Made by a program: the position numbers and the translations under genes. A stretch of 64,000 nt of DNA, from positions 5,019,372 through 5,083,371 of the forward strand of contig NZ_KI632511.1 in the NCBI RefSeq assembly GCF_000504285.1, given 5' to 3'. This document shows positions 1-64,000 of this stretch, one piece after another. The notes below the pieces were generated by a model that was not told the DNA's origin, did no database searches, and saw only the letters and a list, made by a program, of their open reading frames with translations. This DNA comes from Actinospica robiniae DSM 44927 (GTDB lineage: Bacteria; Actinomycetota; Actinomycetes; Streptomycetales; Catenulisporaceae). The number at the start of each line of letters is the position of its first letter. Within the stretch, counting starts at the first letter, position 1.

Positions 1-597
1 TGCTCGCTGGACGAGCAGGGCCGGGCGCGGCTGGAGCACAAGCCGGTCCCAGCGCTCCGGCGCGACCTGCTCGAGCTGTTCGAGGTCTCGGAGCTGAAGA
101 AGTACATGACCGACGAGGAGCTCGTCGGGCTGCCCGGCGCGGAGCCGGCCGAGGACAAGGTCGAGGACAAGGTCGAGACCGAGGCCGTCGAGGCCGAAGC
201 CGAAGTGGTCGAGGCCGAGCCTGAGGCTGAGGTCGAAGTCGAGACCGAGACCGAAGCCGACACCGAGACCGAGACCGAAGCCGAGACCCAGACCGAGACC
301 GAGACCGAGACCGAAGCCGAGACCCAGACCGAGACCGAGACCGAGACCCAGACCGAGACCGAGACCGAGACCGAAGCCGAGACCCAGACCCAGACCGAGA
401 CCGAGGCTGAGGCTGAGGCTGAGGCTGAGGCTGAGGCTGAGGCTGAGGCTGAGGCTGAGGCTGAGGCTGAGGCTGAGGCTGAGGCTGAAGTCGAGGCCGA
501 GGCCGGCCAATCCGCGCAGATCCCGGCCCAGGCGGAGGCCGACGCCACCGAGTCGGCGCAGGACGTGTCCGCCGACGGCGAGGAAGGTGCGAAGTGA
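1..597 (+). CDS. sdhA: Succinate dehydrogenase/fumarate reductase flavoprotein subunit, C-terminal part, with acidic repeat tail (5' end outside window)
   Basis: The frame is open from the first base and ends in TGA at 595-597. The first 45 or so residues (ending ...ELKKYMTDEELVGL) look like the C-terminus of the actinobacterial flavoprotein subunit, which oxidises succinate with FAD at the membrane. The assignment also rests on the iron-sulfur subunit gene starting inside the stop codon. After about residue 48 comes a tail of roughly 150 residues that is almost only Glu, Ala, Thr and Val: first Glu-Thr/Glu-Ala hexamer-coded repeats (about 241-402), then fourteen exact GAGGCT units (403-486) coding (EA)14. 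Such a tail is not part of the family as I know it. The catalytic domains are outside the window, so which member of the family this is stays inferred. Confidence 0.8.
   Translation, partial: CSLDEQGRARLEHKPVPALRRDLLELFEVSELKKYMTDEELVGLPGAEPAEDKVEDKVETEAVEAEAEVVEAEPEAEVEVETETEADTETETEAETQTETETETEAETQTETETETQTETETETEAETQTQTETEAEAEAEAEAEAEAEAEAEAEAEAEAEAEVEAEAGQSAQIPAQAEADATESAQDVSADGEEGAK
241..486 (+). repeat. In-frame hexanucleotide repeats inside the sdhA tail
   Basis: From 241 to 402 the sequence is built mainly from GAGACC, GAAGCC and GACCCAG-type units coding Glu-Thr, Glu-Ala and Thr-Gln. From 403 to 486 it is fourteen perfect tandem copies of GAGGCT. The unit length is a multiple of three, so gain or loss of copies changes tail length but never the reading frame. 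Confidence 0.95.
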
Positions 598-1343
598 GCT
601 ACAAGGCCAAGTTCAAGGTCTGGCGCGGCGACGCCGGGGCGGGCTCGCTGGAGGACTACGCGGTGGAGGTGAACGAGGGCGAAGTCGTCCTCGACATCAT
701 CCACCGGCTGCAGGCGACGCAGGCGCCGGACATGGCGGTGCGCTGGAACTGCAAGGCGGGCAAGTGCGGTTCCTGCTCGGCCGAGGTCAACGGCGTCCCG
801 CGGCTGATGTGCATGACGCGGATGTCCACCTTCACCGAGGAGGAGACCGTCACGGTCACTCCGCTGCGCACCTTCCCGGTCATAAGGGACCTGGTGACGG
901 ACGTCTCGTTCAACTACACCAAGGCTCGCGAGGTCGCCGCGTTCGAGCCGCCGGCGGATCTGAAGCCCGGCGAGTACCGGATGCAGCAGGTCGACGTCGA
1001 CCGCTCGCAGGAGTTCCGCAAGTGCATCGAGTGCTTCCTGTGCCAGAACACGTGCCACGCCGTGCGTGACCACGAGGACAACAAGGAGCACTTCGCCGGA
1101 CCGCGCTTCCTGATGCGCGTCGCCGAGCTCGACATGCACCCGCTCGACGGCCGGGAGCGCCGCAACGAGGCGCAGGAGGACCACGGCCTCGGCTTCTGCA
1201 ACATCACCAAGTGCTGCACCGAGGTCTGCCCCGAGCACATCAAGATCACCGACAACGCCCTGATCCCGATGAAGGAGCGCGTGGCCGACCGCAAGTACGA
1301 CCCGCTGGTCTGGCTCGGCAACAAGATCGCCCGCCGGAAGTAG
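594..1343 (+). CDS. sdhB: Succinate dehydrogenase/fumarate reductase iron-sulfur subunit
   Basis: This 249-residue protein carries electrons from the flavoprotein to the membrane anchor. Three cluster motifs are intact: a plant-type [2Fe-2S] site with C53, C58, C61 and C73; a C-x2-C-x2-C-x3-C site at C144, C147, C150 and C154; and a third set at C202, C208 and C212 (FCNITKCCTEVCPEH). The GTG start at 594 overlaps the sdhA stop (GTGA), preceded by GAGGAAGG, so translation is probably coupled. A strong terminator follows at 1379. The short length and cysteine spacing fit the fumarate-reductase-like class common in actinomycetes. No cytochrome b anchor gene follows, so it must lie upstream of the window. 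Confidence 0.95.
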   Translation: MSYKAKFKVWRGDAGAGSLEDYAVEVNEGEVVLDIIHRLQATQAPDMAVRWNCKAGKCGSCSAEVNGVPRLMCMTRMSTFTEEETVTVTPLRTFPVIRDLVTDVSFNYTKAREVAAFEPPADLKPGEYRMQQVDVDRSQEFRKCIECFLCQNTCHAVRDHEDNKEHFAGPRFLMRVAELDMHPLDGRERRNEAQEDHGLGFCNITKCCTEVCPEHIKITDNALIPMKERVADRKYDPLVWLGNKIARRK

Positions 1344-1378
1344 CGGCGTCGATCGCAGCCTTCTGCAGGTTCCGCCCC

Positions 1379-1416
1379 GGTGGCCCGCCGTTCTCGGCGG
1401 GCCACCGCTGTTTTTT
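1379..1416 (+). terminator. Rho-independent terminator after sdhB
   Basis: A perfect 12-bp stem (GGTGGCCCGCCG at 1379-1390, CGGCGGGCCACC at 1395-1406) with loop TTCT is followed by GCTG and six T residues. It closes the sdhAB operon. Confidence 0.93.
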
Positions 1417-1546
1417 CCGCCGTTTTCTTCCCACCATCACCCCGGCTCCTTCGCGTCCGGCTGCTGAGACGCCGCCGGTCGTGGCAGGATGGCACCCATT
1501 ACGCCGGTGATCAGCCACCGCGAGGACGCGTCGAAGGAGCCGTGCC

Positions 1547-4072
1547 ATGCCGGGGAAGAATCTGACCAGGGATGAGGCGCGGCGGCGGGCCGAACTGCTG
1601 GAGGTGGAGTCCTACCGGGTCTCCCTGGACCTGGGCAACGCGGCCGACCTGTCCGCGCCCACGTTCACCTCCACCAGCACGATCCGCTTCTCCTGCACCG
1701 AGCCCGGCGCCTCCACCTTCCTCGATCTGATCGCGCCCTCGGTGCGCTCGATCACGCTCAACGGCCACGAGCTCGCGCCGGCCGAGGCCTTCGCGGACAG
1801 CCGGGTGCAGCTGCCGCGGTTGCAGGCCTCGAACGAGGTCACGGTCGTGGCCGACTGCGCGTACAGCCGCACCGGCGAGGGGCTGCACCGCTTCCAGGAC
1901 CCGGCCGACCAGCTCGTCTACCTCTACACCCAGTTCGAGCCGGCCGACGCGCGGCGGCTCTACGCGAACTTCGAGCAGCCGGATCTCAAGGCATCCTTCA
2001 CTTTCGACGTCAAGGTGCCGGCCGGCTGGTACATCTCCGGGAACGCCGCGCCGGCGCGGCGGGCGCCGGTGCGCGACGGCGTCGCGCACTGGACCTTCGC
2101 GCCCACCGCGCGCATCTCCACCTACCTCACCGCGGTCGTGGCCGGGCCGTACCACGTGGCCAGCGACGAGTACACCTACCTGCTGCCGGACGGCACGACC
2201 CTGCTGATCCCGCTCAACGCGCTGTGCCGGGCCTCGCTCTCCGAGGACTTCGACCACGAGGCGATCTTCGAGGTGACCAAGCGCGGGCTGGACTTCTTCC
2301 ACGACGCCTTCGCCTACCCGTACCCCTTCGGCAAGTACGACCAGGCGTTCGTGCCCGAATACAACCTCGGCGCGATGGAGAACCCGGGCTGCGTGACCTT
2401 CACCGAGGAGTTCGTCTTCCGCTCCAAGCAGATCGACGCCATGTACGAGGCGCGCGCGACCACGATCCTGCACGAGATGGCGCACATGTGGTTCGGCGAT
2501 CTGGTCACCATGAAGTGGTGGGACGATCTGTGGCTCAAGGAGTCCTTCGCCGACTACATGGGCACCTACAGCCTGGTGTCGGCGACGGGCTGGACCGACG
2601 GCTGGGTCAGCTTCGCCAACCGGCGCAAGGCCTGGGCCTACCGGGCGGACCAGATGCCCACCACCCACCCGATCGTGGCGACCATCGACGACCTCGAAGA
2701 CGCCAAGCTCAACTTCGACGGGATCACCTACGCCAAGGGCGCCTCGGTGCTCAAGCAGCTGGCCGCGTACGTGGGCGTCGAGCCCTTCCTCGAGGGCGCC
2801 CGGCACTACTTCCGGCAGCACGCCTACGGCAACACCACGCTGCGGGACCTGCTCGCGGCGCTCGAGGAGACCTCCGGCCGGGATCTGTCCGCGTGGTCGA
2901 AGGCGTGGCTGGAGACGAGCGGTCTCAATACCCTGGGTATCGACGAGCCGGGCGAGACGATCGTGCAGGGCGACGGCCGGCCCCGGCCGCATCGGATCGG
3001 CGTCGGCGGCTACCGCTTCCACGAGGCCTCCGGCCGGGTGCTGCGCGAGCAGCGGGTGGAGCTCGACGTCACCGAGGAGCGCACGCCGCTGCCGGCCGAG
3101 GTCGCCGACGCCCAGTTCGTGCTGGTCAACGACGAGGACCTGACGTACTGCAAGCTCACCCTGAACCCCGGCCAGCTCGCCTTCGCGTACGAGTACCTGA
3201 GCTCCTTCAGCGACCCGATGCCGCGCTCGCTGCTGTGGTCGGCGCTGTGGAACATGACCCGGGACGGGCTGCTGCCCGGCAACCGGTTCCTGGATTTCCT
3301 GGACCTGCACGCGGCCGCCGAGTCGAAGATCGGCGTGCTGGAGAACCTGCTCGGCCAGGCCTCTTACGTGATCGACCACTACCTGTCCCTGCAGGACCGG
3401 GCCGCGCGCCGGGAGCCGGTGGCGGCGATGGCGCTGCGGGAGCTGCGCGCGGCCCCGGCGGGCTCGGACCACCAGCTGGCCTGGGCCCGGTTCTTCGCCG
3501 GGCACGCCTGCCGGCCGGAGGACTTCGAGCTGCTCGAGGCGCTGCTCGCGGGCCGCGGCGAGATCGCCGGCCTGGCCGTGGACGCGGATCTGCGCTGGCG
3601 GTTCGTGATCGCGCTGGCCGGGGCCGGCCGGGCCGGGGGCGACCGGATCGAGGCCGAGCTGGAGCGGGACCGCACCGCCTCCGGGCACCGCCACCACGCC
3701 GAGGCGCTGGCCGCGCGGCCGACGCCGGAGGCCAAGGCGGAGGTCTGGGAGTTCTTCGAGGGCGGGCGCGACTGGCCCAAGGACCTGCTGCGCGCGGTGT
3801 TCTCCGGGTTCGCCCGGGCCGACCAGCTGCCGCTGATCGCGCCCTACACCGAGCGGTACTTCTCCGCGCTGGACCGGATCTGGGCCGAGCGCACCATCGA
3901 GAACGCCTCGACCCTGGTCCGCGCGGCGTTCCCGGAGCTGATCGTGGACGAGGCGACCCTGGCCCGGGCCGACGCCTGGCTGGCCGAGCCCGGGCACGCC
4001 CCGGCGCTGCGGCGGCTGGTGTCCGAGGCGCGGGACGACCTCGCCCGGGCGCTGCGTGCTCGCGCTGCGTGA
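1547..4072 (+). CDS. pepN: Aminopeptidase N (M1 family zinc metallopeptidase)
   Basis: The 841-residue protein removes N-terminal residues from peptides in the cytoplasm. The substrate-anchoring GAMEN motif is at residues 275-279. The zinc site HEMAH is at 309-313, with the third ligand E332 exactly 18 residues further on, so the active site is complete. The C-terminal half is the helical ERAP1-like domain usual in this family, and the length equals that of Streptomyces PepN. ATG 1547 has an AAGGAG about 10 bases upstream. No signal peptide is visible. The upstream terminator and the 140-base downstream gap suggest it is transcribed alone. Confidence 0.95.
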   Translation: MPGKNLTRDEARRRAELLEVESYRVSLDLGNAADLSAPTFTSTSTIRFSCTEPGASTFLDLIAPSVRSITLNGHELAPAEAFADSRVQLPRLQASNEVTVVADCAYSRTGEGLHRFQDPADQLVYLYTQFEPADARRLYANFEQPDLKASFTFDVKVPAGWYISGNAAPARRAPVRDGVAHWTFAPTARISTYLTAVVAGPYHVASDEYTYLLPDGTTLLIPLNALCRASLSEDFDHEAIFEVTKRGLDFFHDAFAYPYPFGKYDQAFVPEYNLGAMENPGCVTFTEEFVFRSKQIDAMYEARATTILHEMAHMWFGDLVTMKWWDDLWLKESFADYMGTYSLVSATGWTDGWVSFANRRKAWAYRADQMPTTHPIVATIDDLEDAKLNFDGITYAKGASVLKQLAAYVGVEPFLEGARHYFRQHAYGNTTLRDLLAALEETSGRDLSAWSKAWLETSGLNTLGIDEPGETIVQGDGRPRPHRIGVGGYRFHEASGRVLREQRVELDVTEERTPLPAEVADAQFVLVNDEDLTYCKLTLNPGQLAFAYEYLSSFSDPMPRSLLWSALWNMTRDGLLPGNRFLDFLDLHAAAESKIGVLENLLGQASYVIDHYLSLQDRAARREPVAAMALRELRAAPAGSDHQLAWARFFAGHACRPEDFELLEALLAGRGEIAGLAVDADLRWRFVIALAGAGRAGGDRIEAELERDRTASGHRHHAEALAARPTPEAKAEVWEFFEGGRDWPKDLLRAVFSGFARADQLPLIAPYTERYFSALDRIWAERTIENASTLVRAAFPELIVDEATLARADAWLAEPGHAPALRRLVSEARDDLARALRARAA

Positions 4073-4095
4073 CCGCTTTTCCGGCCGCCCCCACT

Positions 4096-4135
4096 GTAAC
4101 CAGCGTCACAGCAGCGTGCGAAACGAGACGGAAAC
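4096..4135 (+). promoter_or_regulatory. Candidate GlnR-like direct repeats upstream of the nucleobase permease
   Basis: Two GAAAC motifs (4120-4124 and 4131-4135) are spaced 11 bp apart, preceded by GTAAC (4096) and GTCAC (4105). GlnR sites in actinomycetes are built from GTnAC and GAAAC half-sites with 6-bp spacing. Here only the GAAAC pair is correctly spaced, so this is a weak candidate. Confidence 0.3.
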
Positions 4136-4215
4136 AAAAGCACAATCCAGCGTTAACGCCGTCCCTTTACGTTGCGCGCATCCCATCCCGGCTTCCGGCA
4201 GAAGGACTGCAGACC

Positions 4216-5661
4216 ATGGCGGGCACCGAAGCGGCACCGATCCCCCTATCCGAGGTACGCGAAGGCGACTACGGCACGAAGGTGGCGGCCGTCGAACCGG
4301 GCGGCGCCGAGTTCATCCCGCTGGCGGAGCGGCACGGGCGTCCGCTGAACCTGTTCTGGACCTGGACCTCGCCGAACTTCGAGTTCGCCACGGTCTTCGT
4401 CGGCGTGCTGCCGATGTTCTTCGGTGAGACCTTCCTGCAGGCCGCGCTCGCCATCGTGCTCGGCACCGGGCTCGGCGCGTTCTCCCTGGGCGTGCTCTCC
4501 GCCCGCGGCCCGCGCCACGGCGTGCCGCAGATGATCCTGTCCCGAATATCCTTCGGCCGCTTCGGCAACATCCTGCCCGCGGGTATCAATGCCCTGGTCG
4601 CCGGAGTGGGCTGGTTCGCGGTCAACTCGGTCAGCGGCACCCTGGCCCTGTCCGCGCTGACCGGCTGGCACGAGGTGCCCTGCCTGCTGCTGATCACGGT
4701 GGCGCAGATCGCCATCGCGTTCTTCGGGCACAACCTGGTGCACGCGTTCGAGCGGCTCGCCTTCCCGCTGCTGGCGCTGGTCTTCGTGGTCGTCTCGGTG
4801 ATCCTGCTCGGCGAGAGCCACCCGTCCGCGCTCAACGGCGGGGGCGGCGGCATCGGCGGCTTCCTGCTCACCCTCGGCGCCACCTTCGGCTACGCCGCGG
4901 GCTGGAACCCCTACGCCGCCGACTACACCCGCTACCTGAAGCAGAACGAGAACAGCCGCTCGGTCGCGGTGTGGGCCGGGCTCGGCGTGTTCGTCTCCTG
5001 CGTCCTGCTGGAGCTCGCCGGCACCGCCGCCGCCACCCTCGTGGTGCCGGACGGGGTGTGGGACACCGACCCGACGGCCGGGTTCATCTACCACATCACG
5101 CCCTGGCTCGGCGACGTCACCCTGGTCTGCATCGCCATCGGCGCGGTGTGCGCCAACGCGCTCAACGTCTACTCCGGCTCGATGTCCTTCATGGCGCTGG
5201 GCATCAAGATTCCGCTCACCGCTCGGCGGGCCCTGGTCGCCGTGGTCTTCGGCGTCGCCGGCTTCCTGCTGGCCTGGTCCGGCCTGAGCGACGCGGGCAG
5301 CAAGTACAACAACTTCCTGCTGGTGATCGCGTACTGGATCGGCCCGTGGCTGGGCGTGTTCTTCACCGACCAGTTCCTGCGCCGGGGCCGGGACGTGGAG
5401 CAGCTGATGCACGGCCGCCGGCACAACCCGATCGCGGGCGTGGTGGCGATGGCCGCGGCGATGGCGATCTCGATCCCGTTGTTCTCCAACCAGACCGACT
5501 TCACCGGCTGGCTGGCGCACCGCCACCCGGCGCTGGGCGACCTCACCTTCGAGGTCGGCTTCGTCCTGGCCGCCCTGTTCTACTGGCTGCTGTTCACGAT
5601 CCTGCCGCGTTCGCTCGGGCAGGGCGACGCCTCGACGTCCGAGTCCGCGACTCTCGCATAG
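4216..5661 (+). CDS. NCS1-family cytosine/purine permease
   Basis: This 481-residue integral membrane protein has about 12 hydrophobic segments. A soluble N-terminus of about 45 residues leads into an NFEFATVFVG-type first helix, as in cytosine/purine/allantoin permeases (NCS1, CodB-like). Other family-like stretches are LGATFGYAAGWNPYAADYTRYL and SKYNNFLLVIAYWIGPWLGVF. These transporters take up nucleobases or related N-heterocycles with a cation. ATG 4216 follows GAAGGAC by about 9 bases. The same frame stays open back into pepN DNA, but there it has no coding character. The exact substrate cannot be read from the sequence. A bidirectional terminator follows. Confidence 0.9.
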   Translation: MAGTEAAPIPLSEVREGDYGTKVAAVEPGGAEFIPLAERHGRPLNLFWTWTSPNFEFATVFVGVLPMFFGETFLQAALAIVLGTGLGAFSLGVLSARGPRHGVPQMILSRISFGRFGNILPAGINALVAGVGWFAVNSVSGTLALSALTGWHEVPCLLLITVAQIAIAFFGHNLVHAFERLAFPLLALVFVVVSVILLGESHPSALNGGGGGIGGFLLTLGATFGYAAGWNPYAADYTRYLKQNENSRSVAVWAGLGVFVSCVLLELAGTAAATLVVPDGVWDTDPTAGFIYHITPWLGDVTLVCIAIGAVCANALNVYSGSMSFMALGIKIPLTARRALVAVVFGVAGFLLAWSGLSDAGSKYNNFLLVIAYWIGPWLGVFFTDQFLRRGRDVEQLMHGRRHNPIAGVVAMAAAMAISIPLFSNQTDFTGWLAHRHPALGDLTFEVGFVLAALFYWLLFTILPRSLGQGDASTSESATLA

Positions 5662-5700
5662 GCGATTCGCGGATCTTCGGCACAGGTACAGGCACAGCGA

Positions 5701-5748
5701 AAAAGCAGCGAGCCGCGCCGACACACGATGTGTCGGCGCGGCTCGCTG
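5701..5748 (-). terminator. Terminator between the permease and the divergent-side unknown gene
   Basis: A perfect 19-bp stem (5708-5726 with 5730-5748, loop CGA) lies between two convergent genes. On the minus strand it is followed by GC and five T residues (5705-5701), so it is a canonical terminator for the gene at 5790-6563. It probably also stops permease transcripts from the other side. Confidence 0.9.
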
Positions 5749-5789
5749 TCTTGCTCGGCTTCGCCCGGCTCGGCTGCGACGCTGCCGGG

Positions 5790-6563
5790 CTACAACTCGT
5801 CCGGGTAACCCTCCTTGCCCACGATTCCGCGGTGGTCGTACGGGCGGTCCCGCTCGTCCGTGGCGGCGCCCACGCCGTGCTCGAAGCCGACCGTCTGCCC
5901 GAAGTACACGCGCGTCTGCGGGCTGGCCTGGCGCAGCCGCCGGACCAGGGCGTGCATCGCCGCGTTGCGCTCGCCGCTGCGGCGCGTGGTCCGATTGAGC
6001 CAGGCCGGGAAGGTCACCACGTTGCCGACGTCGTGCGCGGCGGCCGTGGCGGCGCGCCTGGCCTTGGACTCCGGCTCGCCGCGTGGCCAGCGATCGCCGA
6101 GGCGCAGGTCTGCGCCCTCCCTGGCCCCTAGGACGGTCAGCCGGTGCTCGCTGCCGTCATGGGTCACCACGGTCAGCCGCCCGGCTCGCGCCCACACCTG
6201 CGCCTGCAGCGGGATCAGCGGGAACTCGCCCTCCTCGGTGCACATCCGCAGCGGCTCGTCGCCCGGGACGACGCTGAGCGCGACCACGTGGTGCTCGAGC
6301 ACGGCCGGGGTGCCGTGGTCGGCGGCGATGCCGGAGTCGGGATCGTGCGGAGTCCGCTCCATGGCGACCGCCGTGGCCGGAGCCCTCTTCGCCGCCGAAC
6401 GCCGCGCGGCCGGCCGCATCCTGTCCGCGACAGCCGTCGCGGACGCCCGCCTGGGCCGCGGGTGGACCGGATCGGGTTCGGGGGCCGTCTGCGACCCGGA
6501 ACCCCGGCGCGACCAGCGGTGCTTGCCCCGATGAGCCTCGTCGTTGCGGTGGACGGAGGTCAT
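5790..6563 (-). CDS. Hypothetical protein with basic, low-complexity N-terminus
   Basis: I do not recognise this 257-residue protein. The first 70 residues are rich in Arg, Ala, Pro and Ser and probably disordered. The rest is mixed and looks folded (for example AVLEHHVVALSVVPGDEPL and AWLNRTTRRSGERNAAMHAL), without membrane segments. ATG 6563 is chosen because GAGGAGG lies 10 bases upstream, and a strong minus-strand terminator follows the stop. An internal ATG at about residue 68 could be an alternative start giving just the folded part. It is divergent from the sucrase/ferredoxin-like gene, with 126 bases between the starts. A long open frame on the other strand is taken to be a shadow. 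Confidence 0.6.
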   Translation of the reverse strand: MTSVHRNDEAHRGKHRWSRRGSGSQTAPEPDPVHPRPRRASATAVADRMRPAARRSAAKRAPATAVAMERTPHDPDSGIAADHGTPAVLEHHVVALSVVPGDEPLRMCTEEGEFPLIPLQAQVWARAGRLTVVTHDGSEHRLTVLGAREGADLRLGDRWPRGEPESKARRAATAAAHDVGNVVTFPAWLNRTTRRSGERNAAMHALVRRLRQASPQTRVYFGQTVGFEHGVGAATDERDRPYDHRGIVGKEGYPDEL

Positions 6564-6689
6564 GAGCGATCGCCTCCTCGTTCATCCCCCGGATGAAACA
6601 GGTGATATGTCCATCATGCCCGTTTCCAACCCGTTTGCTACCTGGGAACGGTCCGCGACTACGGCCGCCGAGCCCCGTAGGCTGAAGTC

Positions 6690-7655
6690 ATGCCGCTGAG
6701 CCACGCCGCCGCGCCAGACCACGACTCCTGCAGCGCCTCCTCCGCCCGGCTCGAGGAGCCGCTGGCCGGCAGCGCCCCGGTGGCCCCGCGCTGGCTCGCC
6801 GTGGAGCAGCCGGGGCCGTGGGGCCCGCGCGCGCTGACCTCCTCGCACTTCCCGCCCGAGCTCGGCCACGAGCTGACCCGGAAGGCCGAGGCGGCCGGGG
6901 TCCGGATCGCGCTGATCCGCCGTCCGGGCCAACACGCCGAGCACGATCCGGACGCGCCGCGCCAGGTCTTCTTCGCCGACACGCGCCTCGAGCGCACGCT
7001 GCTGTGGTCCTGGGCCACGAACGATCCGTACACCTTGCTGGACCTGGACTTCGACGTGCCCGGCAAGCCGCTGCACGAGGGCGGCCCGCTCCTGCTGGTG
7101 TGCACGAACGGCAAGCGGGACACCTGCTGCGCGGTGGCGGGACGCGCGCTGGCGAACTGGCTGGCCGCGGACGCGCGCACGCCCGCCGAGGACGTCTGGG
7201 AGACCGACCACCTCGGCGGCCACCGCTTCGCCCCGACCGCGCTGCTCCTGCCCACCGGATACGTCTACGGCCGGCTGAGCGATCCGGTCGAGGGGCGGGA
7301 GCTGCTGAGGAAGGCGGCCGCCGGCAAGGTCGTCACCCGCCACTGCCGGGGCCGTTCCACCTGGTCACGCCCCGGACAGGCGGCCGAGTTGGCCCTGCGC
7401 GAGGAACTGCAGGAGTTCGGCCCCAACCTCGTCAGCGTGGTCGGCGAATCGCGGTTGGCCGGCCAGGAAGCCGCAACGGGCGGCCAGGCCGTGCACCACT
7501 ACGAAGTCCTGCTCCGCGTCCGCAACGACGGCTACCGTGCCGTGCTCAGCGAGGCAGCGGCCGCCGAGCCGCGCCCGGAGTCGTGCGGCAAGGCCTTCGG
7601 CGCGCCGCTGGAGTTGCGGCTGGTCAGTTTGGACAAGCTCGAGACGCTGGCGTGA
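6690..7655 (+). CDS. Sucrase/ferredoxin-like family protein (thioredoxin-like [2Fe-2S] fold)
   Basis: The 321-residue protein matches the sucrase/ferredoxin-like family (PF06999 type), named after plant proteins and common but uncharacterised in actinomycetes. The diagnostic stretch CTNGKRDTCC supplies C138, C146 and C147. The later HLGGH motif supplies H174 and H178, followed by RFAPTALLLPTGYVYGRL. These residues could hold an iron-sulfur cluster in a thioredoxin-like fold. The C-terminal 100 residues are variable. The start at 6690 lies 126 bases from the divergent gene. No partner gene indicates a pathway. Redox function is inferred from the family only. Confidence 0.85.
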   Translation: MPLSHAAAPDHDSCSASSARLEEPLAGSAPVAPRWLAVEQPGPWGPRALTSSHFPPELGHELTRKAEAAGVRIALIRRPGQHAEHDPDAPRQVFFADTRLERTLLWSWATNDPYTLLDLDFDVPGKPLHEGGPLLLVCTNGKRDTCCAVAGRALANWLAADARTPAEDVWETDHLGGHRFAPTALLLPTGYVYGRLSDPVEGRELLRKAAAGKVVTRHCRGRSTWSRPGQAAELALREELQEFGPNLVSVVGESRLAGQEAATGGQAVHHYEVLLRVRNDGYRAVLSEAAAAEPRPESCGKAFGAPLELRLVSLDKLETLA

Positions 7656-7692
7656 GCCGGCTTCCGGACGTCTTCAGCCGCTCGGGCGAGTC

Positions 7693-8949
7693 ATGAGCGC
7701 GGCCGAGATCCCCCGTGCGGGGGAGGCGGCCGAGGCCCGGGGTCGGCGAGCATTTCCGGTTATGACCTCTCTCGCCGCCACGTTGCCGCGGCAGCTGGTT
7801 CGCGCCGTCAACCGGCTCCCGCCGCTCGCCGTGGACGCCGTCGTGGTCCTGGTGTCCGAGTGCGCGCTGATGTGGGGCGTGACGAGCTCCAACACCATGA
7901 ACATCCGCGACGGCCTCGGACCCTGGCCGTGGTGGATCTTCCCGCTGGCGGCACTCCTGCCGATCCCGCTGCTGTGGCGGCGCCGGGCGCCCTTCCTGGT
8001 GCTGTACCTGAGCGGCATGGGCCTGGTGGCGCTCGCGATCCCGTACAACCTGGCCGTCACCTACAACCACAGCAGCCAGGTCATGCTGTACATCGCGATG
8101 GTCTCCGTCGCGTACTACTGCGACGGCTTCAAATTCTGGTTCACCGCCCTCGTATGCGTCGGCATGAACCTCGTGGTGGTGGATCAGAGCTTCGGCAAGG
8201 CCGTGATCTCCGCGCTGGTCACCGTGATGATGTTCGTGGCCGGACGGCTCGCGGCGCAGCAGCGGGACCTGGCCCGGCTGATGGCGGACCGCGCGCACGA
8301 GGCCGAGCAGACCGTGGAGGCGCGGGCCGCGCAGGCCGCCGCCGAGGAGCGCACCCGGATCGCCCGGGACATGCACGACATCCTCGCGCACGCGGTCAGC
8401 CTGATGATCGTGCAGGCCGAGGCGGGAGCGGCGGTGGTGCAGCAGGATGCGAAGAAGGCGGAGAAGGCCTTCGACGCGATCTCCGACGGCGGCCGGGACG
8501 CCCTGGCCCAGCTGCGCCGCATGCTCGGCGTGCTCCGGGACGGCGACGCGCTCGCCTTGACGCCGCAGCCGACCGTGGCCGAGCTGCCGCGGCTGGTGGA
8601 CACGCTGCGGTCGGCGAAGATCGACGTGCGGATGGTGGTCGAGGGCGCCCCGGCGCCGCTGCCCCCGGACACCGAGGTGGCGGTCTACCGGACCGTGCAG
8701 GAGGCCTTCACCAACATGCTCAAGCACGCCCGGGCGGAGCGGGCCGAACTGCGGCTGGACTGGAGCGCACAGGCGTTGACCGTGCGCGTGACCGACGACG
8801 GCGCGGGCCCGAAGCCCGGCACACCCGGGCGCGGGCTGATCGGCATCAGGGAACGGATAGAGGCCTGCGGCGGGACGGTGCACACCGGCCCGGGCGTGGG
8901 CGGGGCCGGGTTCGAGGTCCTGGTGCGCGTACCGGCGGCGGCCGGTTAG
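7693..8949 (+). CDS. Two-component sensor histidine kinase, NarL/DesK class
   Basis: The N-terminal half has about five membrane helices (residues roughly 45-190) and almost no extracellular domain. A HisKA_3 dimerisation domain follows, with RIARDMHDILAHAVSLMI giving the phospho-acceptor H228, then a HATPase domain with DDGAGPKPGTPGRGLIGIRE. Intramembrane-sensing kinases of this layout often respond to membrane state or to lipophilic compounds. ATG 7693 is used. ATG 7762 is a second possibility and neither has a strong Shine-Dalgarno, while upstream in-frame codons overlap the previous gene. The stop is 9 bases before its response regulator. Confidence 0.92.
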   Translation: MSAAEIPRAGEAAEARGRRAFPVMTSLAATLPRQLVRAVNRLPPLAVDAVVVLVSECALMWGVTSSNTMNIRDGLGPWPWWIFPLAALLPIPLLWRRRAPFLVLYLSGMGLVALAIPYNLAVTYNHSSQVMLYIAMVSVAYYCDGFKFWFTALVCVGMNLVVVDQSFGKAVISALVTVMMFVAGRLAAQQRDLARLMADRAHEAEQTVEARAAQAAAEERTRIARDMHDILAHAVSLMIVQAEAGAAVVQQDAKKAEKAFDAISDGGRDALAQLRRMLGVLRDGDALALTPQPTVAELPRLVDTLRSAKIDVRMVVEGAPAPLPPDTEVAVYRTVQEAFTNMLKHARAERAELRLDWSAQALTVRVTDDGAGPKPGTPGRGLIGIRERIEACGGTVHTGPGVGGAGFEVLVRVPAAAG

Positions 8950-8958
8950 GCTGTCAGG

Positions 8959-9642
8959 GTGGCGATAAAGGTGGTCGTGGCCGACGACCAGGAGCTGGTC
9001 CGGGCGGGGTTCGGGATGATTCTGGACGCGCAGCCGGACATCGAGGTCGTCGCCGAGGCCGCCAACGGCCTCGAAGCCGTCGACGCGGTCGCGCGCACCC
9101 AGGCCGACATAGCGCTGCTCGACGTGCGCATGCCCGAACTCGACGGCCTCGAGGCGGCCCGGCGCATCTGCGGCAAGGGCGGCACGAGAGCCATCATGCT
9201 GACCACCTTCGACATCGACGACTACGTCTACACGGCGCTGCAGGCCGGAGCGAGCGGCTTCCTGCTCAAGGACGTGCGCCGGGACGACCTGGTCCACGCG
9301 GTGCGGGTGGTGCACGGCGGCGAGGCGCTGCTGGCGCCCAGCGTGACGAAGCGGCTGATCGAGCAGTTCGCCCGGCGCCCGGAGCGGGCGGCCGCCGCGG
9401 CCTTCCCGCCGGACGCGGCCATATCGCAGCTCACCACCCGCGAACTGGAGACGCTCAAGCTGCTCGCCCGCGGCCTGTCCAACGCCGAGATCGCCGCCGA
9501 GTTCGTGGTCAGCGAGCACACGGTCAAGACGCACGTCGGCAACGTCCTGTCCAAGCTGCACCTGCGCGACCGCATCCACGCCGTCGTCTACGCCTATGAA
9601 TCCGGCCTCGTGCAGGCCGGACAGCGGGCCGAAGAGCCGTGA
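8959..9642 (+). CDS. LuxR/NarL-family response regulator
   Basis: The 227-residue protein has a receiver domain with the phosphorylation site D55 (IALLDVRMPE) and an acidic pocket at D9-D10. A linker leads to a LuxR-type helix-turn-helix (TTRELETLKLLARGLSNAEI...VSEHTVKTHVGNVLSKL). The GTG start at 8959 follows AGG closely and lies 9 bases after the kinase stop, so the two form an operon. The MMPL exporter just downstream is the obvious candidate target, but no operator was identified. Confidence 0.94.
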   Translation: MAIKVVVADDQELVRAGFGMILDAQPDIEVVAEAANGLEAVDAVARTQADIALLDVRMPELDGLEAARRICGKGGTRAIMLTTFDIDDYVYTALQAGASGFLLKDVRRDDLVHAVRVVHGGEALLAPSVTKRLIEQFARRPERAAAAAFPPDAAISQLTTRELETLKLLARGLSNAEIAAEFVVSEHTVKTHVGNVLSKLHLRDRIHAVVYAYESGLVQAGQRAEEP

Positions 9643-10031
9643 CCGAGACCGTTCGGCGGCGCCTCTCGCTGCTCTTCGTCGTCTGCGGCGCGCTGCTCGT
9701 CCCGTGGATCGGCGTCCTGATATGGCAGGAGCACGGAGCCGCCGGCAAGCGCAGCCTCGGCTCGTCCTGGATCGGCTTGGACATCCTCGAGGCCTGCTGC
9801 CTGGCCGTCGTGGCGTCAATGCTGCACCGCGACCACCGCGCCACCAGCCCGGCCGCGGCCGCCACCGCGGCGGTGCTGTGCATGGACGCGTGGTTCGACG
9901 CGATGTCGGCCGCGCCGCAGTGGGCTTACGCGGAGTCGCTCACCATGGCCTGCGTCGTGGAGCTGCCGCTGGCGGCGCTGCTGGCCTGGGTCGCCTGGCG
10001 GACGCTGCCGAGCCGGCCGGTCGCCCCCTAG
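9639..10031 (+). CDS. Small four-helix membrane protein in the two-component operon
   Basis: This 130-residue protein has hydrophobic segments at roughly residues 9-28, 46-62, 76-90 and 100-122, with the short loops of a compact membrane protein. I do not recognise a named family. Its GTG start overlaps the response-regulator stop (GTGA), so it is translationally coupled to the two-component system and probably works with it, perhaps as an accessory sensor or as part of the response. The MMPL gene starts 91 bases later. Confidence 0.8.
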   Translation: MTETVRRRLSLLFVVCGALLVPWIGVLIWQEHGAAGKRSLGSSWIGLDILEACCLAVVASMLHRDHRATSPAAAATAAVLCMDAWFDAMSAAPQWAYAESLTMACVVELPLAALLAWVAWRTLPSRPVAP

Positions 10032-10121
10032 GGTGTTTTCCCCTCCCCCGCGCGGGCGAGGCGCCAAGTCCACTCGGCCGAGGGAGGTGGACCAGGGCCC
10101 TGATCGGCGACGCTGTGCGCC

Positions 10122-12260
10122 ATGCCCAGCATCCAGAACTCCGTCGCCGCGCGACTCGGCCGGCTCTCCACCCGGCGCCCCGCGCTGCTCTGCGTCAGTT
10201 GGCTGATCGTCATCCTGATCGGCCTCGCCGTGGGCGGCCAGGTCACCTCCCGCTTCGACGGCAACGGAACCAACGTCACCGCGAGCGAGTCGTACCAGGC
10301 CGGCCGGTTCCTCTCCGCGCACGACCCGGAGGGCGACCAGATCACCGCGCTCGTCGCCGGGACGGAGGTGACCGCGAGCGGTGTGCGCGCCCAGGTGGAC
10401 GCCGCTGTGACGGCCGTGCGCGCAATCCCCGGCGTGACCGCCGTCAGCACCCCTTATCCGGACGGCGTCTCCCGTGACGGCCAAGCCCTGGCGGTGAAGG
10501 TCGCCTTCGCGGCGGACCTCTCCGATGACGCCGAGGGCAACGCGCTCGACGCCGTGTACGACCGCTTCCACCAGATCAGCGCGCCGCAGGTGTACGTCAG
10601 CGGCGGACCGCTGCTCAACCAGCAGATGAACCACGGCATCAAGAAGTCGCTGCAGCTGGCCGAGGAGCTCTCCCTGCCGATCATCCTGATCGGCCTGTTC
10701 CTGGTCTTCGGCAGCTTCCTGGCCGGGCTGCTGCCGCTCGCCGTCTCGCTGGCCGGCATCTCCAGCTCGCTGCTGATCCTGCTGGGTTTCAGCCACCTGA
10801 CCTCGCTTTCGCAGTACGCGTTGACGATCGTCACGATGATCGGGCTCGGCGTGGGGGTGGACTACAGCCTGCTGATCGTCAGCCGGTTCCGCGAGGAGCG
10901 GCAGCGGACCTGGGACAAGCGCGTCGCCGCCGCGCGGGCGGCCGCCGGCGCCGGGCGCACCGTGCTCTTCTCCGGCCTGACCGTCACGATCAGCTCGCTG
11001 GGCCTGTGCTTCTTCGACAACAGCTTTCTGCGATCCATCGGCCTCGCCACCGCTTCCGTCGTGCTGGTCGACATGCTGGCCGCGCTCACCCTGCTCCCGG
11101 CGCTGCTCGCGCTGTGCGGCTTGAAGATCAGGCAGCAGGAGAGCCGGGACACCGGCGTGTTCACCCGCCTGGCGAACCTCGCGGCGAAGCTGCGCGTCGG
11201 CGTGGTGGTGGTCTTCACGGCGCTGCTGGTGGCGCTGGCGGTGCCGCTGGGCGGCCTGCACCTGTCCAACGGGGACGCGCGCTGGCTCCCGTCCTCGACC
11301 GAGGGCAGGCAGGAGTTCACCGCCGCCACGGCCCATTTCGGCAGTTCCTCGAGCAGCCCGGTCGAGGTCCTCGTCCGCGGCACGGGCCCGCAGTACTCCC
11401 GATTCGCCAGCCGGATCAGCACCCTGCCGCAGGTGGCCGCCGCCACCAGCACGCCGCTGGCGTCCGGCGGCACCCTGGTCGAGCTCGCCCCCTCGGGCGG
11501 CGACGCCTCGACCTCCGGGCTGGCCCTGGTGCGCGAGATCCGCGCCGACCGCGGTGATCTGGACGTCCAGGTCACCGGCACGCCGGCGCAGGTCCTCGAC
11601 TTCGAGGGCATGCTCCGGGCCGGCGCGCCCTGGGCGATCGGCTTCGTCTGCCTGACCATCCTCGCCCTGCTGTTCGCCTTCACCGGCTCGCTGCTCATCC
11701 CGATCAAGACCCTGATCACCACCGGGCTCTCGCTCGGCGCCGCGCTCGGCATCGTGACGCTGGTCTTCCAGCAGGGCCACGGCGCCGGCCTGTTCGGCAC
11801 CACCGGTCTCGGCTCGCTCGACCTGGTCACCGTGCCGTGCGTCGCCGCGATCGCCTTCGGCCTGGCCATGGACTACGAGATCTTCATCCTGGGCCGGGTC
11901 CGCGAGGCCTATCTGGCCGATCCCGGCCGGCCGCGGGCCGCCGTCGCGCTGGGCCTGCAGCGCAGCGGGCGGATCGTGACCAGCGCGGCGGTGCTGATCG
12001 CGGTCGTCTTCGGCTGCTTCATGGCCGGCGGCAACGCGGTGATCGGCCAGATCGGCCTCGGTCTGACCCTGGCGGTGCTCATCGACGCCACCCTGATGCG
12101 GATGCTGCTCGTGCCCGCGACCATGGCGCTGCTGGGCGACGCGGCCTGGTGGGCGCCGGCCCCGCTGCGCCGCCTGCACCGGCGCTACGGGCTGAGCGAG
12201 GCCGACTCCGACGAGACCCCGGCGGAACCGGCCGCGGCCGAAGCGACCGTGGCGGGCTGA
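10122..12260 (+). CDS. MMPL-family RND transporter
   Basis: The 712-residue protein has the duplicated MMPL layout. It has one N-terminal helix (about 18-38), an external domain, five or six helices containing the motif IVTMIGLGVGVDYSLLIVSRFREE, a second external domain, and a second bundle with GLAMDYEIFILGRVREAY. The paired Asp residues in those helices carry protons in this superfamily. MmpL proteins export lipids, siderophores or drugs in mycobacteria and Streptomyces. No Shine-Dalgarno is visible before ATG 10122. Proximity to the DesK-type two-component operon suggests regulation by it. The cargo is unknown. Confidence 0.92.
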   Translation: MPSIQNSVAARLGRLSTRRPALLCVSWLIVILIGLAVGGQVTSRFDGNGTNVTASESYQAGRFLSAHDPEGDQITALVAGTEVTASGVRAQVDAAVTAVRAIPGVTAVSTPYPDGVSRDGQALAVKVAFAADLSDDAEGNALDAVYDRFHQISAPQVYVSGGPLLNQQMNHGIKKSLQLAEELSLPIILIGLFLVFGSFLAGLLPLAVSLAGISSSLLILLGFSHLTSLSQYALTIVTMIGLGVGVDYSLLIVSRFREERQRTWDKRVAAARAAAGAGRTVLFSGLTVTISSLGLCFFDNSFLRSIGLATASVVLVDMLAALTLLPALLALCGLKIRQQESRDTGVFTRLANLAAKLRVGVVVVFTALLVALAVPLGGLHLSNGDARWLPSSTEGRQEFTAATAHFGSSSSSPVEVLVRGTGPQYSRFASRISTLPQVAAATSTPLASGGTLVELAPSGGDASTSGLALVREIRADRGDLDVQVTGTPAQVLDFEGMLRAGAPWAIGFVCLTILALLFAFTGSLLIPIKTLITTGLSLGAALGIVTLVFQQGHGAGLFGTTGLGSLDLVTVPCVAAIAFGLAMDYEIFILGRVREAYLADPGRPRAAVALGLQRSGRIVTSAAVLIAVVFGCFMAGGNAVIGQIGLGLTLAVLIDATLMRMLLVPATMALLGDAAWWAPAPLRRLHRRYGLSEADSDETPAEPAAAEATVAG

Positions 12261-12264
12261 GCCC

Positions 12265-12305
12265 GAAAACCCTCGCGGCGGCGTCCCCGAGGGGCGCCGC
12301 CGCGA
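12265..12305 (-). terminator. Convergent terminator between the MMPL gene and parE
   Basis: TCGCGGCGGCG (12273-12283) pairs with CGCCGCCGCGA (12295-12305), and the loop can itself pair CCCC with GGGG. On the minus strand the hairpin is followed by GGGTTTTC, so it terminates parE. It may also stop the opposing MMPL transcript. Confidence 0.85.
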
Positions 12306-12336
12306 AGGCTTGGGTCACAGGTGGAGCAAGGGGGGA

Positions 12337-14409
<2,073 letters not shown>

Positions 14410-14733
14410 GTCTTCCTCCCTCTGCGGACGCCCTCGTCGGCGTTTTCTGCGCTGCCCAGCGTAGCGGCTGCCCCGGACAACGCCCGCACCCGTCTCATCG
14501 CGCCGGACGGCGCACAGATGCCGACAAGACCGTCGGAAAAACCCTTTCCGGACAGTACCCTGAGCGACCGTTCGGCTCCCTAAGGTAGCGGTCACGCGTG
14601 CAGGGGGCCATAGCCCGTACGCCCTGAGCGAACGAGGCGGGAAATCGCCCCCGAGGCGGGGCACACGGCTTCACGGGATGGTTTGATGTTGATCCGGGTA
14701 GCAATACCGCCGACGCAGCAAGAAGGAGCTGAC
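14410..14733. other. Intergenic region between parE and the zinc-ribbon gene
   Basis: This 324-base divergent intergenic region must hold the promoters of parE (minus) and of the small gene at 14734 (plus). It is less GC-biased than coding DNA around 14680-14720 (GGTTTGATGTTGATCC). I could not assign clear -35/-10 pairs and see no convincing gene in it. Confidence 0.5.
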
Positions 14734-14940
14734 GTGACCGCTGTCCTCACTCCCACGGCCCCCCTGACCGCCCTCGATCGTTGCGACCGTTGTGGCGCTC
14801 AGGCATACCTCCGCGTCACCCTTGCCTCCGGCGGAGAGCTCCTGTTCTGCGCCCACCACGGCAAGAAGTACGAGGAGAGCCTCCGTTCCATCGCGGCGGA
14901 CATCCACGACGAGACCGACAAGCTCACCGACGCCCGGTAG
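14734..14940 (+). CDS. Small conserved zinc-ribbon-like protein (DUF7455 type)
   Basis: This 68-residue protein is conserved next to hrdB in streptomycetes. It has a CDRCG knuckle followed 20 or so residues later by FCAHHGKKY, a C-x2-C ... C-x2-H arrangement that could bind zinc. The C-terminus is a short charged helix (SIAADIHDETDKL). GTG 14734 is chosen over the upstream in-frame ATG 14683 because AGAAGGAG lies at 14721-14728 and similarity to relatives starts here. A strong terminator follows. Function is unknown; its fixed position between parE and hrdB is the main clue. Confidence 0.85.
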   Translation: MTAVLTPTAPLTALDRCDRCGAQAYLRVTLASGGELLFCAHHGKKYEESLRSIAADIHDETDKLTDAR

Positions 14941-15007
14941 GCTTCCAGCTCGCCAGAATGTGACGCTACCTTTCTGGGCAAAGGCTGTGCCTCTCTAGGC
15001 AGCACCA

Positions 15008-15039
15008 CCCCCGCGACCCGCCCGGGTCGCGGGGGTTTT
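15008..15039 (+). terminator. Rho-independent terminator of the small zinc-ribbon gene
   Basis: CCCCCGCGACCC (15008-15019) pairs perfectly with GGGTCGCGGGGG (15024-15035), followed by TTTT. It lies 68 bases after the stop at 14940. Confidence 0.9.
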
Positions 15040-15149
15040 GTGCTTCGTGCCGTGCGCACCGGGCACGCCGCGTGCGGCTGGGCCCGGCCCGGCCCCGCTC
15101 GGCTCGGCCCCGCTCGGCTCCCGGAGGCCGGCAACGGCGCGGACGCGGC

Positions 15150-15192
15150 GAAGCCCGCGTGCAGCCCCTCGGAAGGGGTTCACGCGGGCTTC
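15150..15192 (-). terminator. Hairpin downstream of hrdB
   Basis: GAAGCCCGCGTG (15150-15161) pairs with CACGCGGGCTTC (15181-15192), and the loop contains a second 7-bp stem (AGCCCCT with AGGGGTT). The long rod lies 29 bases after the hrdB stop on the minus strand. There is no T-tract, as is common for actinomycete terminators. Confidence 0.75.
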
Positions 15193-15220
15193 AGCGGCGT
15201 CCACGCCGCATCGGTCCCGA

Positions 15221-16864
<1,644 letters not shown>

Positions 16865-17251
16865 TCACATACCCTTCGGAACGGTGCTCGAATATGATCT
16901 GCGCTGACGGTGCTCGCGGTGTAGCCGGTGCCGGGGCGCTGAACCGGCCCCACGTCGCGGGAACGGCAGACGGTACGCGTAAAAGCTTGTCCACGATGGA
17001 CAGCGTCCATCGGGCGCCGCATATTCCCCCCGGACAGCCGGGCGGTCGCGTCCGCCTTCGTCGTGCCTGGTGTGAATCATCCACCGGCCGCGGCTTGTGG
17101 ACGGCGCTTCGCCGCCGAGCCGCCGTTCACCGCTTCGCAAACGCAGGTCACGCACTCGAGGGGACAGTCTAGCAGCGCTCGCAGCGGTATTGCGCACGAG
17201 GGGCCCGATTCGCCGGATGCGCACCCCCGCCGAACCCCGGATCCGCCGTGT
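16865..17251 (-). promoter_or_regulatory. Upstream region of hrdB with SigR-like promoter candidate and perfect palindrome
   Basis: No gene is visible in these 387 bases. Reading the minus strand, GGAAT (17027-17023) is followed after exactly 18 bases by GCT (17004-17002). This is one base from the SigR/SigH-type promoter consensus GGAAT-N18-GTT known upstream of hrdB in Streptomyces. Across the downstream half lies CGATGGAC-AGC-GTCCATCG (16994-17012), an 8-bp-arm perfect palindrome. TTGTCCACG at 16987-16995, next to the palindrome, matches 8 of 9 bases of the Streptomyces DnaA box. All these roles are inferred. Confidence 0.45.
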
Positions 17252-18943
17252 TCACGGGCCGATCCGCACTGCCAGGAGGGTGACGTCGTCGTCCTGCTCC
17301 TGTTCCCGCAGCATCTCGTCGACCAGGTGGTCGAGCAGGGCGTCGAGGTCCCCGACCGGGGCGCCGCGGGTCGCGCGCACCAGCCGCTCGAACCCGTCGG
17401 TGAGCGAGGCGTCCCTGGTCTCGACCAGCCCGTCGGAAAAGCCGATCACCACGTCCCCCGGATCGAGTGAGACGTCGAACTCCTGCCGGACCTCGCTCAG
17501 ACCCAGCGGGGTCGCGGCCGCCTCGCTCTCCAGGAAATAGACCTCGCCCTGCGCCGTGCGCACCAGCAGCGGCAGATGCCCGGCGTCCGAGAGCAGCAGC
17601 CGGCGGGTGGACGGCTCGAGCACCGCGTAGACCACGGTGGTCAGGGATTCGGCGTTCTCGGTGGCGTCGAAGAGCCGGTCCAGCCCGGTCAGCACGGCCT
17701 GCGGGGACGGGTCGGTGAAGGCGAGCGCCCGCAAGGCCGCGCGCACCCGGCCCATGCCGGCCGCCGCGGTGATGCCCTTGCCGATGACGTCGCCCACCAC
17801 CAGCCCGATCCGCCCGTCCGGAAAGCCGAACAGGTCGTACCAGTCGCCGCCCACCTCGGTGTCCAGGGACCCGGGGATATAGCGGAAGGCGGCGTCGATC
17901 CCGGGCAACTCCGGCAGCCGCTTGGGCAGGATCGCCTCCTGTAGCGAGACCACCTGCCGGTGTTCACGTTCGTGCATGCGCGCCCGCGCCACCGCCATCG
18001 TGCACTGCCCGGCCAGCGCCTGCAGATAGGCGCGGTCGTCCTCGTCGAAGCCGCGCGGGCTGTCGTAGACCAGGTACAGGCCGCCGACCGGACCGACCGC
18101 GGTGGACAGCGGCAGCACCGCCCACGCCGACTCCCCCGGCCCCGGCGCGGTGGTGGCCGGCCACTGCCCCGCCTCCGGGAAGCGCTCGCACAGGGACTCG
18201 CGGTCGGGCAGGTAGCAGGGCTGGCCTTCGCGCACCGCGGCGGCCAGCAGGGCGGGCCAGGTGAGCGTGCGCCACTCCCAGCGCTCCTCCTCGCCGCGTT
18301 CGCGGGGCCGCCGCCGCGGCGAGGGCAGCAGCTGCGACGCCGTCGGCCAGGGCGAGCGCCCGACCGGGTCGAGCAGTCGCAGATCCACGTGCGTGGACCC
18401 GGTGACCTGCCCGAGCTTGGCCACCGCCGCGCGCACCTCGCTGATGGTCAGCGCGCCGGCGAGCTCCCGGGCCACGGTCTGCAGCTTGCCGATGCGCCAC
18501 TGCGTGGACCCGAGCAGGTCCGCGATGCGGTGCCGGTCGGTGACGTCGTTGACCACGGCCAGCGCCGCGACCACCGCGCCGGAGGCGTCGCGCACCGGCG
18601 TCCAGGTGGAGTCGAGATAGCGCACCGCGCCGCCCCAGTCGCCCGAGCCGAGCCGCTGCTCCGGCTCGCGGTAGGGCTTGCCGTCGCCGAACACCCGGGT
18701 GGCGGCCACCTCGACCTGTGCGCCGAGCTCGGCGCCGAGCACCTCGGCGGGCAGGCGCCCGATGTGCTCCGCGACCGGCAGGCCGTTGAGATCGGCCAGG
18801 GCCTGGCTGACCGTCAGATAGCGGTGGTCCGGGCCGTAGCAGGCGAACGCCACGGCGGTGTCGCGGCACAACGCGTCCAGGAGGGGCTGGACCAGTGCCG
18901 ACGTCGCCTCCGCCGCCACCGGCCGCGCCGGATCGTGAGCCAC
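17252..18943 (-). CDS. PAS-GAF-PP2C serine/threonine phosphatase (RsbU/SpoIIE family)
   Basis: The 563-residue protein has a PAS domain (about 15-140), a GAF domain (about 165-340) and a C-terminal PP2C-type SpoIIE phosphatase domain (about 355-560). The PP2C metal-binding motifs EVGGDWYDLF and VGDVIGKGITAA, and FSDGLVE near the end, are intact. Such enzymes dephosphorylate anti-anti-sigma factors in partner-switching cascades, with PAS and GAF sensing the signal. Streptomycetes have many of them. No anti-sigma or anti-anti-sigma gene is adjacent, so the target is unknown. It is transcribed in the same direction as hrdB but separated by 387 bases. Confidence 0.92.
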   Translation of the reverse strand: MAHDPARPVAAEATSALVQPLLDALCRDTAVAFACYGPDHRYLTVSQALADLNGLPVAEHIGRLPAEVLGAELGAQVEVAATRVFGDGKPYREPEQRLGSGDWGGAVRYLDSTWTPVRDASGAVVAALAVVNDVTDRHRIADLLGSTQWRIGKLQTVARELAGALTISEVRAAVAKLGQVTGSTHVDLRLLDPVGRSPWPTASQLLPSPRRRPRERGEEERWEWRTLTWPALLAAAVREGQPCYLPDRESLCERFPEAGQWPATTAPGPGESAWAVLPLSTAVGPVGGLYLVYDSPRGFDEDDRAYLQALAGQCTMAVARARMHEREHRQVVSLQEAILPKRLPELPGIDAAFRYIPGSLDTEVGGDWYDLFGFPDGRIGLVVGDVIGKGITAAAGMGRVRAALRALAFTDPSPQAVLTGLDRLFDATENAESLTTVVYAVLEPSTRRLLLSDAGHLPLLVRTAQGEVYFLESEAAATPLGLSEVRQEFDVSLDPGDVVIGFSDGLVETRDASLTDGFERLVRATRGAPVGDLDALLDHLVDEMLREQEQDDDVTLLAVRIGP

Positions 18944-19234
18944 GCGCGTCTCCCGCCGCCGTTCGAGCCCCTTACCGGATCGAGCTTAGCCGTCACCGTG
19001 GGCTTACGGGCCGTGATCGGCCGAATTTCCCCCCGCGCCCCCGCGAGATCGGCCGCCCGCGCCGGACGGCCCGTCAGATCCGGCGCCCCGCTTCGACGCC
19101 GCCACGCCTGCCGACGCCTCGCTTCGGCGCCACGCAGCCGACGCCGCCCGCTTCGGCCACAGGACCGAGGCGGGTGACGCACCGCCACCCGCTCCGATCC
19201 GATCGGCCCATTCCCTCGTGCCGGAAGGCTCCGC

Positions 19235-20089
19235 CTACTGCTCGCGCTGCGCCGGCAGCCGCGGCGTGCCGATGGCCCGCGGCTCGGCGCCCAGCAGCGC
19301 CCCCGAGAGCTCGGCCGCGCCCGGACCGTCACCGGCCAGGACGCGCTCGACCAGCTCCTCGTGCGCGCGGGCGTTGGCCGGCTGGGCCTCGCAGCCCGCG
19401 CGGACGCCGGTGATCTCGAGCGCGCCGTAGACCACGGCGGACAGGTGCTCGAGCATCCGGTTGTCGGTGGCCTGCAGCAGCAGCGCGTGGAACTCCGCGT
19501 CCACCCGCGCGTACCCGGGGGCGTCGCCCGCGGCGGCGGTCTCGGCCAGCATGTCGGCCAGCTCGCCCAGCCGTACCCGCACCGGCTCCGGCAGCGCGGC
19601 CCCGCGCTCGGCCACCAGGTGCGCCGCCAGCGGCTCGAAGGCCTGGCGCAGCTCGGCCAGCTCGCGGGCCTGGTCGCCGCGCAGGGGTCCCTGCGCCCGC
19701 CACTCGATCACGTCCGGGTCGAGTAGATTCCACTCCTGCACCGGCCGGATCCGGGTCCCTACGTTGGGCCGCGCCGAGACCAGCCCCTTGGCCTCCAGCA
19801 CGCGCAGCGACTCGCGGACCACGGTGCGCGAGACCTCGAAGCGGTGGCCGATCTCCTCGGGCACCAGCGGCCGGTCCGAGCCGAGCTCGCCGGCCACGAT
19901 CATCTGGCCGAGCTGTTGGACGAGCTGGCCGTGCAGGCCGCGTCCGCGCTGGGCGGCGGCGCGCGGGAAGACGAGGGCCGGGGCGGACACGTGGGAGCGC
20001 AGCTGCGCGGCGTCGACCGAATCCGCGGTGCGGCCGACGGGGACGGTCACGGTCATCACGCGGCCGGTGCTGTCAGTGGCGGTGTTCAT
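19235..20089 (-). CDS. GntR-family transcriptional regulator, FadR/FCD subgroup
   Basis: The 284-residue protein starts with about 48 unusual residues, then a winged helix (QLGQMIVAGELGSDRPLVPEEIGHRFEVSRTVVRESLRVLEAKGLV) and an all-helical FCD ligand domain from about residue 135. FCD regulators bind small acids or sugar acids, often via a metal. The nearby genes do not show a catabolic target. ATG 20089 is used; a later start closer to the winged helix cannot be excluded. The region upstream (20090-20361) is A/T-richer near 20160-20190 and contains CACTC-CTCA-GAGTG (20164-20177), a weak operator candidate. Confidence 0.9.
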   Translation of the reverse strand: MNTATDSTGRVMTVTVPVGRTADSVDAAQLRSHVSAPALVFPRAAAQRGRGLHGQLVQQLGQMIVAGELGSDRPLVPEEIGHRFEVSRTVVRESLRVLEAKGLVSARPNVGTRIRPVQEWNLLDPDVIEWRAQGPLRGDQARELAELRQAFEPLAAHLVAERGAALPEPVRVRLGELADMLAETAAAGDAPGYARVDAEFHALLLQATDNRMLEHLSAVVYGALEITGVRAGCEAQPANARAHEELVERVLAGDGPGAAELSGALLGAEPRAIGTPRLPAQREQ

Positions 20090-20280
20090 GGTGATCTGGT
20101 CGGCTTTCCCGAAGGTCGGCTTGAGACGATTTCACCGGCTCCAACCATGATTGTCACGGAAAGCACTCCTCAGAGTGAAAAATCGCACCGCTACCGTGGC
20201 GTGTGGTGGCGCCGTCTGACCCGGAAGAGGGACAAGTCCCGCGGCTGGACGATGGACCGCGATCGGCCCTGATCCTTGAC

Positions 20281-20335
20281 GCGGACCCGCGCCAGTCCAC
20301 CCGTCGCCGGCGCATGGCCGATGGCGCGGGTCCGC
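20281..20335 (-). terminator. Long hairpin downstream of the ABC transporter pair
   Basis: GCGGACCCGCGCCA (20281-20294) pairs perfectly with TGGCGCGGGTCCGC (20322-20335) across a 27-base loop, just past the permease stop at 20362 on the minus strand. There is no T-tract. It probably ends or stabilises the ABC mRNA. Confidence 0.6.
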
Positions 20336-20361
20336 CCTTCGGCGGCGCACGGCCGGCAGCG

Positions 20362-21126
20362 CTAGTCCACCCGGCGGCGGCGGACGGCGAGCAGCGCGGC
20401 ACAGGTGAGGCCGAACAGCGCGAACTCCGGCAGGAGGATGACGGTCGGCAGGATGGGCAGCCCGCTGAGCAGCAGCAGCCGTGACGCCAGCGGCGCGTAA
20501 GGGCTCTGCGTGTGCGGAGAGACGGTGGCCAACATGGCGACCACCCCGCAAGCCGCGGCCACCGCACCCAGCCGCACTCGCAGCAGCGGCGCGGTCAGCA
20601 CCCCGACCACGCCCGCGAGCATGGCGAAGAAGGCCTCGCTGACGGTCGGGAGGAGAAGGAAAAAGGAGGGGCTCACCGTCCCGGAGACCTCGGTGCTGTG
20701 CGCGAGCGCGAACCCGCCGAGCGCGGTGAAGAAGGCTGCGACCCGCGTCACGATCGCGAGCAGCAGCCCGAGCCCCGCCGCGACCACGATCTTGCCCAGC
20801 AGCCCGGCGCCCCGACGCGGAAGCCGGCTGTAGGTGCTGAGACCGAGCCCGAAGCGGTAGTCCTCGGTGACCAGCCCGGCCCCGAGCCAAGCGGCGGCGG
20901 CGACACCCGCGGCCGCGGGCACGATGGCCCCGAGCGAGCCGCCGGAGACCACCCAGTCCACCCGGGACTGCGGAGCTCCCCAAGTCACCGCCGCCCGCGC
21001 GGCCGGAAGCGTGACCAGCGCCGACCCGAACATGGCGAGCCCGGCGACCCCGATCGTGGAACGTCGCGTCGCGAGCCGGGTCACCTCGTACCCGATCGAG
21101 CGGCGGACGGCGCGAAGGATGATCAC
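20362..21126 (-). CDS. ABC transporter membrane subunit
   Basis: This 254-residue hydrophobic protein has about six membrane segments, ending in VRRRRVD. The topology fits ABC-2 type export permeases, but the sequence is not close to a family I can name. The GTG start at 21126 overlaps the ATPase stop (GTGA), so it is translationally coupled to the ATPase. The open frame extends to 21231 but that part lies within the ATPase gene and is rejected. Substrate unknown. Confidence 0.82.
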   Translation of the reverse strand: MIILRAVRRSIGYEVTRLATRRSTIGVAGLAMFGSALVTLPAARAAVTWGAPQSRVDWVVSGGSLGAIVPAAAGVAAAAWLGAGLVTEDYRFGLGLSTYSRLPRRGAGLLGKIVVAAGLGLLLAIVTRVAAFFTALGGFALAHSTEVSGTVSPSFFLLLPTVSEAFFAMLAGVVGVLTAPLLRVRLGAVAAACGVVAMLATVSPHTQSPYAPLASRLLLLSGLPILPTVILLPEFALFGLTCAALLAVRRRRVD

Positions 21127-22856
21127 GGCGTCGACTCCGGAGCGGAGGTGGGGACGGACGCCGGTTCGGAGGCGAGTACCGGCGCGGGCACGGACGCGGC
21201 CACATGCGCAGCTGACACACTGTCCGACCACGTCATCGTGCTGCTCGATGTAGCGAGGCCGAGGCCCGAGACGGGCGGGGTGCCGCCGACTGGCGCCTCG
21301 TCAGCGCCGGACGTCACCGCCTCCGACTCGATCACCTTCACGTTCGAAGCGGCCCTCGGCGACCCTGTCGCCGTCGTCGCTGGTGCTGTGGCCGCTGCCG
21401 TTGCTGTGGCCGGTGTCGCCATCGCCGTTGCCATCGCTGCCGCCGAAGACGAGGTCGTAGTCAGGTACGCGTACGTTTCCGCATCCCCCAGCGAAGCGAG
21501 ATCGCCCTCGATCGGCGCTCTCCCTGCCGCTGCCGCCACGCCCAGCACCGCTGTCTCCTCGCCGAACGGACTCGGGCAGTACGACAGTCCGCTGATCAGC
21601 TCTTCGCCGCGCGCCTCCGCACCCGACACGTCGCCTGGGCGCAAGATCTCGCCCTCACGGAGGTCATCGCTCACATCCAGCAGCCCCGAAGCCAACCCCG
21701 ACGCCGCGGTCACATCGAGAAGGTCTTGCTCCTGCATCGCCGTCTGACTCGACTGGATCGACTGAGTCGTCTGACTTGCCTGGCTCGGCTGGCTCGTCGC
21801 CCGCCCAGGCTCCTCCTGGCCGAACGCGCCCTCGAACGGCATGCGAACCGTGGCCGGTGCCGCATCCGGCACGCGGACGGCGGGCGGCGTCTGCACCGGG
21901 ACCACGGTCGGCGGTTTGCGGCAGGCTTCGAGCACGGCGACGACCGGGTCCTCGCCCGGCGTCCGCACGGCCAGCTCGTGCAGCGGGACGTCGTTGCGGA
22001 ACGCGAGATCGCCGATTCTGGCCCGGTCCAAGCCACGCACCTCCAGACACGCGCCGTCGAGCTGAGTCGGCTCAGCCCCCGCGGCGACAAGGATCGCGGC
22101 CAGCCGCAGCGCCTGCGGCGTCCGCACGATGACGCAGTCTCCGGCCAGCTCGCGCGCGGCCTGCCGGGTCGTACGCTGGCCGACCAGCCGGCCGTTGTCC
22201 ATCACCAGGATCCGGTCGGCGTAGCCGAGCAGCGCGTCAGTGCTCTGCCCCGTCACCAGCACACAGCGTCCCTGTGCCGCGTAGGCGCGCAGCAGCGCGG
22301 CGAGCCACGGCCTGCCCTCGGCCTCGAGTCCGCACTCGGGCTCGTCGAGCAGCAGCGCCTGCGGATCGCCGAGCAGCGCCTGGGCGATGCCGAGGCGCAT
22401 GGTCATGCCCTCGGTCAGCTCGAAGATGCGGGTGCGTGCCTGGTCGGTGAGCCCGACCACGTCCAGGACGGCCTCGATCCGCTCGCGCCGGCCACCCGGA
22501 GCAGCCTCCGGGTCGGCCGACAGCGCCAGCCGCAGATGCCCGGCGACGGTGCGGCCCGGGTGCACGGCCAGCGGATCGAGCAGCACGCCGACCGAGCGCA
22601 TCGGGTAGACGAGCGACCGGAACGGCCGACCGTCGTACAGCGTCCGACCGCCGCCGCGTTCGAGCTGCAGCATCCGCCGCAGCACCGACGTCTTCCCGGA
22701 TCCGGGCAGCCCGAGCAGCCCGGTCACCTGCCCCGGGCGTACTTGGAAGCTGACCGCCTCCAGCGCCCGGCGTCGGCGCCGACGGGTCGTGAGCTCGATC
22801 GCCTCGATCACCCAGCCATCGTCGCCGCCCGTCATCACGCAAAGGGCGGCGGACAC
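21123..22856 (-). CDS. ABC transporter ATPase with long low-complexity C-terminal extension
   Basis: Residues about 15-240 are an ABC ATPase domain, with Walker A GLPGSGKTS and Walker B ALLLDEPE. The usual LSGGQ signature reads LTEGM here, as in some DrrA/CcmA-like exporters. From about residue 320 to 577 the chain is low complexity, rich in Ala, Thr, Ser and Pro (runs such as AAAMATAMATPATATAAATAPATT). This gives 577 residues instead of the usual 230-320. The true start may be the ATG at 22835 (MTGGDDGWVIEA) rather than 22856. The permease gene overlaps the stop. No terminal frameshift is visible, so the tail is taken as genuine. Confidence 0.88.
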   Translation of the reverse strand: MSAALCVMTGGDDGWVIEAIELTTRRRRRRALEAVSFQVRPGQVTGLLGLPGSGKTSVLRRMLQLERGGGRTLYDGRPFRSLVYPMRSVGVLLDPLAVHPGRTVAGHLRLALSADPEAAPGGRRERIEAVLDVVGLTDQARTRIFELTEGMTMRLGIAQALLGDPQALLLDEPECGLEAEGRPWLAALLRAYAAQGRCVLVTGQSTDALLGYADRILVMDNGRLVGQRTTRQAARELAGDCVIVRTPQALRLAAILVAAGAEPTQLDGACLEVRGLDRARIGDLAFRNDVPLHELAVRTPGEDPVVAVLEACRKPPTVVPVQTPPAVRVPDAAPATVRMPFEGAFGQEEPGRATSQPSQASQTTQSIQSSQTAMQEQDLLDVTAASGLASGLLDVSDDLREGEILRPGDVSGAEARGEELISGLSYCPSPFGEETAVLGVAAAAGRAPIEGDLASLGDAETYAYLTTTSSSAAAMATAMATPATATAAATAPATTATGSPRAASNVKVIESEAVTSGADEAPVGGTPPVSGLGLATSSSTMTWSDSVSAAHVAASVPAPVLASEPASVPTSAPESTP

Positions 22857-23014
22857 GCCCGCACGCGCGGCGATTCACCCCGTCGGGCGCGCCCGTCTCT
22901 GAGCAGGAGTGTGGCTCAGTCGACCTGCCGCGACGGCGTATCCGAGCGGATCCGAGCGGCCGACCCCATGCCCGATGCGCACCGAGCTCCCGCCCGGAAC
23001 GTCCTTCGCCCTCG

Positions 23015-23800
23015 TCAGGTGCGCAGCGAGGAGGTCTCGGTGCTGGGCCGGAGCATCGGCGGGTTGAGCAGTGTCACGTCGCCGCGGGTGAACAGCTGCG
23101 CCGGCCTGCCGCCTTGGCGCGTCGTCGTTCCGCCCGCGGGACGCACGTATCCCGGAGTGCCGGTGACCTTGCGGTGGAAGTTGCGCGGGTCCAGCGTCAC
23201 GCCCCACACCGCCTCGTAGACGCGGCGCAGCTCCCCGACCGTGAACTCCGGCGGGCAGAAGGCCGCGGCCAGCGGCGTGTACTCGAGCTTGGCGCGGGCC
23301 CGCTCGACCCCGTCCGAGAGAATGCGGGCGTGGTCGAACGCGAAGGGCGGGTGCCCCTCGCTCCGGCTCTCCGCCCCGACCGCGGGAAACAGGTCGGGCA
23401 GCACGTCGGCCAACGGCACCCAGTGCGCGTCCGCCGCGTCGCCGCCCGCCGTCGGCGCGGGCAGGTCCGGGGCCAGCGCGAGGTAGGCGACCGAGACGAC
23501 GCGCATGCGCGGATCCCGGTCGACCGTGCCGTACGTGGCCAGCTGCTCGAGGTGCACCGGCAGATCCGCGAGCCCGGTCTCCTCGGCCAGCTCCCGCCGC
23601 GCCGCCTCGCCGAGCGACTCTCCCGGCCGCACGAAGCCGCCGGGCAGGGCCGTCAGACCCGAGTACGGCTCCTCGCCGCGCCGGATCAGCAGCGCGGACA
23701 GCCGGGACTCGCGCACGGTGAGAACCACCAGGTCCACCGTGACGGCGAACGCCGGGAACCGCGCCGGATCGTAGAGCTCGGACTCGGTCATGCCGGTCAT
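23015..23800 (-). CDS. Nudix domain plus winged-helix regulator, NrtR-like
   Basis: The 261-residue protein has an N-terminal Nudix domain and a C-terminal winged helix (FTVGELRRVYEAVWG...NFHRKVTGTPGYV). This is the architecture of NrtR, the repressor of NAD synthesis and salvage genes that senses ADP-ribose or related dinucleotides. The Nudix box G55-x5-E61-x7-R69E70-L-x-E73E74-x-G76 is complete, whereas many NrtR proteins have a degenerate one, so hydrolytic activity is possible. ATG 23800 lies 4 bases from a perfect inverted repeat. A second in-frame ATG at 23791 is possible. No NAD gene is adjacent, although the cinA/pncC-type gene lies 31 kb away. Confidence 0.88.
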   Translation of the reverse strand: MTGMTESELYDPARFPAFAVTVDLVVLTVRESRLSALLIRRGEEPYSGLTALPGGFVRPGESLGEAARRELAEETGLADLPVHLEQLATYGTVDRDPRMRVVSVAYLALAPDLPAPTAGGDAADAHWVPLADVLPDLFPAVGAESRSEGHPPFAFDHARILSDGVERARAKLEYTPLAAAFCPPEFTVGELRRVYEAVWGVTLDPRNFHRKVTGTPGYVRPAGGTTTRQGGRPAQLFTRGDVTLLNPPMLRPSTETSSLRT

Positions 23801-23804
23801 CCTA

Positions 23805-23823
23805 TATCGTCCTACTGACGATA
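23805..23823 (-). promoter_or_regulatory. Candidate autoregulatory operator of the NrtR-like gene
   Basis: TATCGTC-CTACT-GACGATA is a perfect 7-bp-arm inverted repeat with a 5-bp centre, ending 4 bases before the ATG. It is A/T-rich compared with its surroundings. The size and position fit a repressor site covering the promoter or start region. Confidence 0.6.
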
Positions 23824-24057
23824 ACTAGGCCGGCCGGATCCGCGCCAAGCACCCGAGGTTCCAGGCGGCGGCTCCACACGGCAGCCCCACGGGGCAGCTC
23901 GATGAGAGCCGCCACGCCGAACCAGCGTGCCAACCGTCCCGGTTCTCCGCTTCCGCCACTGATTTCCACGTACCAGGCTTCGAGTTCGCCCTGCGGCTCG
24001 ACTTCGCCCGTCGCTTTTCCCCTTTCGGATAGCCGGTCCCTGCTCTACATCACCCCC

Positions 24058-25707
24058 TCACCCCTTTCCGCCTTCTTCGTCCGACATCCCGGCGAGCCGC
24101 TGCGCCGTGCCGTGGGACGCGACCCGCACCAGCGCCGGGCCGACGCCGCGAGCCAGCCCCGTCTGGATCAGCACGGCCAGTGAGTAGTCGGGCACCGCGG
24201 CCAGCGCGCGCTCCAACGTCAGCGACGCCCAGGCTCCCCAGCCCAGCGCCCACGACGCCCATGCCGCCAGTGAGTAACCCGCGGCCGCCTGCTCCGCGGT
24301 GACCGCCCGGCGCGCCAGCTCCACGGAGAGCGCGACCGCCTGACCGGCCCGCTCGGTCGCGCACCAGGTCGCCAGATAGTCGCGCACGCGCACGTCGGTG
24401 ATACCGAGCAGCAGCTTCGCCGCGACCTCGTCCGCCAACTGCCAGCCCGGGCCCTCCACCTCGCCGCCGAGCCGGTCGGCCAGCTGCCACAGCGCCCGCA
24501 CCTCGGTCCAGTCGAGCGTCACGGGCTGGCTCGGGTCGATGGGTTCCGGCTCAGGCTGCTCGGAGCGCCCGTCGTGCGACAGCAGGACCCCGTTCAACGC
24601 CGGCCAGGCGGGGAAGCTGATGTCGCCTACGCGCGTGGGCGCGAGAACCGTGCCGCGGCTCGGCACCAGCACGGCGCCGGAACGGGGACTCGAGCCGGAA
24701 CTGGAGCCGGAGCCGGCACTGGAGCCGGATTCGGAGCCGGACTCGGAGTCGCGGGGGTCCCGGTCGTGCACGGCCTCGCGCTGGCGGATCACCACGGCGC
24801 CGAACGGCTTGCGCCCCTCCACCTGCGTACGGTCGGACTCCCGGATGCACTCCGCCAGCTGAGTGCGCTCCGCCATTCGGGTAGCTTCACCCGTTTGGAC
24901 GCAGTCGACGATCTGGACGCACTCCTCCGCCCGGAAGTGCACCGCCACCGGCTCTTGCTCTTCTCGCTCCCCTCCCTCCTCTCCCGCGGCTTCCGCCAGC
25001 CGCGCGCGCCTACGCTCCCGGGCACGCTCGTCGGCGAGGGCGACGCAGGCGGCGCGCGTTCGCTCGACCGTGTCGGTCGGATACGGCTGGAGGCTCGCCG
25101 CCAGGGCCGCCCGGCTCGGCAGGATGACCAGCCCCGAGTACGCGCTGAGCGCCGCCACCTCCGACGCGGCCGGGTCGATCGCGGTGCCCTCCATCGGGCA
25201 GCAGTCCGGCTTCTCGCACAGGAACGACCACCACCGCCCGCCCGCGATGAACAACGAGTCCAGCGGGCGCGGGCCGAGCTGGCGGAACTGGGCGCACAGC
25301 AGTGTGGACAGCCGCTGGTGCATCCCGGGAATGGCCGGCGCGCCGAAGCGCGGGTAGATCAGGATCAGCGACTCCACCGCCCCCTCGTCCATCATCCGCT
25401 CCGCCGCCCACCGGGCGAACCGCGACGGGTGGCGCTCGACCACGTCCAAGTCGACCCGCATGCCGTGGCACAGCGCCGCGCGTCCGCCGAGGCCGTGCGG
25501 GGTCAGACCGAGCAGGACCACGCTGTAGTCCGGCGCGAAGCCGAAGAAGTGCGGCACCGCGGCGGCGACCTCGCCGGGGCTGCTCAGCCGCACCGTCACC
25601 TGCCCGAGCTCGAGGCCCGGCGTCGCAGGCCCGGCCGCGATCTGGAACCCCTCGAACCGGTCCGCCACCACGTCCGGCAGCTCCTCGGCCAGCGTCCACT
25701 CGTTCAT
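24058..25707 (-). CDS. DUF4192 domain-containing protein
   Basis: The 549-residue protein starts with the DUF4192 domain, recognisable from SSPGEVAAAVPHFFGFAPDYSVVLLGL and GRWWSFLCEKPDCCPMEGT. This family is widespread in actinomycetes and has no known function. After about residue 235 comes a charged and Ser/Gly-rich insertion (SESGSESGSSAGSGSSSGSS), then the second DUF4192 part (ALWQLADRLGGEVEGPGWQ...) and an Ala-rich helical end. ATG 25707 is chosen because GGGAGGAGAAG lies just upstream; the frame is open to 25878 but weaker there. It diverges from mprA, with 244 bases between them. Confidence 0.85.
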   Translation of the reverse strand: MNEWTLAEELPDVVADRFEGFQIAAGPATPGLELGQVTVRLSSPGEVAAAVPHFFGFAPDYSVVLLGLTPHGLGGRAALCHGMRVDLDVVERHPSRFARWAAERMMDEGAVESLILIYPRFGAPAIPGMHQRLSTLLCAQFRQLGPRPLDSLFIAGGRWWSFLCEKPDCCPMEGTAIDPAASEVAALSAYSGLVILPSRAALAASLQPYPTDTVERTRAACVALADERARERRRARLAEAAGEEGGEREEQEPVAVHFRAEECVQIVDCVQTGEATRMAERTQLAECIRESDRTQVEGRKPFGAVVIRQREAVHDRDPRDSESGSESGSSAGSGSSSGSSPRSGAVLVPSRGTVLAPTRVGDISFPAWPALNGVLLSHDGRSEQPEPEPIDPSQPVTLDWTEVRALWQLADRLGGEVEGPGWQLADEVAAKLLLGITDVRVRDYLATWCATERAGQAVALSVELARRAVTAEQAAAGYSLAAWASWALGWGAWASLTLERALAAVPDYSLAVLIQTGLARGVGPALVRVASHGTAQRLAGMSDEEGGKG

Positions 25708-25829
25708 CGCTCTTCTCCTCCCGTTAGGGGCCCGTCGCCGCCCCGACCTCGGCGGACGTCGGCCGTCATGCGGCTTCTGACACCAAGATCCCCCGGCTTC
25801 GACCTTCTGGGGAGGGCCTGGAACAAATC

Positions 25830-25855
25830 TGTGGATAAACCCCGCCTGTGGATAA
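25830..25855. promoter_or_regulatory. Pair of perfect DnaA-box 9-mers
   Basis: TGTGGATAA occurs at 25830-25838 and again at 25847-25855, the complement of the classical DnaA box TTATCCACA. The two copies are direct repeats 17 bp apart, in the divergent region between the DUF4192 gene and mprA. In DNA of this GC content two perfect copies so close together are unlikely by chance. Whether DnaA binds here is untested. Confidence 0.5.
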
Positions 25856-25911
25856 AGGGCGTCGCTAAGAGAGAGCAATGGAAAATATGCTCATTGGTTC
25901 CCCACGGCGAG

Positions 25912-25930
25912 ATCTCAGCAGCCTCTCAGC
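25912..25930 (+). promoter_or_regulatory. MprA-type direct-repeat operator before mprA
   Basis: ATCTCAGC (25912-25919) and CTCTCAGC (25923-25930) are direct repeats with an 11-bp period, ending 21 bases before the mprA ATG. The same arrangement precedes pepD. MprA of mycobacteria binds two loosely conserved 8-bp direct repeats, so this is read as an autoregulatory MprA box. Confidence 0.75.
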
Positions 25931-25951
25931 GCGGCGGAGAAAACTGGTGGC

Positions 25952-26638
25952 ATGCGGATTCTTGTGGTGGACGACGACCAGGCGGTCCGGGACTCCTTGC
26001 GTCGCTCCCTCGCGTTCAACGGCTACGACGTGGAACTCGCCGCCGACGGCCTCGCCGCGCTCGAGTCGATCGCGCGCAACCGTCCCGACGCGGTGGTGCT
26101 GGACGTGATGATGCCGCGCCTCGACGGGCTCGAGGCCTGCCGGCGGCTGCGCTCGGCCGGTGAGGACCTGCCGATCCTCGTGCTCACCGCGCGGGACGCC
26201 GTCTCCGACCGGGTCGCCGGGCTCGACGCCGGCGCCGACGACTACCTGCCCAAGCCCTTCGCGCTCGAGGAGCTGCTGGCCCGCCTGCGGGCGCTGCTGC
26301 GGCGCACCCAGCCCGCCTACGCGGCGGACAGCGGTCAGCTCAGCTTCGCCGACCTGACCCTCGACCCGCTGGCCCGCGAGGTCACCCGGGGCGAGCGCAC
26401 GGTGCGGCTGACCCGGACCGAGTTCAACCTGCTCGAACTGCTCATGCGCCACCCCCGGCAGGTGCTGACGCGCTCTCAGATCCTCGAGGAGGTCTGGGGG
26501 TTCGACTTCCCGACCACCGCGAATTCGCTCGAAGTGTACGTGGGCTACCTGCGGCGCAAGACCGAGGCCGAGGGCGAGCCCCGCCTCATCCACACGGTGC
26601 GCGGCATCGGCTACGCCCTGCGCGAGACGGCGCCATGA
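25952..26638 (+). CDS. mprA: OmpR-family response regulator MprA
   Basis: The 228-residue protein has a receiver domain (acidic residues D7-D9, phosphorylation site D51 in VVLDVMM, K101-region KPF) and an OmpR winged helix ([29 protein letters not shown] ... YLRRKTE). The sequence and the order regulator-kinase-HtrA protease match mprA-mprB-pepD of mycobacteria and streptomycetes, a cell-envelope stress system. The ATG start lies 21 bases after two direct-repeat half-sites. The stop overlaps the kinase ATG (ATGA), so both are co-translated. Confidence 0.93.
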
Positions 26639-28143
26639 GCGCTTCCCCCTTCGAGGCCCCGCCCGCGGCGAAGCAGAACGCGGTGGGCCGGTGGCTCGGC
26701 CGGCGTTCCTTCCGTTCCCGGATAACCATGCTGGTGGTCGTCGCGGTCGGGCTCTCCGTGGCCCTCGGCTCGCTGATCAGCTACATCGCGATCAGCCACG
26801 CCGTGACGGCGAGCCTGGACAACGATCTGAAGCAGAAGACGGCGTTGATCAACGGCTCCGTCCTCAACGATCCCCGATACCTCACCAGCCCGAACCCCAA
26901 CGTCTCCTCCTCGTCCTCGAACACCTTGGTGCTGGCGGGCGCGCGGCTGACGATCGTGCTGAACACCGGCGCCGCCATCGTCCCGGTGACGGCGACGCTC
27001 AACGGCGACCAGTCCACGCCGAACGTGCAGCCCGTCGCCCCCTACGGCGACCCGGAAGTCCAGGTCGCTCAGCGCGCCCGGGCTTCGTCCCTGCGCACCA
27101 TCGCCTACCAGGGCGTCAACTACCGCGTCTACGCCGTGCCGGATGCGAATCCGGCCGTGGACGGCGCGGCGGTGGTGGTCGCCCTCCCGCTGACCGAGAC
27201 CGAGGCGACGCTCAGCACCGTGGCCACGATCTCGATCGTGGTCGGCCTGATCGGCATCGCCATCGCCGCGGCCGCGGGCTTCGCCATCGGCCGGGCGGCG
27301 CTGCGGCCGATCGAGCAGCTCTCCCGGGCCACCGAGTACATCGCGCACACCGGAGACCTGCGCTCACTGCCGGTCACCGGGGATGACGAGCTCGCCCAGC
27401 TCACCCGCAACTTCAACACCATGCTCGAGGCACTGGCCCGTTCGCAGGACCATCAGAAACGCCTGGTCGCGGACGCCGGGCACGAGCTGCGTACCCCGCT
27501 GACCTCCATGCGCACCAACCTCGACCTGCTCGCCCAGGTCATGGCGTCGCCGGACGACGCGCGGCTGCCGCAGGAGGAGCGCATCGCGCTGATGAACGAC
27601 GTGCGGGCGCAGATGGAGGAGCTGTCCGTGCTGATCGCGGACCTGGTGGAGCTCTCCCGAGACGAGCGGCCCTCGCACGCGGTCGAGCGGCTGGACCTGC
27701 GCGACGTGATCGAGCGTGCGTCCGAACGGGTGCAGCGCCGGGCACCGGGGCTCACCTACGACCTCCGTCTGGCCCCTTGGTACCTGGACGGCGACGCCGC
27801 TTCGCTGGAGCGGCTGGTGACGAACCTGATGGACAACGCGGCGAAGTGGTCGCCCGAGGACGGCACCGTGACGGTGACGCTCAGTGAAGGCCTGCTGCAG
27901 GTGGCCGACCAGGGGCCGGGCATCGCCGAGGCGGACCTGACGCACGTGTTCGAGCGTTTCTACCGGTCGCCCGAGGCCCGGGCCACGCCGGGATCAGGGC
28001 TCGGGCTGGCGATCGTCCGCCAGATCGCGGAGAACCACGGCGGTCGCGTGGCCGCGGCTCGCGCCCCGGGCGGCGGCGCGCTGCTCGGCGTCTGGCTGCC
28101 GGGTTCGCCGGTGTCCGGGCAACTGCCGTCGTCGGCGTCCTGA
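26635..28143 (+). CDS. mprB: Sensor histidine kinase MprB
   Basis: The 502-residue protein has a cytoplasmic start, a first membrane helix (about 32-52), an extracytoplasmic sensor of about 140 residues, and a second helix (about 196-222) followed by a HAMP domain. The kinase core has H283 in [23 protein letters not shown]-box LMDNAAKWS and G-boxes [12 protein letters not shown] and [14 protein letters not shown] 26635 overlaps the mprA stop by four bases. The stop codon TGA is itself the start of a small palindrome, and a perfect 13-bp hairpin lies about 100 bases downstream, separating mprAB from pepD. Confidence 0.93.
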
Positions 28144-28240
28144 ACCGACCCGGTTCACCGTCGAAAAACGCTCACCCGTCCGGCCTAGCTCGACCATTCA
28201 GGGCAATGCCCTGACACTCATTCGGCCGTGTCGTAACTCC

Positions 28241-28271
28241 GACGCCGGAAGCCGTCCAGGCTTCCGGCGTC
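28241..28271 (+). terminator. Perfect hairpin after mprB
   Basis: GACGCCGGAAGCC (28241-28253) and GGCTTCCGGCGTC (28259-28271) form a perfect 13-bp stem with loop GTCCA. It probably terminates mprAB transcripts so that pepD depends on its own promoter. There is no T-tract. A smaller palindrome, TCAGGGCA-A-TGCCCTGA, lies at 28198-28214. Confidence 0.7.
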
Positions 28272-28316
28272 TCAGTTCGATAACGGATTACGGATCCACA
28301 ACCAGTTCTCGCATCA

Positions 28317-28335
28317 GTCTCAGCGAAGTCTCAGC
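28317..28335 (+). promoter_or_regulatory. MprA-type direct-repeat operator before pepD
   Basis: GTCTCAGC at 28317-28324 is repeated exactly at 28328-28335 (11-bp period), ending 21 bases before the pepD ATG. A further half-site, GTCTCAGT, lies at 28269-28276. Spacing to the start codon is identical to that at mprA. Confidence 0.8.
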
Positions 28336-28356
28336 AGACGAGCCGAAAGTACAGCC

Positions 28357-30141
28357 ATGACCGAGACGCCAGAGCACCCCTCCACCCCCGAGCCGGACCG
28401 GGCAGCCGACCAGGAAGCCGAGCTGGTGCCGGCCGCCGTACTGCCGCAGCACGGCGACCCCCTGGCGCCGGAGGCCCCGGCCCCGGCCCCGGCCGCGAAC
28501 CCGGCCCCGGCTCCGGCCGCGAACCCCTCCGCCCAGTCCGTCGCCGGGCAGAGCTGGGCCATCCAGCCCGCCCCCGCGGACCTCGCGCCGCCGCAGACGG
28601 GTGCGCCGGCGCCGGCCTACCCGCAGCAGCCCTACCCGGCGCAGCAGCAGCCGTACGCCGCCCCGCAGGCTCAGCCGCAGCAGCCGCAGCCGCAGCACGC
28701 GCCGTACCCGGGCCAGCCGCAGCCGCAGGGCAACCCGTACATCGCGCAGCAGCCGCAGCCGCAGTCCTACTCGGCGCCCCAGCCGCAGCCTCAGCCCCAG
28801 CCCCAGCCCCAGCAGCCGGCGGCGTACCCGAGCCAGCCGCTGCCGGCCTCGCCGAGCCAGCCCGCGTCCGGCGCCCCGCTCCCGGCCGCCGGCGCCTCGG
28901 GCGGCGGCGACGGAACCACGCCGTCCTGGGCCACGCCGGCCGTCGGCGGGCTCCCGCCCTACGGCGAGGGCCCCGCGCCGCTGGTCTTCGAGCCGGCCTC
29001 GCGCAACTCCAAGAACCGCACGCTGATCACCGCGGCCGTGGTCGCCGCCCTGGTCGGCGGCGGTGTGGGCGCCGGCATCAGCTACGCGATGCGCGACGAC
29101 TCGGGCAACGCCGTGACCTCCTCGGTCAACACCAGCGGCCTGGACACCGGGTCGGACAACGCCAGCGCCGTCACCGCCGTGGCCAAGAAGGTGCTCCCGT
29201 CCGTGGTGACCATCACCGTGGCGCCGAACTCCTCGAACTCCTCCAGCGGCGGGGACATCGGCACCGGGATCATCCTGAACTCCACCGGCGAGATCCTGAC
29301 CAACAACCACGTCGTGTCCACCGCGGCCGCCGGCGGCTACACCATCACCGTCACCTTCGACGGCGGCGCCAACGCCCAGGCCAAGATCGTGGACCGGGAC
29401 CCGACCAGCGACCTCGCCGTGATCCAGGCCTCGAACGTCAAGGACCTGACCCCGGCCACGCTCGGCGACTCCACCTCGGTGCAGATCGGCCAGGAGGTCG
29501 TGGCCATCGGCGCGCCGCTTGGCATGTCCAACACGGTCACCAGCGGCATCATCTCAGCGCTCGACCGCCCGGTGATCCCCGAGTCCGACAGCGGCTCGGG
29601 CCAGTCCAGCCCGTCCACCTCGGTCACCGCGCTGGACGCGATCCAGACCGACGCGGCGATCAACCCCGGCAACTCCGGCGGCCCGCTGATCGACATGAAC
29701 GGCGCCGTCATCGGGATCGACTCGGCGATCGCCAGCACCGGCTCGAACGACCTCGGCGGCAGCGGCGAGAGCGGCTCGATCGGCCTGGGCTTCGCCATCC
29801 CGATCTCGCAGGCCAAGCCGGTGATCCAGGAGCTCGAGGCCAAGCAGACCCCGACGCACGCGGTGCTCGGCGTCTCGGTGCAGGACGCGGCCGTCACGGC
29901 CACGCACACCGGCGCGATGCTCTCCCAGATCACCTCGGGCGGAGCGGCCGCGAACGCCGGCCTGAAGTCCGGCGACGAGGTCATCGCGATCGACGCCCAG
30001 CAGATCGACGGCTCGGACGCGCTGGAGGCCGCGGTTCACTCGTATCGGCCCGGTACTAGTGTCAAGATCACTTACATCCGCGACGGACAGACCAGCACGG
30101 CCAACGTGACCCTGGCCTCCGCGGTCGACTCCACCAGCTGA
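28357..30141 (+). CDS. pepD: HtrA/DegP-family serine protease (PepD-like)
   Basis: The 594-residue protein starts with a cytoplasmic Pro/Gln/Ala-rich region of about 215 residues (many PQ and PA repeats). One membrane helix (about 227-247) follows, then an extracytoplasmic trypsin-like domain with catalytic triad H318 (TNNHVV), D352 (TSDLAV) and S440 (GNSGGP), and one PDZ domain (about 500-590). It would degrade or refold damaged envelope proteins. In mycobacteria pepD is part of the MprAB regulon and modulates the signal. Here the shared operators imply the same. The coding sequence ends 20 bases before a terminator. The repeat-rich N-terminus is longer than usual. Confidence 0.94.
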   Translation: MTETPEHPSTPEPDRAADQEAELVPAAVLPQHGDPLAPEAPAPAPAANPAPAPAANPSAQSVAGQSWAIQPAPADLAPPQTGAPAPAYPQQPYPAQQQPYAAPQAQPQQPQPQHAPYPGQPQPQGNPYIAQQPQPQSYSAPQPQPQPQPQPQQPAAYPSQPLPASPSQPASGAPLPAAGASGGGDGTTPSWATPAVGGLPPYGEGPAPLVFEPASRNSKNRTLITAAVVAALVGGGVGAGISYAMRDDSGNAVTSSVNTSGLDTGSDNASAVTAVAKKVLPSVVTITVAPNSSNSSSGGDIGTGIILNSTGEILTNNHVVSTAAAGGYTITVTFDGGANAQAKIVDRDPTSDLAVIQASNVKDLTPATLGDSTSVQIGQEVVAIGAPLGMSNTVTSGIISALDRPVIPESDSGSGQSSPSTSVTALDAIQTDAAINPGNSGGPLIDMNGAVIGIDSAIASTGSNDLGGSGESGSIGLGFAIPISQAKPVIQELEAKQTPTHAVLGVSVQDAAVTATHTGAMLSQITSGGAAANAGLKSGDEVIAIDAQQIDGSDALEAAVHSYRPGTSVKITYIRDGQTSTANVTLASAVDSTS

Positions 30142-30160
30142 GGCTGACGGAGTAACGGAA

Positions 30161-30204
30161 ACGGGTTCCCCGGCGACCAGGCGGCGCCGGGGGGCCCGTT
30201 TTTT
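30161..30204 (+). terminator. Rho-independent terminator after pepD
   Basis: ACGGG-TT-CCCCGGCG pairs with CGCCGGGG-GG-CCCGT, followed by a run of T residues (30199-30204). It lies 20 bases after the pepD stop. Confidence 0.9.
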
Positions 30205-30253
30205 CGTCGTCAGGCGCCGTATCGCGACATGCGGTGCCGTGCGGAGGAAGCCG

Positions 30254-31057
30254 CTAGAGAGTCGGATCCGCGGCGAAGGACGGAGCCGCGGCCAGCAGCA
30301 CCCGCGCCGCGGTCACGGTCAACGTGGCCGACGCCTCCTCGCCCACCCGGTCGGCCCAGGAGCCGTCCGGGTTCTGCAGCAAGGTGAGCCGGGACGCTAT
30401 CCGCCGGTTCCACCGGTCCCCCGGCCGCGTGCACACGCCGAACCAGGCCAGGTCCTCGACGCCGAAGCCCTCGAACCCGCGCCCCACGACGTCGAGCAGC
30501 CGCCGCACGGCCATGGTGCGTCCCTGCGTGCGCAACACCCGCGCGGCGAGCCAATGCGCCACCGTAGGGGCAGGCAGTCGGCCGTGCGGATCCACCGACC
30601 ACTCCAGTGCCTCGGCGGCCTTCGCCACGGCCTCAGGGGCCACCCCGTAGTCCGCCAGCGCGACGCCGCAGTTGGCGGTCAGATAGGCGCGGGCGCCCGG
30701 CGAGCCCGGCAGCAGCCAGTCCGGCGTGCGGCTGCTCGGCCCCTCGCTCCACGTGCCGTCCACGCCCTGCGCCTGGATCACGAAGTCGAGGCCGGCCTGG
30801 ACGTCGGCGGCCAGCGCCGAGACCGGCAGCCCGTGCAGCAGGAAGAGCTGGTAGCAGGTGCCGTCGAGGCTTGACGCACCGTCAGACCAGAAGGCCGGCC
30901 AGCCTCCGTCCGCGTTCTGCGCAGTCCGCGGCGCGATCGGGGCACCCTCGACCTCCCGACCCGCCGCAACGGCGAACCGGGCGCGATCGAGGGCGTCGCC
31001 GTGCGTCTGCACGTATTGCCACGCCGCCGCCAGCGACGCCGTGAGGGCCTCGTTCAT
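30254..31057 (-). CDS. Prenyltransferase/squalene-cyclase-repeat (alpha-alpha toroid) protein
   Basis: The 267-residue protein has at least three repeats of the type seen in squalene/hopene cyclases and prenyltransferases: QNADGGWPAFW near residue 47, QGVDGTWSEG near 97, and QNPDGSWADRVGEEASATLTVTAARVLL near 228. This indicates an alpha-alpha toroid fold. It is less than half the size of a true class II terpene cyclase, and I see no DxDD acid motif, so a cyclase reaction is unlikely. Actinomycetes carry many such short proteins of unknown role. The stop lies 50 bases beyond the pepD terminator, on the opposite strand. It stands alone. Confidence 0.75.
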   Translation of the reverse strand: MNEALTASLAAAWQYVQTHGDALDRARFAVAAGREVEGAPIAPRTAQNADGGWPAFWSDGASSLDGTCYQLFLLHGLPVSALAADVQAGLDFVIQAQGVDGTWSEGPSSRTPDWLLPGSPGARAYLTANCGVALADYGVAPEAVAKAAEALEWSVDPHGRLPAPTVAHWLAARVLRTQGRTMAVRRLLDVVGRGFEGFGVEDLAWFGVCTRPGDRWNRRIASRLTLLQNPDGSWADRVGEEASATLTVTAARVLLAAAPSFAADPTL

Positions 31058-31298
31058 AAGCTGGAACCGTAGCGCTAGCGCCGTACTGTCGTCCAGGGCG
31101 GCCGCGCCTCGGACGTCATCGGCGGCAGCGCACCCACCAGGGGAGTTTCCTGAAGAACGGCGTCAGGGGCTGAGGACCGGACCGCCCCTGTGCCGACACC
31201 AGGACTATTCTGAAAACTGAGTGATCGTCATGGGTTGCGGCGCTGGTAAAACGCACGGCGCCGCGAGCGTCTTCGGCTCGTTCGGCTCGGCTCGCGAT

Positions 31299-31437
31299 AC
31301 CGTGGCGCACCAGCCAGCGGCCGGTTGCCGCAACACGGTCACGATCCGCGTTCTTCGCAGCGTGGTCGATGTGCTCGTTCGGATGGATGGGGATGCACAG
31401 ACCGTGGAAAGCCGACGCCAACTCGTGCGGCTGCGCG
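31299..31437 (-). pseudogene. Decayed duplicate of part of the unknown gene at 31553-32659
   Basis: This 139-base segment aligns without gaps, at close to 90 percent identity, to 32297-32435, always with an offset of 998 bases. Translated on the minus strand it gives HELASAFHGLCIPIHPNEHI and on to TGRWLVRHG, against HELAPAFHGLYVPIHPNEHI and TGRWLVRNG in the intact gene. Similarity stops abruptly on both sides, so a second copy has been lost apart from this core. Confidence 0.8.
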
Positions 31438-31454
31438 CGGCGGACGGACGGCGA

Positions 31455-31482
31455 GGGGAGCCGGTCCGCAGACCGACTCCCC
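31455..31482 (-). terminator. Hairpin downstream of the unknown gene
   Basis: On the minus strand GGGGAGTCGGTC and GACCGGCTCCCC pair over 12 bp (one T-G pair) around loop TGCG, about 70 bases after the stop at 31553. Its arms resemble those of the hairpin after nrdJ at 32853-32880. Confidence 0.65.
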
Positions 31483-31552
31483 CTGTGCACTACTGATTCA
31501 CCGCTGAACGGCGCCCGAGATACTGGTGGAACGTACTTATTCGTTGCTTGCG

Positions 31553-32659
31553 CTATTCCTCGGCCGAGGTCGCAGCCCAGGGCAGGCCGAGGCCCGGCGC
31601 GACGTCCTTGGCGATCCATGACATGACCCTGTCCCCGCGCCTCACGGCTGCGCGGGCTCCCTCCGCCCAGGACTCGCTGCCGAGCGCCTCGATGTAAAGA
31701 GTCCGCGCAGCGTTCCAGGCAGCTGATGTGGCCGCGGCGTGTGGGTTCTTCAGCCCCAGGTACTGCGCGATCACGGCAGCAGCTTGGATCCGGATCGGCG
31801 TCGGGCCCATCTGGGCCAGGGCACGACTGTGGGCACTCAGAACGGGGCCGGCGTGGGGATACGGGCCGAGCGTTGAACCCATGCCCTCGCACTGGCACAT
31901 GGTGGCCAGCAGAAGGCAGGTCGCATCGACCAGTTCCGGGTCACTGTCAAACTTTCCGACCGCCTCGTGCAATCGCCCTGTATCGGCGATTTTGCCGGCG
32001 TAGTAGCCGGCGAGAAAGTCACCGTCCACGCCCTTCCTGAGCAGCCACGGAAATGTCGTCGGGTCGCGCAGGCCGCAGATCGCCTCGACGATGTAGACAC
32101 GGCCCCATCCTTCGACCCGGTCGGCCAGCCAGATCAGAGCCTGCGCTCCGCCGTCTACCTCTTTGAGCGCTCGAGCCGCGAGAGCCCCGAAGCGTTCGGA
32201 GAGTAGCCCGATGGTCTGAACAAGCGGGATGTCCTGCGGGTCGATGCCCACAGCGCCGATGATCGACAGGCCCATCGTCACTGTGCACCGGTCGGTACCG
32301 TTGCGCACCAACCAGCGTCCGGTTGCCAGAACACGGTCACGATCCGCGTTCTTCGCGGCGTAGTCGATGTGCTCGTTCGGGTGGATCGGGACGTAGAGAC
32401 CATGGAAAGCCGGCGCCAACTCGTGCGCCTGCGCGTCGGAGTCCGCGAGGTATTCGGCCAGCAGCCCGGCCACTTCCGACCCCAGCCGCTGATGCTTCGA
32501 ATACTTCGGGCTGGAGGCTTCGTCATGTGCTTGATCGTCAGGGAACGGCTCGCCCTCCCGTGGGAGAGGCTGATCCGGAGCCAGTCGGTGCAATGCCGAC
32601 GCGTGGTCGAACAGCGTCTGCGGGGTCTCGGGCATCTTCGGCCCGCTTGCAGTCGTCAC
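31553..32659 (-). CDS. Hypothetical protein, probably helical-repeat
   Basis: I do not recognise this 368-residue protein. The middle and C-terminal parts are rich in regularly spaced Leu and Ala (for example GLLSERFGALAARALKEVDGGAQALIWLADRVEGWGRV), which suggests stacked helices of the HEAT type. There is no signal peptide, membrane helix or catalytic motif that I know. The base composition is clearly lower in GC than the flanking genes, and a fragment of a second copy lies just downstream. Both point to accessory, perhaps acquired DNA. The GTG at 32659 or the ATG at 32635 (MPETPQTLFDHASALHRLAP) may be the start; neither has a good Shine-Dalgarno. Confidence 0.65.
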   Translation of the reverse strand: MTTASGPKMPETPQTLFDHASALHRLAPDQPLPREGEPFPDDQAHDEASSPKYSKHQRLGSEVAGLLAEYLADSDAQAHELAPAFHGLYVPIHPNEHIDYAAKNADRDRVLATGRWLVRNGTDRCTVTMGLSIIGAVGIDPQDIPLVQTIGLLSERFGALAARALKEVDGGAQALIWLADRVEGWGRVYIVEAICGLRDPTTFPWLLRKGVDGDFLAGYYAGKIADTGRLHEAVGKFDSDPELVDATCLLLATMCQCEGMGSTLGPYPHAGPVLSAHSRALAQMGPTPIRIQAAAVIAQYLGLKNPHAAATSAAWNAARTLYIEALGSESWAEGARAAVRRGDRVMSWIAKDVAPGLGLPWAATSAEE

Positions 32660-32852
32660 CGGCGAACGGTGGACTCGATTCTGTTAGCCATACACCGGAT
32701 CATCGCACAACCACCGTTCTGACGGCGGCCGCCGCCGGGACCCGCTTTCCGGAAAAGCCGGGCGTAGGGCGGGTGGGTAACGAGCCGTCAGGTCGCCTAC
32801 GGGCACCGGACACGTCGGCACGAGGCAGCTAACGGCCTCGGGAAAGGGCCCA

Positions 32853-32880
32853 GGGGAGCCGACGCAATCGCCGACTCCCC
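32853..32880 (-). terminator. Hairpin after nrdJ
   Basis: On the minus strand GGGGAGTCGGCG and CGTCGGCTCCCC form a 12-bp stem (two G-T pairs) around ATTG, 38 bases after the nrdJ stop. No T-tract follows. Confidence 0.7.
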
Positions 32881-32917
32881 AGTGAACTGCGCGTTTATCG
32901 CGCTTCAGCGCTCATTT

Positions 32918-35875
32918 TCAGCTGCAGCCGCTGGTCGAGCCGCAGCCCTCGCAGACGTAGCACGAGCCGGCGGGGCGCATCTTGGTGCCGCAGTTGGCGC
33001 ACAGCGGCGCGTCGGCGGCGTGGCCCATCTTGGCTTCGAGCAGCTCCATGGAGGAGTGCGCAGAGCCGGTGACGGCGGGCCGGGCCGAGGGCCGGGCGGT
33101 GGTCTCCTCGGCGGTGTCGGCGCCGGTCGACGGGGCGCCGGACTTCTGGGCGTGGCGCTCTATCGGCGCGGACTGGGCCATCTCGGTGAGGTCGGCGTCA
33201 TCGCCCTCGGCGGGCAGGTACGAGCCGGTCTCGAGCTGGCGCTGGCGCTCGGTGGCCGAGTAGATGCCGTAGTCGGCGCGGACGTCGAAGGGCAGGTAGT
33301 CCAGGGCCAGGCGGCGGAAGATGTAGTCCAGGATCGACTGGGCCATCCGCACGTCCGGGTCCTCGGTCAGGCCGGCCGGCTCGAAGCGCATGTTCGTGAA
33401 CTTCGAGACGTACGTCTCCAGCGGCACGCCGTACTGCAGGCCCACCGAGATGGCGATGGAGAACGCGTCCATCATGCCCGCGAGGGTCGAGCCCTGCTTC
33501 GCCATCTTCAGGAAGACCTCGCCGAGGCCGTCGTCGGGGTAGGAATTTGCGATCATGTAGCCCTTGGCGCCGCCGACCGCGAAGGACGTGGTCGAGCCGC
33601 TGCGGGCCCGGGGCAGGCGCTTGCGGGTCGGGCGGCGCTCGATCACGGTGCGCACCTCGACCGGCGCCTCGGCGGCGGCCAGGGCGGCCGCCTTCGCCGC
33701 GGCCTCCTTCTTGGCGCCCTTGGCGTCCTGCAGCGGCTGGCCGACCTTGCAGTTGTCCCGGTAGACGGCCAGGGCCTTGAGACCCAGCTTCCAGCCCTCG
33801 TAGTAGATCCGCTCGATCTCCTCCACCGTGGCGGACTCGGGCAGGTTGACCGTCTTGGAGATCGAGCCTGAGATGAACGGCTGGATCGCGGCCATCATCA
33901 GCACGTGGCCCATCGGCGCGATGGACCGCTCGCCCATGGCGCAGTCGAAGACCTCGTAGTGCTCGGGGCGCAGCGCCGGGGCGTCGACCACGTGGCCGTG
34001 CTCGGCGATGTAGGCGACGATCGCCTCGACCTGCTCCTGCGGGTAGCCCAGCCGGCGCAGGGCCCGCGGCACGGTGTTGTTCACGATCTGCATCGACCCG
34101 CCGCCGACCAGCTTCTTGAACTTCACCAGAGCCAGGTCCGGCTCCACGCCGGTGGTGTCGCAGTCCATCATGAAGCCGATGGTGCCGGTCGGGGCGAGCA
34201 CGCTGGCCTGCGCGTTGCGCCAGCCGTTCTCGGCGCCGATCTCGAGGCAGGCGGCCCACTCGGCCTTGGCCGCGTCCAGGATGGCGCCGTCGAACTCCTC
34301 GAGGGTGACGACCCGGTCCGCCGCGTCGGCGTGCTTGCGCATGACCCGGGCGTGCGGCTCGGCGTTGGCGGCGAAGCCGGCGTAGGGGCCGACGATCCCG
34401 GCCAGCTCGGCCGAGCGGCGGTAGGCGGTACCGGTCATCAGGGCGCTGATGGACGCGGCGACGGCGCGGCCGCCGTCCGAGTCGTACGCGTGGCCGGTCG
34501 CCATCAGCAGCGCGCCGAGGTTGGCGTAGCCGATGCCGAGCTGGCGGTAGTCGCGGGTGGTCTGGCCGATCGACTCGGTCGGGAAGTCGGCGAAGCAGAT
34601 GGAGATGTCCATCGCCGTGATGACGAGCTCGACGGTCTTGGCGAACAGCTCGTGGTCGAAGCTCGACGCGTCGTCGCTGAGGAACTTCAGCAGGTTCAGC
34701 GAGGCCAGGTTGCACGAGGAGTTGTCCAGCGACAGGTACTCCGAGCACGGGTTGGAGGCGGTGATCCGGCCGGTGTTCGGGTTGGTGTGCCAGTCGTTGA
34801 TGACGTCGTCGTACTGCAGGCCCGGGTCGGCGCACTCCCACGCGGCCGTGGCGATCTGCCGGAACAGGTCCTTGGCCGGGACCCGCTCGATGATCTCGCC
34901 GGTGGTGCGCGCGCGCAGGCCGAAGGACCCGCTCTGCTCATAGGCCCGCATGAACTCGTCGTTCACCCGGACGCTGTTGTTCGCGTTCTGATACTGGACC
35001 GAGGTGATGTCCGAGCCGCCGAGGTCCATGTCGAACCCGGCGTCGCGCAGGACCCTGATCTTGTCCTCTTCGCGCGCCTTGGTCTGCACGAACTCCTGGA
35101 TGTCCGGGTGGTCCACGTCCAGCACGACCATCTTGGCCGCGCGCCGGGTGGCGCCGCCGGACTTGATGGTGCCGGCCGAGGCGTCGGCGCCACGCATGAA
35201 GGAGACCGGGCCCGAGGCGTTGCCGCCGGAGGAGAGCAGCTCCTTGGAGGAGCGGATCCGGGAGAGGTTCAGACCCGCGCCGGAGCCGCCCTTGAAGATC
35301 AGCCCCTCTTCCCGGTACCAGTTCAGGATCGAGTCCATGGTGTCGTCCACGGCCAGGATGAAGCAGGCGCTGACCTGCTGCGGGCTGGCCGTGCCCACGT
35401 TGAACCAGACCGGGGAGTTGAAGGAGAAGACCTGGTGCACGAGCATGTGGGTCAGCTCGTGCTCGAAGATCTCGGCGTCCTCGTCGCCGGCGAAGTAGCC
35501 GTGCTCCTGGCCCGCCTTGCGGTAGGTCTGCACGACCCGGTCGACGACCTGGCGCAGCGAGGTCTCCCGCTGCGGGGTGCCGAGCGCGCCGCGGAAGTAC
35601 TTGGTGGTGACGATGTTGGCTGCGTTGACGGACCAGAAGTCCGGGAACTCCACGCCGTACTGCTCGAAGTTGACCGAGCCGTCGCGCCAGTTCGTCATCA
35701 CGACGTCACGGGATTCCCAGGTGACGGCGTCGTACGGGTGTACGCCGGGGGTGGTGTAGACACGCTTCACCCGCAGACCCCGACCCTCGGTCGCGTCGCC
35801 CCTGCCGTTCTGTGCCGGCACGGTCGCTCCCTTCTTGCCGTTGCGGCGCGCGGCCGCGCTGATGGTCTCCGTCAT
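32918..35875 (-). CDS. nrdJ: Adenosylcobalamin-dependent (class II) ribonucleotide reductase
   Basis: The 985-residue enzyme reduces ribonucleotides using a coenzyme B12 radical and needs no oxygen. The active-site NPCSE is at residues 375-379. SACFILAVDDTMDSI and SGGNASGPVSFMRGADASAGTIKSGGATRRAAKM are further family landmarks. The C-terminus carries a cysteine-rich CANCGTKMRPAGSCYVCEGCGSTSGC segment that would bind zinc and help re-reduce the active site. ATG 35875 is preceded by GAGAGGAC. nrdR lies 148 bases upstream in the same direction, so both are probably one operon under NrdR control, as in Streptomyces. I saw no cobalamin riboswitch in front. Confidence 0.97.
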   Translation of the reverse strand: MTETISAAARRNGKKGATVPAQNGRGDATEGRGLRVKRVYTTPGVHPYDAVTWESRDVVMTNWRDGSVNFEQYGVEFPDFWSVNAANIVTTKYFRGALGTPQRETSLRQVVDRVVQTYRKAGQEHGYFAGDEDAEIFEHELTHMLVHQVFSFNSPVWFNVGTASPQQVSACFILAVDDTMDSILNWYREEGLIFKGGSGAGLNLSRIRSSKELLSSGGNASGPVSFMRGADASAGTIKSGGATRRAAKMVVLDVDHPDIQEFVQTKAREEDKIRVLRDAGFDMDLGGSDITSVQYQNANNSVRVNDEFMRAYEQSGSFGLRARTTGEIIERVPAKDLFRQIATAAWECADPGLQYDDVINDWHTNPNTGRITASNPCSEYLSLDNSSCNLASLNLLKFLSDDASSFDHELFAKTVELVITAMDISICFADFPTESIGQTTRDYRQLGIGYANLGALLMATGHAYDSDGGRAVAASISALMTGTAYRRSAELAGIVGPYAGFAANAEPHARVMRKHADAADRVVTLEEFDGAILDAAKAEWAACLEIGAENGWRNAQASVLAPTGTIGFMMDCDTTGVEPDLALVKFKKLVGGGSMQIVNNTVPRALRRLGYPQEQVEAIVAYIAEHGHVVDAPALRPEHYEVFDCAMGERSIAPMGHVLMMAAIQPFISGSISKTVNLPESATVEEIERIYYEGWKLGLKALAVYRDNCKVGQPLQDAKGAKKEAAAKAAALAAAEAPVEVRTVIERRPTRKRLPRARSGSTTSFAVGGAKGYMIANSYPDDGLGEVFLKMAKQGSTLAGMMDAFSIAISVGLQYGVPLETYVSKFTNMRFEPAGLTEDPDVRMAQSILDYIFRRLALDYLPFDVRADYGIYSATERQRQLETGSYLPAEGDDADLTEMAQSAPIERHAQKSGAPSTGADTAEETTARPSARPAVTGSAHSSMELLEAKMGHAADAPLCANCGTKMRPAGSCYVCEGCGSTSGCS

Positions 35876-36023
35876 GTGAACAGTCCTCTCCCTACCCTCG
35901 ACCCATTACCAACGTCTCGCCGGCGCAGTGGCTTCCCGACCAACGCGACCCGCCCGGGGCCAACGGTCCCCGGTCTCCCGATCCACAGTTTTCAATCCAC
36001 CCGAGCGAACCCACGTCGCGGGT

Positions 36024-36536
36024 TCAGGGCACGTGCACGGACTGCTCGACGGGCTCGACCCCGTCTTCGTCCGGCTTCGCGTCCAACTCGGCTTCGGCCT
36101 CGCGCAGCTCCGCGATCGCCTGCTCGAAGTCCTCCAGCGATTCGAACGCCCGGTAGACCGAGGCGAACCGCAGGTAGGCGACCAGGTCGAGCTCCCGCAG
36201 CGGCCCGAGTATCGCGAGCCCGACCTCGTGGGTGGGCAGCTCGGCCACACCCGAGGCGCGCACCGCCTCCTCCACGCGCTGGGCCAGCAGCGCCAGCTGG
36301 TCCTCGGTGACCGGACGGCCCTGGCAGGCCTTGCGCACGCCGGCGACGACCTTGTCCCGGCTGAACGGCTCGGTCACCCCGGACCGCTTGACCACCAGCA
36401 GGGTGGCCGTCTCGACCGTGGTGAACCGGCGTCCGCATTCCGGACAGGACCGCCGCCTGCGGATGGCGGTGCCGTCCTCGGTCGTGCGCGAGTCGATCAC
36501 CTTCGAGTCGGTGTAACGGCAGAACGGGCAATGCAC
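36024..36536 (-). CDS. nrdR: Transcriptional repressor NrdR
   Basis: The 170-residue protein starts at GTG 36536 with [17 protein letters not shown]. It has a zinc ribbon (CPFC ... CPEC, residues about 3-34) and an ATP-cone (about 47-137) that senses ATP/dATP. It represses ribonucleotide reductase genes by binding paired NrdR boxes. The longer open frame to 36629 would begin inside those boxes and has no coding character there; GAAGGGAC lies before the GTG. The acidic C-terminal tail ([18 protein letters not shown]) is a common extension in actinomycetes. Confidence 0.96.
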
Positions 36537-36622
36537 GGGTCCGCGGTCCCTTCGACTCGGTGGCCGGCCGCACCGAAAGGGCGCGCCCGAGTGCGCCCAT
36601 GACAACCAGCACTTGCTTTGAT

Positions 36623-36669
36623 ACCACAAGTTCTAGGCGCCATGGACTTGTTCCCTACAAGATGTAGGG
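36623..36669 (-). promoter_or_regulatory. Tandem NrdR boxes before nrdR-nrdJ
   Basis: CCCTACAAGATGTAGGG (36653-36669) is a perfect palindrome with 7-bp arms. A second imperfect copy containing ACAAGTTCTAGG (36626-36637) lies exactly 31 bp away. Two boxes about three helical turns apart are the known pattern for NrdR. They lie about 90-130 bases before the nrdR start. Confidence 0.82.
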
Positions 36670-36957
36670 GTAAAGGTAGCCTTCCGCCGACGGCCGTGCA
36701 AGCCGCGCGCCACCCGATCGGCCCCATCCTCATCACCCCGGCCAGCTACGCAGAGCGATCCGGGCAGGTGGTCGAGACGGGCCGCGATCACCACGCGGCA
36801 AAATCCGCAAGAGCGTTCGGCGTAAATTCCTTCGACCGGATGAATTCGCTTGTCCGGACCGGGAAAAACGCCGCAGATGGCGCAAGATTGCTCTCGGGAG
36901 CAGGTCGTCCGGCGGCGGGCGGGCGCGGCCCGCCGCCGAAGGTGACGACGCCTCATT

Positions 36958-36971
36958 CGAACAAGTGTTGG
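36958..36971 (+). promoter_or_regulatory. LexA (SOS) box before lexA
   Basis: CGAACAAGTGTTGG matches the actinobacterial/Gram-positive SOS consensus CGAACRNRYGTTYG at 13 of 14 positions, 60 bases before the lexA ATG. It indicates autoregulation. Confidence 0.85.
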
Positions 36972-37031
36972 GCACTTGTCGGTACCCTCGGCTACCTTGG
37001 TCGGTGAAAGGGAGGAAGGGGATTATCCGAG

Positions 37032-38039
37032 ATGAGCGGACAAGGCGTCGTGCGACAGCGCAAGGGCCCGGCGGCGGAGAAGCCGCGCGGCGCCGCGGCG
37101 GCGGAGAAGACGGCGGCTAAGGGCGTCAAGGCGGTGACCGCCGCGAAGACGCGCGGTGCCGGCCGGGCCGCGGGCGGCGGCGGAGGTGGCGGCGGCAAGA
37201 GCGAGCCGGGCGGCGGGCGCGGGGAGCCTGCCGTGACGAAGGTCCCGCTCGCGCTGCGGCTGACCGACCGGCAGTGCCGGATCATCGAGGTCATCCAGGA
37301 CTCGATCGACCGCCGCGGCTACCCGCCGTCGATGCGTGAGATCGGCGAGGCGGTCGGCCTGAACTCGACCTCCTCCGTGCGCCACCAGCTGGTGGTGCTG
37401 GAGAACAAGGGCTTCATCCGGCGCGACCCGAACCGCCCGCGTGCCTACATCGTGCGCGGCCCGAGCGACCCGACCCAGTCCTGGCGGGCCCGGATGGCGC
37501 AGACCGCGCCGCAGGGCGGCCAGCCGGCCGCCGCCGCGGGCGACCATCCGCAGGGCCGGATGCAGTCGGCCATCTCCACCCTCGGCAGCTCGATGGCCGC
37601 CGGCGCCCAGTCCGCCCTCGCCGCGCTCGGCGCCCTCGGCGGCTCCGTCGGCGCGATGGAGTTCGTCCCGCTCGTCGGCCGGATCGCGGCCGGCGGCCCG
37701 ATCCTGGCGGAGGAGTCGATCGAGGAGCTCATCCCGATGCCGCGGGCCATGGTCAGCGACGGCACGCTGTTCGCGCTCACCGTCGTCGGCGACTCGATGA
37801 TCGAGGCCGGGATCATGGACGGCGACACCGTGGTGGTGCGCCAGCAGCAGTCCGCCGAGTCGGGCCAGATCGTCGCCGCCATGATCGACGGCGAGGCCAC
37901 GGTCAAGCAGCTCAAGATCCAGCGCGACGAGGGCCGGTACGAGGTCTGGCTGATGCCGCGCAACCCGAGCTACGACCCGATCCCCGGGGACAACGCGGTG
38001 GTGCTCGGCCGCGTCGTGACGGTGATGCGGCGGCTGTAG
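37032..38039 (+). CDS. lexA: LexA SOS repressor, unusually long form
   Basis: This 335-residue protein has the LexA winged helix (about 72-140, [22 protein letters not shown]) and the S24 self-cleavage domain. The Ala219-Gly220 cleavage bond sits in [13 protein letters not shown], and the catalytic dyad is S254 ([10 protein letters not shown]) and K291 (EATVKQL). It is about 80-100 residues longer than most LexA proteins. It has a Lys/Ala/Gly-rich N-terminal extension of about 68 residues, including eight Gly in a row, and a linker of about 68 residues. ATG 37032 follows GGAGGAAGGGG. A later start would be needed to remove the extension, but the Shine-Dalgarno supports the long form. Confidence 0.96.
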
Positions 38040-38390
38040 CGCAGCCGCAGGGCGAGGACGCGGTCGGTGGCGCGCTCGGTGGGTTCGGCAGGCTCGACGG
38101 CTCCTGTGGTGGGTGAACCGGCGAGCGTGGCCTCGAGTGCTCGACTGCTCGAGTGAGTGTTGCTGTGGGCTGACGGTGGGCGGCGAGCGGTGGTGGTCGC
38201 CCACCCGGCGGCGTGCCGACGTGGCCTGATACGCAGGCACGACGCCGGATCGTTGAGAGCCAGCTCCGGCTGACGCCACGATAGGTCGCGCGTCATCGGG
38301 CTGAGCTCCCGAGCCGACGAGTCTCCAGACGTCATCCGCCATCAGGCCACGAACCGTCTGGCCCGCGCGCGGGCCCGGGGGGCTCAGGCG
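38040..38390. other. Intergenic region between lexA and the DUF2231 gene
   Basis: I see no convincing gene in these 351 bases between two convergent genes. GGCCCGCGCGCGGGCC (38360-38375) is fully self-complementary and lies just past the DUF2231 stop, so it may form a short terminator hairpin. Open frames here have poor coding character. Confidence 0.5.
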
Positions 38391-38918
38391 TCAGTCGCTG
38401 CTGAGGGCGGCGGCGCGGCGCCGTGCCAGGTCGCCGCCGATGGCGCCGCCTGTGGCGACGGCGGCCAGGCCGAGGAGGCCGAGCTTCTGGCCGAGCCGGT
38501 GGCGGCCGCCGCAGCGGGCGACGATCGAGCTGATGTACAGGACGAGGCCGACGGAGTTGGCGACGGCGTGGACCGCGCCGATGCGCTTCGTGTCGGGGTT
38601 GAACTCGGCCCAGTCGGCCAGGCCGGTCACCGCGGCGGGGACGGCGGCGATGACGCCGAGGACGGTCAGGTCGCGGGCCTCTTCCGGCCGACCGGCCAGG
38701 TCCATGATGCTCGCGGCCATCCAGGAGCCGACCGGCAGGTGCACGAGCGGCTGGTGCACGGGGTGGCCCAGCCAGCCGACACCGCTGAGCTTGTGCCGGA
38801 TGCCCTCGGGGATCTGGCCCGCGATCTGCTCGAGGGGCCCGACGACCTGGTCCAGCGAATCGGTCTGTCCGACGCTGTCGAGGGCGGTGGGCAACGCGGT
38901 TGAGCGAGCGTCTGTCAT
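38391..38918 (-). CDS. DUF2231-type four-helix membrane protein
   Basis: The 175-residue protein contains the stretch GHPVHQPLVHLPVGSWMAASIMDL followed by helices (about 95-110, 120-140 and 150-165), typical of the DUF2231 membrane family. The two His in the first helix are conserved and could bind a metal or heme, but the function is unknown. ATG 38918 (MTDARSTALPTALDSVGQ) is used. The open frame continues to 39581 inside dinG and is rejected. No operon partner. Confidence 0.82.
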   Translation of the reverse strand: MTDARSTALPTALDSVGQTDSLDQVVGPLEQIAGQIPEGIRHKLSGVGWLGHPVHQPLVHLPVGSWMAASIMDLAGRPEEARDLTVLGVIAAVPAAVTGLADWAEFNPDTKRIGAVHAVANSVGLVLYISSIVARCGGRHRLGQKLGLLGLAAVATGGAIGGDLARRRAAALSSD

Positions 38919-39112
38919 GGCGACGGGGTACCCGCGAAAAATCGGACAAATCGGCGCGTTAGCGCTATCGGGTGTTCCCGGGCGCATCGAGACCGAGTGG
39001 GCCACCCGGATAGCCGCCAAGCCGACGATAGGGACGACGACGGCGAGGACGGGGACGGGACGCCGCAGAGCCGTGAAACGCGGCCGCGCCTGCAGCCTGC
39101 GCTGGCTCCCGC

Positions 39113-41212
39113 CTACTCCTTCTCCTCTTCCTTCTTCTCGCGGTCCTTGGCCGCCTCGTCCAGCCTGCGGAGCGCGGCGTAGACCGTCTCGGAGTCGCTG
39201 GTCGGCCAGAAGTCGGGCAGGCCCGCGCGCAGGAAGCTGCCGTAGCGGGCGGTGGCGAGGCGGGAGTCGAGGACTGCGACGACTCCGCGGTCGGCGGAGG
39301 AGCGGATGAGGCGGCCGGCGCCTTGGGCGAGCAGGAGGGCGGCATGGGAGGCGGCGACGGCCATGAAGCCGTTGCCGCCGTTGCGGGCTACCGCTTCCTG
39401 GCGGGCGGTGGCCAGCGGGTCGTCGGGGCGGGGGAACGGGATGCGGTCGATGATGACCAGCTGGCACGAGCTGCCGGGGACGTTCACGCCCTGCCACAGC
39501 GACAGCGTGCCGAACAGGCAGGCCTTCGGGTCCTCGGCGAAGCGCTGGATCAGCTGCGGCAGCGAGTCCTCGCCTTGGCACAGGACGGGCAGTCCCAGAT
39601 AGTCGAGCCGTCCGCGCATCTCCCTGGCCGCGAGGTCGGCGGCGCGCATGGACGAGAACAGGCCCAGCGTCCGGCCGCCTGCGGCGGCGATGAGCTCCGC
39701 GATCTCCGAGAGCTGCTCCTCGCCGAGTTCACGGCCGGGCGCGGACAGGTGCTTGGCCGTGTAGAGGATCCCCTGCTTCGGGTAGTCGAACGGGGAGCCG
39801 ACGTCGAGGGCTTGCCAGGGGATGGGGTGGTCGGCGTCGGCGTCGGAGCCGGTGGCGGTGGTGTCGTCGTCAGCCCCGGCTGGGGCGGTGTCAGTGGCGG
39901 CCGCCGGGGCACGCTCGGGGCGCGCTTCGAGGCGGTCGGCGCGCTCGGCGGCGTACAGGCCGAGGGAACCGGCGACGTTGTCGAAGTCGCCGCCGATCTT
40001 CAGCGTGGCCGACGTCAGCACGGCCGGGGTGCGGGCGAACAGTCGATGCCGGAGCTGCTGCGCCACCGACAGGGGGGCGATGCGCAGGGCGGTGGAGCGC
40101 TCGCCGCGGTCGAGCCAGACCACGTCGTACTCAGAGCTCTGCAGCAGCCGGTCGGCGAGCTCGAAGATCTGCTCCACGCCCGCCTGGGCCTGCCTGCGCG
40201 CGCCCTCGTCGCCGCCGCCGGACTTGTCGCGGTTGCGGCCGAGGGCGCTGACAGCCTCGCGGGCCGCGTCGCGGAGCATGGTCAGGGCGTCGGCGAGGGG
40301 TTCGGGGAGCTGGGTGAACCGGCCGGCCTCGGCCTCGTCGAGCTCCACGGCGAACTCTGCGGCGGCGAGGTCGAGACGCTGCGAGACGGCTTCGTCCAGC
40401 TGGCGGTGGCAGCGGCGGGCGGCGCGCTCGGCCAGGCCCGCCGTCAGCTCGCCGGAGTCGGCGCCGGTGGCGCGGGAGACGAGCTCGTGGGCCTCGTCGA
40501 TGATGACGGCGTCGTGCTCCGGCAGGACCTTGATCTCGCCGTCGAAAGTGTCGATCGCCAGCAGCGCGTGGTTGGTCACGACGAGGTCCGCGGCGCGGGC
40601 TCGCTCGCGGGCGGCTTCGGCGAAGCAGCTGGTGCCGAACGGGCACTTGCCGGCGCCGAGACACTCGCGGGAGCTGACCGAGACCGCGGTCCACACCCGG
40701 TCGGGGACGCCGGGGGCCAGGTCGTCGCGGTCGCCGGTGTCCGTCTCCTCGGCCCAGTCGCGCACCCGCAGCACGTGCCGGCCGAGGTCGGACAGGGCCT
40801 TCGGGTCGAACAGGCCGTCCTGCTCCTCCTCGTCCCCGGCCGAGTTGATCTTGTTCAGGCAGACGTAGTTGTTCCGGCCCTTGAGCAGGGCGAACTCGGG
40901 CGCGCGGCCGAGCAGCGGAGCGAGCGCGCCGCTGATCAGGGGCAGGTCGTGGGCCACCAGCTGGCGCTGCAGGGCCAGGGTGGCGGTGGCCACGACGACG
41001 CGGCGCTCCTTGCGGGCCAGGGTGTGCGCGATCGCCGGGACCAGGTAGGCCAGCGACTTGCCGGTGCCGGTACCGGCCTCCACCAGCAGCGGGTCACCCT
41101 GCGCCATCGACTCGGCGACGGCCTTGGCCATCTGCTGCTGGCCCGGTCTGGGCGTGCCGCCGACCGCCGCCACCGCCGCGTCGAGCAGTTCGTCCAGAGC
41201 AGGCTTTCCCAT
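39113..41212 (-). CDS. dinG: DinG/XPD-family iron-sulfur DNA helicase
   Basis: The 699-residue helicase unwinds DNA 5' to 3' and is often damage-inducible. Walker A AGTGTGKS is at 46-53, the DEAH box at 239-242 and motif VI QGAGRLIRSSADRG near the C-terminus. Four cysteines placed for a [4Fe-4S] cluster are present (C118, C184, C190 and C196). ATG 41212 (MGKPALDELLDAAV) is chosen; a TTG three codons upstream is the alternative. The charged C-terminal tail is KDREKKEEEKE. It lies near lexA, as in other actinomycetes, but I saw no clear LexA box in front. Confidence 0.93.
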   Translation of the reverse strand: MGKPALDELLDAAVAAVGGTPRPGQQQMAKAVAESMAQGDPLLVEAGTGTGKSLAYLVPAIAHTLARKERRVVVATATLALQRQLVAHDLPLISGALAPLLGRAPEFALLKGRNNYVCLNKINSAGDEEEQDGLFDPKALSDLGRHVLRVRDWAEETDTGDRDDLAPGVPDRVWTAVSVSSRECLGAGKCPFGTSCFAEAARERARAADLVVTNHALLAIDTFDGEIKVLPEHDAVIIDEAHELVSRATGADSGELTAGLAERAARRCHRQLDEAVSQRLDLAAAEFAVELDEAEAGRFTQLPEPLADALTMLRDAAREAVSALGRNRDKSGGGDEGARRQAQAGVEQIFELADRLLQSSEYDVVWLDRGERSTALRIAPLSVAQQLRHRLFARTPAVLTSATLKIGGDFDNVAGSLGLYAAERADRLEARPERAPAAATDTAPAGADDDTTATGSDADADHPIPWQALDVGSPFDYPKQGILYTAKHLSAPGRELGEEQLSEIAELIAAAGGRTLGLFSSMRAADLAAREMRGRLDYLGLPVLCQGEDSLPQLIQRFAEDPKACLFGTLSLWQGVNVPGSSCQLVIIDRIPFPRPDDPLATARQEAVARNGGNGFMAVAASHAALLLAQGAGRLIRSSADRGVVAVLDSRLATARYGSFLRAGLPDFWPTSDSETVYAALRRLDEAAKDREKKEEEKE

Positions 41213-41319
41213 GGCGGACAAGCCTACGGGGTGGTTCCGACACCGTGTACCGGCCTCGTCACCTCAGCCGCCGCACCGGCCGCACCCACCCCGCCGACCT
41301 CTCCAGCCGGCCGCCCTCG

Positions 41320-42558
41320 TCAGGTGGTCCCGCCGGCGATGCAGCCGGGGCCGGTGGAAGTCGGGCTCGGCTCCGCGGACTCCTGGGTGAGCAGGTTGCC
41401 GGTGGCGTACGGATCCAGCGAGCCGGTCTCGTTCGGGAGCGCGCCGTTGTCGGTGAACTGGGGGTTGACGTAGCCGTCGTACTGGAAGCACTGGTCGTTG
41501 GCGAACTGGTCGTGGTAGTTGTCGATCCAGGCCTTGTCCGGGTTCACCTCGTAGCCGGCGTTCGGGTTCACGACCTCGATCTCGACGGTCCGGTGCACCA
41601 CGACGCGCTGATGGTCCGAGGTGTCGCCGGAGACCGGGGCGACCGCGTAGACGAACGAGTAGTTCGCGGTCAGCTCGACGGCGTCCTTGTGCGAGCCGGC
41701 GGCTTCCGACATCGAGCCGGACACCTTCACGGTATGCCCGAGCAGGGTGGTCGTCTTGGGGTTGAAGCGGGTCAGCAGGTCGGTCGGGTCGTTCTGGTAG
41801 CTCGGGTGGGCGAGGTCCTTCGTGAGTTGCTTGGCCATTCCGCTGGCCGGGTCGAGCAGCTTCGTATAGTCCGCGGTGGATCCGCCGTCGAGGATCGTGG
41901 CGTCGAGGTTGCCGGCGGCCATCACCTTGTACAGGAGCTGGTAGCCGGCGGCCACGTCGCTCTTGCTCACGCCGTTGAGCGCCTTCGCCGTCGGGACGAC
42001 GAATCCGGCCTCGTTGTTCTTCCAGTCGATCGCCGGGGAGCCGGCGAAGTACGCGTCGTCCGGGTCGGCGTAACTGGGCGACGGGCTCGGCGAGGGGCCG
42101 GTGTCGGCCCACGGCGCGGCGGTGCCGGCCGGGGACATGTTCAGCGGTGGCACGGTGCCGTGGCTGTCTTTGCCGGTCGCGTAGAAGCCGGCGCCGAGCA
42201 GGCCGACGACCACGACGAGGGCGATCGGCTTGCCTATTCGCCTGCGCCGACGAGACTTGGTCTGCACGCTCTTGTAGCTCTCGCCCCAGGATTCCCCCCG
42301 CGCCGAGCCGGCCTTGCTCGACGGCGTCAGCGTGGACGGGCCGTCAGCGCGCCAGGCCACCGGCTTCGGCGGGTTGACCGACCATTCGGCCCGCAACTGC
42401 CGGGTGCGGGCCGACTCCTCCTTGGCCGCTTTGCCGCTTACGGCCGAGCCGTCGATCTCAGCCACCATCCGCGCGAAACGCTCGTCCACGGACAGGCCCG
42501 CGTCCTCGGGGCCGGGGCCCTCGGACTCCGCCCCGGGCGGGTCTTTGCGATCTGACAT
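41320..42558 (-). CDS. Membrane-anchored extracytoplasmic protein, unknown function
   Basis: I do not recognise this 412-residue protein. Residues 1-108 are charged and cytoplasmic and end in KSRRRRR. A single helix spans 109-128 (PIALVVVVGLLGAGFYA). The remaining 280 residues are outside, beginning with a Ser/Pro linker. The outer domain has many Asp, Asn and Tyr residues, two late cysteines (DQCFQYDGY and GPGCIAGG) and alternating beta-like patterns (ELTANYSFVYAVAPV, HRTVEIEVVNP). It starts 42 bases after the last siderophore gene in the same direction, so it may be read from the operon. Being a siderophore receptor is only a guess. Confidence 0.75.
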   Translation of the reverse strand: MSDRKDPPGAESEGPGPEDAGLSVDERFARMVAEIDGSAVSGKAAKEESARTRQLRAEWSVNPPKPVAWRADGPSTLTPSSKAGSARGESWGESYKSVQTKSRRRRRIGKPIALVVVVGLLGAGFYATGKDSHGTVPPLNMSPAGTAAPWADTGPSPSPSPSYADPDDAYFAGSPAIDWKNNEAGFVVPTAKALNGVSKSDVAAGYQLLYKVMAAGNLDATILDGGSTADYTKLLDPASGMAKQLTKDLAHPSYQNDPTDLLTRFNPKTTTLLGHTVKVSGSMSEAAGSHKDAVELTANYSFVYAVAPVSGDTSDHQRVVVHRTVEIEVVNPNAGYEVNPDKAWIDNYHDQFANDQCFQYDGYVNPQFTDNGALPNETGSLDPYATGNLLTQESAEPSPTSTGPGCIAGGTT

Positions 42559-42600
42559 CTATTCAATTCTCAATTCGCTGGCTGCCGCGGGCGAAGCGAC

Positions 42601-44673
42601 CTAGCCCGCTAACGGATTCAGGACGCTACCATACGGCTCCACGTGCGGCCGTGTGGAGCGATCCCGATATCCATCGAGCAACAATCGATTGCGATTCAGG
42701 CACAGTCGGTCGATCTCCGGGGTGGCGAGATCGAACAGCGCGTAACGCTCGGCGCGCTCGGGGAACCGGGCCCGGTACGCGGCCATCTCGACCCGCACGG
42801 CGGCCCAGAAGCGGTCCGAGGGGACGCCGAGGTGCTGCTCGAGCAGGTCCGCGAGGTAGCGGAAATGGCCCACGAACAAGGCCCCGTGCAGGAACTGGCA
42901 CAGGTACGCGGGCTGCTCGCGCAGCAGCACGGCGGCCGCGTCCTCCGGCAGGGAGGCGAGTTCGGGCAGGTCGACGGCGGCGATGTTGACGTCGTCGACG
43001 AAGTCCTTGATGGCCAGGCGGGTCGGGCATTCGTCCTGGTCGAACACGACGACCGCGTTCTCCCCGTGTGGAGAGAACGCCGTGCCGTACGCGTAGAGGA
43101 AGTGCAACAGCGGCGGAAGGATCGCGTGCAGCAGCAGCGCAAGCCATTCCGGCGCGGACTTGCCCGAGCGCCCGATCAGTTCCGTCACCAGCGGGCGGCC
43201 GTCCGCACCGATCGAGAGCAGCGATGCCAGGGTCCTGGCCCGCTCCCCCGGCTCGAGCGCCGGCGGCAGCGGCTCGCGCCAGATCGCGCCGAGCAGCTCG
43301 TGGTACTGATACGGGATGTTCGGCATCCGGTCGAGCACGCCGTGCCGCACCGTCACCGACGCGGTCTCGCCGAGCAGGATCACCCGGCAGTCCGCGGACA
43401 GGAACGCGTCCGCCGCGGCCAGGCCCTTGAGCCAGGCGGTCACGGCGGGGGCGGCCAGGGTCCGCTCGGTGGGCAGGCCGCGCCAGACCATCGTGTTGAG
43501 GATCGAGAGCGGCAGCTTCACGTGCCGGCGGCCGGGCCGGCTGATGTTGCTGAAGGTGCGGATCGACTGCTGCGGCAGGTAGACGTCGTCGCCCTCGCCG
43601 AGGAACACCATCCGGGCGTCGGACAGCTCGGCGCCGAAGAGCGTCTGGACCATCTCATCCCACTGCCACGGGTGCACCGGCAGCCACCAGTACCGGGCCG
43701 GGTTGCAGCCGCGCCGGATCAGCTCGGCGCCGAAGCGCACCCGCTCGGCCGGCGAGAGCTCCTCGGTGTAGAGGCGGCGGGCGGTCAGGCCCGGCACGGC
43801 GCGGTAGTCGGCCACGTCGTCGCGCACGGCGATCCACATCAGCCGGCCCGGCACCCGCGACTCGGGCGCGTAGAGCTCGGTGTCGGAGACGGAGAAGCCG
43901 AGCCGGCCCTTGTTGAACGCGATCCACGGGTGGCCGGTCTGGCAGCCTTCGAGCTCGGCGTAGCCGAAGTCGGCGAGCTCCTTGGCCGAGTGGCGGGCCC
44001 GCTCGGCGATGCGCACGTCCGCGGCGAGGGTGGCGGCGAACTCGCGCACGAGGTGGCCGGCCGTGTCGCCGGCCAGGCCCAGGGTGCCCTGGGCGTCGGC
44101 GAGGAACTCGAGCGGGTCGGCGGCCGGATGCCCCTCCCGGCGCAGCGATCCGGGCTCGACGAACCAGCACCCGTATGCGCCGCGGCGGGCGCGGAAGGCG
44201 TACTCGGTGCGGATGGGCGAGGCGGCCGGGCCGGCCGCCTCGTCGACCGCGGCGTGCACGGTGAGCCGGTACCAGCCGTTCTCGCCGGGGACCGCCTCCG
44301 GCGAGATCAGCTCCTCGTAGGCGAACTCGCCGAGGGTCTTGGCCAGCAGGTCCCGGCCGGCCGCGCGGCGCAGCAGGGCCGGGTCGGTCTCAACCGCGAT
44401 CCGGGGACGCGGGGGCGGCGTCATCGACTCCGGCCGGCGCTGCGCCGGAGTCGGCGAGATCGGCGGGATCGGCGGGGCCGAGCGGGGCGCCGGGGTCGCC
44501 GGCGCCGGGCTCGAGGCCGTCGGCTCCGCGGGCCCCGGGCTCGCCGGCGCCGCCGTCGGTCCCGTCGCCTGCCGCTCGCTGCCGTCCTCGGCGCAGGGCC
44601 GCGGGACGCAGGGCTCCGGCGACGTCGACGGCGCCGCTGAGGGGGTGGGCTGTGCTGCGGGTACGTCGCTCAC
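42601..44673 (-). CDS. rhbF: NRPS-independent siderophore synthetase (IucA/IucC family), last gene of the operon
   Basis: The enzyme joins citrate (or a citryl intermediate) to the hydroxylated diamine using ATP. The IucA/IucC domain starts around residue 95 (LLAKTLGEFAYEEL). Landmarks are GHPWIAFNKGRLGFS, the WWLPVHPWQWDEM segment, RTFSNISRPGRRHVKLPLSILNT and FSPHGENAVVVFDQDE. GTG 44673 has GGAGGA about 7 bases upstream. This gives an 83-residue Pro/Ala/Ser-rich leader not seen in family members; a short form would begin at ATG 44424. The start lies 284 bases inside the monooxygenase gene in another frame. Position fits RhbF of rhizobactin 1021 synthesis. Confidence 0.9.
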   Translation of the reverse strand: MSDVPAAQPTPSAAPSTSPEPCVPRPCAEDGSERQATGPTAAPASPGPAEPTASSPAPATPAPRSAPPIPPISPTPAQRRPESMTPPPRPRIAVETDPALLRRAAGRDLLAKTLGEFAYEELISPEAVPGENGWYRLTVHAAVDEAAGPAASPIRTEYAFRARRGAYGCWFVEPGSLRREGHPAADPLEFLADAQGTLGLAGDTAGHLVREFAATLAADVRIAERARHSAKELADFGYAELEGCQTGHPWIAFNKGRLGFSVSDTELYAPESRVPGRLMWIAVRDDVADYRAVPGLTARRLYTEELSPAERVRFGAELIRRGCNPARYWWLPVHPWQWDEMVQTLFGAELSDARMVFLGEGDDVYLPQQSIRTFSNISRPGRRHVKLPLSILNTMVWRGLPTERTLAAPAVTAWLKGLAAADAFLSADCRVILLGETASVTVRHGVLDRMPNIPYQYHELLGAIWREPLPPALEPGERARTLASLLSIGADGRPLVTELIGRSGKSAPEWLALLLHAILPPLLHFLYAYGTAFSPHGENAVVVFDQDECPTRLAIKDFVDDVNIAAVDLPELASLPEDAAAVLLREQPAYLCQFLHGALFVGHFRYLADLLEQHLGVPSDRFWAAVRVEMAAYRARFPERAERYALFDLATPEIDRLCLNRNRLLLDGYRDRSTRPHVEPYGSVLNPLAG

Positions 44674-46144
44674 GGCGGTCCTCCGGCTGGCTGGGGATCT
44701 GCGGTTGGGACGGCTGCGGGGCGGCCGGCCGGTCCGCGGCGGGGCGTTGGGCGTGCCGGGGCCGGCCGGGCGCGGCCGGGGTGGGCCGGATCCCCGGGTC
44801 GGCGGCCGCGGCCGCGGCGGGGGTGAAACTGGTGTGCGCGGTGCGGCGGGGCAGCCGGTAGACCTCGCGGCCGGCCACCGCGTTGAGGATCACGGCGGCC
44901 CGGAACGCGCCGAGGCCGAGGTCGGGGGTGCCCACGCCGTGCGTGTGCAGCTCGGCGTTCTGGACGTAGAGCCCTGCGTCGGTGCCGGTCAGCGCGACCC
45001 GGTGGTCCCGGCCGATCACCGGACGGCCGCGGGAATCGCGCAGCACGAGGGCTTCCATCGGGGCGAGCAGGGTCGGCTGCCGCGGGGCGTAGCCGGTGGC
45101 CAGCACGAGCCGCTCGGTGGTGACGGTGCAGGAGCCGCGGCTGCGGGTGTGGACGAGGTCGATCTCGAGGCCCGCCGGGTCGTCTTCGCCCTCGTGCACC
45201 CGCCCGCCGACCGCCTCCACGCCCGGCAGCAGCGTCACGCCGGTGGCGTCGAGGCCGTGCGGGTGGGTGCGCCGGTCGAGCTCGGCGCGGATCTCGGCGA
45301 GCGTCTCGGCCGAGACGGCCTTGTAGAGCCGGCCCTGGCCGGCCAGCAGCTGGTCCCGGGTCGGCTCGGCGAGGGCGTGGAAGTAGTCGGTGTGCTCCGG
45401 GGTGAAGTGTTCGAGGCCGATCTTCGAGTACTCCATCGGCTCGAAGGCGCCCGAGCGGGTCAGCCAGCGCAGCCGGCGGCCCGGCCGGTGCCAGTCGCGC
45501 AGCAGGTCCAGCACGATCTCGGCGCCGGACTGGCCGGAGCCGAGCACGGTCACGTCGTCGGCGGCGCGGATCCAGTCGGCCCGGTGCAGGTAGTGCGCGC
45601 TGTGCGCGATCAGCGCGCCGCCGTCTGCGCACAGCTCGCGCAGCGCGGCCGGGACCACGGGCTCGGTGCCCAGGCCCAGCACCACGTTCGCGGCCAGCAC
45701 CGTGCGCGGCGTGCCGTCCGCGGCGTCGAAGCAGACCACGAATCCGTCCCGGCCGTCGGCCAGCCGGGCCTGGCGGACCGCGGTGACCCGGCAGCCGAAG
45801 CGGCAGGAGCCGAGGCCGGCCGCGACGTCGCGGCAGTAGGCCTCGTACTCGATCCGGGGCACGTGCCAGGACTCGCCGAAGTAGAACCCGAAGAGCCGCT
45901 CGTGCTCGCGCAGCCAGGCCAGGTAGCCGTGCCGGCTGGTCGGGTCGACCAGGCTGACCAGGTCGGCGAGGAAGGGCACCTGCAGGGTGGCGCCGTCCAC
46001 CATCATCCCGGGGTGCCAGCTGAAACCGGGATTCTCGTCCAGGAACAGGCAGCCGAGGCCGGGCACCGGCTCGGCGAGGGCGGCGAGGGAGAGGTTGAAC
46101 GGTCCGAGGCCGACCCCGACGAGGTCGTAGAGTTCGGCGCTCAA
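44390..46144 (-). CDS. rhbE: N-hydroxylating monooxygenase (IucD/SidA/RhbE type)
   Basis: The enzyme N-hydroxylates the diamine with FAD, NADPH and oxygen. The FAD motif GVGLGPFNLS starts at residue 10, the NADPH motif VLGSGQSGAE lies near 205, and ATGYAPRQP near 365. The catalytic core ends at about residue 435. A further 150 residues of Pro/Ala/Arg then Gly/Ala/Asp-rich sequence run to the stop at 44390, about a third longer than IucD. The start is TTG 46144, overlapping the acetyltransferase stop, with GGGAGG upstream; no other start precedes the FAD motif. The tail overlaps the next gene by 284 bases. Confidence 0.92.
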   Translation of the reverse strand: MSAELYDLVGVGLGPFNLSLAALAEPVPGLGCLFLDENPGFSWHPGMMVDGATLQVPFLADLVSLVDPTSRHGYLAWLREHERLFGFYFGESWHVPRIEYEAYCRDVAAGLGSCRFGCRVTAVRQARLADGRDGFVVCFDAADGTPRTVLAANVVLGLGTEPVVPAALRELCADGGALIAHSAHYLHRADWIRAADDVTVLGSGQSGAEIVLDLLRDWHRPGRRLRWLTRSGAFEPMEYSKIGLEHFTPEHTDYFHALAEPTRDQLLAGQGRLYKAVSAETLAEIRAELDRRTHPHGLDATGVTLLPGVEAVGGRVHEGEDDPAGLEIDLVHTRSRGSCTVTTERLVLATGYAPRQPTLLAPMEALVLRDSRGRPVIGRDHRVALTGTDAGLYVQNAELHTHGVGTPDLGLGAFRAAVILNAVAGREVYRLPRRTAHTSFTPAAAAAADPGIRPTPAAPGRPRHAQRPAADRPAAPQPSQPQIPSQPEDRRERRTRSTAHPLSGAVDVAGALRPAALRRGRQRAAGDGTDGGAGEPGARGADGLEPGAGDPGAPLGPADPADLADSGAAPAGVDDAAPASPDRG

Positions 46145-46728
46145 TCCGCCTCCCGCCGGGGTGCGGGCACGCGCAGCATCAAGGTGGCTCGTTTCTCCGG
46201 TAGCTCCAGGCTGGCCGCCGCGGTGAACCCGGCGGCGGTGAACGCGCGGATCGAGGCGAGGTTGCGCTCGTCCGGCTCGGCGACGATGCGGCGCGGGGAG
46301 CGCGACTGCACGGCGTCCGCGAGCACCCGCAGCATCAGGCTGCCGAGGCCCAGGCCGCGGCAGTCGCCCTCACCGATCAGCAGGTGCACGCCGAGGTCGT
46401 CCGGCCGGGCCGGGTAGTGCTCGGAGAGCGGGTCCTCGGCGGCGCGGTAGAGCTCCCAGTAGCCGATCGGGCGGCCGGACAGCCGCGCCAGCATCGGCTC
46501 GGTGTGCGGGAGCCCGATCTGCCGGCGCACGTACTCCTCGGTGCGCTCGGGCGGCCCGGCCAGCTCCCAGTAGCGGTCCACCTCCGGGTCGTTCATCCAC
46601 CGGTGGATCATCGGCAGGTCCCGCTCCGGCTTGACCGGGCTCAGGGTGAACCGGCCGGCCGGGGTGGACAGGTCGTACCACTGGACCGTCGGCGGGGGTG
46701 TCGCGGGCGGGGTGGAGGCGGAGGTCAT
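46141..46728 (-). CDS. rhbD: GNAT acetyltransferase (RhbD/IucB-like)
   Basis: The 195-residue protein acetylates the hydroxylamine nitrogen with acetyl-CoA to make the hydroxamate. Family features are LPMIHRWMNDPEVDRYWELAGP, GYWELYRAAEDPL and the CoA-binding loop GEGDCRGLGLGSLML. ATG 46728 overlaps the stop of the upstream synthetase gene (ATGA), and the stop overlaps the TTG of the monooxygenase, so translation is tightly coupled. The open frame runs on to 47268 but that part is antisense-like and not coding. IucB-type proteins are often longer; this is the single-domain form. Confidence 0.9.
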   Translation of the reverse strand: MTSASTPPATPPPTVQWYDLSTPAGRFTLSPVKPERDLPMIHRWMNDPEVDRYWELAGPPERTEEYVRRQIGLPHTEPMLARLSGRPIGYWELYRAAEDPLSEHYPARPDDLGVHLLIGEGDCRGLGLGSLMLRVLADAVQSRSPRRIVAEPDERNLASIRAFTAAGFTAAASLELPEKRATLMLRVPAPRREAD

Positions 46729-48464
46729 GCGGCCACCCCGCCGGCGCAGGGGTTGGGGATCTCCACGTACACCGACTGGGTGGCCAGCTCGCCGACGAGC
46801 TCGTCCAGGCCGGCCGCGCGGGTGAGCAGGTTGCCCTTGCAGCGCAGGGTCGCGGCCGAGGTGATCAGGTCGGTCGGGCGGTGGCCGCGCAGCACGGCGA
46901 GCTGCTCGCGGGCGAGGCCGAACAGGTCGCGTTCGGCCGCCAGCCCGGCGCAGCCGAGGGCGCCGACCAGGCCGATCAGGTTGTTGATGCCGACGTAGTA
47001 GATCAGCCGCTCGGTGACCACGTCGTCGGCCACGACGGTGGAGCTGGCCCGGCCGAGCTCGGGCTCGCCGGCCAGCTGCGCCAGTTCGGCGATGCGCGAG
47101 GCGCGGTAGTAGAACCCTTGGTTGTCCCGGTACCAGCCGGCGCCGGGGAAGCCGTGCTCGTCCAGCTGGATCAGCGTGTTCTGCTGGTGGCCCTCGAGGG
47201 TGACGCCGAGTTCGGCGTCCAGCCACAGCATCGGCAGGATCAGCCGTTTGACATAGCGGACGAACCACTCCTCGGCCACCGCGCGCACCGGCCGGTCGGA
47301 GCCGGCGGCCAGCGCGCGCAGGTGCGCGGCCAGCTCGTGCGCGGAGCCGTCCGGGGCGATCTCGCCGCGGCCTAGGTCGGTCAGCGCGGCGACGCAGTAC
47401 ACATAGTCGGTCGGCCGGAAAGGCGAGTGGCGGAAGGAGACGTCGAGGCCGCAGATCCCGTCCACGGCCAGGTACGCGGCGTCGGTGAGCATCCGGAAGT
47501 CGGGGTGCGCGGCGAGCAGCCGGCTGCCGGCCGAGCCGGCGAACAGGCGGTGCGCCTCGACCCCGCGCACGAGCTCCTTGCGCAGGTTCTCCCGCTTGGA
47601 GTTGGTGATGTTCAGGCCCAGCGAGAGCTTGAGCATCACCGGCGCGTCCGGGCGGTAGACCGTGCGCAGCGAGGAGGTGGGGAACCAGCGGGCGCCGGAG
47701 CGGCCGCGGTGGCGCAGCCGGCCGTCGGCGAGCAGGTCGCGCACGGCCGGACGGCGCATCAGATCGGCGGCCTGCCAGGGGTGCGCGGGCACGAGCACGC
47801 CGTCGTCCGGCAGGGTGCCGCTCAGGAACGCGGACAGGTCCGGCGCGGTCGGGCCGAGCTCGCTCTCCTGCGCGATCAGCTCCCGGTCCACGCTGAACCA
47901 GTCGAGCTGGAAGGCGCCGCGCAGCTCGGGGCAGTAGGACGGCTCGGTCAGCCCGTCCCGGCTCTTGGGCGTGGGGTGCAGCGGGTGGCCGGCCAGCAGC
48001 GCCTGCTCGGCGGCCAGGAACGGGGTGGTCGGGGCGGCGCCGGGGGCCGCTTCGGCCGGGCCGGGGCGGGCGGCCCGCTCGATCAGGTGCGCCGCGATCC
48101 GCTCGGCCGACTCGTCGGCCCGCTCAGCCAGCTGCTCGGCCGCGGCCGCGTGCACCGGGCCCGCCTCGGCCAGGTGCCGGGCCAGCTCGCCCGGGCCGAG
48201 TTCGCCGTCCCCGGTCCGGGCCGGGCCGAAGCGGTGCCAGCCGGCCGCGGACCAGTAGCGCACCGGGACGCTCACCCTGACCCGGCCGAAGGTGAGCACC
48301 AGCTCGTCGCCGGCCGGGCGGCGCACCCGCTTCTCCCGGATCCAGCAGCGCAGCAGCGTCTCGACGGCCAGCCGGGCGGCCGCCGCGGTCAGCTCCGCGT
48401 CGCCCGGCCGGCTCGGCGGGGCGGAGGGGTCTGGCACGGTCTGCGGCTGCGCCACTGGGCTCAC
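46725..48464 (-). CDS. rhbC: NRPS-independent siderophore synthetase (IucA/IucC family), first of two
   Basis: The 579-residue enzyme belongs to the same superfamily as the last gene. It has HPLHPTPKSRDGL, the segment VPAHPWQAADLM, SLRTVYRPDAPVMLKLSLGLNITNSKRENLRKEL and LDEHGFPGAGWYRDNQGFYYR. By position it corresponds to RhbC, and would make the first citrate-amine bond. Which of the two enzymes is type A cannot be settled by eye. GTG 48464 lies behind GAGGAAAGCCC. The stop overlaps the acetyltransferase start by four bases, so it lies in one translational unit with its downstream genes. There is a 54-base gap to the decarboxylase. Confidence 0.92.
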   Translation of the reverse strand: MSPVAQPQTVPDPSAPPSRPGDAELTAAAARLAVETLLRCWIREKRVRRPAGDELVLTFGRVRVSVPVRYWSAAGWHRFGPARTGDGELGPGELARHLAEAGPVHAAAAEQLAERADESAERIAAHLIERAARPGPAEAAPGAAPTTPFLAAEQALLAGHPLHPTPKSRDGLTEPSYCPELRGAFQLDWFSVDRELIAQESELGPTAPDLSAFLSGTLPDDGVLVPAHPWQAADLMRRPAVRDLLADGRLRHRGRSGARWFPTSSLRTVYRPDAPVMLKLSLGLNITNSKRENLRKELVRGVEAHRLFAGSAGSRLLAAHPDFRMLTDAAYLAVDGICGLDVSFRHSPFRPTDYVYCVAALTDLGRGEIAPDGSAHELAAHLRALAAGSDRPVRAVAEEWFVRYVKRLILPMLWLDAELGVTLEGHQQNTLIQLDEHGFPGAGWYRDNQGFYYRASRIAELAQLAGEPELGRASSTVVADDVVTERLIYYVGINNLIGLVGALGCAGLAAERDLFGLAREQLAVLRGHRPTDLITSAATLRCKGNLLTRAAGLDELVGELATQSVYVEIPNPCAGGVAA

Positions 48465-48518
48465 GGGCTTTCCTCGGGCGGGAAGGGGTGACGGGGACGG
48501 GAGCGGCGGTGTGCGGTG

Positions 48519-50120
48519 TCAGGTCCCGGGGTGGTCGCGGTCCGCGGCGCTCTGCGCGATCAGGTCGAGCAGGGCGTCGAGTTCGGCCGAGGTGGTCTGC
48601 GGGCGCAGCAGGGTCAGTTTGAGCCGCAGCGAGCCCGGGCCGGCCGCGGGCTCGGGCAGCCGGGTGCGGCCGATCACGGCCTTGCCGGCGGCGAGCAGGT
48701 CGCGGCGCACCGCGGCGTTGACCCGGTCGGGGTCGCCGCGCCGGGCCCGGTAGCGGAAGAGCACCGTGGTCAGCGCGGGCGGCAGGGCGAGCTCGAACCG
48801 GGGGTCGGCTTCGAAGTGGGCTGCGACGTAGGCGGCCTGGCCGAAGCAGCTCTCGATCATCCGGGTGTAGCCGGACCGGCCGTGGTGCCGGCAGGCGGCC
48901 AGGATCTTGACCGCGTCGGCCCGGCGGGTGGTGCGCAGCGAGCGGCCGAGCAGGTTCGGGTAGCCCTCCGCCTCGTCGTCGAGATCGCTGAGGTAGGCGA
49001 CCCGGCGGGCCAGCGGGCCGAGCGCCGTCGGGTCGCGGGTGAGCAGCAGGCCGGCCGGGATGGTCTGCCAGCCGAGCTTGTGCAGGTCCACGCTGGCGCT
49101 GTCGGCGAGTTCGAGCCCGGCGAGCATGCTGCGCCGCACGTCCGAGAGCAGCAGCCCGCCGCCGTACGCCGCGTCCACGTGGAACCAGGCGCCGTGGGCG
49201 CGCGCGGTCTTCGCGCAGGCCGCCAGCGGGTCGATGGCGCCCGCGTCGGTGGTGCCCGCGGTGGCCACCACGGCCGCGATCCGCTCTCCGCGGGCCGTGA
49301 CCTCGGCCGCGATCCGGGCGAGCGCGCGCGGGTCGAGCCGGTGGTCGGGTAGCACCGGGACCGGGATGACGGCGCGTTCGCCGAGGCCGAGCTGCGCGGC
49401 GGCGCGGGCCAGGGAGAAGTGGCCGAGGGCGGAGGCGAGGATGCGCAGCCGGCCGCACGCGGTCGGGGGCAGGCCGTCGGCGGCCGGCTCGACGCCGAAG
49501 CCGCGGCGCACCGCCTCGTCCCGGGCGAGCAGCAGCGCGAGGTGGTTGGACTCGGTGCCGCCGGTGGTGATCGAGCCGGCGCCGGCCGCCCCGAAGGCCA
49601 GGGTGCTGAACGCGGCGACGACCTCGTCCTCCATCGCGCTGGGCGCGGCGCTCTGGTCCCACGAGTCCTGCGACGGGCCCAGCACGCCGACCAGCGTGTC
49701 CGCGGCCATCGCCACCGGGTCCGGCGGGCAGTGCAGGTGCGCGACGGTGCGCGGATGCGCCGAACGGACCGTCTGTTCGGGCAGGAAGCCGGCCAGCGCG
49801 TCGAGCGAGGCCGGACCGAGGCCGAGCTCGGGCAGCACCGGGGTGAACTCCCGGTTCACCCGCTCGGCCAGCGCGGCCGGACCGCCGGGCGGCAGCGGGC
49901 GGACCGGGGCGGGCACGAGCGCGCCGAGCATCTGCAGCAGGGCCGAGCCGTCCTGGTGCGGCGCGCCCTCGTCCCCGGCCGGGGCGGGCAGCAGTTCGGC
50001 GACGGTGGGAGCCTCGGCGGCGGCGTCCGCGGGCGCCACCGCGCCCGCGTAGGCGGCGGCGGTGGCCAGGACTGACGCCTCGTCGGGCGCGCCCGACTCC
50101 GGCTGCGCGGCCCAGTTCAT
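48519..50120 (-). CDS. rhbB: PLP-dependent L-2,4-diaminobutyrate decarboxylase
   Basis: The 533-residue enzyme is a group II decarboxylase. PLP is bound by K348 in SVDLHKLGWQTIPAG; HVDAAYGGG and the substrate-end motif TTGGTESNHLALL are also present. In this operon it would convert diaminobutyrate into 1,3-diaminopropane. The relatives include glutamate, aromatic amino-acid and lysine decarboxylases, so substrate choice rests on the adjacent aminotransferase. ATG 50120 overlaps the aminotransferase stop (ATGA). The first 50 residues are Ala/Pro-rich and variable. Confidence 0.92.
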   Translation of the reverse strand: MNWAAQPESGAPDEASVLATAAAYAGAVAPADAAAEAPTVAELLPAPAGDEGAPHQDGSALLQMLGALVPAPVRPLPPGGPAALAERVNREFTPVLPELGLGPASLDALAGFLPEQTVRSAHPRTVAHLHCPPDPVAMAADTLVGVLGPSQDSWDQSAAPSAMEDEVVAAFSTLAFGAAGAGSITTGGTESNHLALLLARDEAVRRGFGVEPAADGLPPTACGRLRILASALGHFSLARAAAQLGLGERAVIPVPVLPDHRLDPRALARIAAEVTARGERIAAVVATAGTTDAGAIDPLAACAKTARAHGAWFHVDAAYGGGLLLSDVRRSMLAGLELADSASVDLHKLGWQTIPAGLLLTRDPTALGPLARRVAYLSDLDDEAEGYPNLLGRSLRTTRRADAVKILAACRHHGRSGYTRMIESCFGQAAYVAAHFEADPRFELALPPALTTVLFRYRARRGDPDRVNAAVRRDLLAAGKAVIGRTRLPEPAAGPGSLRLKLTLLRPQTTSAELDALLDLIAQSAADRDHPGT

Positions 50121-51475
50121 GGCCGCCAGGCGGCGCTCGCCGCCGTGATGGAGTCGAGCACCAGGTCACGCACCTGTTCGGCCTCCAGTTCCGTCATGAT
50201 CAAAGGGGGTAATAGCCGCAGCACCGCGCCGTGCCGGCCGCCGAGCTCGAGGATCAGTCCGCGCTCGAGCGCCTCCGCGCGCACCCGGCGGGCCAGCCCG
50301 GGCGCGGCCGGCCGGGCGCCGAGGGCGTCCGGGGCGGCGTCCTGGTCCACCAGGTCCAGCCCGATCATCAGGCCCCTGCCGCGCACGTCGCCGATCGCGG
50401 GCAGGTCCGCGGCCGCGGCGGCGAAGTCCTCGCGCAGCCGGTCGCCGAGCTTGCGGGCGTGCTCGGTGAGGCTGTGCTCGACGATGAAGCGCATGGTCGC
50501 GGTGCCGGCCGCCATGGCCAGCTGATGGCCGCGGAAGGTGCCGGTGTGCGCGCCCTCGTCCCAGACGTCGTACTCGGAGCGGTAGACGAGCACCGCCAGC
50601 GGCAGGCCGCCGCCGATCGCCTTGGACAGCACCATCATGTCCGGCACCACCTCGGCGTGGTCCACGCCCCACAGCTCGCCGGTGCGGCCGAGGCCGGTCT
50701 GCACCTCGTCCGCGATCAGCGGGACCCGGTGCTCGGCGGCGAGCGTGCGCAGCGCCCTCAGCCAGCCGTCCGGGGCCGGGATCACCCCGCCCTCGCCCTG
50801 CACCGGCTCGACGATCATGGCGGCCGGCGGGGTCATCCCGCTGCCGGGGTCGTCGAACAGCCGGCGGGCGTGCTCGACCGCGATCCGCTCGCCGGCGATC
50901 CCGCCGACGCCGTACGGGCAGCGGTAGTCCTGCGGGAACGGCAGCCGGGTCACGCCCGCGTCCGGCACCCCGGCCACGTTGCGGGCGGCGACGGTGCCGG
51001 TGGCGGCCAGAGCGGCCGCGGTCATGCCGTGGTAGGCGCCGGCGAAGGCGACCAGGCCGGAGCGGCCGGTGGCGGCCCGGGCCAGCTTGATCGCGGCCTC
51101 CACCCCGTCCGAGCCGGTCGGGCCGCAGAAGTGCAGCTTCGCGTCCTGGGCCAGGCCCGGCGGGAGCAGGCTGAGCAGGGTCTCGGTGAAGGCGTCCTTG
51201 ACCGGCGTGGCCAGGTCGAGCACGTGCAGCGGGGCGCCGTCGTCGAGGACCCGGCGGATCGCCTGCACCGCCGCCGGGTGGTTGTGGCCGAGCGCGAGCG
51301 AGCCGGCGCCGGAGAGGCAGTCGAGGTAGCGGCGCCCGTCGGCGCCGTACACCGTCATGCCCTCGGCCCGGACCGGCACCACCGGCAGATGCCGAGCGTA
51401 GCTGCGGGCCGCCGACTCCCTGGCCCGCTGTCTGGCCAGCACTTGGTCGGGATCGCAAAGCTCTTCGACGCTCAA
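50117..51475 (-). CDS. rhbA: Diaminobutyrate-2-oxoglutarate aminotransferase
   Basis: The 452-residue class III aminotransferase makes L-2,4-diaminobutyrate from aspartate semialdehyde and glutamate. PLP is bound by K285 in MMVLSKAIGGGLPLAV; the family signature IADEVQTGLGRTG lies just before it. Ectoine synthesis (EctB) uses the same reaction, but no ectA or ectC is nearby and a decarboxylase follows, so the siderophore role is preferred. The start is TTG 51475 with GAGGGCAGG just upstream; no ATG or GTG precedes the conserved SARSYARHLPVVPVRAEG. It is the first gene of the operon, 38 bases after an iron box. Confidence 0.92.
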   Translation of the reverse strand: MSVEELCDPDQVLARQRARESAARSYARHLPVVPVRAEGMTVYGADGRRYLDCLSGAGSLALGHNHPAAVQAIRRVLDDGAPLHVLDLATPVKDAFTETLLSLLPPGLAQDAKLHFCGPTGSDGVEAAIKLARAATGRSGLVAFAGAYHGMTAAALAATGTVAARNVAGVPDAGVTRLPFPQDYRCPYGVGGIAGERIAVEHARRLFDDPGSGMTPPAAMIVEPVQGEGGVIPAPDGWLRALRTLAAEHRVPLIADEVQTGLGRTGELWGVDHAEVVPDMMVLSKAIGGGLPLAVLVYRSEYDVWDEGAHTGTFRGHQLAMAAGTATMRFIVEHSLTEHARKLGDRLREDFAAAAADLPAIGDVRGRGLMIGLDLVDQDAAPDALGARPAAPGLARRVRAEALERGLILELGGRHGAVLRLLPPLIMTELEAEQVRDLVLDSITAASAAWRP

Positions 51476-51512
51476 GGCCTGCCCTCACTGACGCATCATC
51501 AGAAGATCGTTG

Positions 51513-51531
51513 TGAGGCTAGCCTTACCCAG
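51513..51531 (-). promoter_or_regulatory. Iron box (DmdR/IdeR site) before the siderophore operon
   Basis: TGAGGCTAGCCTTACCCAG matches 14 of 19 positions of the actinobacterial IdeR/DmdR consensus (TTAGGTTAGSCTAACCTAA), with the core CTAGCCT intact. It lies 38 bases before the first start codon. This predicts repression when iron is plentiful. Confidence 0.8.
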
Positions 51532-51599
51532 TGGCGGTGACCGAGTCAAACCCGCGTCACTACGGCGAGTGACAAATAACAAGAGCACCACTGAATGGA

Positions 51600-51630
51600 C
51601 CGGCCCGCGATCATGGCGATCGCGGGCCGG
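51600..51630 (-). terminator. Terminator hairpin after hflX
   Basis: CCGGCCCGCGATC (51600-51612) pairs perfectly with GATCGCGGGCCGG (51618-51630) around ATGGC, 22 bases past the hflX stop. It separates hflX from the iron-regulated promoter. No T-tract follows. Confidence 0.8.
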
Positions 51631-51652
51631 GTGGAGCGGGAATGCCGATGCC

Positions 51653-53083
51653 CTAGTTGAGGAACTCGCCCATCGCGGCGTGCAGCTGGGCGTCCACCCG
51701 GGCCAGCACCCGGGTGCCGGTCTCCAGGTGCGTCTCGCTCAGCAGCTCGCCGTGCTCGTGGATCCGGGAGAGCAGGTCGCCGCGGCCGTACGGGATCACC
51801 GCGTCCACCTCGAACTCGGGGCGGGGCAGGTCTGCCTCGATCGCGGCCAGCAGCCCCTCGATGCCCTCGCCGGTGCGGGCCGAGACCAGCACCGAGTGCG
51901 GCTCGCGCCGGCGCAGCCGGGCCACCGTGTCCGGGTCGGCCGCGTCGGCCTTGTTGAACACCACGATCTCCGGCACGTCGGCCGCGCCGATCTCCTGCAG
52001 CACCTCGCGCACGGCGGCGAGCTGGCCCTCGGGGTCGGGGTCGGAGATGTCCACCACGTGCAGGATCAGGTCCGCCTCGATGACCTCCTCGAGGGTCGAG
52101 CGGAACGCCTCCACCAGCAGGTGCGGCAGGTGCCGGACGAACCCGACGGTGTCCGCGACGGTGTAGCCGCGCCCGCCGGCCGTCTCGGTCCGGCGCACGG
52201 TCGGGTCGAGGGTGGCGAACAGGGCGTCCTCCACCAGCACGCCCGCCCCGGTGATCCGGTTGAGCAGCGAGGACTTGCCGGCGTTGGTGTAGCCGGCGAT
52301 GGCGACCGAGGGCACCGCGTTGCGCCGGCGCTCGTGCCGCTTCGCGTCACGGCCCTTGCCCAGGTCCGCGATCTCCCGGCGCATCTTGGCCATCTTCTCG
52401 CGGATCCGGCGGCGGTCCAGCTCGATCTTCGTCTCACCGGGACCGCGGGTGGCGATGCCGCCGCCCCCGGCCGTGCCGCCGCCGCCCATCTGGCGGGAGA
52501 GCGACTGGCCCCAGCCGCGCAGCCTCGGCAGCATGTACTGCATCTGGGCCAGCGCGACCTGCGCCTTGCCCTCCTTGGACTTGGCGTGCTGGGCGAAGAT
52601 GTCGAGGATCAGCGCGGTCCGGTCGACCACCTTGACCTTGACCACGTCCTCGAGGTGGATCAGCTGGGCCGGGGTGAGCTCTCCGTCGCAGATCACGGTG
52701 TCCGCACCGGTCTCGGCGACGATGTCGCGCAGCTCTTTGGCCTTGCCCGAGCCGATGTAGGTGGCCGGGTCGGGCAGGTCGCGGCGCTGGGTGACGCCCT
52801 CGAGCACCTCCGAGCCCGCGGTCTCGGCCAGCGCGGCCAGCTCGCGCAGCGACGCGTCCGCGTCGGCGGCGGTGCCGGAGGTCCACACGCCGACCAGCAC
52901 CACGCGCTCGAGGCGCAGTTGCCGGTACTCGACCTCGGTGACGTCCTGAAGTTCGGTGGACAGGCCCGCGACACGCCGCAGGGATTGCCGATCGGCAAGG
53001 TCGAACTGCTCGCCGTCGTAGTCGTTCCCCGCAGCGTTCCGGATCTGGTACTCGGAATCGACTTCGTAACGGGAGTTGGTCAT
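51653..53083 (-). CDS. hflX: GTPase HflX
   Basis: The 476-residue GTPase binds and splits stalled or stressed ribosomes. An N-terminal HflX domain (DPATYIGSGKAKELRDIV) is followed by a helical segment with a glycine-rich patch (GGGGTAGGGGIATRGPGETKIELDRRRI). The G domain has G1 GYTNAGKSSL at 264-273, G3 DTVGFVRHLP, G4 FNKADAAD and G5 SARTGEG. ATG 53083 is used. Its position next to the siderophore operon and dinG is that expected for hflX in streptomycetes. A terminator follows. Confidence 0.96.
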   Translation of the reverse strand: MTNSRYEVDSEYQIRNAAGNDYDGEQFDLADRQSLRRVAGLSTELQDVTEVEYRQLRLERVVLVGVWTSGTAADADASLRELAALAETAGSEVLEGVTQRRDLPDPATYIGSGKAKELRDIVAETGADTVICDGELTPAQLIHLEDVVKVKVVDRTALILDIFAQHAKSKEGKAQVALAQMQYMLPRLRGWGQSLSRQMGGGGTAGGGGIATRGPGETKIELDRRRIREKMAKMRREIADLGKGRDAKRHERRRNAVPSVAIAGYTNAGKSSLLNRITGAGVLVEDALFATLDPTVRRTETAGGRGYTVADTVGFVRHLPHLLVEAFRSTLEEVIEADLILHVVDISDPDPEGQLAAVREVLQEIGAADVPEIVVFNKADAADPDTVARLRRREPHSVLVSARTGEGIEGLLAAIEADLPRPEFEVDAVIPYGRGDLLSRIHEHGELLSETHLETGTRVLARVDAQLHAAMGEFLN

Positions 53084-53209
53084 CTGTGCCTTTCAGCTTC
53101 GGTGTCTGTGTGCCGCGGCCGTCACCGAAGTGATCGGACGGTTCCGCGTCCCTGCGATGGTGACACGCCCGAGACGGGCGCGGCACGTCGTTTTCCGGCG
53201 CGCACGCGA

Positions 53210-53248
53210 CACGGCCTCGCCCCGCGAGCTGCGCGGGACGAGGCCGTG
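53210..53248 (-). terminator. Terminator hairpin after clgR
   Basis: CACGGCCTCG (53210-53219) pairs with CGAGGCCGTG (53239-53248), and the loop holds a further CCGCG/CGCGG stem, giving a long rod. It lies just beyond the clgR stop and before hflX. Confidence 0.7.
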
Positions 53249-53270
53249 GTCGGATCTGTGGGGCTGACGT

Positions 53271-53816
53271 TCAGCGCAGTGCCAGCTGGGGGACCTGGCC
53301 GCCGCCCACCGGCAGGCCGCCGGCGGTCAGACCGCCCGGTAGCACGACAGGGTAGGCGAGCAGGTTCGGTGTGCCGGTCATGGCGCCGACACCCGCGGCC
53401 GCGGGCACCCGGCGGGTGACCGGACGGGCCGCCGGACGCGTCCCGGGGCGCACGGCCCCGCGCGGCACCGGCTTGGCCAGCGGCATGCTCTTGACGGCAC
53501 CGGAACCGGCCGCGGCACCCACTCGCGCGGTGGGCACCGGCGCGGCCACGCCGATGCGCTCGGATTCGAGCTGGGCTGCCAGCTCCGCCGCGGCGAGTTC
53601 GATGGAGACCTCGCGCAGCACTTCGGAAAGGCGGGCCTGCAGGGCGTCGCAGATCGCCGCGAGCAGCTCCGAGGACGGCTCCTTCTGGCCGCGCTCGATC
53701 TCGGAGAGGTACCCGGGCGAGATTCTCGCCGCGGCGGCCAGCTGCCGCAGGGTACGGCCTTCGTCCTGGCGCTTGCGCCGCAGCACATCGCCGAGCAGGC
53801 GACGGATCAGGATCAT
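53271..53816 (-). CDS. clgR: Xre-family regulator ClgR
   Basis: The 181-residue protein has a helix-turn-helix at about 8-68 (GRTLRQLAAAARISPGYLSEIERGQKEPSSELLAAICDAL...LSEVLREV), very close to ClgR, the activator of clp protease genes in actinobacteria. The remaining 110 residues are Ala/Pro/Arg-rich and variable. ClgR in Corynebacterium and Streptomyces is itself degraded through its C-terminus; here the protein ends in PQLALR rather than Ala-Ala. The gene is in the usual company (cinA, pgsA, ftsK). ATG 53816 has GGAGGGAGC upstream. Confidence 0.88.
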   Translation of the reverse strand: MILIRRLLGDVLRRKRQDEGRTLRQLAAAARISPGYLSEIERGQKEPSSELLAAICDALQARLSEVLREVSIELAAAELAAQLESERIGVAAPVPTARVGAAAGSGAVKSMPLAKPVPRGAVRPGTRPAARPVTRRVPAAAGVGAMTGTPNLLAYPVVLPGGLTAGGLPVGGGQVPQLALR

Positions 53817-54223
53817 GGCGTCGCTCCCTCCCTCTCGTGAACTCGTCGTCGGTCATTCGGCGGTTGCCCGTTCCTCGCGCGCTCTCGCACGCGGTGATCG
53901 GACCACCGGCGTCACGCGGAGCGGCTTTCGGCCACCGTACCCGCTCCAGGTCCGGTATTCACCGGCCGGAGGAAAATTTCTTTCGTCCTCCGCCGCCGCC
54001 CTGCTCCTCCGGGGTGGACACCGACGAGGTGTCCGCCCTCGTGGGCGCCGTGCCGATCCCGTCGTCCCGCACGCTCCGCCCACATCCTGCAACGGCCCGG
54101 ACCCCGGGATGATTCCCTCGGGCACCGGTGGCCTCGCCGGCGGGCGCGCCGGTCTGCTTACTCTAAGACGTGCCACGGACGCTACCGGTTCATGCGCGAG
54201 CCGGGAAATCTTTTGTCTAGGCG
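53817..54223. other. Intergenic region upstream of clgR
   Basis: These 407 bases between cinA and clgR contain an A/T-richer stretch (GAAAATTTCTTTC, about 53971-53983) that is the likeliest place for the clgR promoter. I looked for a ClgR operator and did not find a convincing one. No gene is supported here. Confidence 0.5.
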
Positions 54224-54766
54224 TTACCCTGCGGCCCACGATGTGAGATGCGCCACCGCATGCGCAAGCGCCAGCCGGGTCGTCTCCCGTTGGATCGCGG
54301 CCCGATCGCCCGCCAGCCGGGCCGGCACCACCAGCACCTGGTCCGGGTCCGGGCCGACCACCGCTACGAAGACGGTGCCCACGGGCTTGCCGTCCTGCTC
54401 GTCCGGACCGGCCACACCGGTCGTGGCGACGCCCACGTCCGCACCGCACACCCGGCGCACGCCCGCGGCCATCTGCCGGGCCACCTCCGGGTCGACCGCG
54501 CCGGCCCGGCTCAGCAGGCCGGCGTCCACGCCGAGCACGCTCGCCTTCAGGTCGGTGGCATAGGCGGTGACCGAACCGCGCAGCACGGCCGAGGCACCCG
54601 GGACGGCGGTGAGCGCGGCGGCCACCCGGCCGCCGGTGAGCGACTCGGCCACGGCCACCGTCAGCCGGGCCCGGCGGGCCGCGGCCAGCAGCTGGAAGGC
54701 CGGATCCTCCCGGCTCCCCGGCTCCGGCTCCGTCTGCTCGGGCTCCCGGCCCGGCTGCCCGGTCAC
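54224..54766 (-). CDS. cinA: CinA C-terminal domain protein (nicotinamide-nucleotide amidase)
   Basis: The 180-residue protein is the stand-alone CinA C-terminal (PncC) domain, which deamidates nicotinamide mononucleotide in NAD recycling. VAVAESLTGGRVAAALTAVPGAS contains the catalytic Ser, and GVATTGVAGPDEQDGKPVGTVFVA is the second conserved block. The first 30 residues are acidic and variable. The GTG start at 54766 overlaps the pgsA stop (GTGA). An open frame to 55222 covers pgsA DNA in another frame and is rejected. Confidence 0.92.
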   Translation of the reverse strand: MTGQPGREPEQTEPEPGSREDPAFQLLAAARRARLTVAVAESLTGGRVAAALTAVPGASAVLRGSVTAYATDLKASVLGVDAGLLSRAGAVDPEVARQMAAGVRRVCGADVGVATTGVAGPDEQDGKPVGTVFVAVVGPDPDQVLVVPARLAGDRAAIQRETTRLALAHAVAHLTSWAAG

Positions 54767-55380
54767 CGGTGTCCCGTTCCGGCGCGCAGCCGCACGGCCC
54801 GCGCCACGTAGTCGAGTCCGGTGCCGACCGTCAGCGCCAGCGCGGCGGCCATCACCACCGTGGCGCTCCACTGCAGCCAGGCCACACCGCCGAGCGGCAG
54901 CACGTAGAGGAAGATCGCCAGCGACTGGAGCACCGTCTTGAGCTTGCCGCCCGGGCTCGCCGCTATCACCCCGTAGCGGATCACCCAGAACCGCATGAGC
55001 GTGATGCCGATCTCGCGCACCAGGATGACCACGGTCACCCACCACCACAGCTCGTGCAGCAGGCTCAGGCAGATCAGCGCCGCGCCGATCAGCGCCTTGT
55101 CCGCGATCGGGTCCGCGATCTTGCCGAAGTCGGTGATCAGGTTGTGCTTGCGGGCCAGCTGGCCGTCCAGCCGGTCGGTGGCCGAGGCGAGGAAGAAGAC
55201 CGCCGCGGCGATCAGCCGCCACAGCGTGCTGTGCCCGCCGTCGTGCATGAGCGCCGCGACGAACAGCGGCACCAGCACGATCCGCACGATGGTGAGGATG
55301 TTGGCGATGTTCAGCAGCGGCACCGGCGGCGGCGCCGGGTGGGCGGCCGGCTCCAGGCGGCGCTCGGCCGGGGTGGTCAA
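54763..55380 (-). CDS. pgsA: CDP-diacylglycerol-glycerol-3-phosphate 3-phosphatidyltransferase
   Basis: The 205-residue membrane enzyme makes phosphatidylglycerol phosphate. The CDP-alcohol motif D72-G73-x2-A76-R77-x8-G86-x3-D90-x3-D94 is complete, and four hydrophobic helices follow. The start is TTG 55380, overlapping the rimO stop (TTGA); the open frame beyond it is rimO DNA in another frame. The neighbouring order rimO-pgsA-cinA is the standard actinomycete one. In this family some paralogues act on inositol phosphate, but the gene order favours PgsA. Confidence 0.92.
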
Positions 55381-56867
55381 CGGCGGCCCGTCGCGGCGTC
55401 GCCGACGGGCTTGGCGAACAGGTCCACGCCCTCGCTGCCCACCACCACGGCGTCGACGAACTCGCCGACCCGGAAGCGGTACTCGGCGCCCTCGATGCGC
55501 ACCGAGCCGTCCACTTCCGGACCCTGGTGCCCGGCGCGCCCCTCGGCGAAGTCCGGCTCGACCTCCTCGACCAGCACCCGCACCTGCTCGCCGATCCGCT
55601 CCGCGGCCCGCCCGGCGACGAGGTCGTCGGCCAGGTCGGCCAGCTCCGCGGCCCGCTCGTCGATCAGGTCCTGGTCGAGCTTGTCGGCGAAGGTGGCCGC
55701 CTCGGTGCCGTCCTCGTCCGAGTAGCCGAAGACGCCGATGGCGTCCAGCCGGGCCTCGGTCAGGAAGCGCTCGAGCTCGGCGTAGTCCTCCTCGGTCTCG
55801 CCGGGGAAGCCGACGATGAAGTTGGACCGCGCCCCGGCCGCCGGCACCTGCTCCCGGACCGAGGCCAGCAGCTCCAGGAACCGGTCGGTGTCGCCGAAGC
55901 GGCGCATCCGCCGCAGCACGCCGGGGGCGCTGTGCTGGAACGAGAGGTCGAAGTAGGGCACCACCTTGGGCGTGGTGGCCAACGCGGTGATGAGGCTGGG
56001 GCGCAGCTCGGCCGGCTGCAGGTAGGAGACCCGGATCCACTCCAGCGCGTCGATCGCGGCCAGTTCCGGCAGCAGCGTCTCGAGCAGGCGCAGGTCGCCG
56101 AGGTCCTTGCCGTACGAGGTGGAGTTCTCACTGACCAGCACGACCTCGCGCACGCCCTGGTCGGCCAGCCAGCGGGCTTCGGCCAGGATGTCGGCGGGGC
56201 GGCGGGAGAGGAACGCGCCGCGGAACGAGGGGATGGCGCAGAACGAGCAGCGCCGGTCGCAGCCGGAGGCGAGCTTGAGCGGCGCCGAGGGGCCGTCGCC
56301 CAGTCGCTGCCGCGGGACGCGCGGGCCGGAGGCCGGTGCGACGCCTTCGGGTAGATCGGACACCGCGACTGCCGGGACGGCCGCCTGGCGCTCGACCGGG
56401 GTGAGCGGCAGCAGCCTGCGGCGGTCGGACGGGACGTGTGCCTCGATGTGGCCGCCGCCGAGGATGGTGCGCAGCCGGTCGCCGATGTTCTGGTAGGAGT
56501 CGAAGCCGAGCACCGCGTCGGCCTCGGGCAGCTCGTCGGCCAGCTGCTTGCCGTAGCGCTCGGCCAGGCAGCCGACCGCGACCACGGCCTTGGTCGCGCC
56601 GCCCCGGCCCTTGAGGTCGGAGGCGGCGAGCAGGGTGTCGATCGAGTCCTTCTTCGCGGCGTCGACGAAGCCGCAGGTGTTCACGACGGCGATCTCGGCG
56701 TCTTCGGCCTCGTCCACCAGCACGAACCCGTCCGCGGCGAGCCGGCCGGCCAGCTCCTCGGAGTCGACGTCGTTGCGGGCGCAGCCGAGCGTGATCAGAG
56801 CGACCTTGTGCGGCGCGGGCGTCGCTTCGTCAGGCAGCGTGGACGGCGGGGTGGTGGAGCTGGGCAT
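55377..56867 (-). CDS. rimO: Ribosomal protein S12 methylthiotransferase
   Basis: The 496-residue radical-SAM enzyme methylthiolates an Asp of ribosomal protein S12. The N-terminal cluster domain has [16 protein letters not shown] and VGCLAERY cysteines. The radical-SAM CDRRCSFC places C203, C207 and C210. A TRAM domain ends the protein ([35 protein letters not shown]). These features separate it from MiaB mainly by context and the TRAM sequence. ATG 56867 is used. Downstream genes are translationally coupled. Confidence 0.95.
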
Positions 56868-56936
56868 AGGACAAGACTATCCGGACAACGCGGGACGACG
56901 CTCACACGCCGTCGCCCGCAGACGCGCACGCGGGCC

Positions 56937-57986
56937 TCAGAGCTGTCCGGCGGGCCCGAAGCTCGCCGTCACCACTTGCCCTTCGGTGCCCGCGACCGGC
57001 AGTGCCTTGCCGTTGAGCTGGATCGCCACCCCGGCCGCGTCGCCGAGCGTGACGTCGAGGCGCGAGGTGTCGGTGAACTCCTTGGTCTGCCCGGCGGCGA
57101 GCACATCCCAGTACAGCTGCTGCCCGGCGGCGTTGGTCACCCCGACCCACACCGGCGCGGACTTGACCGTGATCTTCAGGTCGACCGGGGCTTTGGGCGC
57201 GGGCGCGACGGACGGGGCAGTGCTAGGCGCCTTGTTGGTGAGCATCTGCGTCTGCGGCTGCGCAGCCCGGGCGGCGTTGGCCGCGCCGGCGTCCGAGCTG
57301 TTGTTCGGCCACAGCTGCACGGCCGCGACCAGACCGACCGCGCCGACCGCGCCGAGCAGGGCCAGCGACCAGTTCGGGCCGGACTTCGTCGGGACCTTCG
57401 AACCGCCCATGAACGCCGCGGGCGTCTGGTTCTGCGCCGCGCCCTCGGCCGCGACCGGGTCCACCAGCCGCGCCGCCGAACCCGAGTCGGCGTCGGTGTA
57501 GTCGAGCCGGCGCGGCTGCCTGAGCACGGGCAGCTCCGGCGGCGGCGTCGCGCCGGACATCGGCACCAGCGAGGGCACCGCGCCGGGCACGATCGTGGGC
57601 AGCACCGCGCGGGCCCGGTTGGTCGCGGCCTGCCGCTTGTCCCTGCGCTCCGAGCCGAGCGGCCGGGCCGGGCGGGCGACCGGGGCCGCGGTGCGCGGCT
57701 TGCGCAGGTCGCGCTTGGTCAGCGGGGGCAGGTGCACCGTGCCGTACATCTCCAGCAGCGGCTCCGGATCGAGTCCGACCGCCTGGGCGTACGCGCGGAT
57801 GTGGCCGCGCGCGTAGACGTCGCCGCCGCACTGCGCGAACTGGCCCGCCTCCACCCGGCGCAGCGTCTCCGGGGTGATCCGGGTCGCCTGCCCGACCTCG
57901 TACGCGGTCAGCCCGCGGTCGATCCGGGCCCGCAGCAACAGTTCCCCGATCGCCCGGTGTCCTGAGTAGTCCTGCTGCTGCGTCAT
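56937..57986 (-). CDS. RodZ-like helix-turn-helix membrane protein (DUF4115)
   Basis: The 349-residue protein has a cytoplasmic Xre-type helix-turn-helix at about 12-75 (IGELLLRARIDRGLTAYEVGQATRITPETLRRVEAGQF), a long basic/Pro linker, a single membrane helix (about 217-237, WSLALLGAVGAVGLVAAVQLW) and an extracytoplasmic DUF4115 beta domain (about 270-349). This is the RodZ layout, linked to cell-shape and wall synthesis. In actinomycetes such genes sit between ftsK and rimO. Seventy bases separate its stop from rimO. Confidence 0.88.
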   Translation of the reverse strand: MTQQQDYSGHRAIGELLLRARIDRGLTAYEVGQATRITPETLRRVEAGQFAQCGGDVYARGHIRAYAQAVGLDPEPLLEMYGTVHLPPLTKRDLRKPRTAAPVARPARPLGSERRDKRQAATNRARAVLPTIVPGAVPSLVPMSGATPPPELPVLRQPRRLDYTDADSGSAARLVDPVAAEGAAQNQTPAAFMGGSKVPTKSGPNWSLALLGAVGAVGLVAAVQLWPNNSSDAGAANAARAAQPQTQMLTNKAPSTAPSVAPAPKAPVDLKITVKSAPVWVGVTNAAGQQLYWDVLAAGQTKEFTDTSRLDVTLGDAAGVAIQLNGKALPVAGTEGQVVTASFGPAGQL

Positions 57987-58184
57987 GCCGCCGCCTCCCG
58001 TGTGAGTATCCGGACACGCCGGGTCCGGCCGAGCCGGACCGCCGGGCTCCGGACCCGTTTATCTGCTTGCCTTACCGGTTCGTGCCCGGTTCCGGGCGTA
58101 CCGTCCCCTCCCGGGCCGCGGTTTCCCCCGATTGGCGGGCGCTCCCATGCGCCCGTACCGGCTAACGCGCAGGTGGTCGGAAGG

Positions 58185-60770
58185 TCACGCCTCGGCGTTG
58201 AGGGCGTCGAGCACCTGCTGGAGGTCCTCCGGACGCACCAGCACGTCCCGCGCCTTGGCCCCCTCGGACGGCCCGACCACCCCGCGCTGCTCGAGCAGGT
58301 CCATCAGCCGGCCCGCCTTGGCGAAGCCGACCCTCAGCTTGCGCTGGAGCATGGAGGTGGAGCCGAACTGGCTGGAGACGATCAGCTCGGCCGCGGAGAC
58401 CAGCAGCTCGAGGTCGTCGCCGATCTCCTCCTCCGGCTTCTTCGGCCCGGCCGCGCCCTCGGTCACGTCGGTGCGGTACTCCGGCGTCTCGCGGGCCTTC
58501 CAGAACTCGACGACGCCGGCGATCTCCTCGTCCGAGAGGTAGGCGCCCTGCAGCCGGGTCGGCTTGGACGCGCCCATCGGCAGGAACAGCGCGTCGCCCT
58601 TGCCCACCAGCTTCTCCGCGCCCGGCTGGTCCAGGATGACCCGGGAGTCGGCCAGCGAGGAGGTGGCGAAGGCGAGCCGGGAGGGCACGTTCGCCTTGAT
58701 CAGGCCGGTGACCACGTCGACGCTGGGCCGCTGGGTGGCCAGCACCAGGTGGATGCCGGCGGCCCGGGCCAGCTGGGTGATGCGCACGATCGAGTCCTCG
58801 ACGTCGCGCGGGGCCACCATCATCAGGTCGGCCAGCTCGTCCACGATCACCAGCAGGTACGGGTGCTCGCGGAACTCGCGGTCGCTGCCGAGCGGCGTCT
58901 CGACCCGCTTGTCCTTCTCCCGCACGGCCTTGTTGTAGTCGTCCAGGTGCCGGAAGCCGGTCTCGGCCAGGTCGTCGTAGCGCAGGTCCATCTCGCGCAC
59001 GACCCACTGCAGGGCCTCAGCCGCCTTCTTCGGCGAGGTGATGATCGGCACGATCAGGTGCGGCACGCCCTCGTAGGCGGTCAGCTCGACCCGCTTGGGG
59101 TCGACCATGATCAGCTTCACCTGGTCCGGGGTGGCCCGCATCAGCACCGAGATGACCAGGGTATTGATGCAGGTGCTCTTGCCCGCGCCGGTGGCGCCGG
59201 CCACCAGGATGTGCGGCATGCGGGTGAGGTTGGCGGTGATGTCGCGGCCCTCGACGTCCTTGCCGAGACCCACCAGCATCGGGTGCGCGTCGCCGACCGC
59301 GTCGCTCGAGCGCAGGATGTCGCCGAGCGAGACCATCTCCCGGTCGGTGTTGGGGATCTCGATCCCTATGGCGGACTTGCCCGGGATCGGCGAGAGGATG
59401 CGCACGTCGGCCGAGGCCACCGCGTAGGCGATGTTCTTCGACAGGGCCGTGATCCGCTCCACCTTCACCGCCTGGCCGAGTTCGACCTCGTACCGGGTGA
59501 CCGTGGGGCCGCGGGTGAAGCCGGTGACCCTGGCGTCCACCGAGAACTGCGCGAACACCCCGGTCAGCGACTCCACCACGGCGTCGTTCGCCTTCGACCG
59601 GGCCCGCAGCGGCGCGCCCGCGGCCAGCAGCTCCGGCGGCGGCAGCTCGAGCGAGCCGGCGCCGACCGCGGGCCGGGTGATCGGAAGCTGATCCGGCTCG
59701 GGCTTGGACGCGCGCGGAGACCTCGGCGCCCGGGTCTTCTTCTGCAGCGGCAGCGGGAGCAGCACGGTCGGCTCGGCCGCGGCCGGCCCGTCGAGATCAG
59801 GGTCCTGCGGAAGCTCCGGGTCCACCTCGGGATCGGCCGGCCCGAGCGGCAGACCCCCGACCGCGGCCAGCTCCGTCGGATCGCTGCCGTCCAGCCTCGG
59901 GTCGCCGGCCGGCAGCGCCCGGCCGTGGAACGCCGTGTCCAGCATCCGGTCGGCCCGCGCCCGCGCGTCGCGCAGCCGGCCCGGGATCCGGTAGATCGGC
60001 GTGGCCGTGGTCACCAGCAGGCCGAAGAAGCCGAGCAGCAACAGCAGCGGGACGGTCAGCCACTGGCTGAGCACGGCGGAGAGCGGCGCCGAGGCGAACC
60101 AGCCCAGCCAGCCCGTGCCGTGCCGCATCGCCTCGGCCCCCATCGACGGGGTCGGCGCGCCGCGCGCGATGTGCGTCACCCCGAGCACGCTCAGGCTCAA
60201 GCAGGTGAGTCCGATCGCGATCCGCCCGGACTCCTCCACCGTCTCGTTCGGGTGGCGCATGACCCGGATCGCCAAGCCCAGCAGCACCAGCGGGATCACC
60301 CAGGCCAGGCAGCCGGCCGCACCGACCACGAAGTCGTAGATGCCGTCGCCCACGACCCCGGGCACCTTGTGGAACACGGCCGCCCCGACGATCAGGCCGG
60401 CGGCGATCAGCAGCAGGCCCGCGCCGTCGCGCCGGTGATCGGGATGCAGCCCCTGCCGCTCGGCCGCGCCGGGCGCGACGGCGGCGCCGTCACCGGTGCG
60501 GGCGGCCGTATCCGCGGCCCGCACCTTGCGCCCCCTCCCCCGCCGCGCCAGCGCGCCCACGCCGCGGCTGGTGCCGACCCAGAGCATGGTCAGAAAGAGC
60601 GTCAGCGCATGGAAGAACAGGTCGACCGGACCGCGCACGGTCGGAGTGGCAGAACCCTTGCCCTTGCCCTTGCCCTTGGCCTTGCCCGCACCGGCGCGCG
60701 CGGGCCGCGCAGCCGGCTTCTTGGCCGTGCGCTTCGCCTGCGTACGCTTCGCGGGGGCAGGAGACGGCAT
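58185..60770 (-). CDS. ftsK: DNA translocase FtsK
   Basis: The 861-residue protein pumps chromosomal DNA during septation. After a Lys/Ala-rich start (many GKGKGK units) come about four membrane helices (roughly 55-75, 110-225), a linker, and the motor domain. Walker A VAGATGAGKST lies near residue 520, Walker B LLVIVDELADLMM near 640, and a winged-helix gamma domain that reads KOPS-type sites closes the protein (VGFAKAGRLMDLLEQRGVVGP). ATG 60770. The linker is short compared with E. coli FtsK, as usual in Streptomyces. Confidence 0.96.
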   Translation of the reverse strand: MPSPAPAKRTQAKRTAKKPAARPARAGAGKAKGKGKGKGSATPTVRGPVDLFFHALTLFLTMLWVGTSRGVGALARRGRGRKVRAADTAARTGDGAAVAPGAAERQGLHPDHRRDGAGLLLIAAGLIVGAAVFHKVPGVVGDGIYDFVVGAAGCLAWVIPLVLLGLAIRVMRHPNETVEESGRIAIGLTCLSLSVLGVTHIARGAPTPSMGAEAMRHGTGWLGWFASAPLSAVLSQWLTVPLLLLLGFFGLLVTTATPIYRIPGRLRDARARADRMLDTAFHGRALPAGDPRLDGSDPTELAAVGGLPLGPADPEVDPELPQDPDLDGPAAAEPTVLLPLPLQKKTRAPRSPRASKPEPDQLPITRPAVGAGSLELPPPELLAAGAPLRARSKANDAVVESLTGVFAQFSVDARVTGFTRGPTVTRYEVELGQAVKVERITALSKNIAYAVASADVRILSPIPGKSAIGIEIPNTDREMVSLGDILRSSDAVGDAHPMLVGLGKDVEGRDITANLTRMPHILVAGATGAGKSTCINTLVISVLMRATPDQVKLIMVDPKRVELTAYEGVPHLIVPIITSPKKAAEALQWVVREMDLRYDDLAETGFRHLDDYNKAVREKDKRVETPLGSDREFREHPYLLVIVDELADLMMVAPRDVEDSIVRITQLARAAGIHLVLATQRPSVDVVTGLIKANVPSRLAFATSSLADSRVILDQPGAEKLVGKGDALFLPMGASKPTRLQGAYLSDEEIAGVVEFWKARETPEYRTDVTEGAAGPKKPEEEIGDDLELLVSAAELIVSSQFGSTSMLQRKLRVGFAKAGRLMDLLEQRGVVGPSEGAKARDVLVRPEDLQQVLDALNAEA

Positions 60771-60897
60771 GGTTCGAGACTACTGGATGATCACCCGTCA
60801 GGCGCGGAACGCGAACAGCGCAAGGCCTTTAAGGTCACGGCGCGCGCCAGAAGCCGCGGCACGTGGCGGAGCGTGGTGCCGCGGCGAACGGAGCGCG

Positions 60898-61542
60898 TCA
60901 GGACAGCGCGTCCAGGGCGCTTCGCAGCCGGCCGAGCCGGCTGCCGAGCGTATCAAGGGTGCTCGTCAGCTCGCTCTTGAGCACCGACTCCGCCGGCCCG
61001 TCCGCGGCCAGCTTCTCCAGCGCCCGCGCGTTCTCCTCGACCGCGGCGAGCCGGGCGGCGAGCTCGGCCACCAGCAGCGCGCCGTCGCGCCCGGCCTCGT
61101 CCCGCTCGGCGAGACGGTCGGCGAGCAGCTGGGCCTGCTCCTTGAGCAGCAGGTTCTTGCGGTGCAGCTCCACGAACACGGACACCTTCGCCCGCAGGAT
61201 CCACGGGTCGAACGGCTTGGCCAGGTAGTCCACCGCGCCCGCCGCGTAGCCGCGGAAGGTGTGGTGCGGGCCGTTGGACACCGCGGTCAGGAAGATGATC
61301 GGGATGTCCTTGGTGCGCTCGCGCCGCTTGATGTGCGCCGCGGTCTCGAAGCCGTCGAGGCCGGGCATCTGCACGTCCAGCAGGATCACCGCGAAGTCCT
61401 CGGACAGCAGGGCTTTGAGGGCCTCCTCGCCCGAGGCGGCGCGCACCAGGGTCTGGTCCAGCGCGCCGAGCACGGCTTCGAGGGCGACCAGGTTCTCCGG
61501 GCGGTCGTCCACGAGGAGGATCTTCGCCCGTTCCGTCACCAT
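60898..61542 (-). CDS. osaB: Response regulator OsaB
   Basis: The 214-residue protein has a receiver domain with D12-D13 and phosphorylation site D56 (VILLDVQMPG), followed by an alpha-helical, probably coiled-coil C-terminus of about 80 residues (LKEQAQLLADRLAERDEAG...). It has no DNA-binding domain. This layout next to ftsK and a hybrid kinase matches OsaB of Streptomyces, needed for osmoadaptation and aerial growth. ATG 61542 (or GTG 61539) is preferred over upstream codons in the frame, since similarity starts at MVTERAKILLVDD. The kinase lies directly upstream. Confidence 0.85.
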   Translation of the reverse strand: MVTERAKILLVDDRPENLVALEAVLGALDQTLVRAASGEEALKALLSEDFAVILLDVQMPGLDGFETAAHIKRRERTKDIPIIFLTAVSNGPHHTFRGYAAGAVDYLAKPFDPWILRAKVSVFVELHRKNLLLKEQAQLLADRLAERDEAGRDGALLVAELAARLAAVEENARALEKLAADGPAESVLKSELTSTLDTLGSRLGRLRSALDALS

Positions 61543-61615
61543 CGCCTTCGCCTTCCGCCGCGGGCTTTCGGCCGAGGCCGAGCTGCCGTATCGAGCGAAC
61601 CTTCCGTCCGCGCCT

Positions 61616-64000
61616 CTACCGTACCCGCCCCGGGCCGTCACTCGCAGTGAGCCAAAGACGAATCAGATCGAGCAATTGCCCGGTGACCACGGGCTTGGTG
61701 ACGTATTCGGAGGCGCCGGCCTCGATCGCCTTTTCCCGATCCCCCTGCATCGCCTTGGCGGTCAGGGCGATGATGGGCAGGTCGGCGAAGCGCTCCATCC
61801 GGCGGATCGCGCGCATCGTGGTGTAGCCGTCCATCTCCGGCATCATGATGTCCATCAGCACCAGGTCGATCCGGTCCGAGCGCTCGAGCATGTCGATGCC
61901 CTCCAGCCCGTTCTCGGCGTAGCGCACGGACAGGCCGTGCTGCTCGAGCACGCTGGTGAGGGCGAAGACGTTGCGCACGTCGTCGTCCACGACCAGGACC
62001 ACCTCGCCGTCGAAGCGGCCGGGGTAGCGGCTCATCCCGTCCAGGCCGAGGTCGCGCGAGCGCGTGACCACGGCGGTGGCGCGCGCGCCGTCGGCCGGGC
62101 GGTCGTCGGCGACGCCGAGCAGGCCGCGCTGCTCCGGAACCCGCATCCGCGGCACGCTGATGGCCTGGATCGGCGGCTCCATCGGCAGATACAGCGTGAA
62201 CACCGAGCCGCGGCCGAGGGTGGACTGCACCGTGATCGCGCCGCCGAGCAGGTGCGCGATCTCGCGGCTGATCGACAGGCCGAGGCCGGTGCCGGCGTAC
62301 TTGCGGCTGATCGTGCCGTCGGCCTGCTGGAAGGCCTCGAAGATGATCCGCAGCTTCTCCTCGGCGATGCCGATGCCGGTGTCGGCGACCTCGAACGCGA
62401 CCGCCTTGGGCAGCGTGACGATGTCGTCGCCGTCGCCGACGTGGACCTGCTCGGAGACCGAGATGGTCAGCTCGACGGTGCCCTCCGCGGTGAACTTCGC
62501 CGCGTTCGACAGCAGGTTGCGCAGCACCTGCTGCAGCCGCTGCTCGTCGGTGTGCAGCTCGCCCGGGGCGTGCGGGTCGAGCCGGACCGCGAAGTCGAGG
62601 CCCTTTTCCGCGGTGAGCGGCCGGAAGGTCGCCTCGACGTACTCGACGAGCGACGAGAGGGCTATCGGCGAGGTCTGCACGTCCATCCGGCCCGCCTCGA
62701 TCTTGGACAGGTCGAGGATGTCGCTGATCAGGCCGAGCAGGTCGGAGCCGGAGCCGTGGATGGTCTCGGCGAACTCGATCTGCTTGCCCGTCAGGTTGCC
62801 CTCGCTGTTGTCCGCGAGCAGCCGGGCCAGGATCAGCAGGCTGTTGAGCGGGGTGCGCAGCTCGTGCGACATGTTGGCGAGGAATTCGCTCTTGTACTTG
62901 CTCGCCAGGGCCAGCTGGTCGGCCCGCTCCTGCAGCGCCTGCCGGGCCTGTTCGATCTCGGAGTTCTTGACCTCGATGTCCTTGTTCTGCCGGGCCAGCA
63001 GCGCCGCCTTCTCGGCGAGCTCCGCGTTCGAGCGGCGCAGTTCCTCCTGCTGCGACTGGAGTTCCTCGGAGCGCTCCTCGAGCTGCGCGGTCAGCTGCCG
63101 CGACTTGGCCAGCAGGTCCTCGGTGACCGAGTTGGCCATGATGGTCTTCACGGTGACGCCGACGGACTCCAGGATCTGGTCCAGGAAGGCCAGCTGGATC
63201 TCGGTGAACTGCTCGAACGAGGCGATCTCGATCACCGCGAGCAGCTGGTTCTCGAACAATACCGGCAGCACGATCAGCGAGGCCGGGTCGGCCGAGCCGA
63301 GGCCGCTGCCGATGCGCAGGTAGCCGGCCGGCACCCGGGTCAGGTGGATCGGCTTGCGCTGCGCGGCCACCTGGCCGACCAGGCCGTCGCCGAGCCGGAA
63401 GGCCACGTCCACGCCGTCGGGGGCGGTCGCGGCCCGGCCGTAGCCGGCCAGCATCCGCAGCCGGCCGTTCTCCAGCAGGTAGAACGCGCCGTGCTGGCCG
63501 TCGACCACCGGGGTCAGCTCGGCCATGATCAGCTGGGCCACGGCCGAGGGGTCGCGCTGCCCTTGCATCAGGCTGCTGATGCGGGCCAGGTTGCCCTTGA
63601 GCCAGTCCTGGTCCTGGTTGCGCCGGGTGGTCTCGCGCAGGTTCGCGATCATCTGGTTGATGTTGTCCTTGAGCTCGGCCACCTCCCCGGACGTGTCCAC
63701 GTCGATCTGCTGGGTCAGGTCGCCGCGGGTGACCGCGGTGGCCACCTCGGCGATGGCGCGCACCTGGGTGGTCAGGTTGCCGGCGAGCTGGTTGACCGAC
63801 TCGGTCAGCCGCTGCCAGGTGCCGGCCACGCCGGGCACGGTGGCCTGGCCGCCGAGCTGGCCCTCGGTGCCGACCTCGCGGGCGACGCGGGTGACCTCCG
63901 AGGCGAAGGCGGAGAGCTGGTCGACCATCGTGTTGATCGTGGTCTTGAGCTCGAGGATCTCGCCGCGCACGTCGACGTCGATCTTCTTGGACAGATCGCC
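61616..64000 (-). CDS. osaA: Hybrid histidine kinase with HAMP repeats, OsaA-like (5' end outside window)
   Basis: The frame is open to the window edge, so the N-terminus is missing. Visible parts, in order, are HAMP repeats ([29 protein letters not shown] and a second copy), a GAF domain (about 150-310 of the visible part), a long coiled coil, a HisKA domain with [23 protein letters not shown], a HATPase domain ([34 protein letters not shown]) and a C-terminal receiver with [17 protein letters not shown]. This multi-HAMP hybrid kinase next to osaB and ftsK matches OsaA. Signals may pass within it from kinase to receiver and to OsaB. Confidence 0.88.

Follow-up and report, generated by a model that had tools for sequence, protein, structure and literature searches.

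Why does the flavoprotein of a core respiratory enzyme end in a long, repetitive acidic tail? The question is raised by the first 597 bases of the window analyzed here, a stretch of 64,000 nucleotides (64 kb) from the acid-soil bacterium Actinospica robiniae DSM 44927, the 9.92-Mb genome of which is assembled as a single contig. These bases form the 3' end of sdhA, a complete gene of 782 codons (full gene, L008:2621-4969) within an sdhCAB operon; the operon lies on a single strand, and its sdhC encodes 267 aa and its sdhA 782 aa. The sdhA frame is open from its true start to the TGA at 595-597, with no stop codon ahead of the repeat.

SdhA scored above the curated threshold of the NCBIfam model NF005866 (1210.6 bits; cut-off, 819), and the adjoining SdhB was of the matching type (NF009052, 506 bits). 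The closest solved chains to SdhA and SdhC were subunits A and C of Mycobacterium smegmatis Sdh1 (7d6v/7d6x), which a review (PMC10238741) assigns to the Class F complex II enzymes, with a Rieske cluster in the membrane. Both systems have an identical sdhCAB subunit set; the SdhA core aligns over residues 5-629 with 1012 bits, and SdhC is alike over nearly its whole length (308 bits to 7d6v_C), with the CHSCRH motif and the SPC...C stretch kept. The identity of a succinate dehydrogenase flavoprotein, proposed in a preliminary description of the window, is supported. As judged from its sequence, SdhA is the flavoprotein of an Sdh1 or Class F Rieske-type complex II with a predicted Rieske cluster. 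The likeness ends at residue 629 of 782, where the 7d6v_A alignment stops, whereas SdhA of M. smegmatis itself stops at 635 aa without an acidic tail. The last conserved residues of the A. robiniae protein are MTDEEL, at window positions 106-123 (C-terminus ...ELKKYMTDEEL), and the other SdhA-type proteins of this genome that were read have ends without such a tail.

The composition of the sequence that follows is extreme: 39% Asp and Glu, 22% Ala and 16% Thr, with no Cys, Trp, Phe, Tyr, His or Met. Such a strong residue bias, at the protein end and outside the folded core, marks it as an A/E-rich low-complexity tail. That an in-frame acidic repeat follows a normal C-terminus had already been recognized; we found that the core ends with DEEL at base 123, so that the long acidic tail stands and its start lies slightly earlier than the 148 given before (149 aa for 148-594). 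The features of the region are collected in the table.

Features of the sdhA 3' end and of sdhB in the window (positions in the window; aa, amino acids)
Feature	Positions	Strand	Basis or remark
3' end of sdhA core, to conserved DLLELFEVSELKKYMTDEEL	1-123	+	Aligns to 7d6v_A C-terminus; NF005866
Acidic low-complexity C-terminal extension of SdhA, 157 aa, net charge -58	124-594	+	
Glu-Thr block: GAGACC hexamers with GAAGCC and CAGACC variants, in longer repeated units	241-402	+	Codon list, repeat family
Perfect (GAGGCT)14, encoding (Glu-Ala)14	403-486	+	Exact
End segment IPAQ...EEGAK	520-594	+	Similar in nearest species; IPGQ...AAEEK in most Catenulispora
Probable sdhB ribosome-binding site GAGGAAGG, within last sdhA codons	580-587	+	Seen in sequence
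sdhB, GTG start overlapping sdhA stop TGA, 249 aa, ordinary length	594-1343	+	NF009052
Intrinsic terminator-like hairpin 3' of sdhB	1378-1407	+	

The origin of the perfect hexamer run can be read from its codons. GCT accounts for 2.1% of nearby Ala codons (235 counted across the sdhA core, sdhB, sdhC and the following gene), versus 14 of 14 in the run. When the same protein was encoded in 1000 random draws with local codon usage, the longest run averaged 4.2 units and reached at most 12. Because a locally rare Ala codon is present in every copy, the run bears the mark of growth by tandem DNA duplication rather than of codon choice, and the slippage signature claimed earlier for an exact 14-copy repeat is present. 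It is also the only perfect hexamer run of at least five units in the window, and four consecutive GAGGCT units were found at no second place in the genome. The copy number of 14 was read from one assembly. AlphaFold2, applied to the 198 residues encoded in the window, had low confidence for the greater part of the Glu-Thr block and predicted a helix for residues 119-171, over the Glu-Ala run, where block confidence reached 93. Over-prediction of long helices is common in charged repeats, and this helix was not relied upon, since predictions on repeats are unreliable. The best reading is that of an acidic extension, disordered or in part helical, on a cytoplasmic flavoprotein.

Is the tail a peculiarity of one protein? 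The SdhA core was present in all 14 genomes searched in the family survey, and 13 genes were readable to the stop codon, with one genome per species. Counted after DEEL, the tails comprise 157, 118 (nearest species) and 7 residues (G002) in Actinospica, 27 in a second genus, probably Actinocrinis, and 114, 33, 109, 103, 106, 93, 106, 123 and 45 in a third, Catenulispora. Long A/E-rich tails of 93-157 residues thus occur in 9 of 13 genomes, tails of 27-45 residues in three and a tail of 7 in one; the net charge is negative in every one of the 13. The repeat units differ from species to species, and the tail ends are similar. The nearest species has another sequence with a matching end segment and without a comparable perfect run. 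The Actinospica relatives appear to be A. durhamensis and the tailless A. acidithermotolerans, and the second genus appears to be represented by Actinocrinis puniceicyclus (PMC9308616). One Catenulispora contig equals that of C. rubra DSM 44948, and another genome of the genus seems to fit C. acidiphila (PMC3035231).

Beyond the family, the survey covered 48 stretches, for which a long open frame was one of the selection criteria, and 80 named loci, two of the latter being Catenulisporales genomes already in the family count. Tails read to the stop were mostly of 0-20 residues, the longest having 45 and the next 35 (Actinomadura), so that no tail longer than about 45 residues was seen among the actinobacteria read outside the family. 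The acidic tail is lacking in 7d6v and in Streptomyces orthologues, and a tail-only search of genome contigs found no relatives, as expected for low complexity. The tail is unexpected on a core respiratory enzyme, as was noted before; it is a trait of the family Catenulisporaceae and not a one-gene curiosity. Two further SdhA proteins deserve mention. The longest outside tail is Pro-Ala-rich and belongs to an Sdh1-type SdhA in another actinobacterial family (L100, G209), apparently as an independent extension. In a genome of the same order (L083, G014, f2/g4), SdhA carries a small low-complexity insertion, GGPATGTGTGTST, inside the C-terminal domain, a second site at which this protein tolerates repeats.

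Different parts of the tail change at different rates. The variable part aligns poorly, and over those stretches that could be aligned its dN in close pairs was 0.18-0.32, versus 0.01-0.04 for the core. The end segment, IPAQAEADATES...EEGAK in the window and the nearest relative, is more stable and shows about 11 synonymous changes of 22, versus about a quarter expected (p ~0.004, a rough value from fractional counts of four independent pairs pooled by hand), which suggests some constraint, weak and purifying. This may partly belong to sdhB, because the final sdhA codons hold the sdhB ribosome-binding site: GAGGAAGG or GAGGAG lies directly ahead of the sdhB start, and the junction of sdhA stop and sdhB start, together with a GAGG-type site, is kept in most family genomes. 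In the core tree, G002, which lacks the tail, branches as sister to both long-tailed Actinospica species, so that the tail was either lost in its lineage or acquired repeatedly. The family is not recovered there as a single clean group, which makes two origins possible.

Taken together, these data indicate that the tail is probably a lineage-specific, slippage-expanded acidic low-complexity extension that is mostly tolerated and has at most a generic effect on the protein. A short GAG-rich acidic C-terminal end would have been extended in the ancestor of the Catenulisporaceae, or twice within the family, and would later have grown and shrunk in whole-codon units by slippage or unequal recombination. 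Its position beyond the end of the folded core may explain why it is tolerated. Loss of frame in the tail would disturb translation of sdhB, and the last sdhA codons may be kept in part because they contain its ribosome-binding site. Any effect at the protein level would most likely be generic (hydration, charge or crowding) rather than a specific binding site. An essential role is argued against by the tailless congener, the relaxed change and the lack of compensating basic charge in the SdhA core, SdhB or SdhC, the charges of which are alike in long- and short-tailed species; nothing found here points to a specific role. The earlier expectation that slippage would change length without breaking the frame is borne out between species (7-157 aa), and it is between species that the slippage reading holds. 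That most of the family keeps a long, net-negative tail speaks against pure neutrality.

The net negative charge of all 13 family proteins, together with the similar end segment, speaks for a selected acidic arm, that is, a tail that may act electrostatically by holding SdhA near a basic partner, gating access to the enzyme or aiding assembly. Acidic disordered tails are known to act on a basic core in Hfq (PMC5606850) and in proteins with D/E repeats (PMC10250230), but these are nucleic-acid-binding proteins and not respiratory enzymes. GAG-rich repeat growth would also keep the tail acidic without selection, the tail is missing from G002, G001 and G010 have short ones, and the charge of the other subunits shows no matching shift with that of the tail. 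The effect on assembly or the tethering proposed earlier is therefore unsupported, and we consider a selected arm rather unlikely. A more elaborate version, in which complex II of the Catenulisporaceae would have evolved an acidic C-terminal arm of variable length, rapid changes in repeat number serving to adjust either assembly of the complex or its position in the respiratory chain, appears improbable. A link with acidophily was considered and is not compelling: the short- or no-tail congener and the Actinocrinis-like genome, if correctly identified, are equally acid-loving.

The last 480 nt of sdhA contain 25 GAGG motifs, which, being Shine-Dalgarno-like, might slow ribosomes before the overlapping sdhB start and couple the synthesis of SdhA and SdhB; the mRNA also folds slightly better than shuffled sequences (z -1.9). 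Such a z value is weak and expected of any repeat, species differ in codons and units, and G001, G002, G004 and G008 have only 4-7 such motifs, so that an RNA-level role is quite improbable. It is still less probable that this perfect, in-frame hexamer run is a contingency locus, at which variation in copy number would be maintained so as to tune the enzyme from cell to cell, because the frame is kept at every copy number, leaving no on/off switch, and the nearest species lacks a comparable perfect run. Perfect 84-bp repeats can be mis-sized, and the species was represented by a single genome; an invented or mis-sized repeat is nevertheless extremely improbable, given that the run fits within single reads and that tails of different sequence occur in related genomes, in the nearest species with the same end segment and repeatedly in Catenulispora. 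The tail itself is hence neither a collapsed nor an invented repeat.

The proposed tolerated growth by slippage has parallels elsewhere. A/E-rich low-complexity regions are known across bacteria in housekeeping proteins such as S16, with slippage named as a source (PMC6821194); the SdhA tail resembles these, whereas it is long, sits on a respiratory flavoenzyme and contains an exact hexamer run. With Hfq, the acidic disordered C-terminus of which acts on its own core (PMC5606850), SdhA shares a conserved core, an acidic disordered C-terminus, a variable linker and a similar tip, but it has no known basic ligand-binding surface to cover. Our literature searches found no papers joining Catenulispora and succinate dehydrogenase, and none that connect actinobacterial succinate dehydrogenase with acidic tails.

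Other low-complexity genes were noted in this genome. In the window, an HtrA/DegP-like protein (by eye; 28357-30141, + strand) has a Pro-Gln-rich N-terminus of short tandem repeats (TRF 28473-28861), and an FtsK/SpoIIIE-like protein (by eye; 58185-60770, - strand) has an N-terminal KGKGKGKG encoded by a 5.5-copy CCCTTG hexamer (60655-60687, + strand). Another core gene with such growth encodes a sigma-70-type factor (15221-16864, - strand), in which a long N-terminal stretch of AAPAKK repeats precedes an acidic one. Elsewhere, S16 of this genome carries an A/E/K/P low-complexity tail of roughly 60 residues (L210, G000:C1:5187113-5187289, - strand), and an unrelated protein, with a C-terminal part that resembles L,D-transpeptidases (by eye), has an SdhA-like acidic repeat, namely a long Glu-Val/Glu-Ala/Glu-Pro segment ahead of a putative membrane segment (L204, G000:C1:7233000-7236500). 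The S16 tail, the sigma factor and the acidic open reading frames support the reading of tolerated low-complexity growth.

The SdhA tail thus resembles neither a novel machine nor an error of sequencing; it appears to be a disordered appendage that is lengthened and shortened by slippage. One housekeeping enzyme that occurs in close relatives with and without a growing acidic tail (7 to 157 residues) provides a clean natural series, which allows a test of whether so much disordered charge has any cost or use for a respiratory complex and bears on the way in which slippage creates new protein ends in genomes of high GC content. An inert tail would be a good example of tolerated low-complexity growth.
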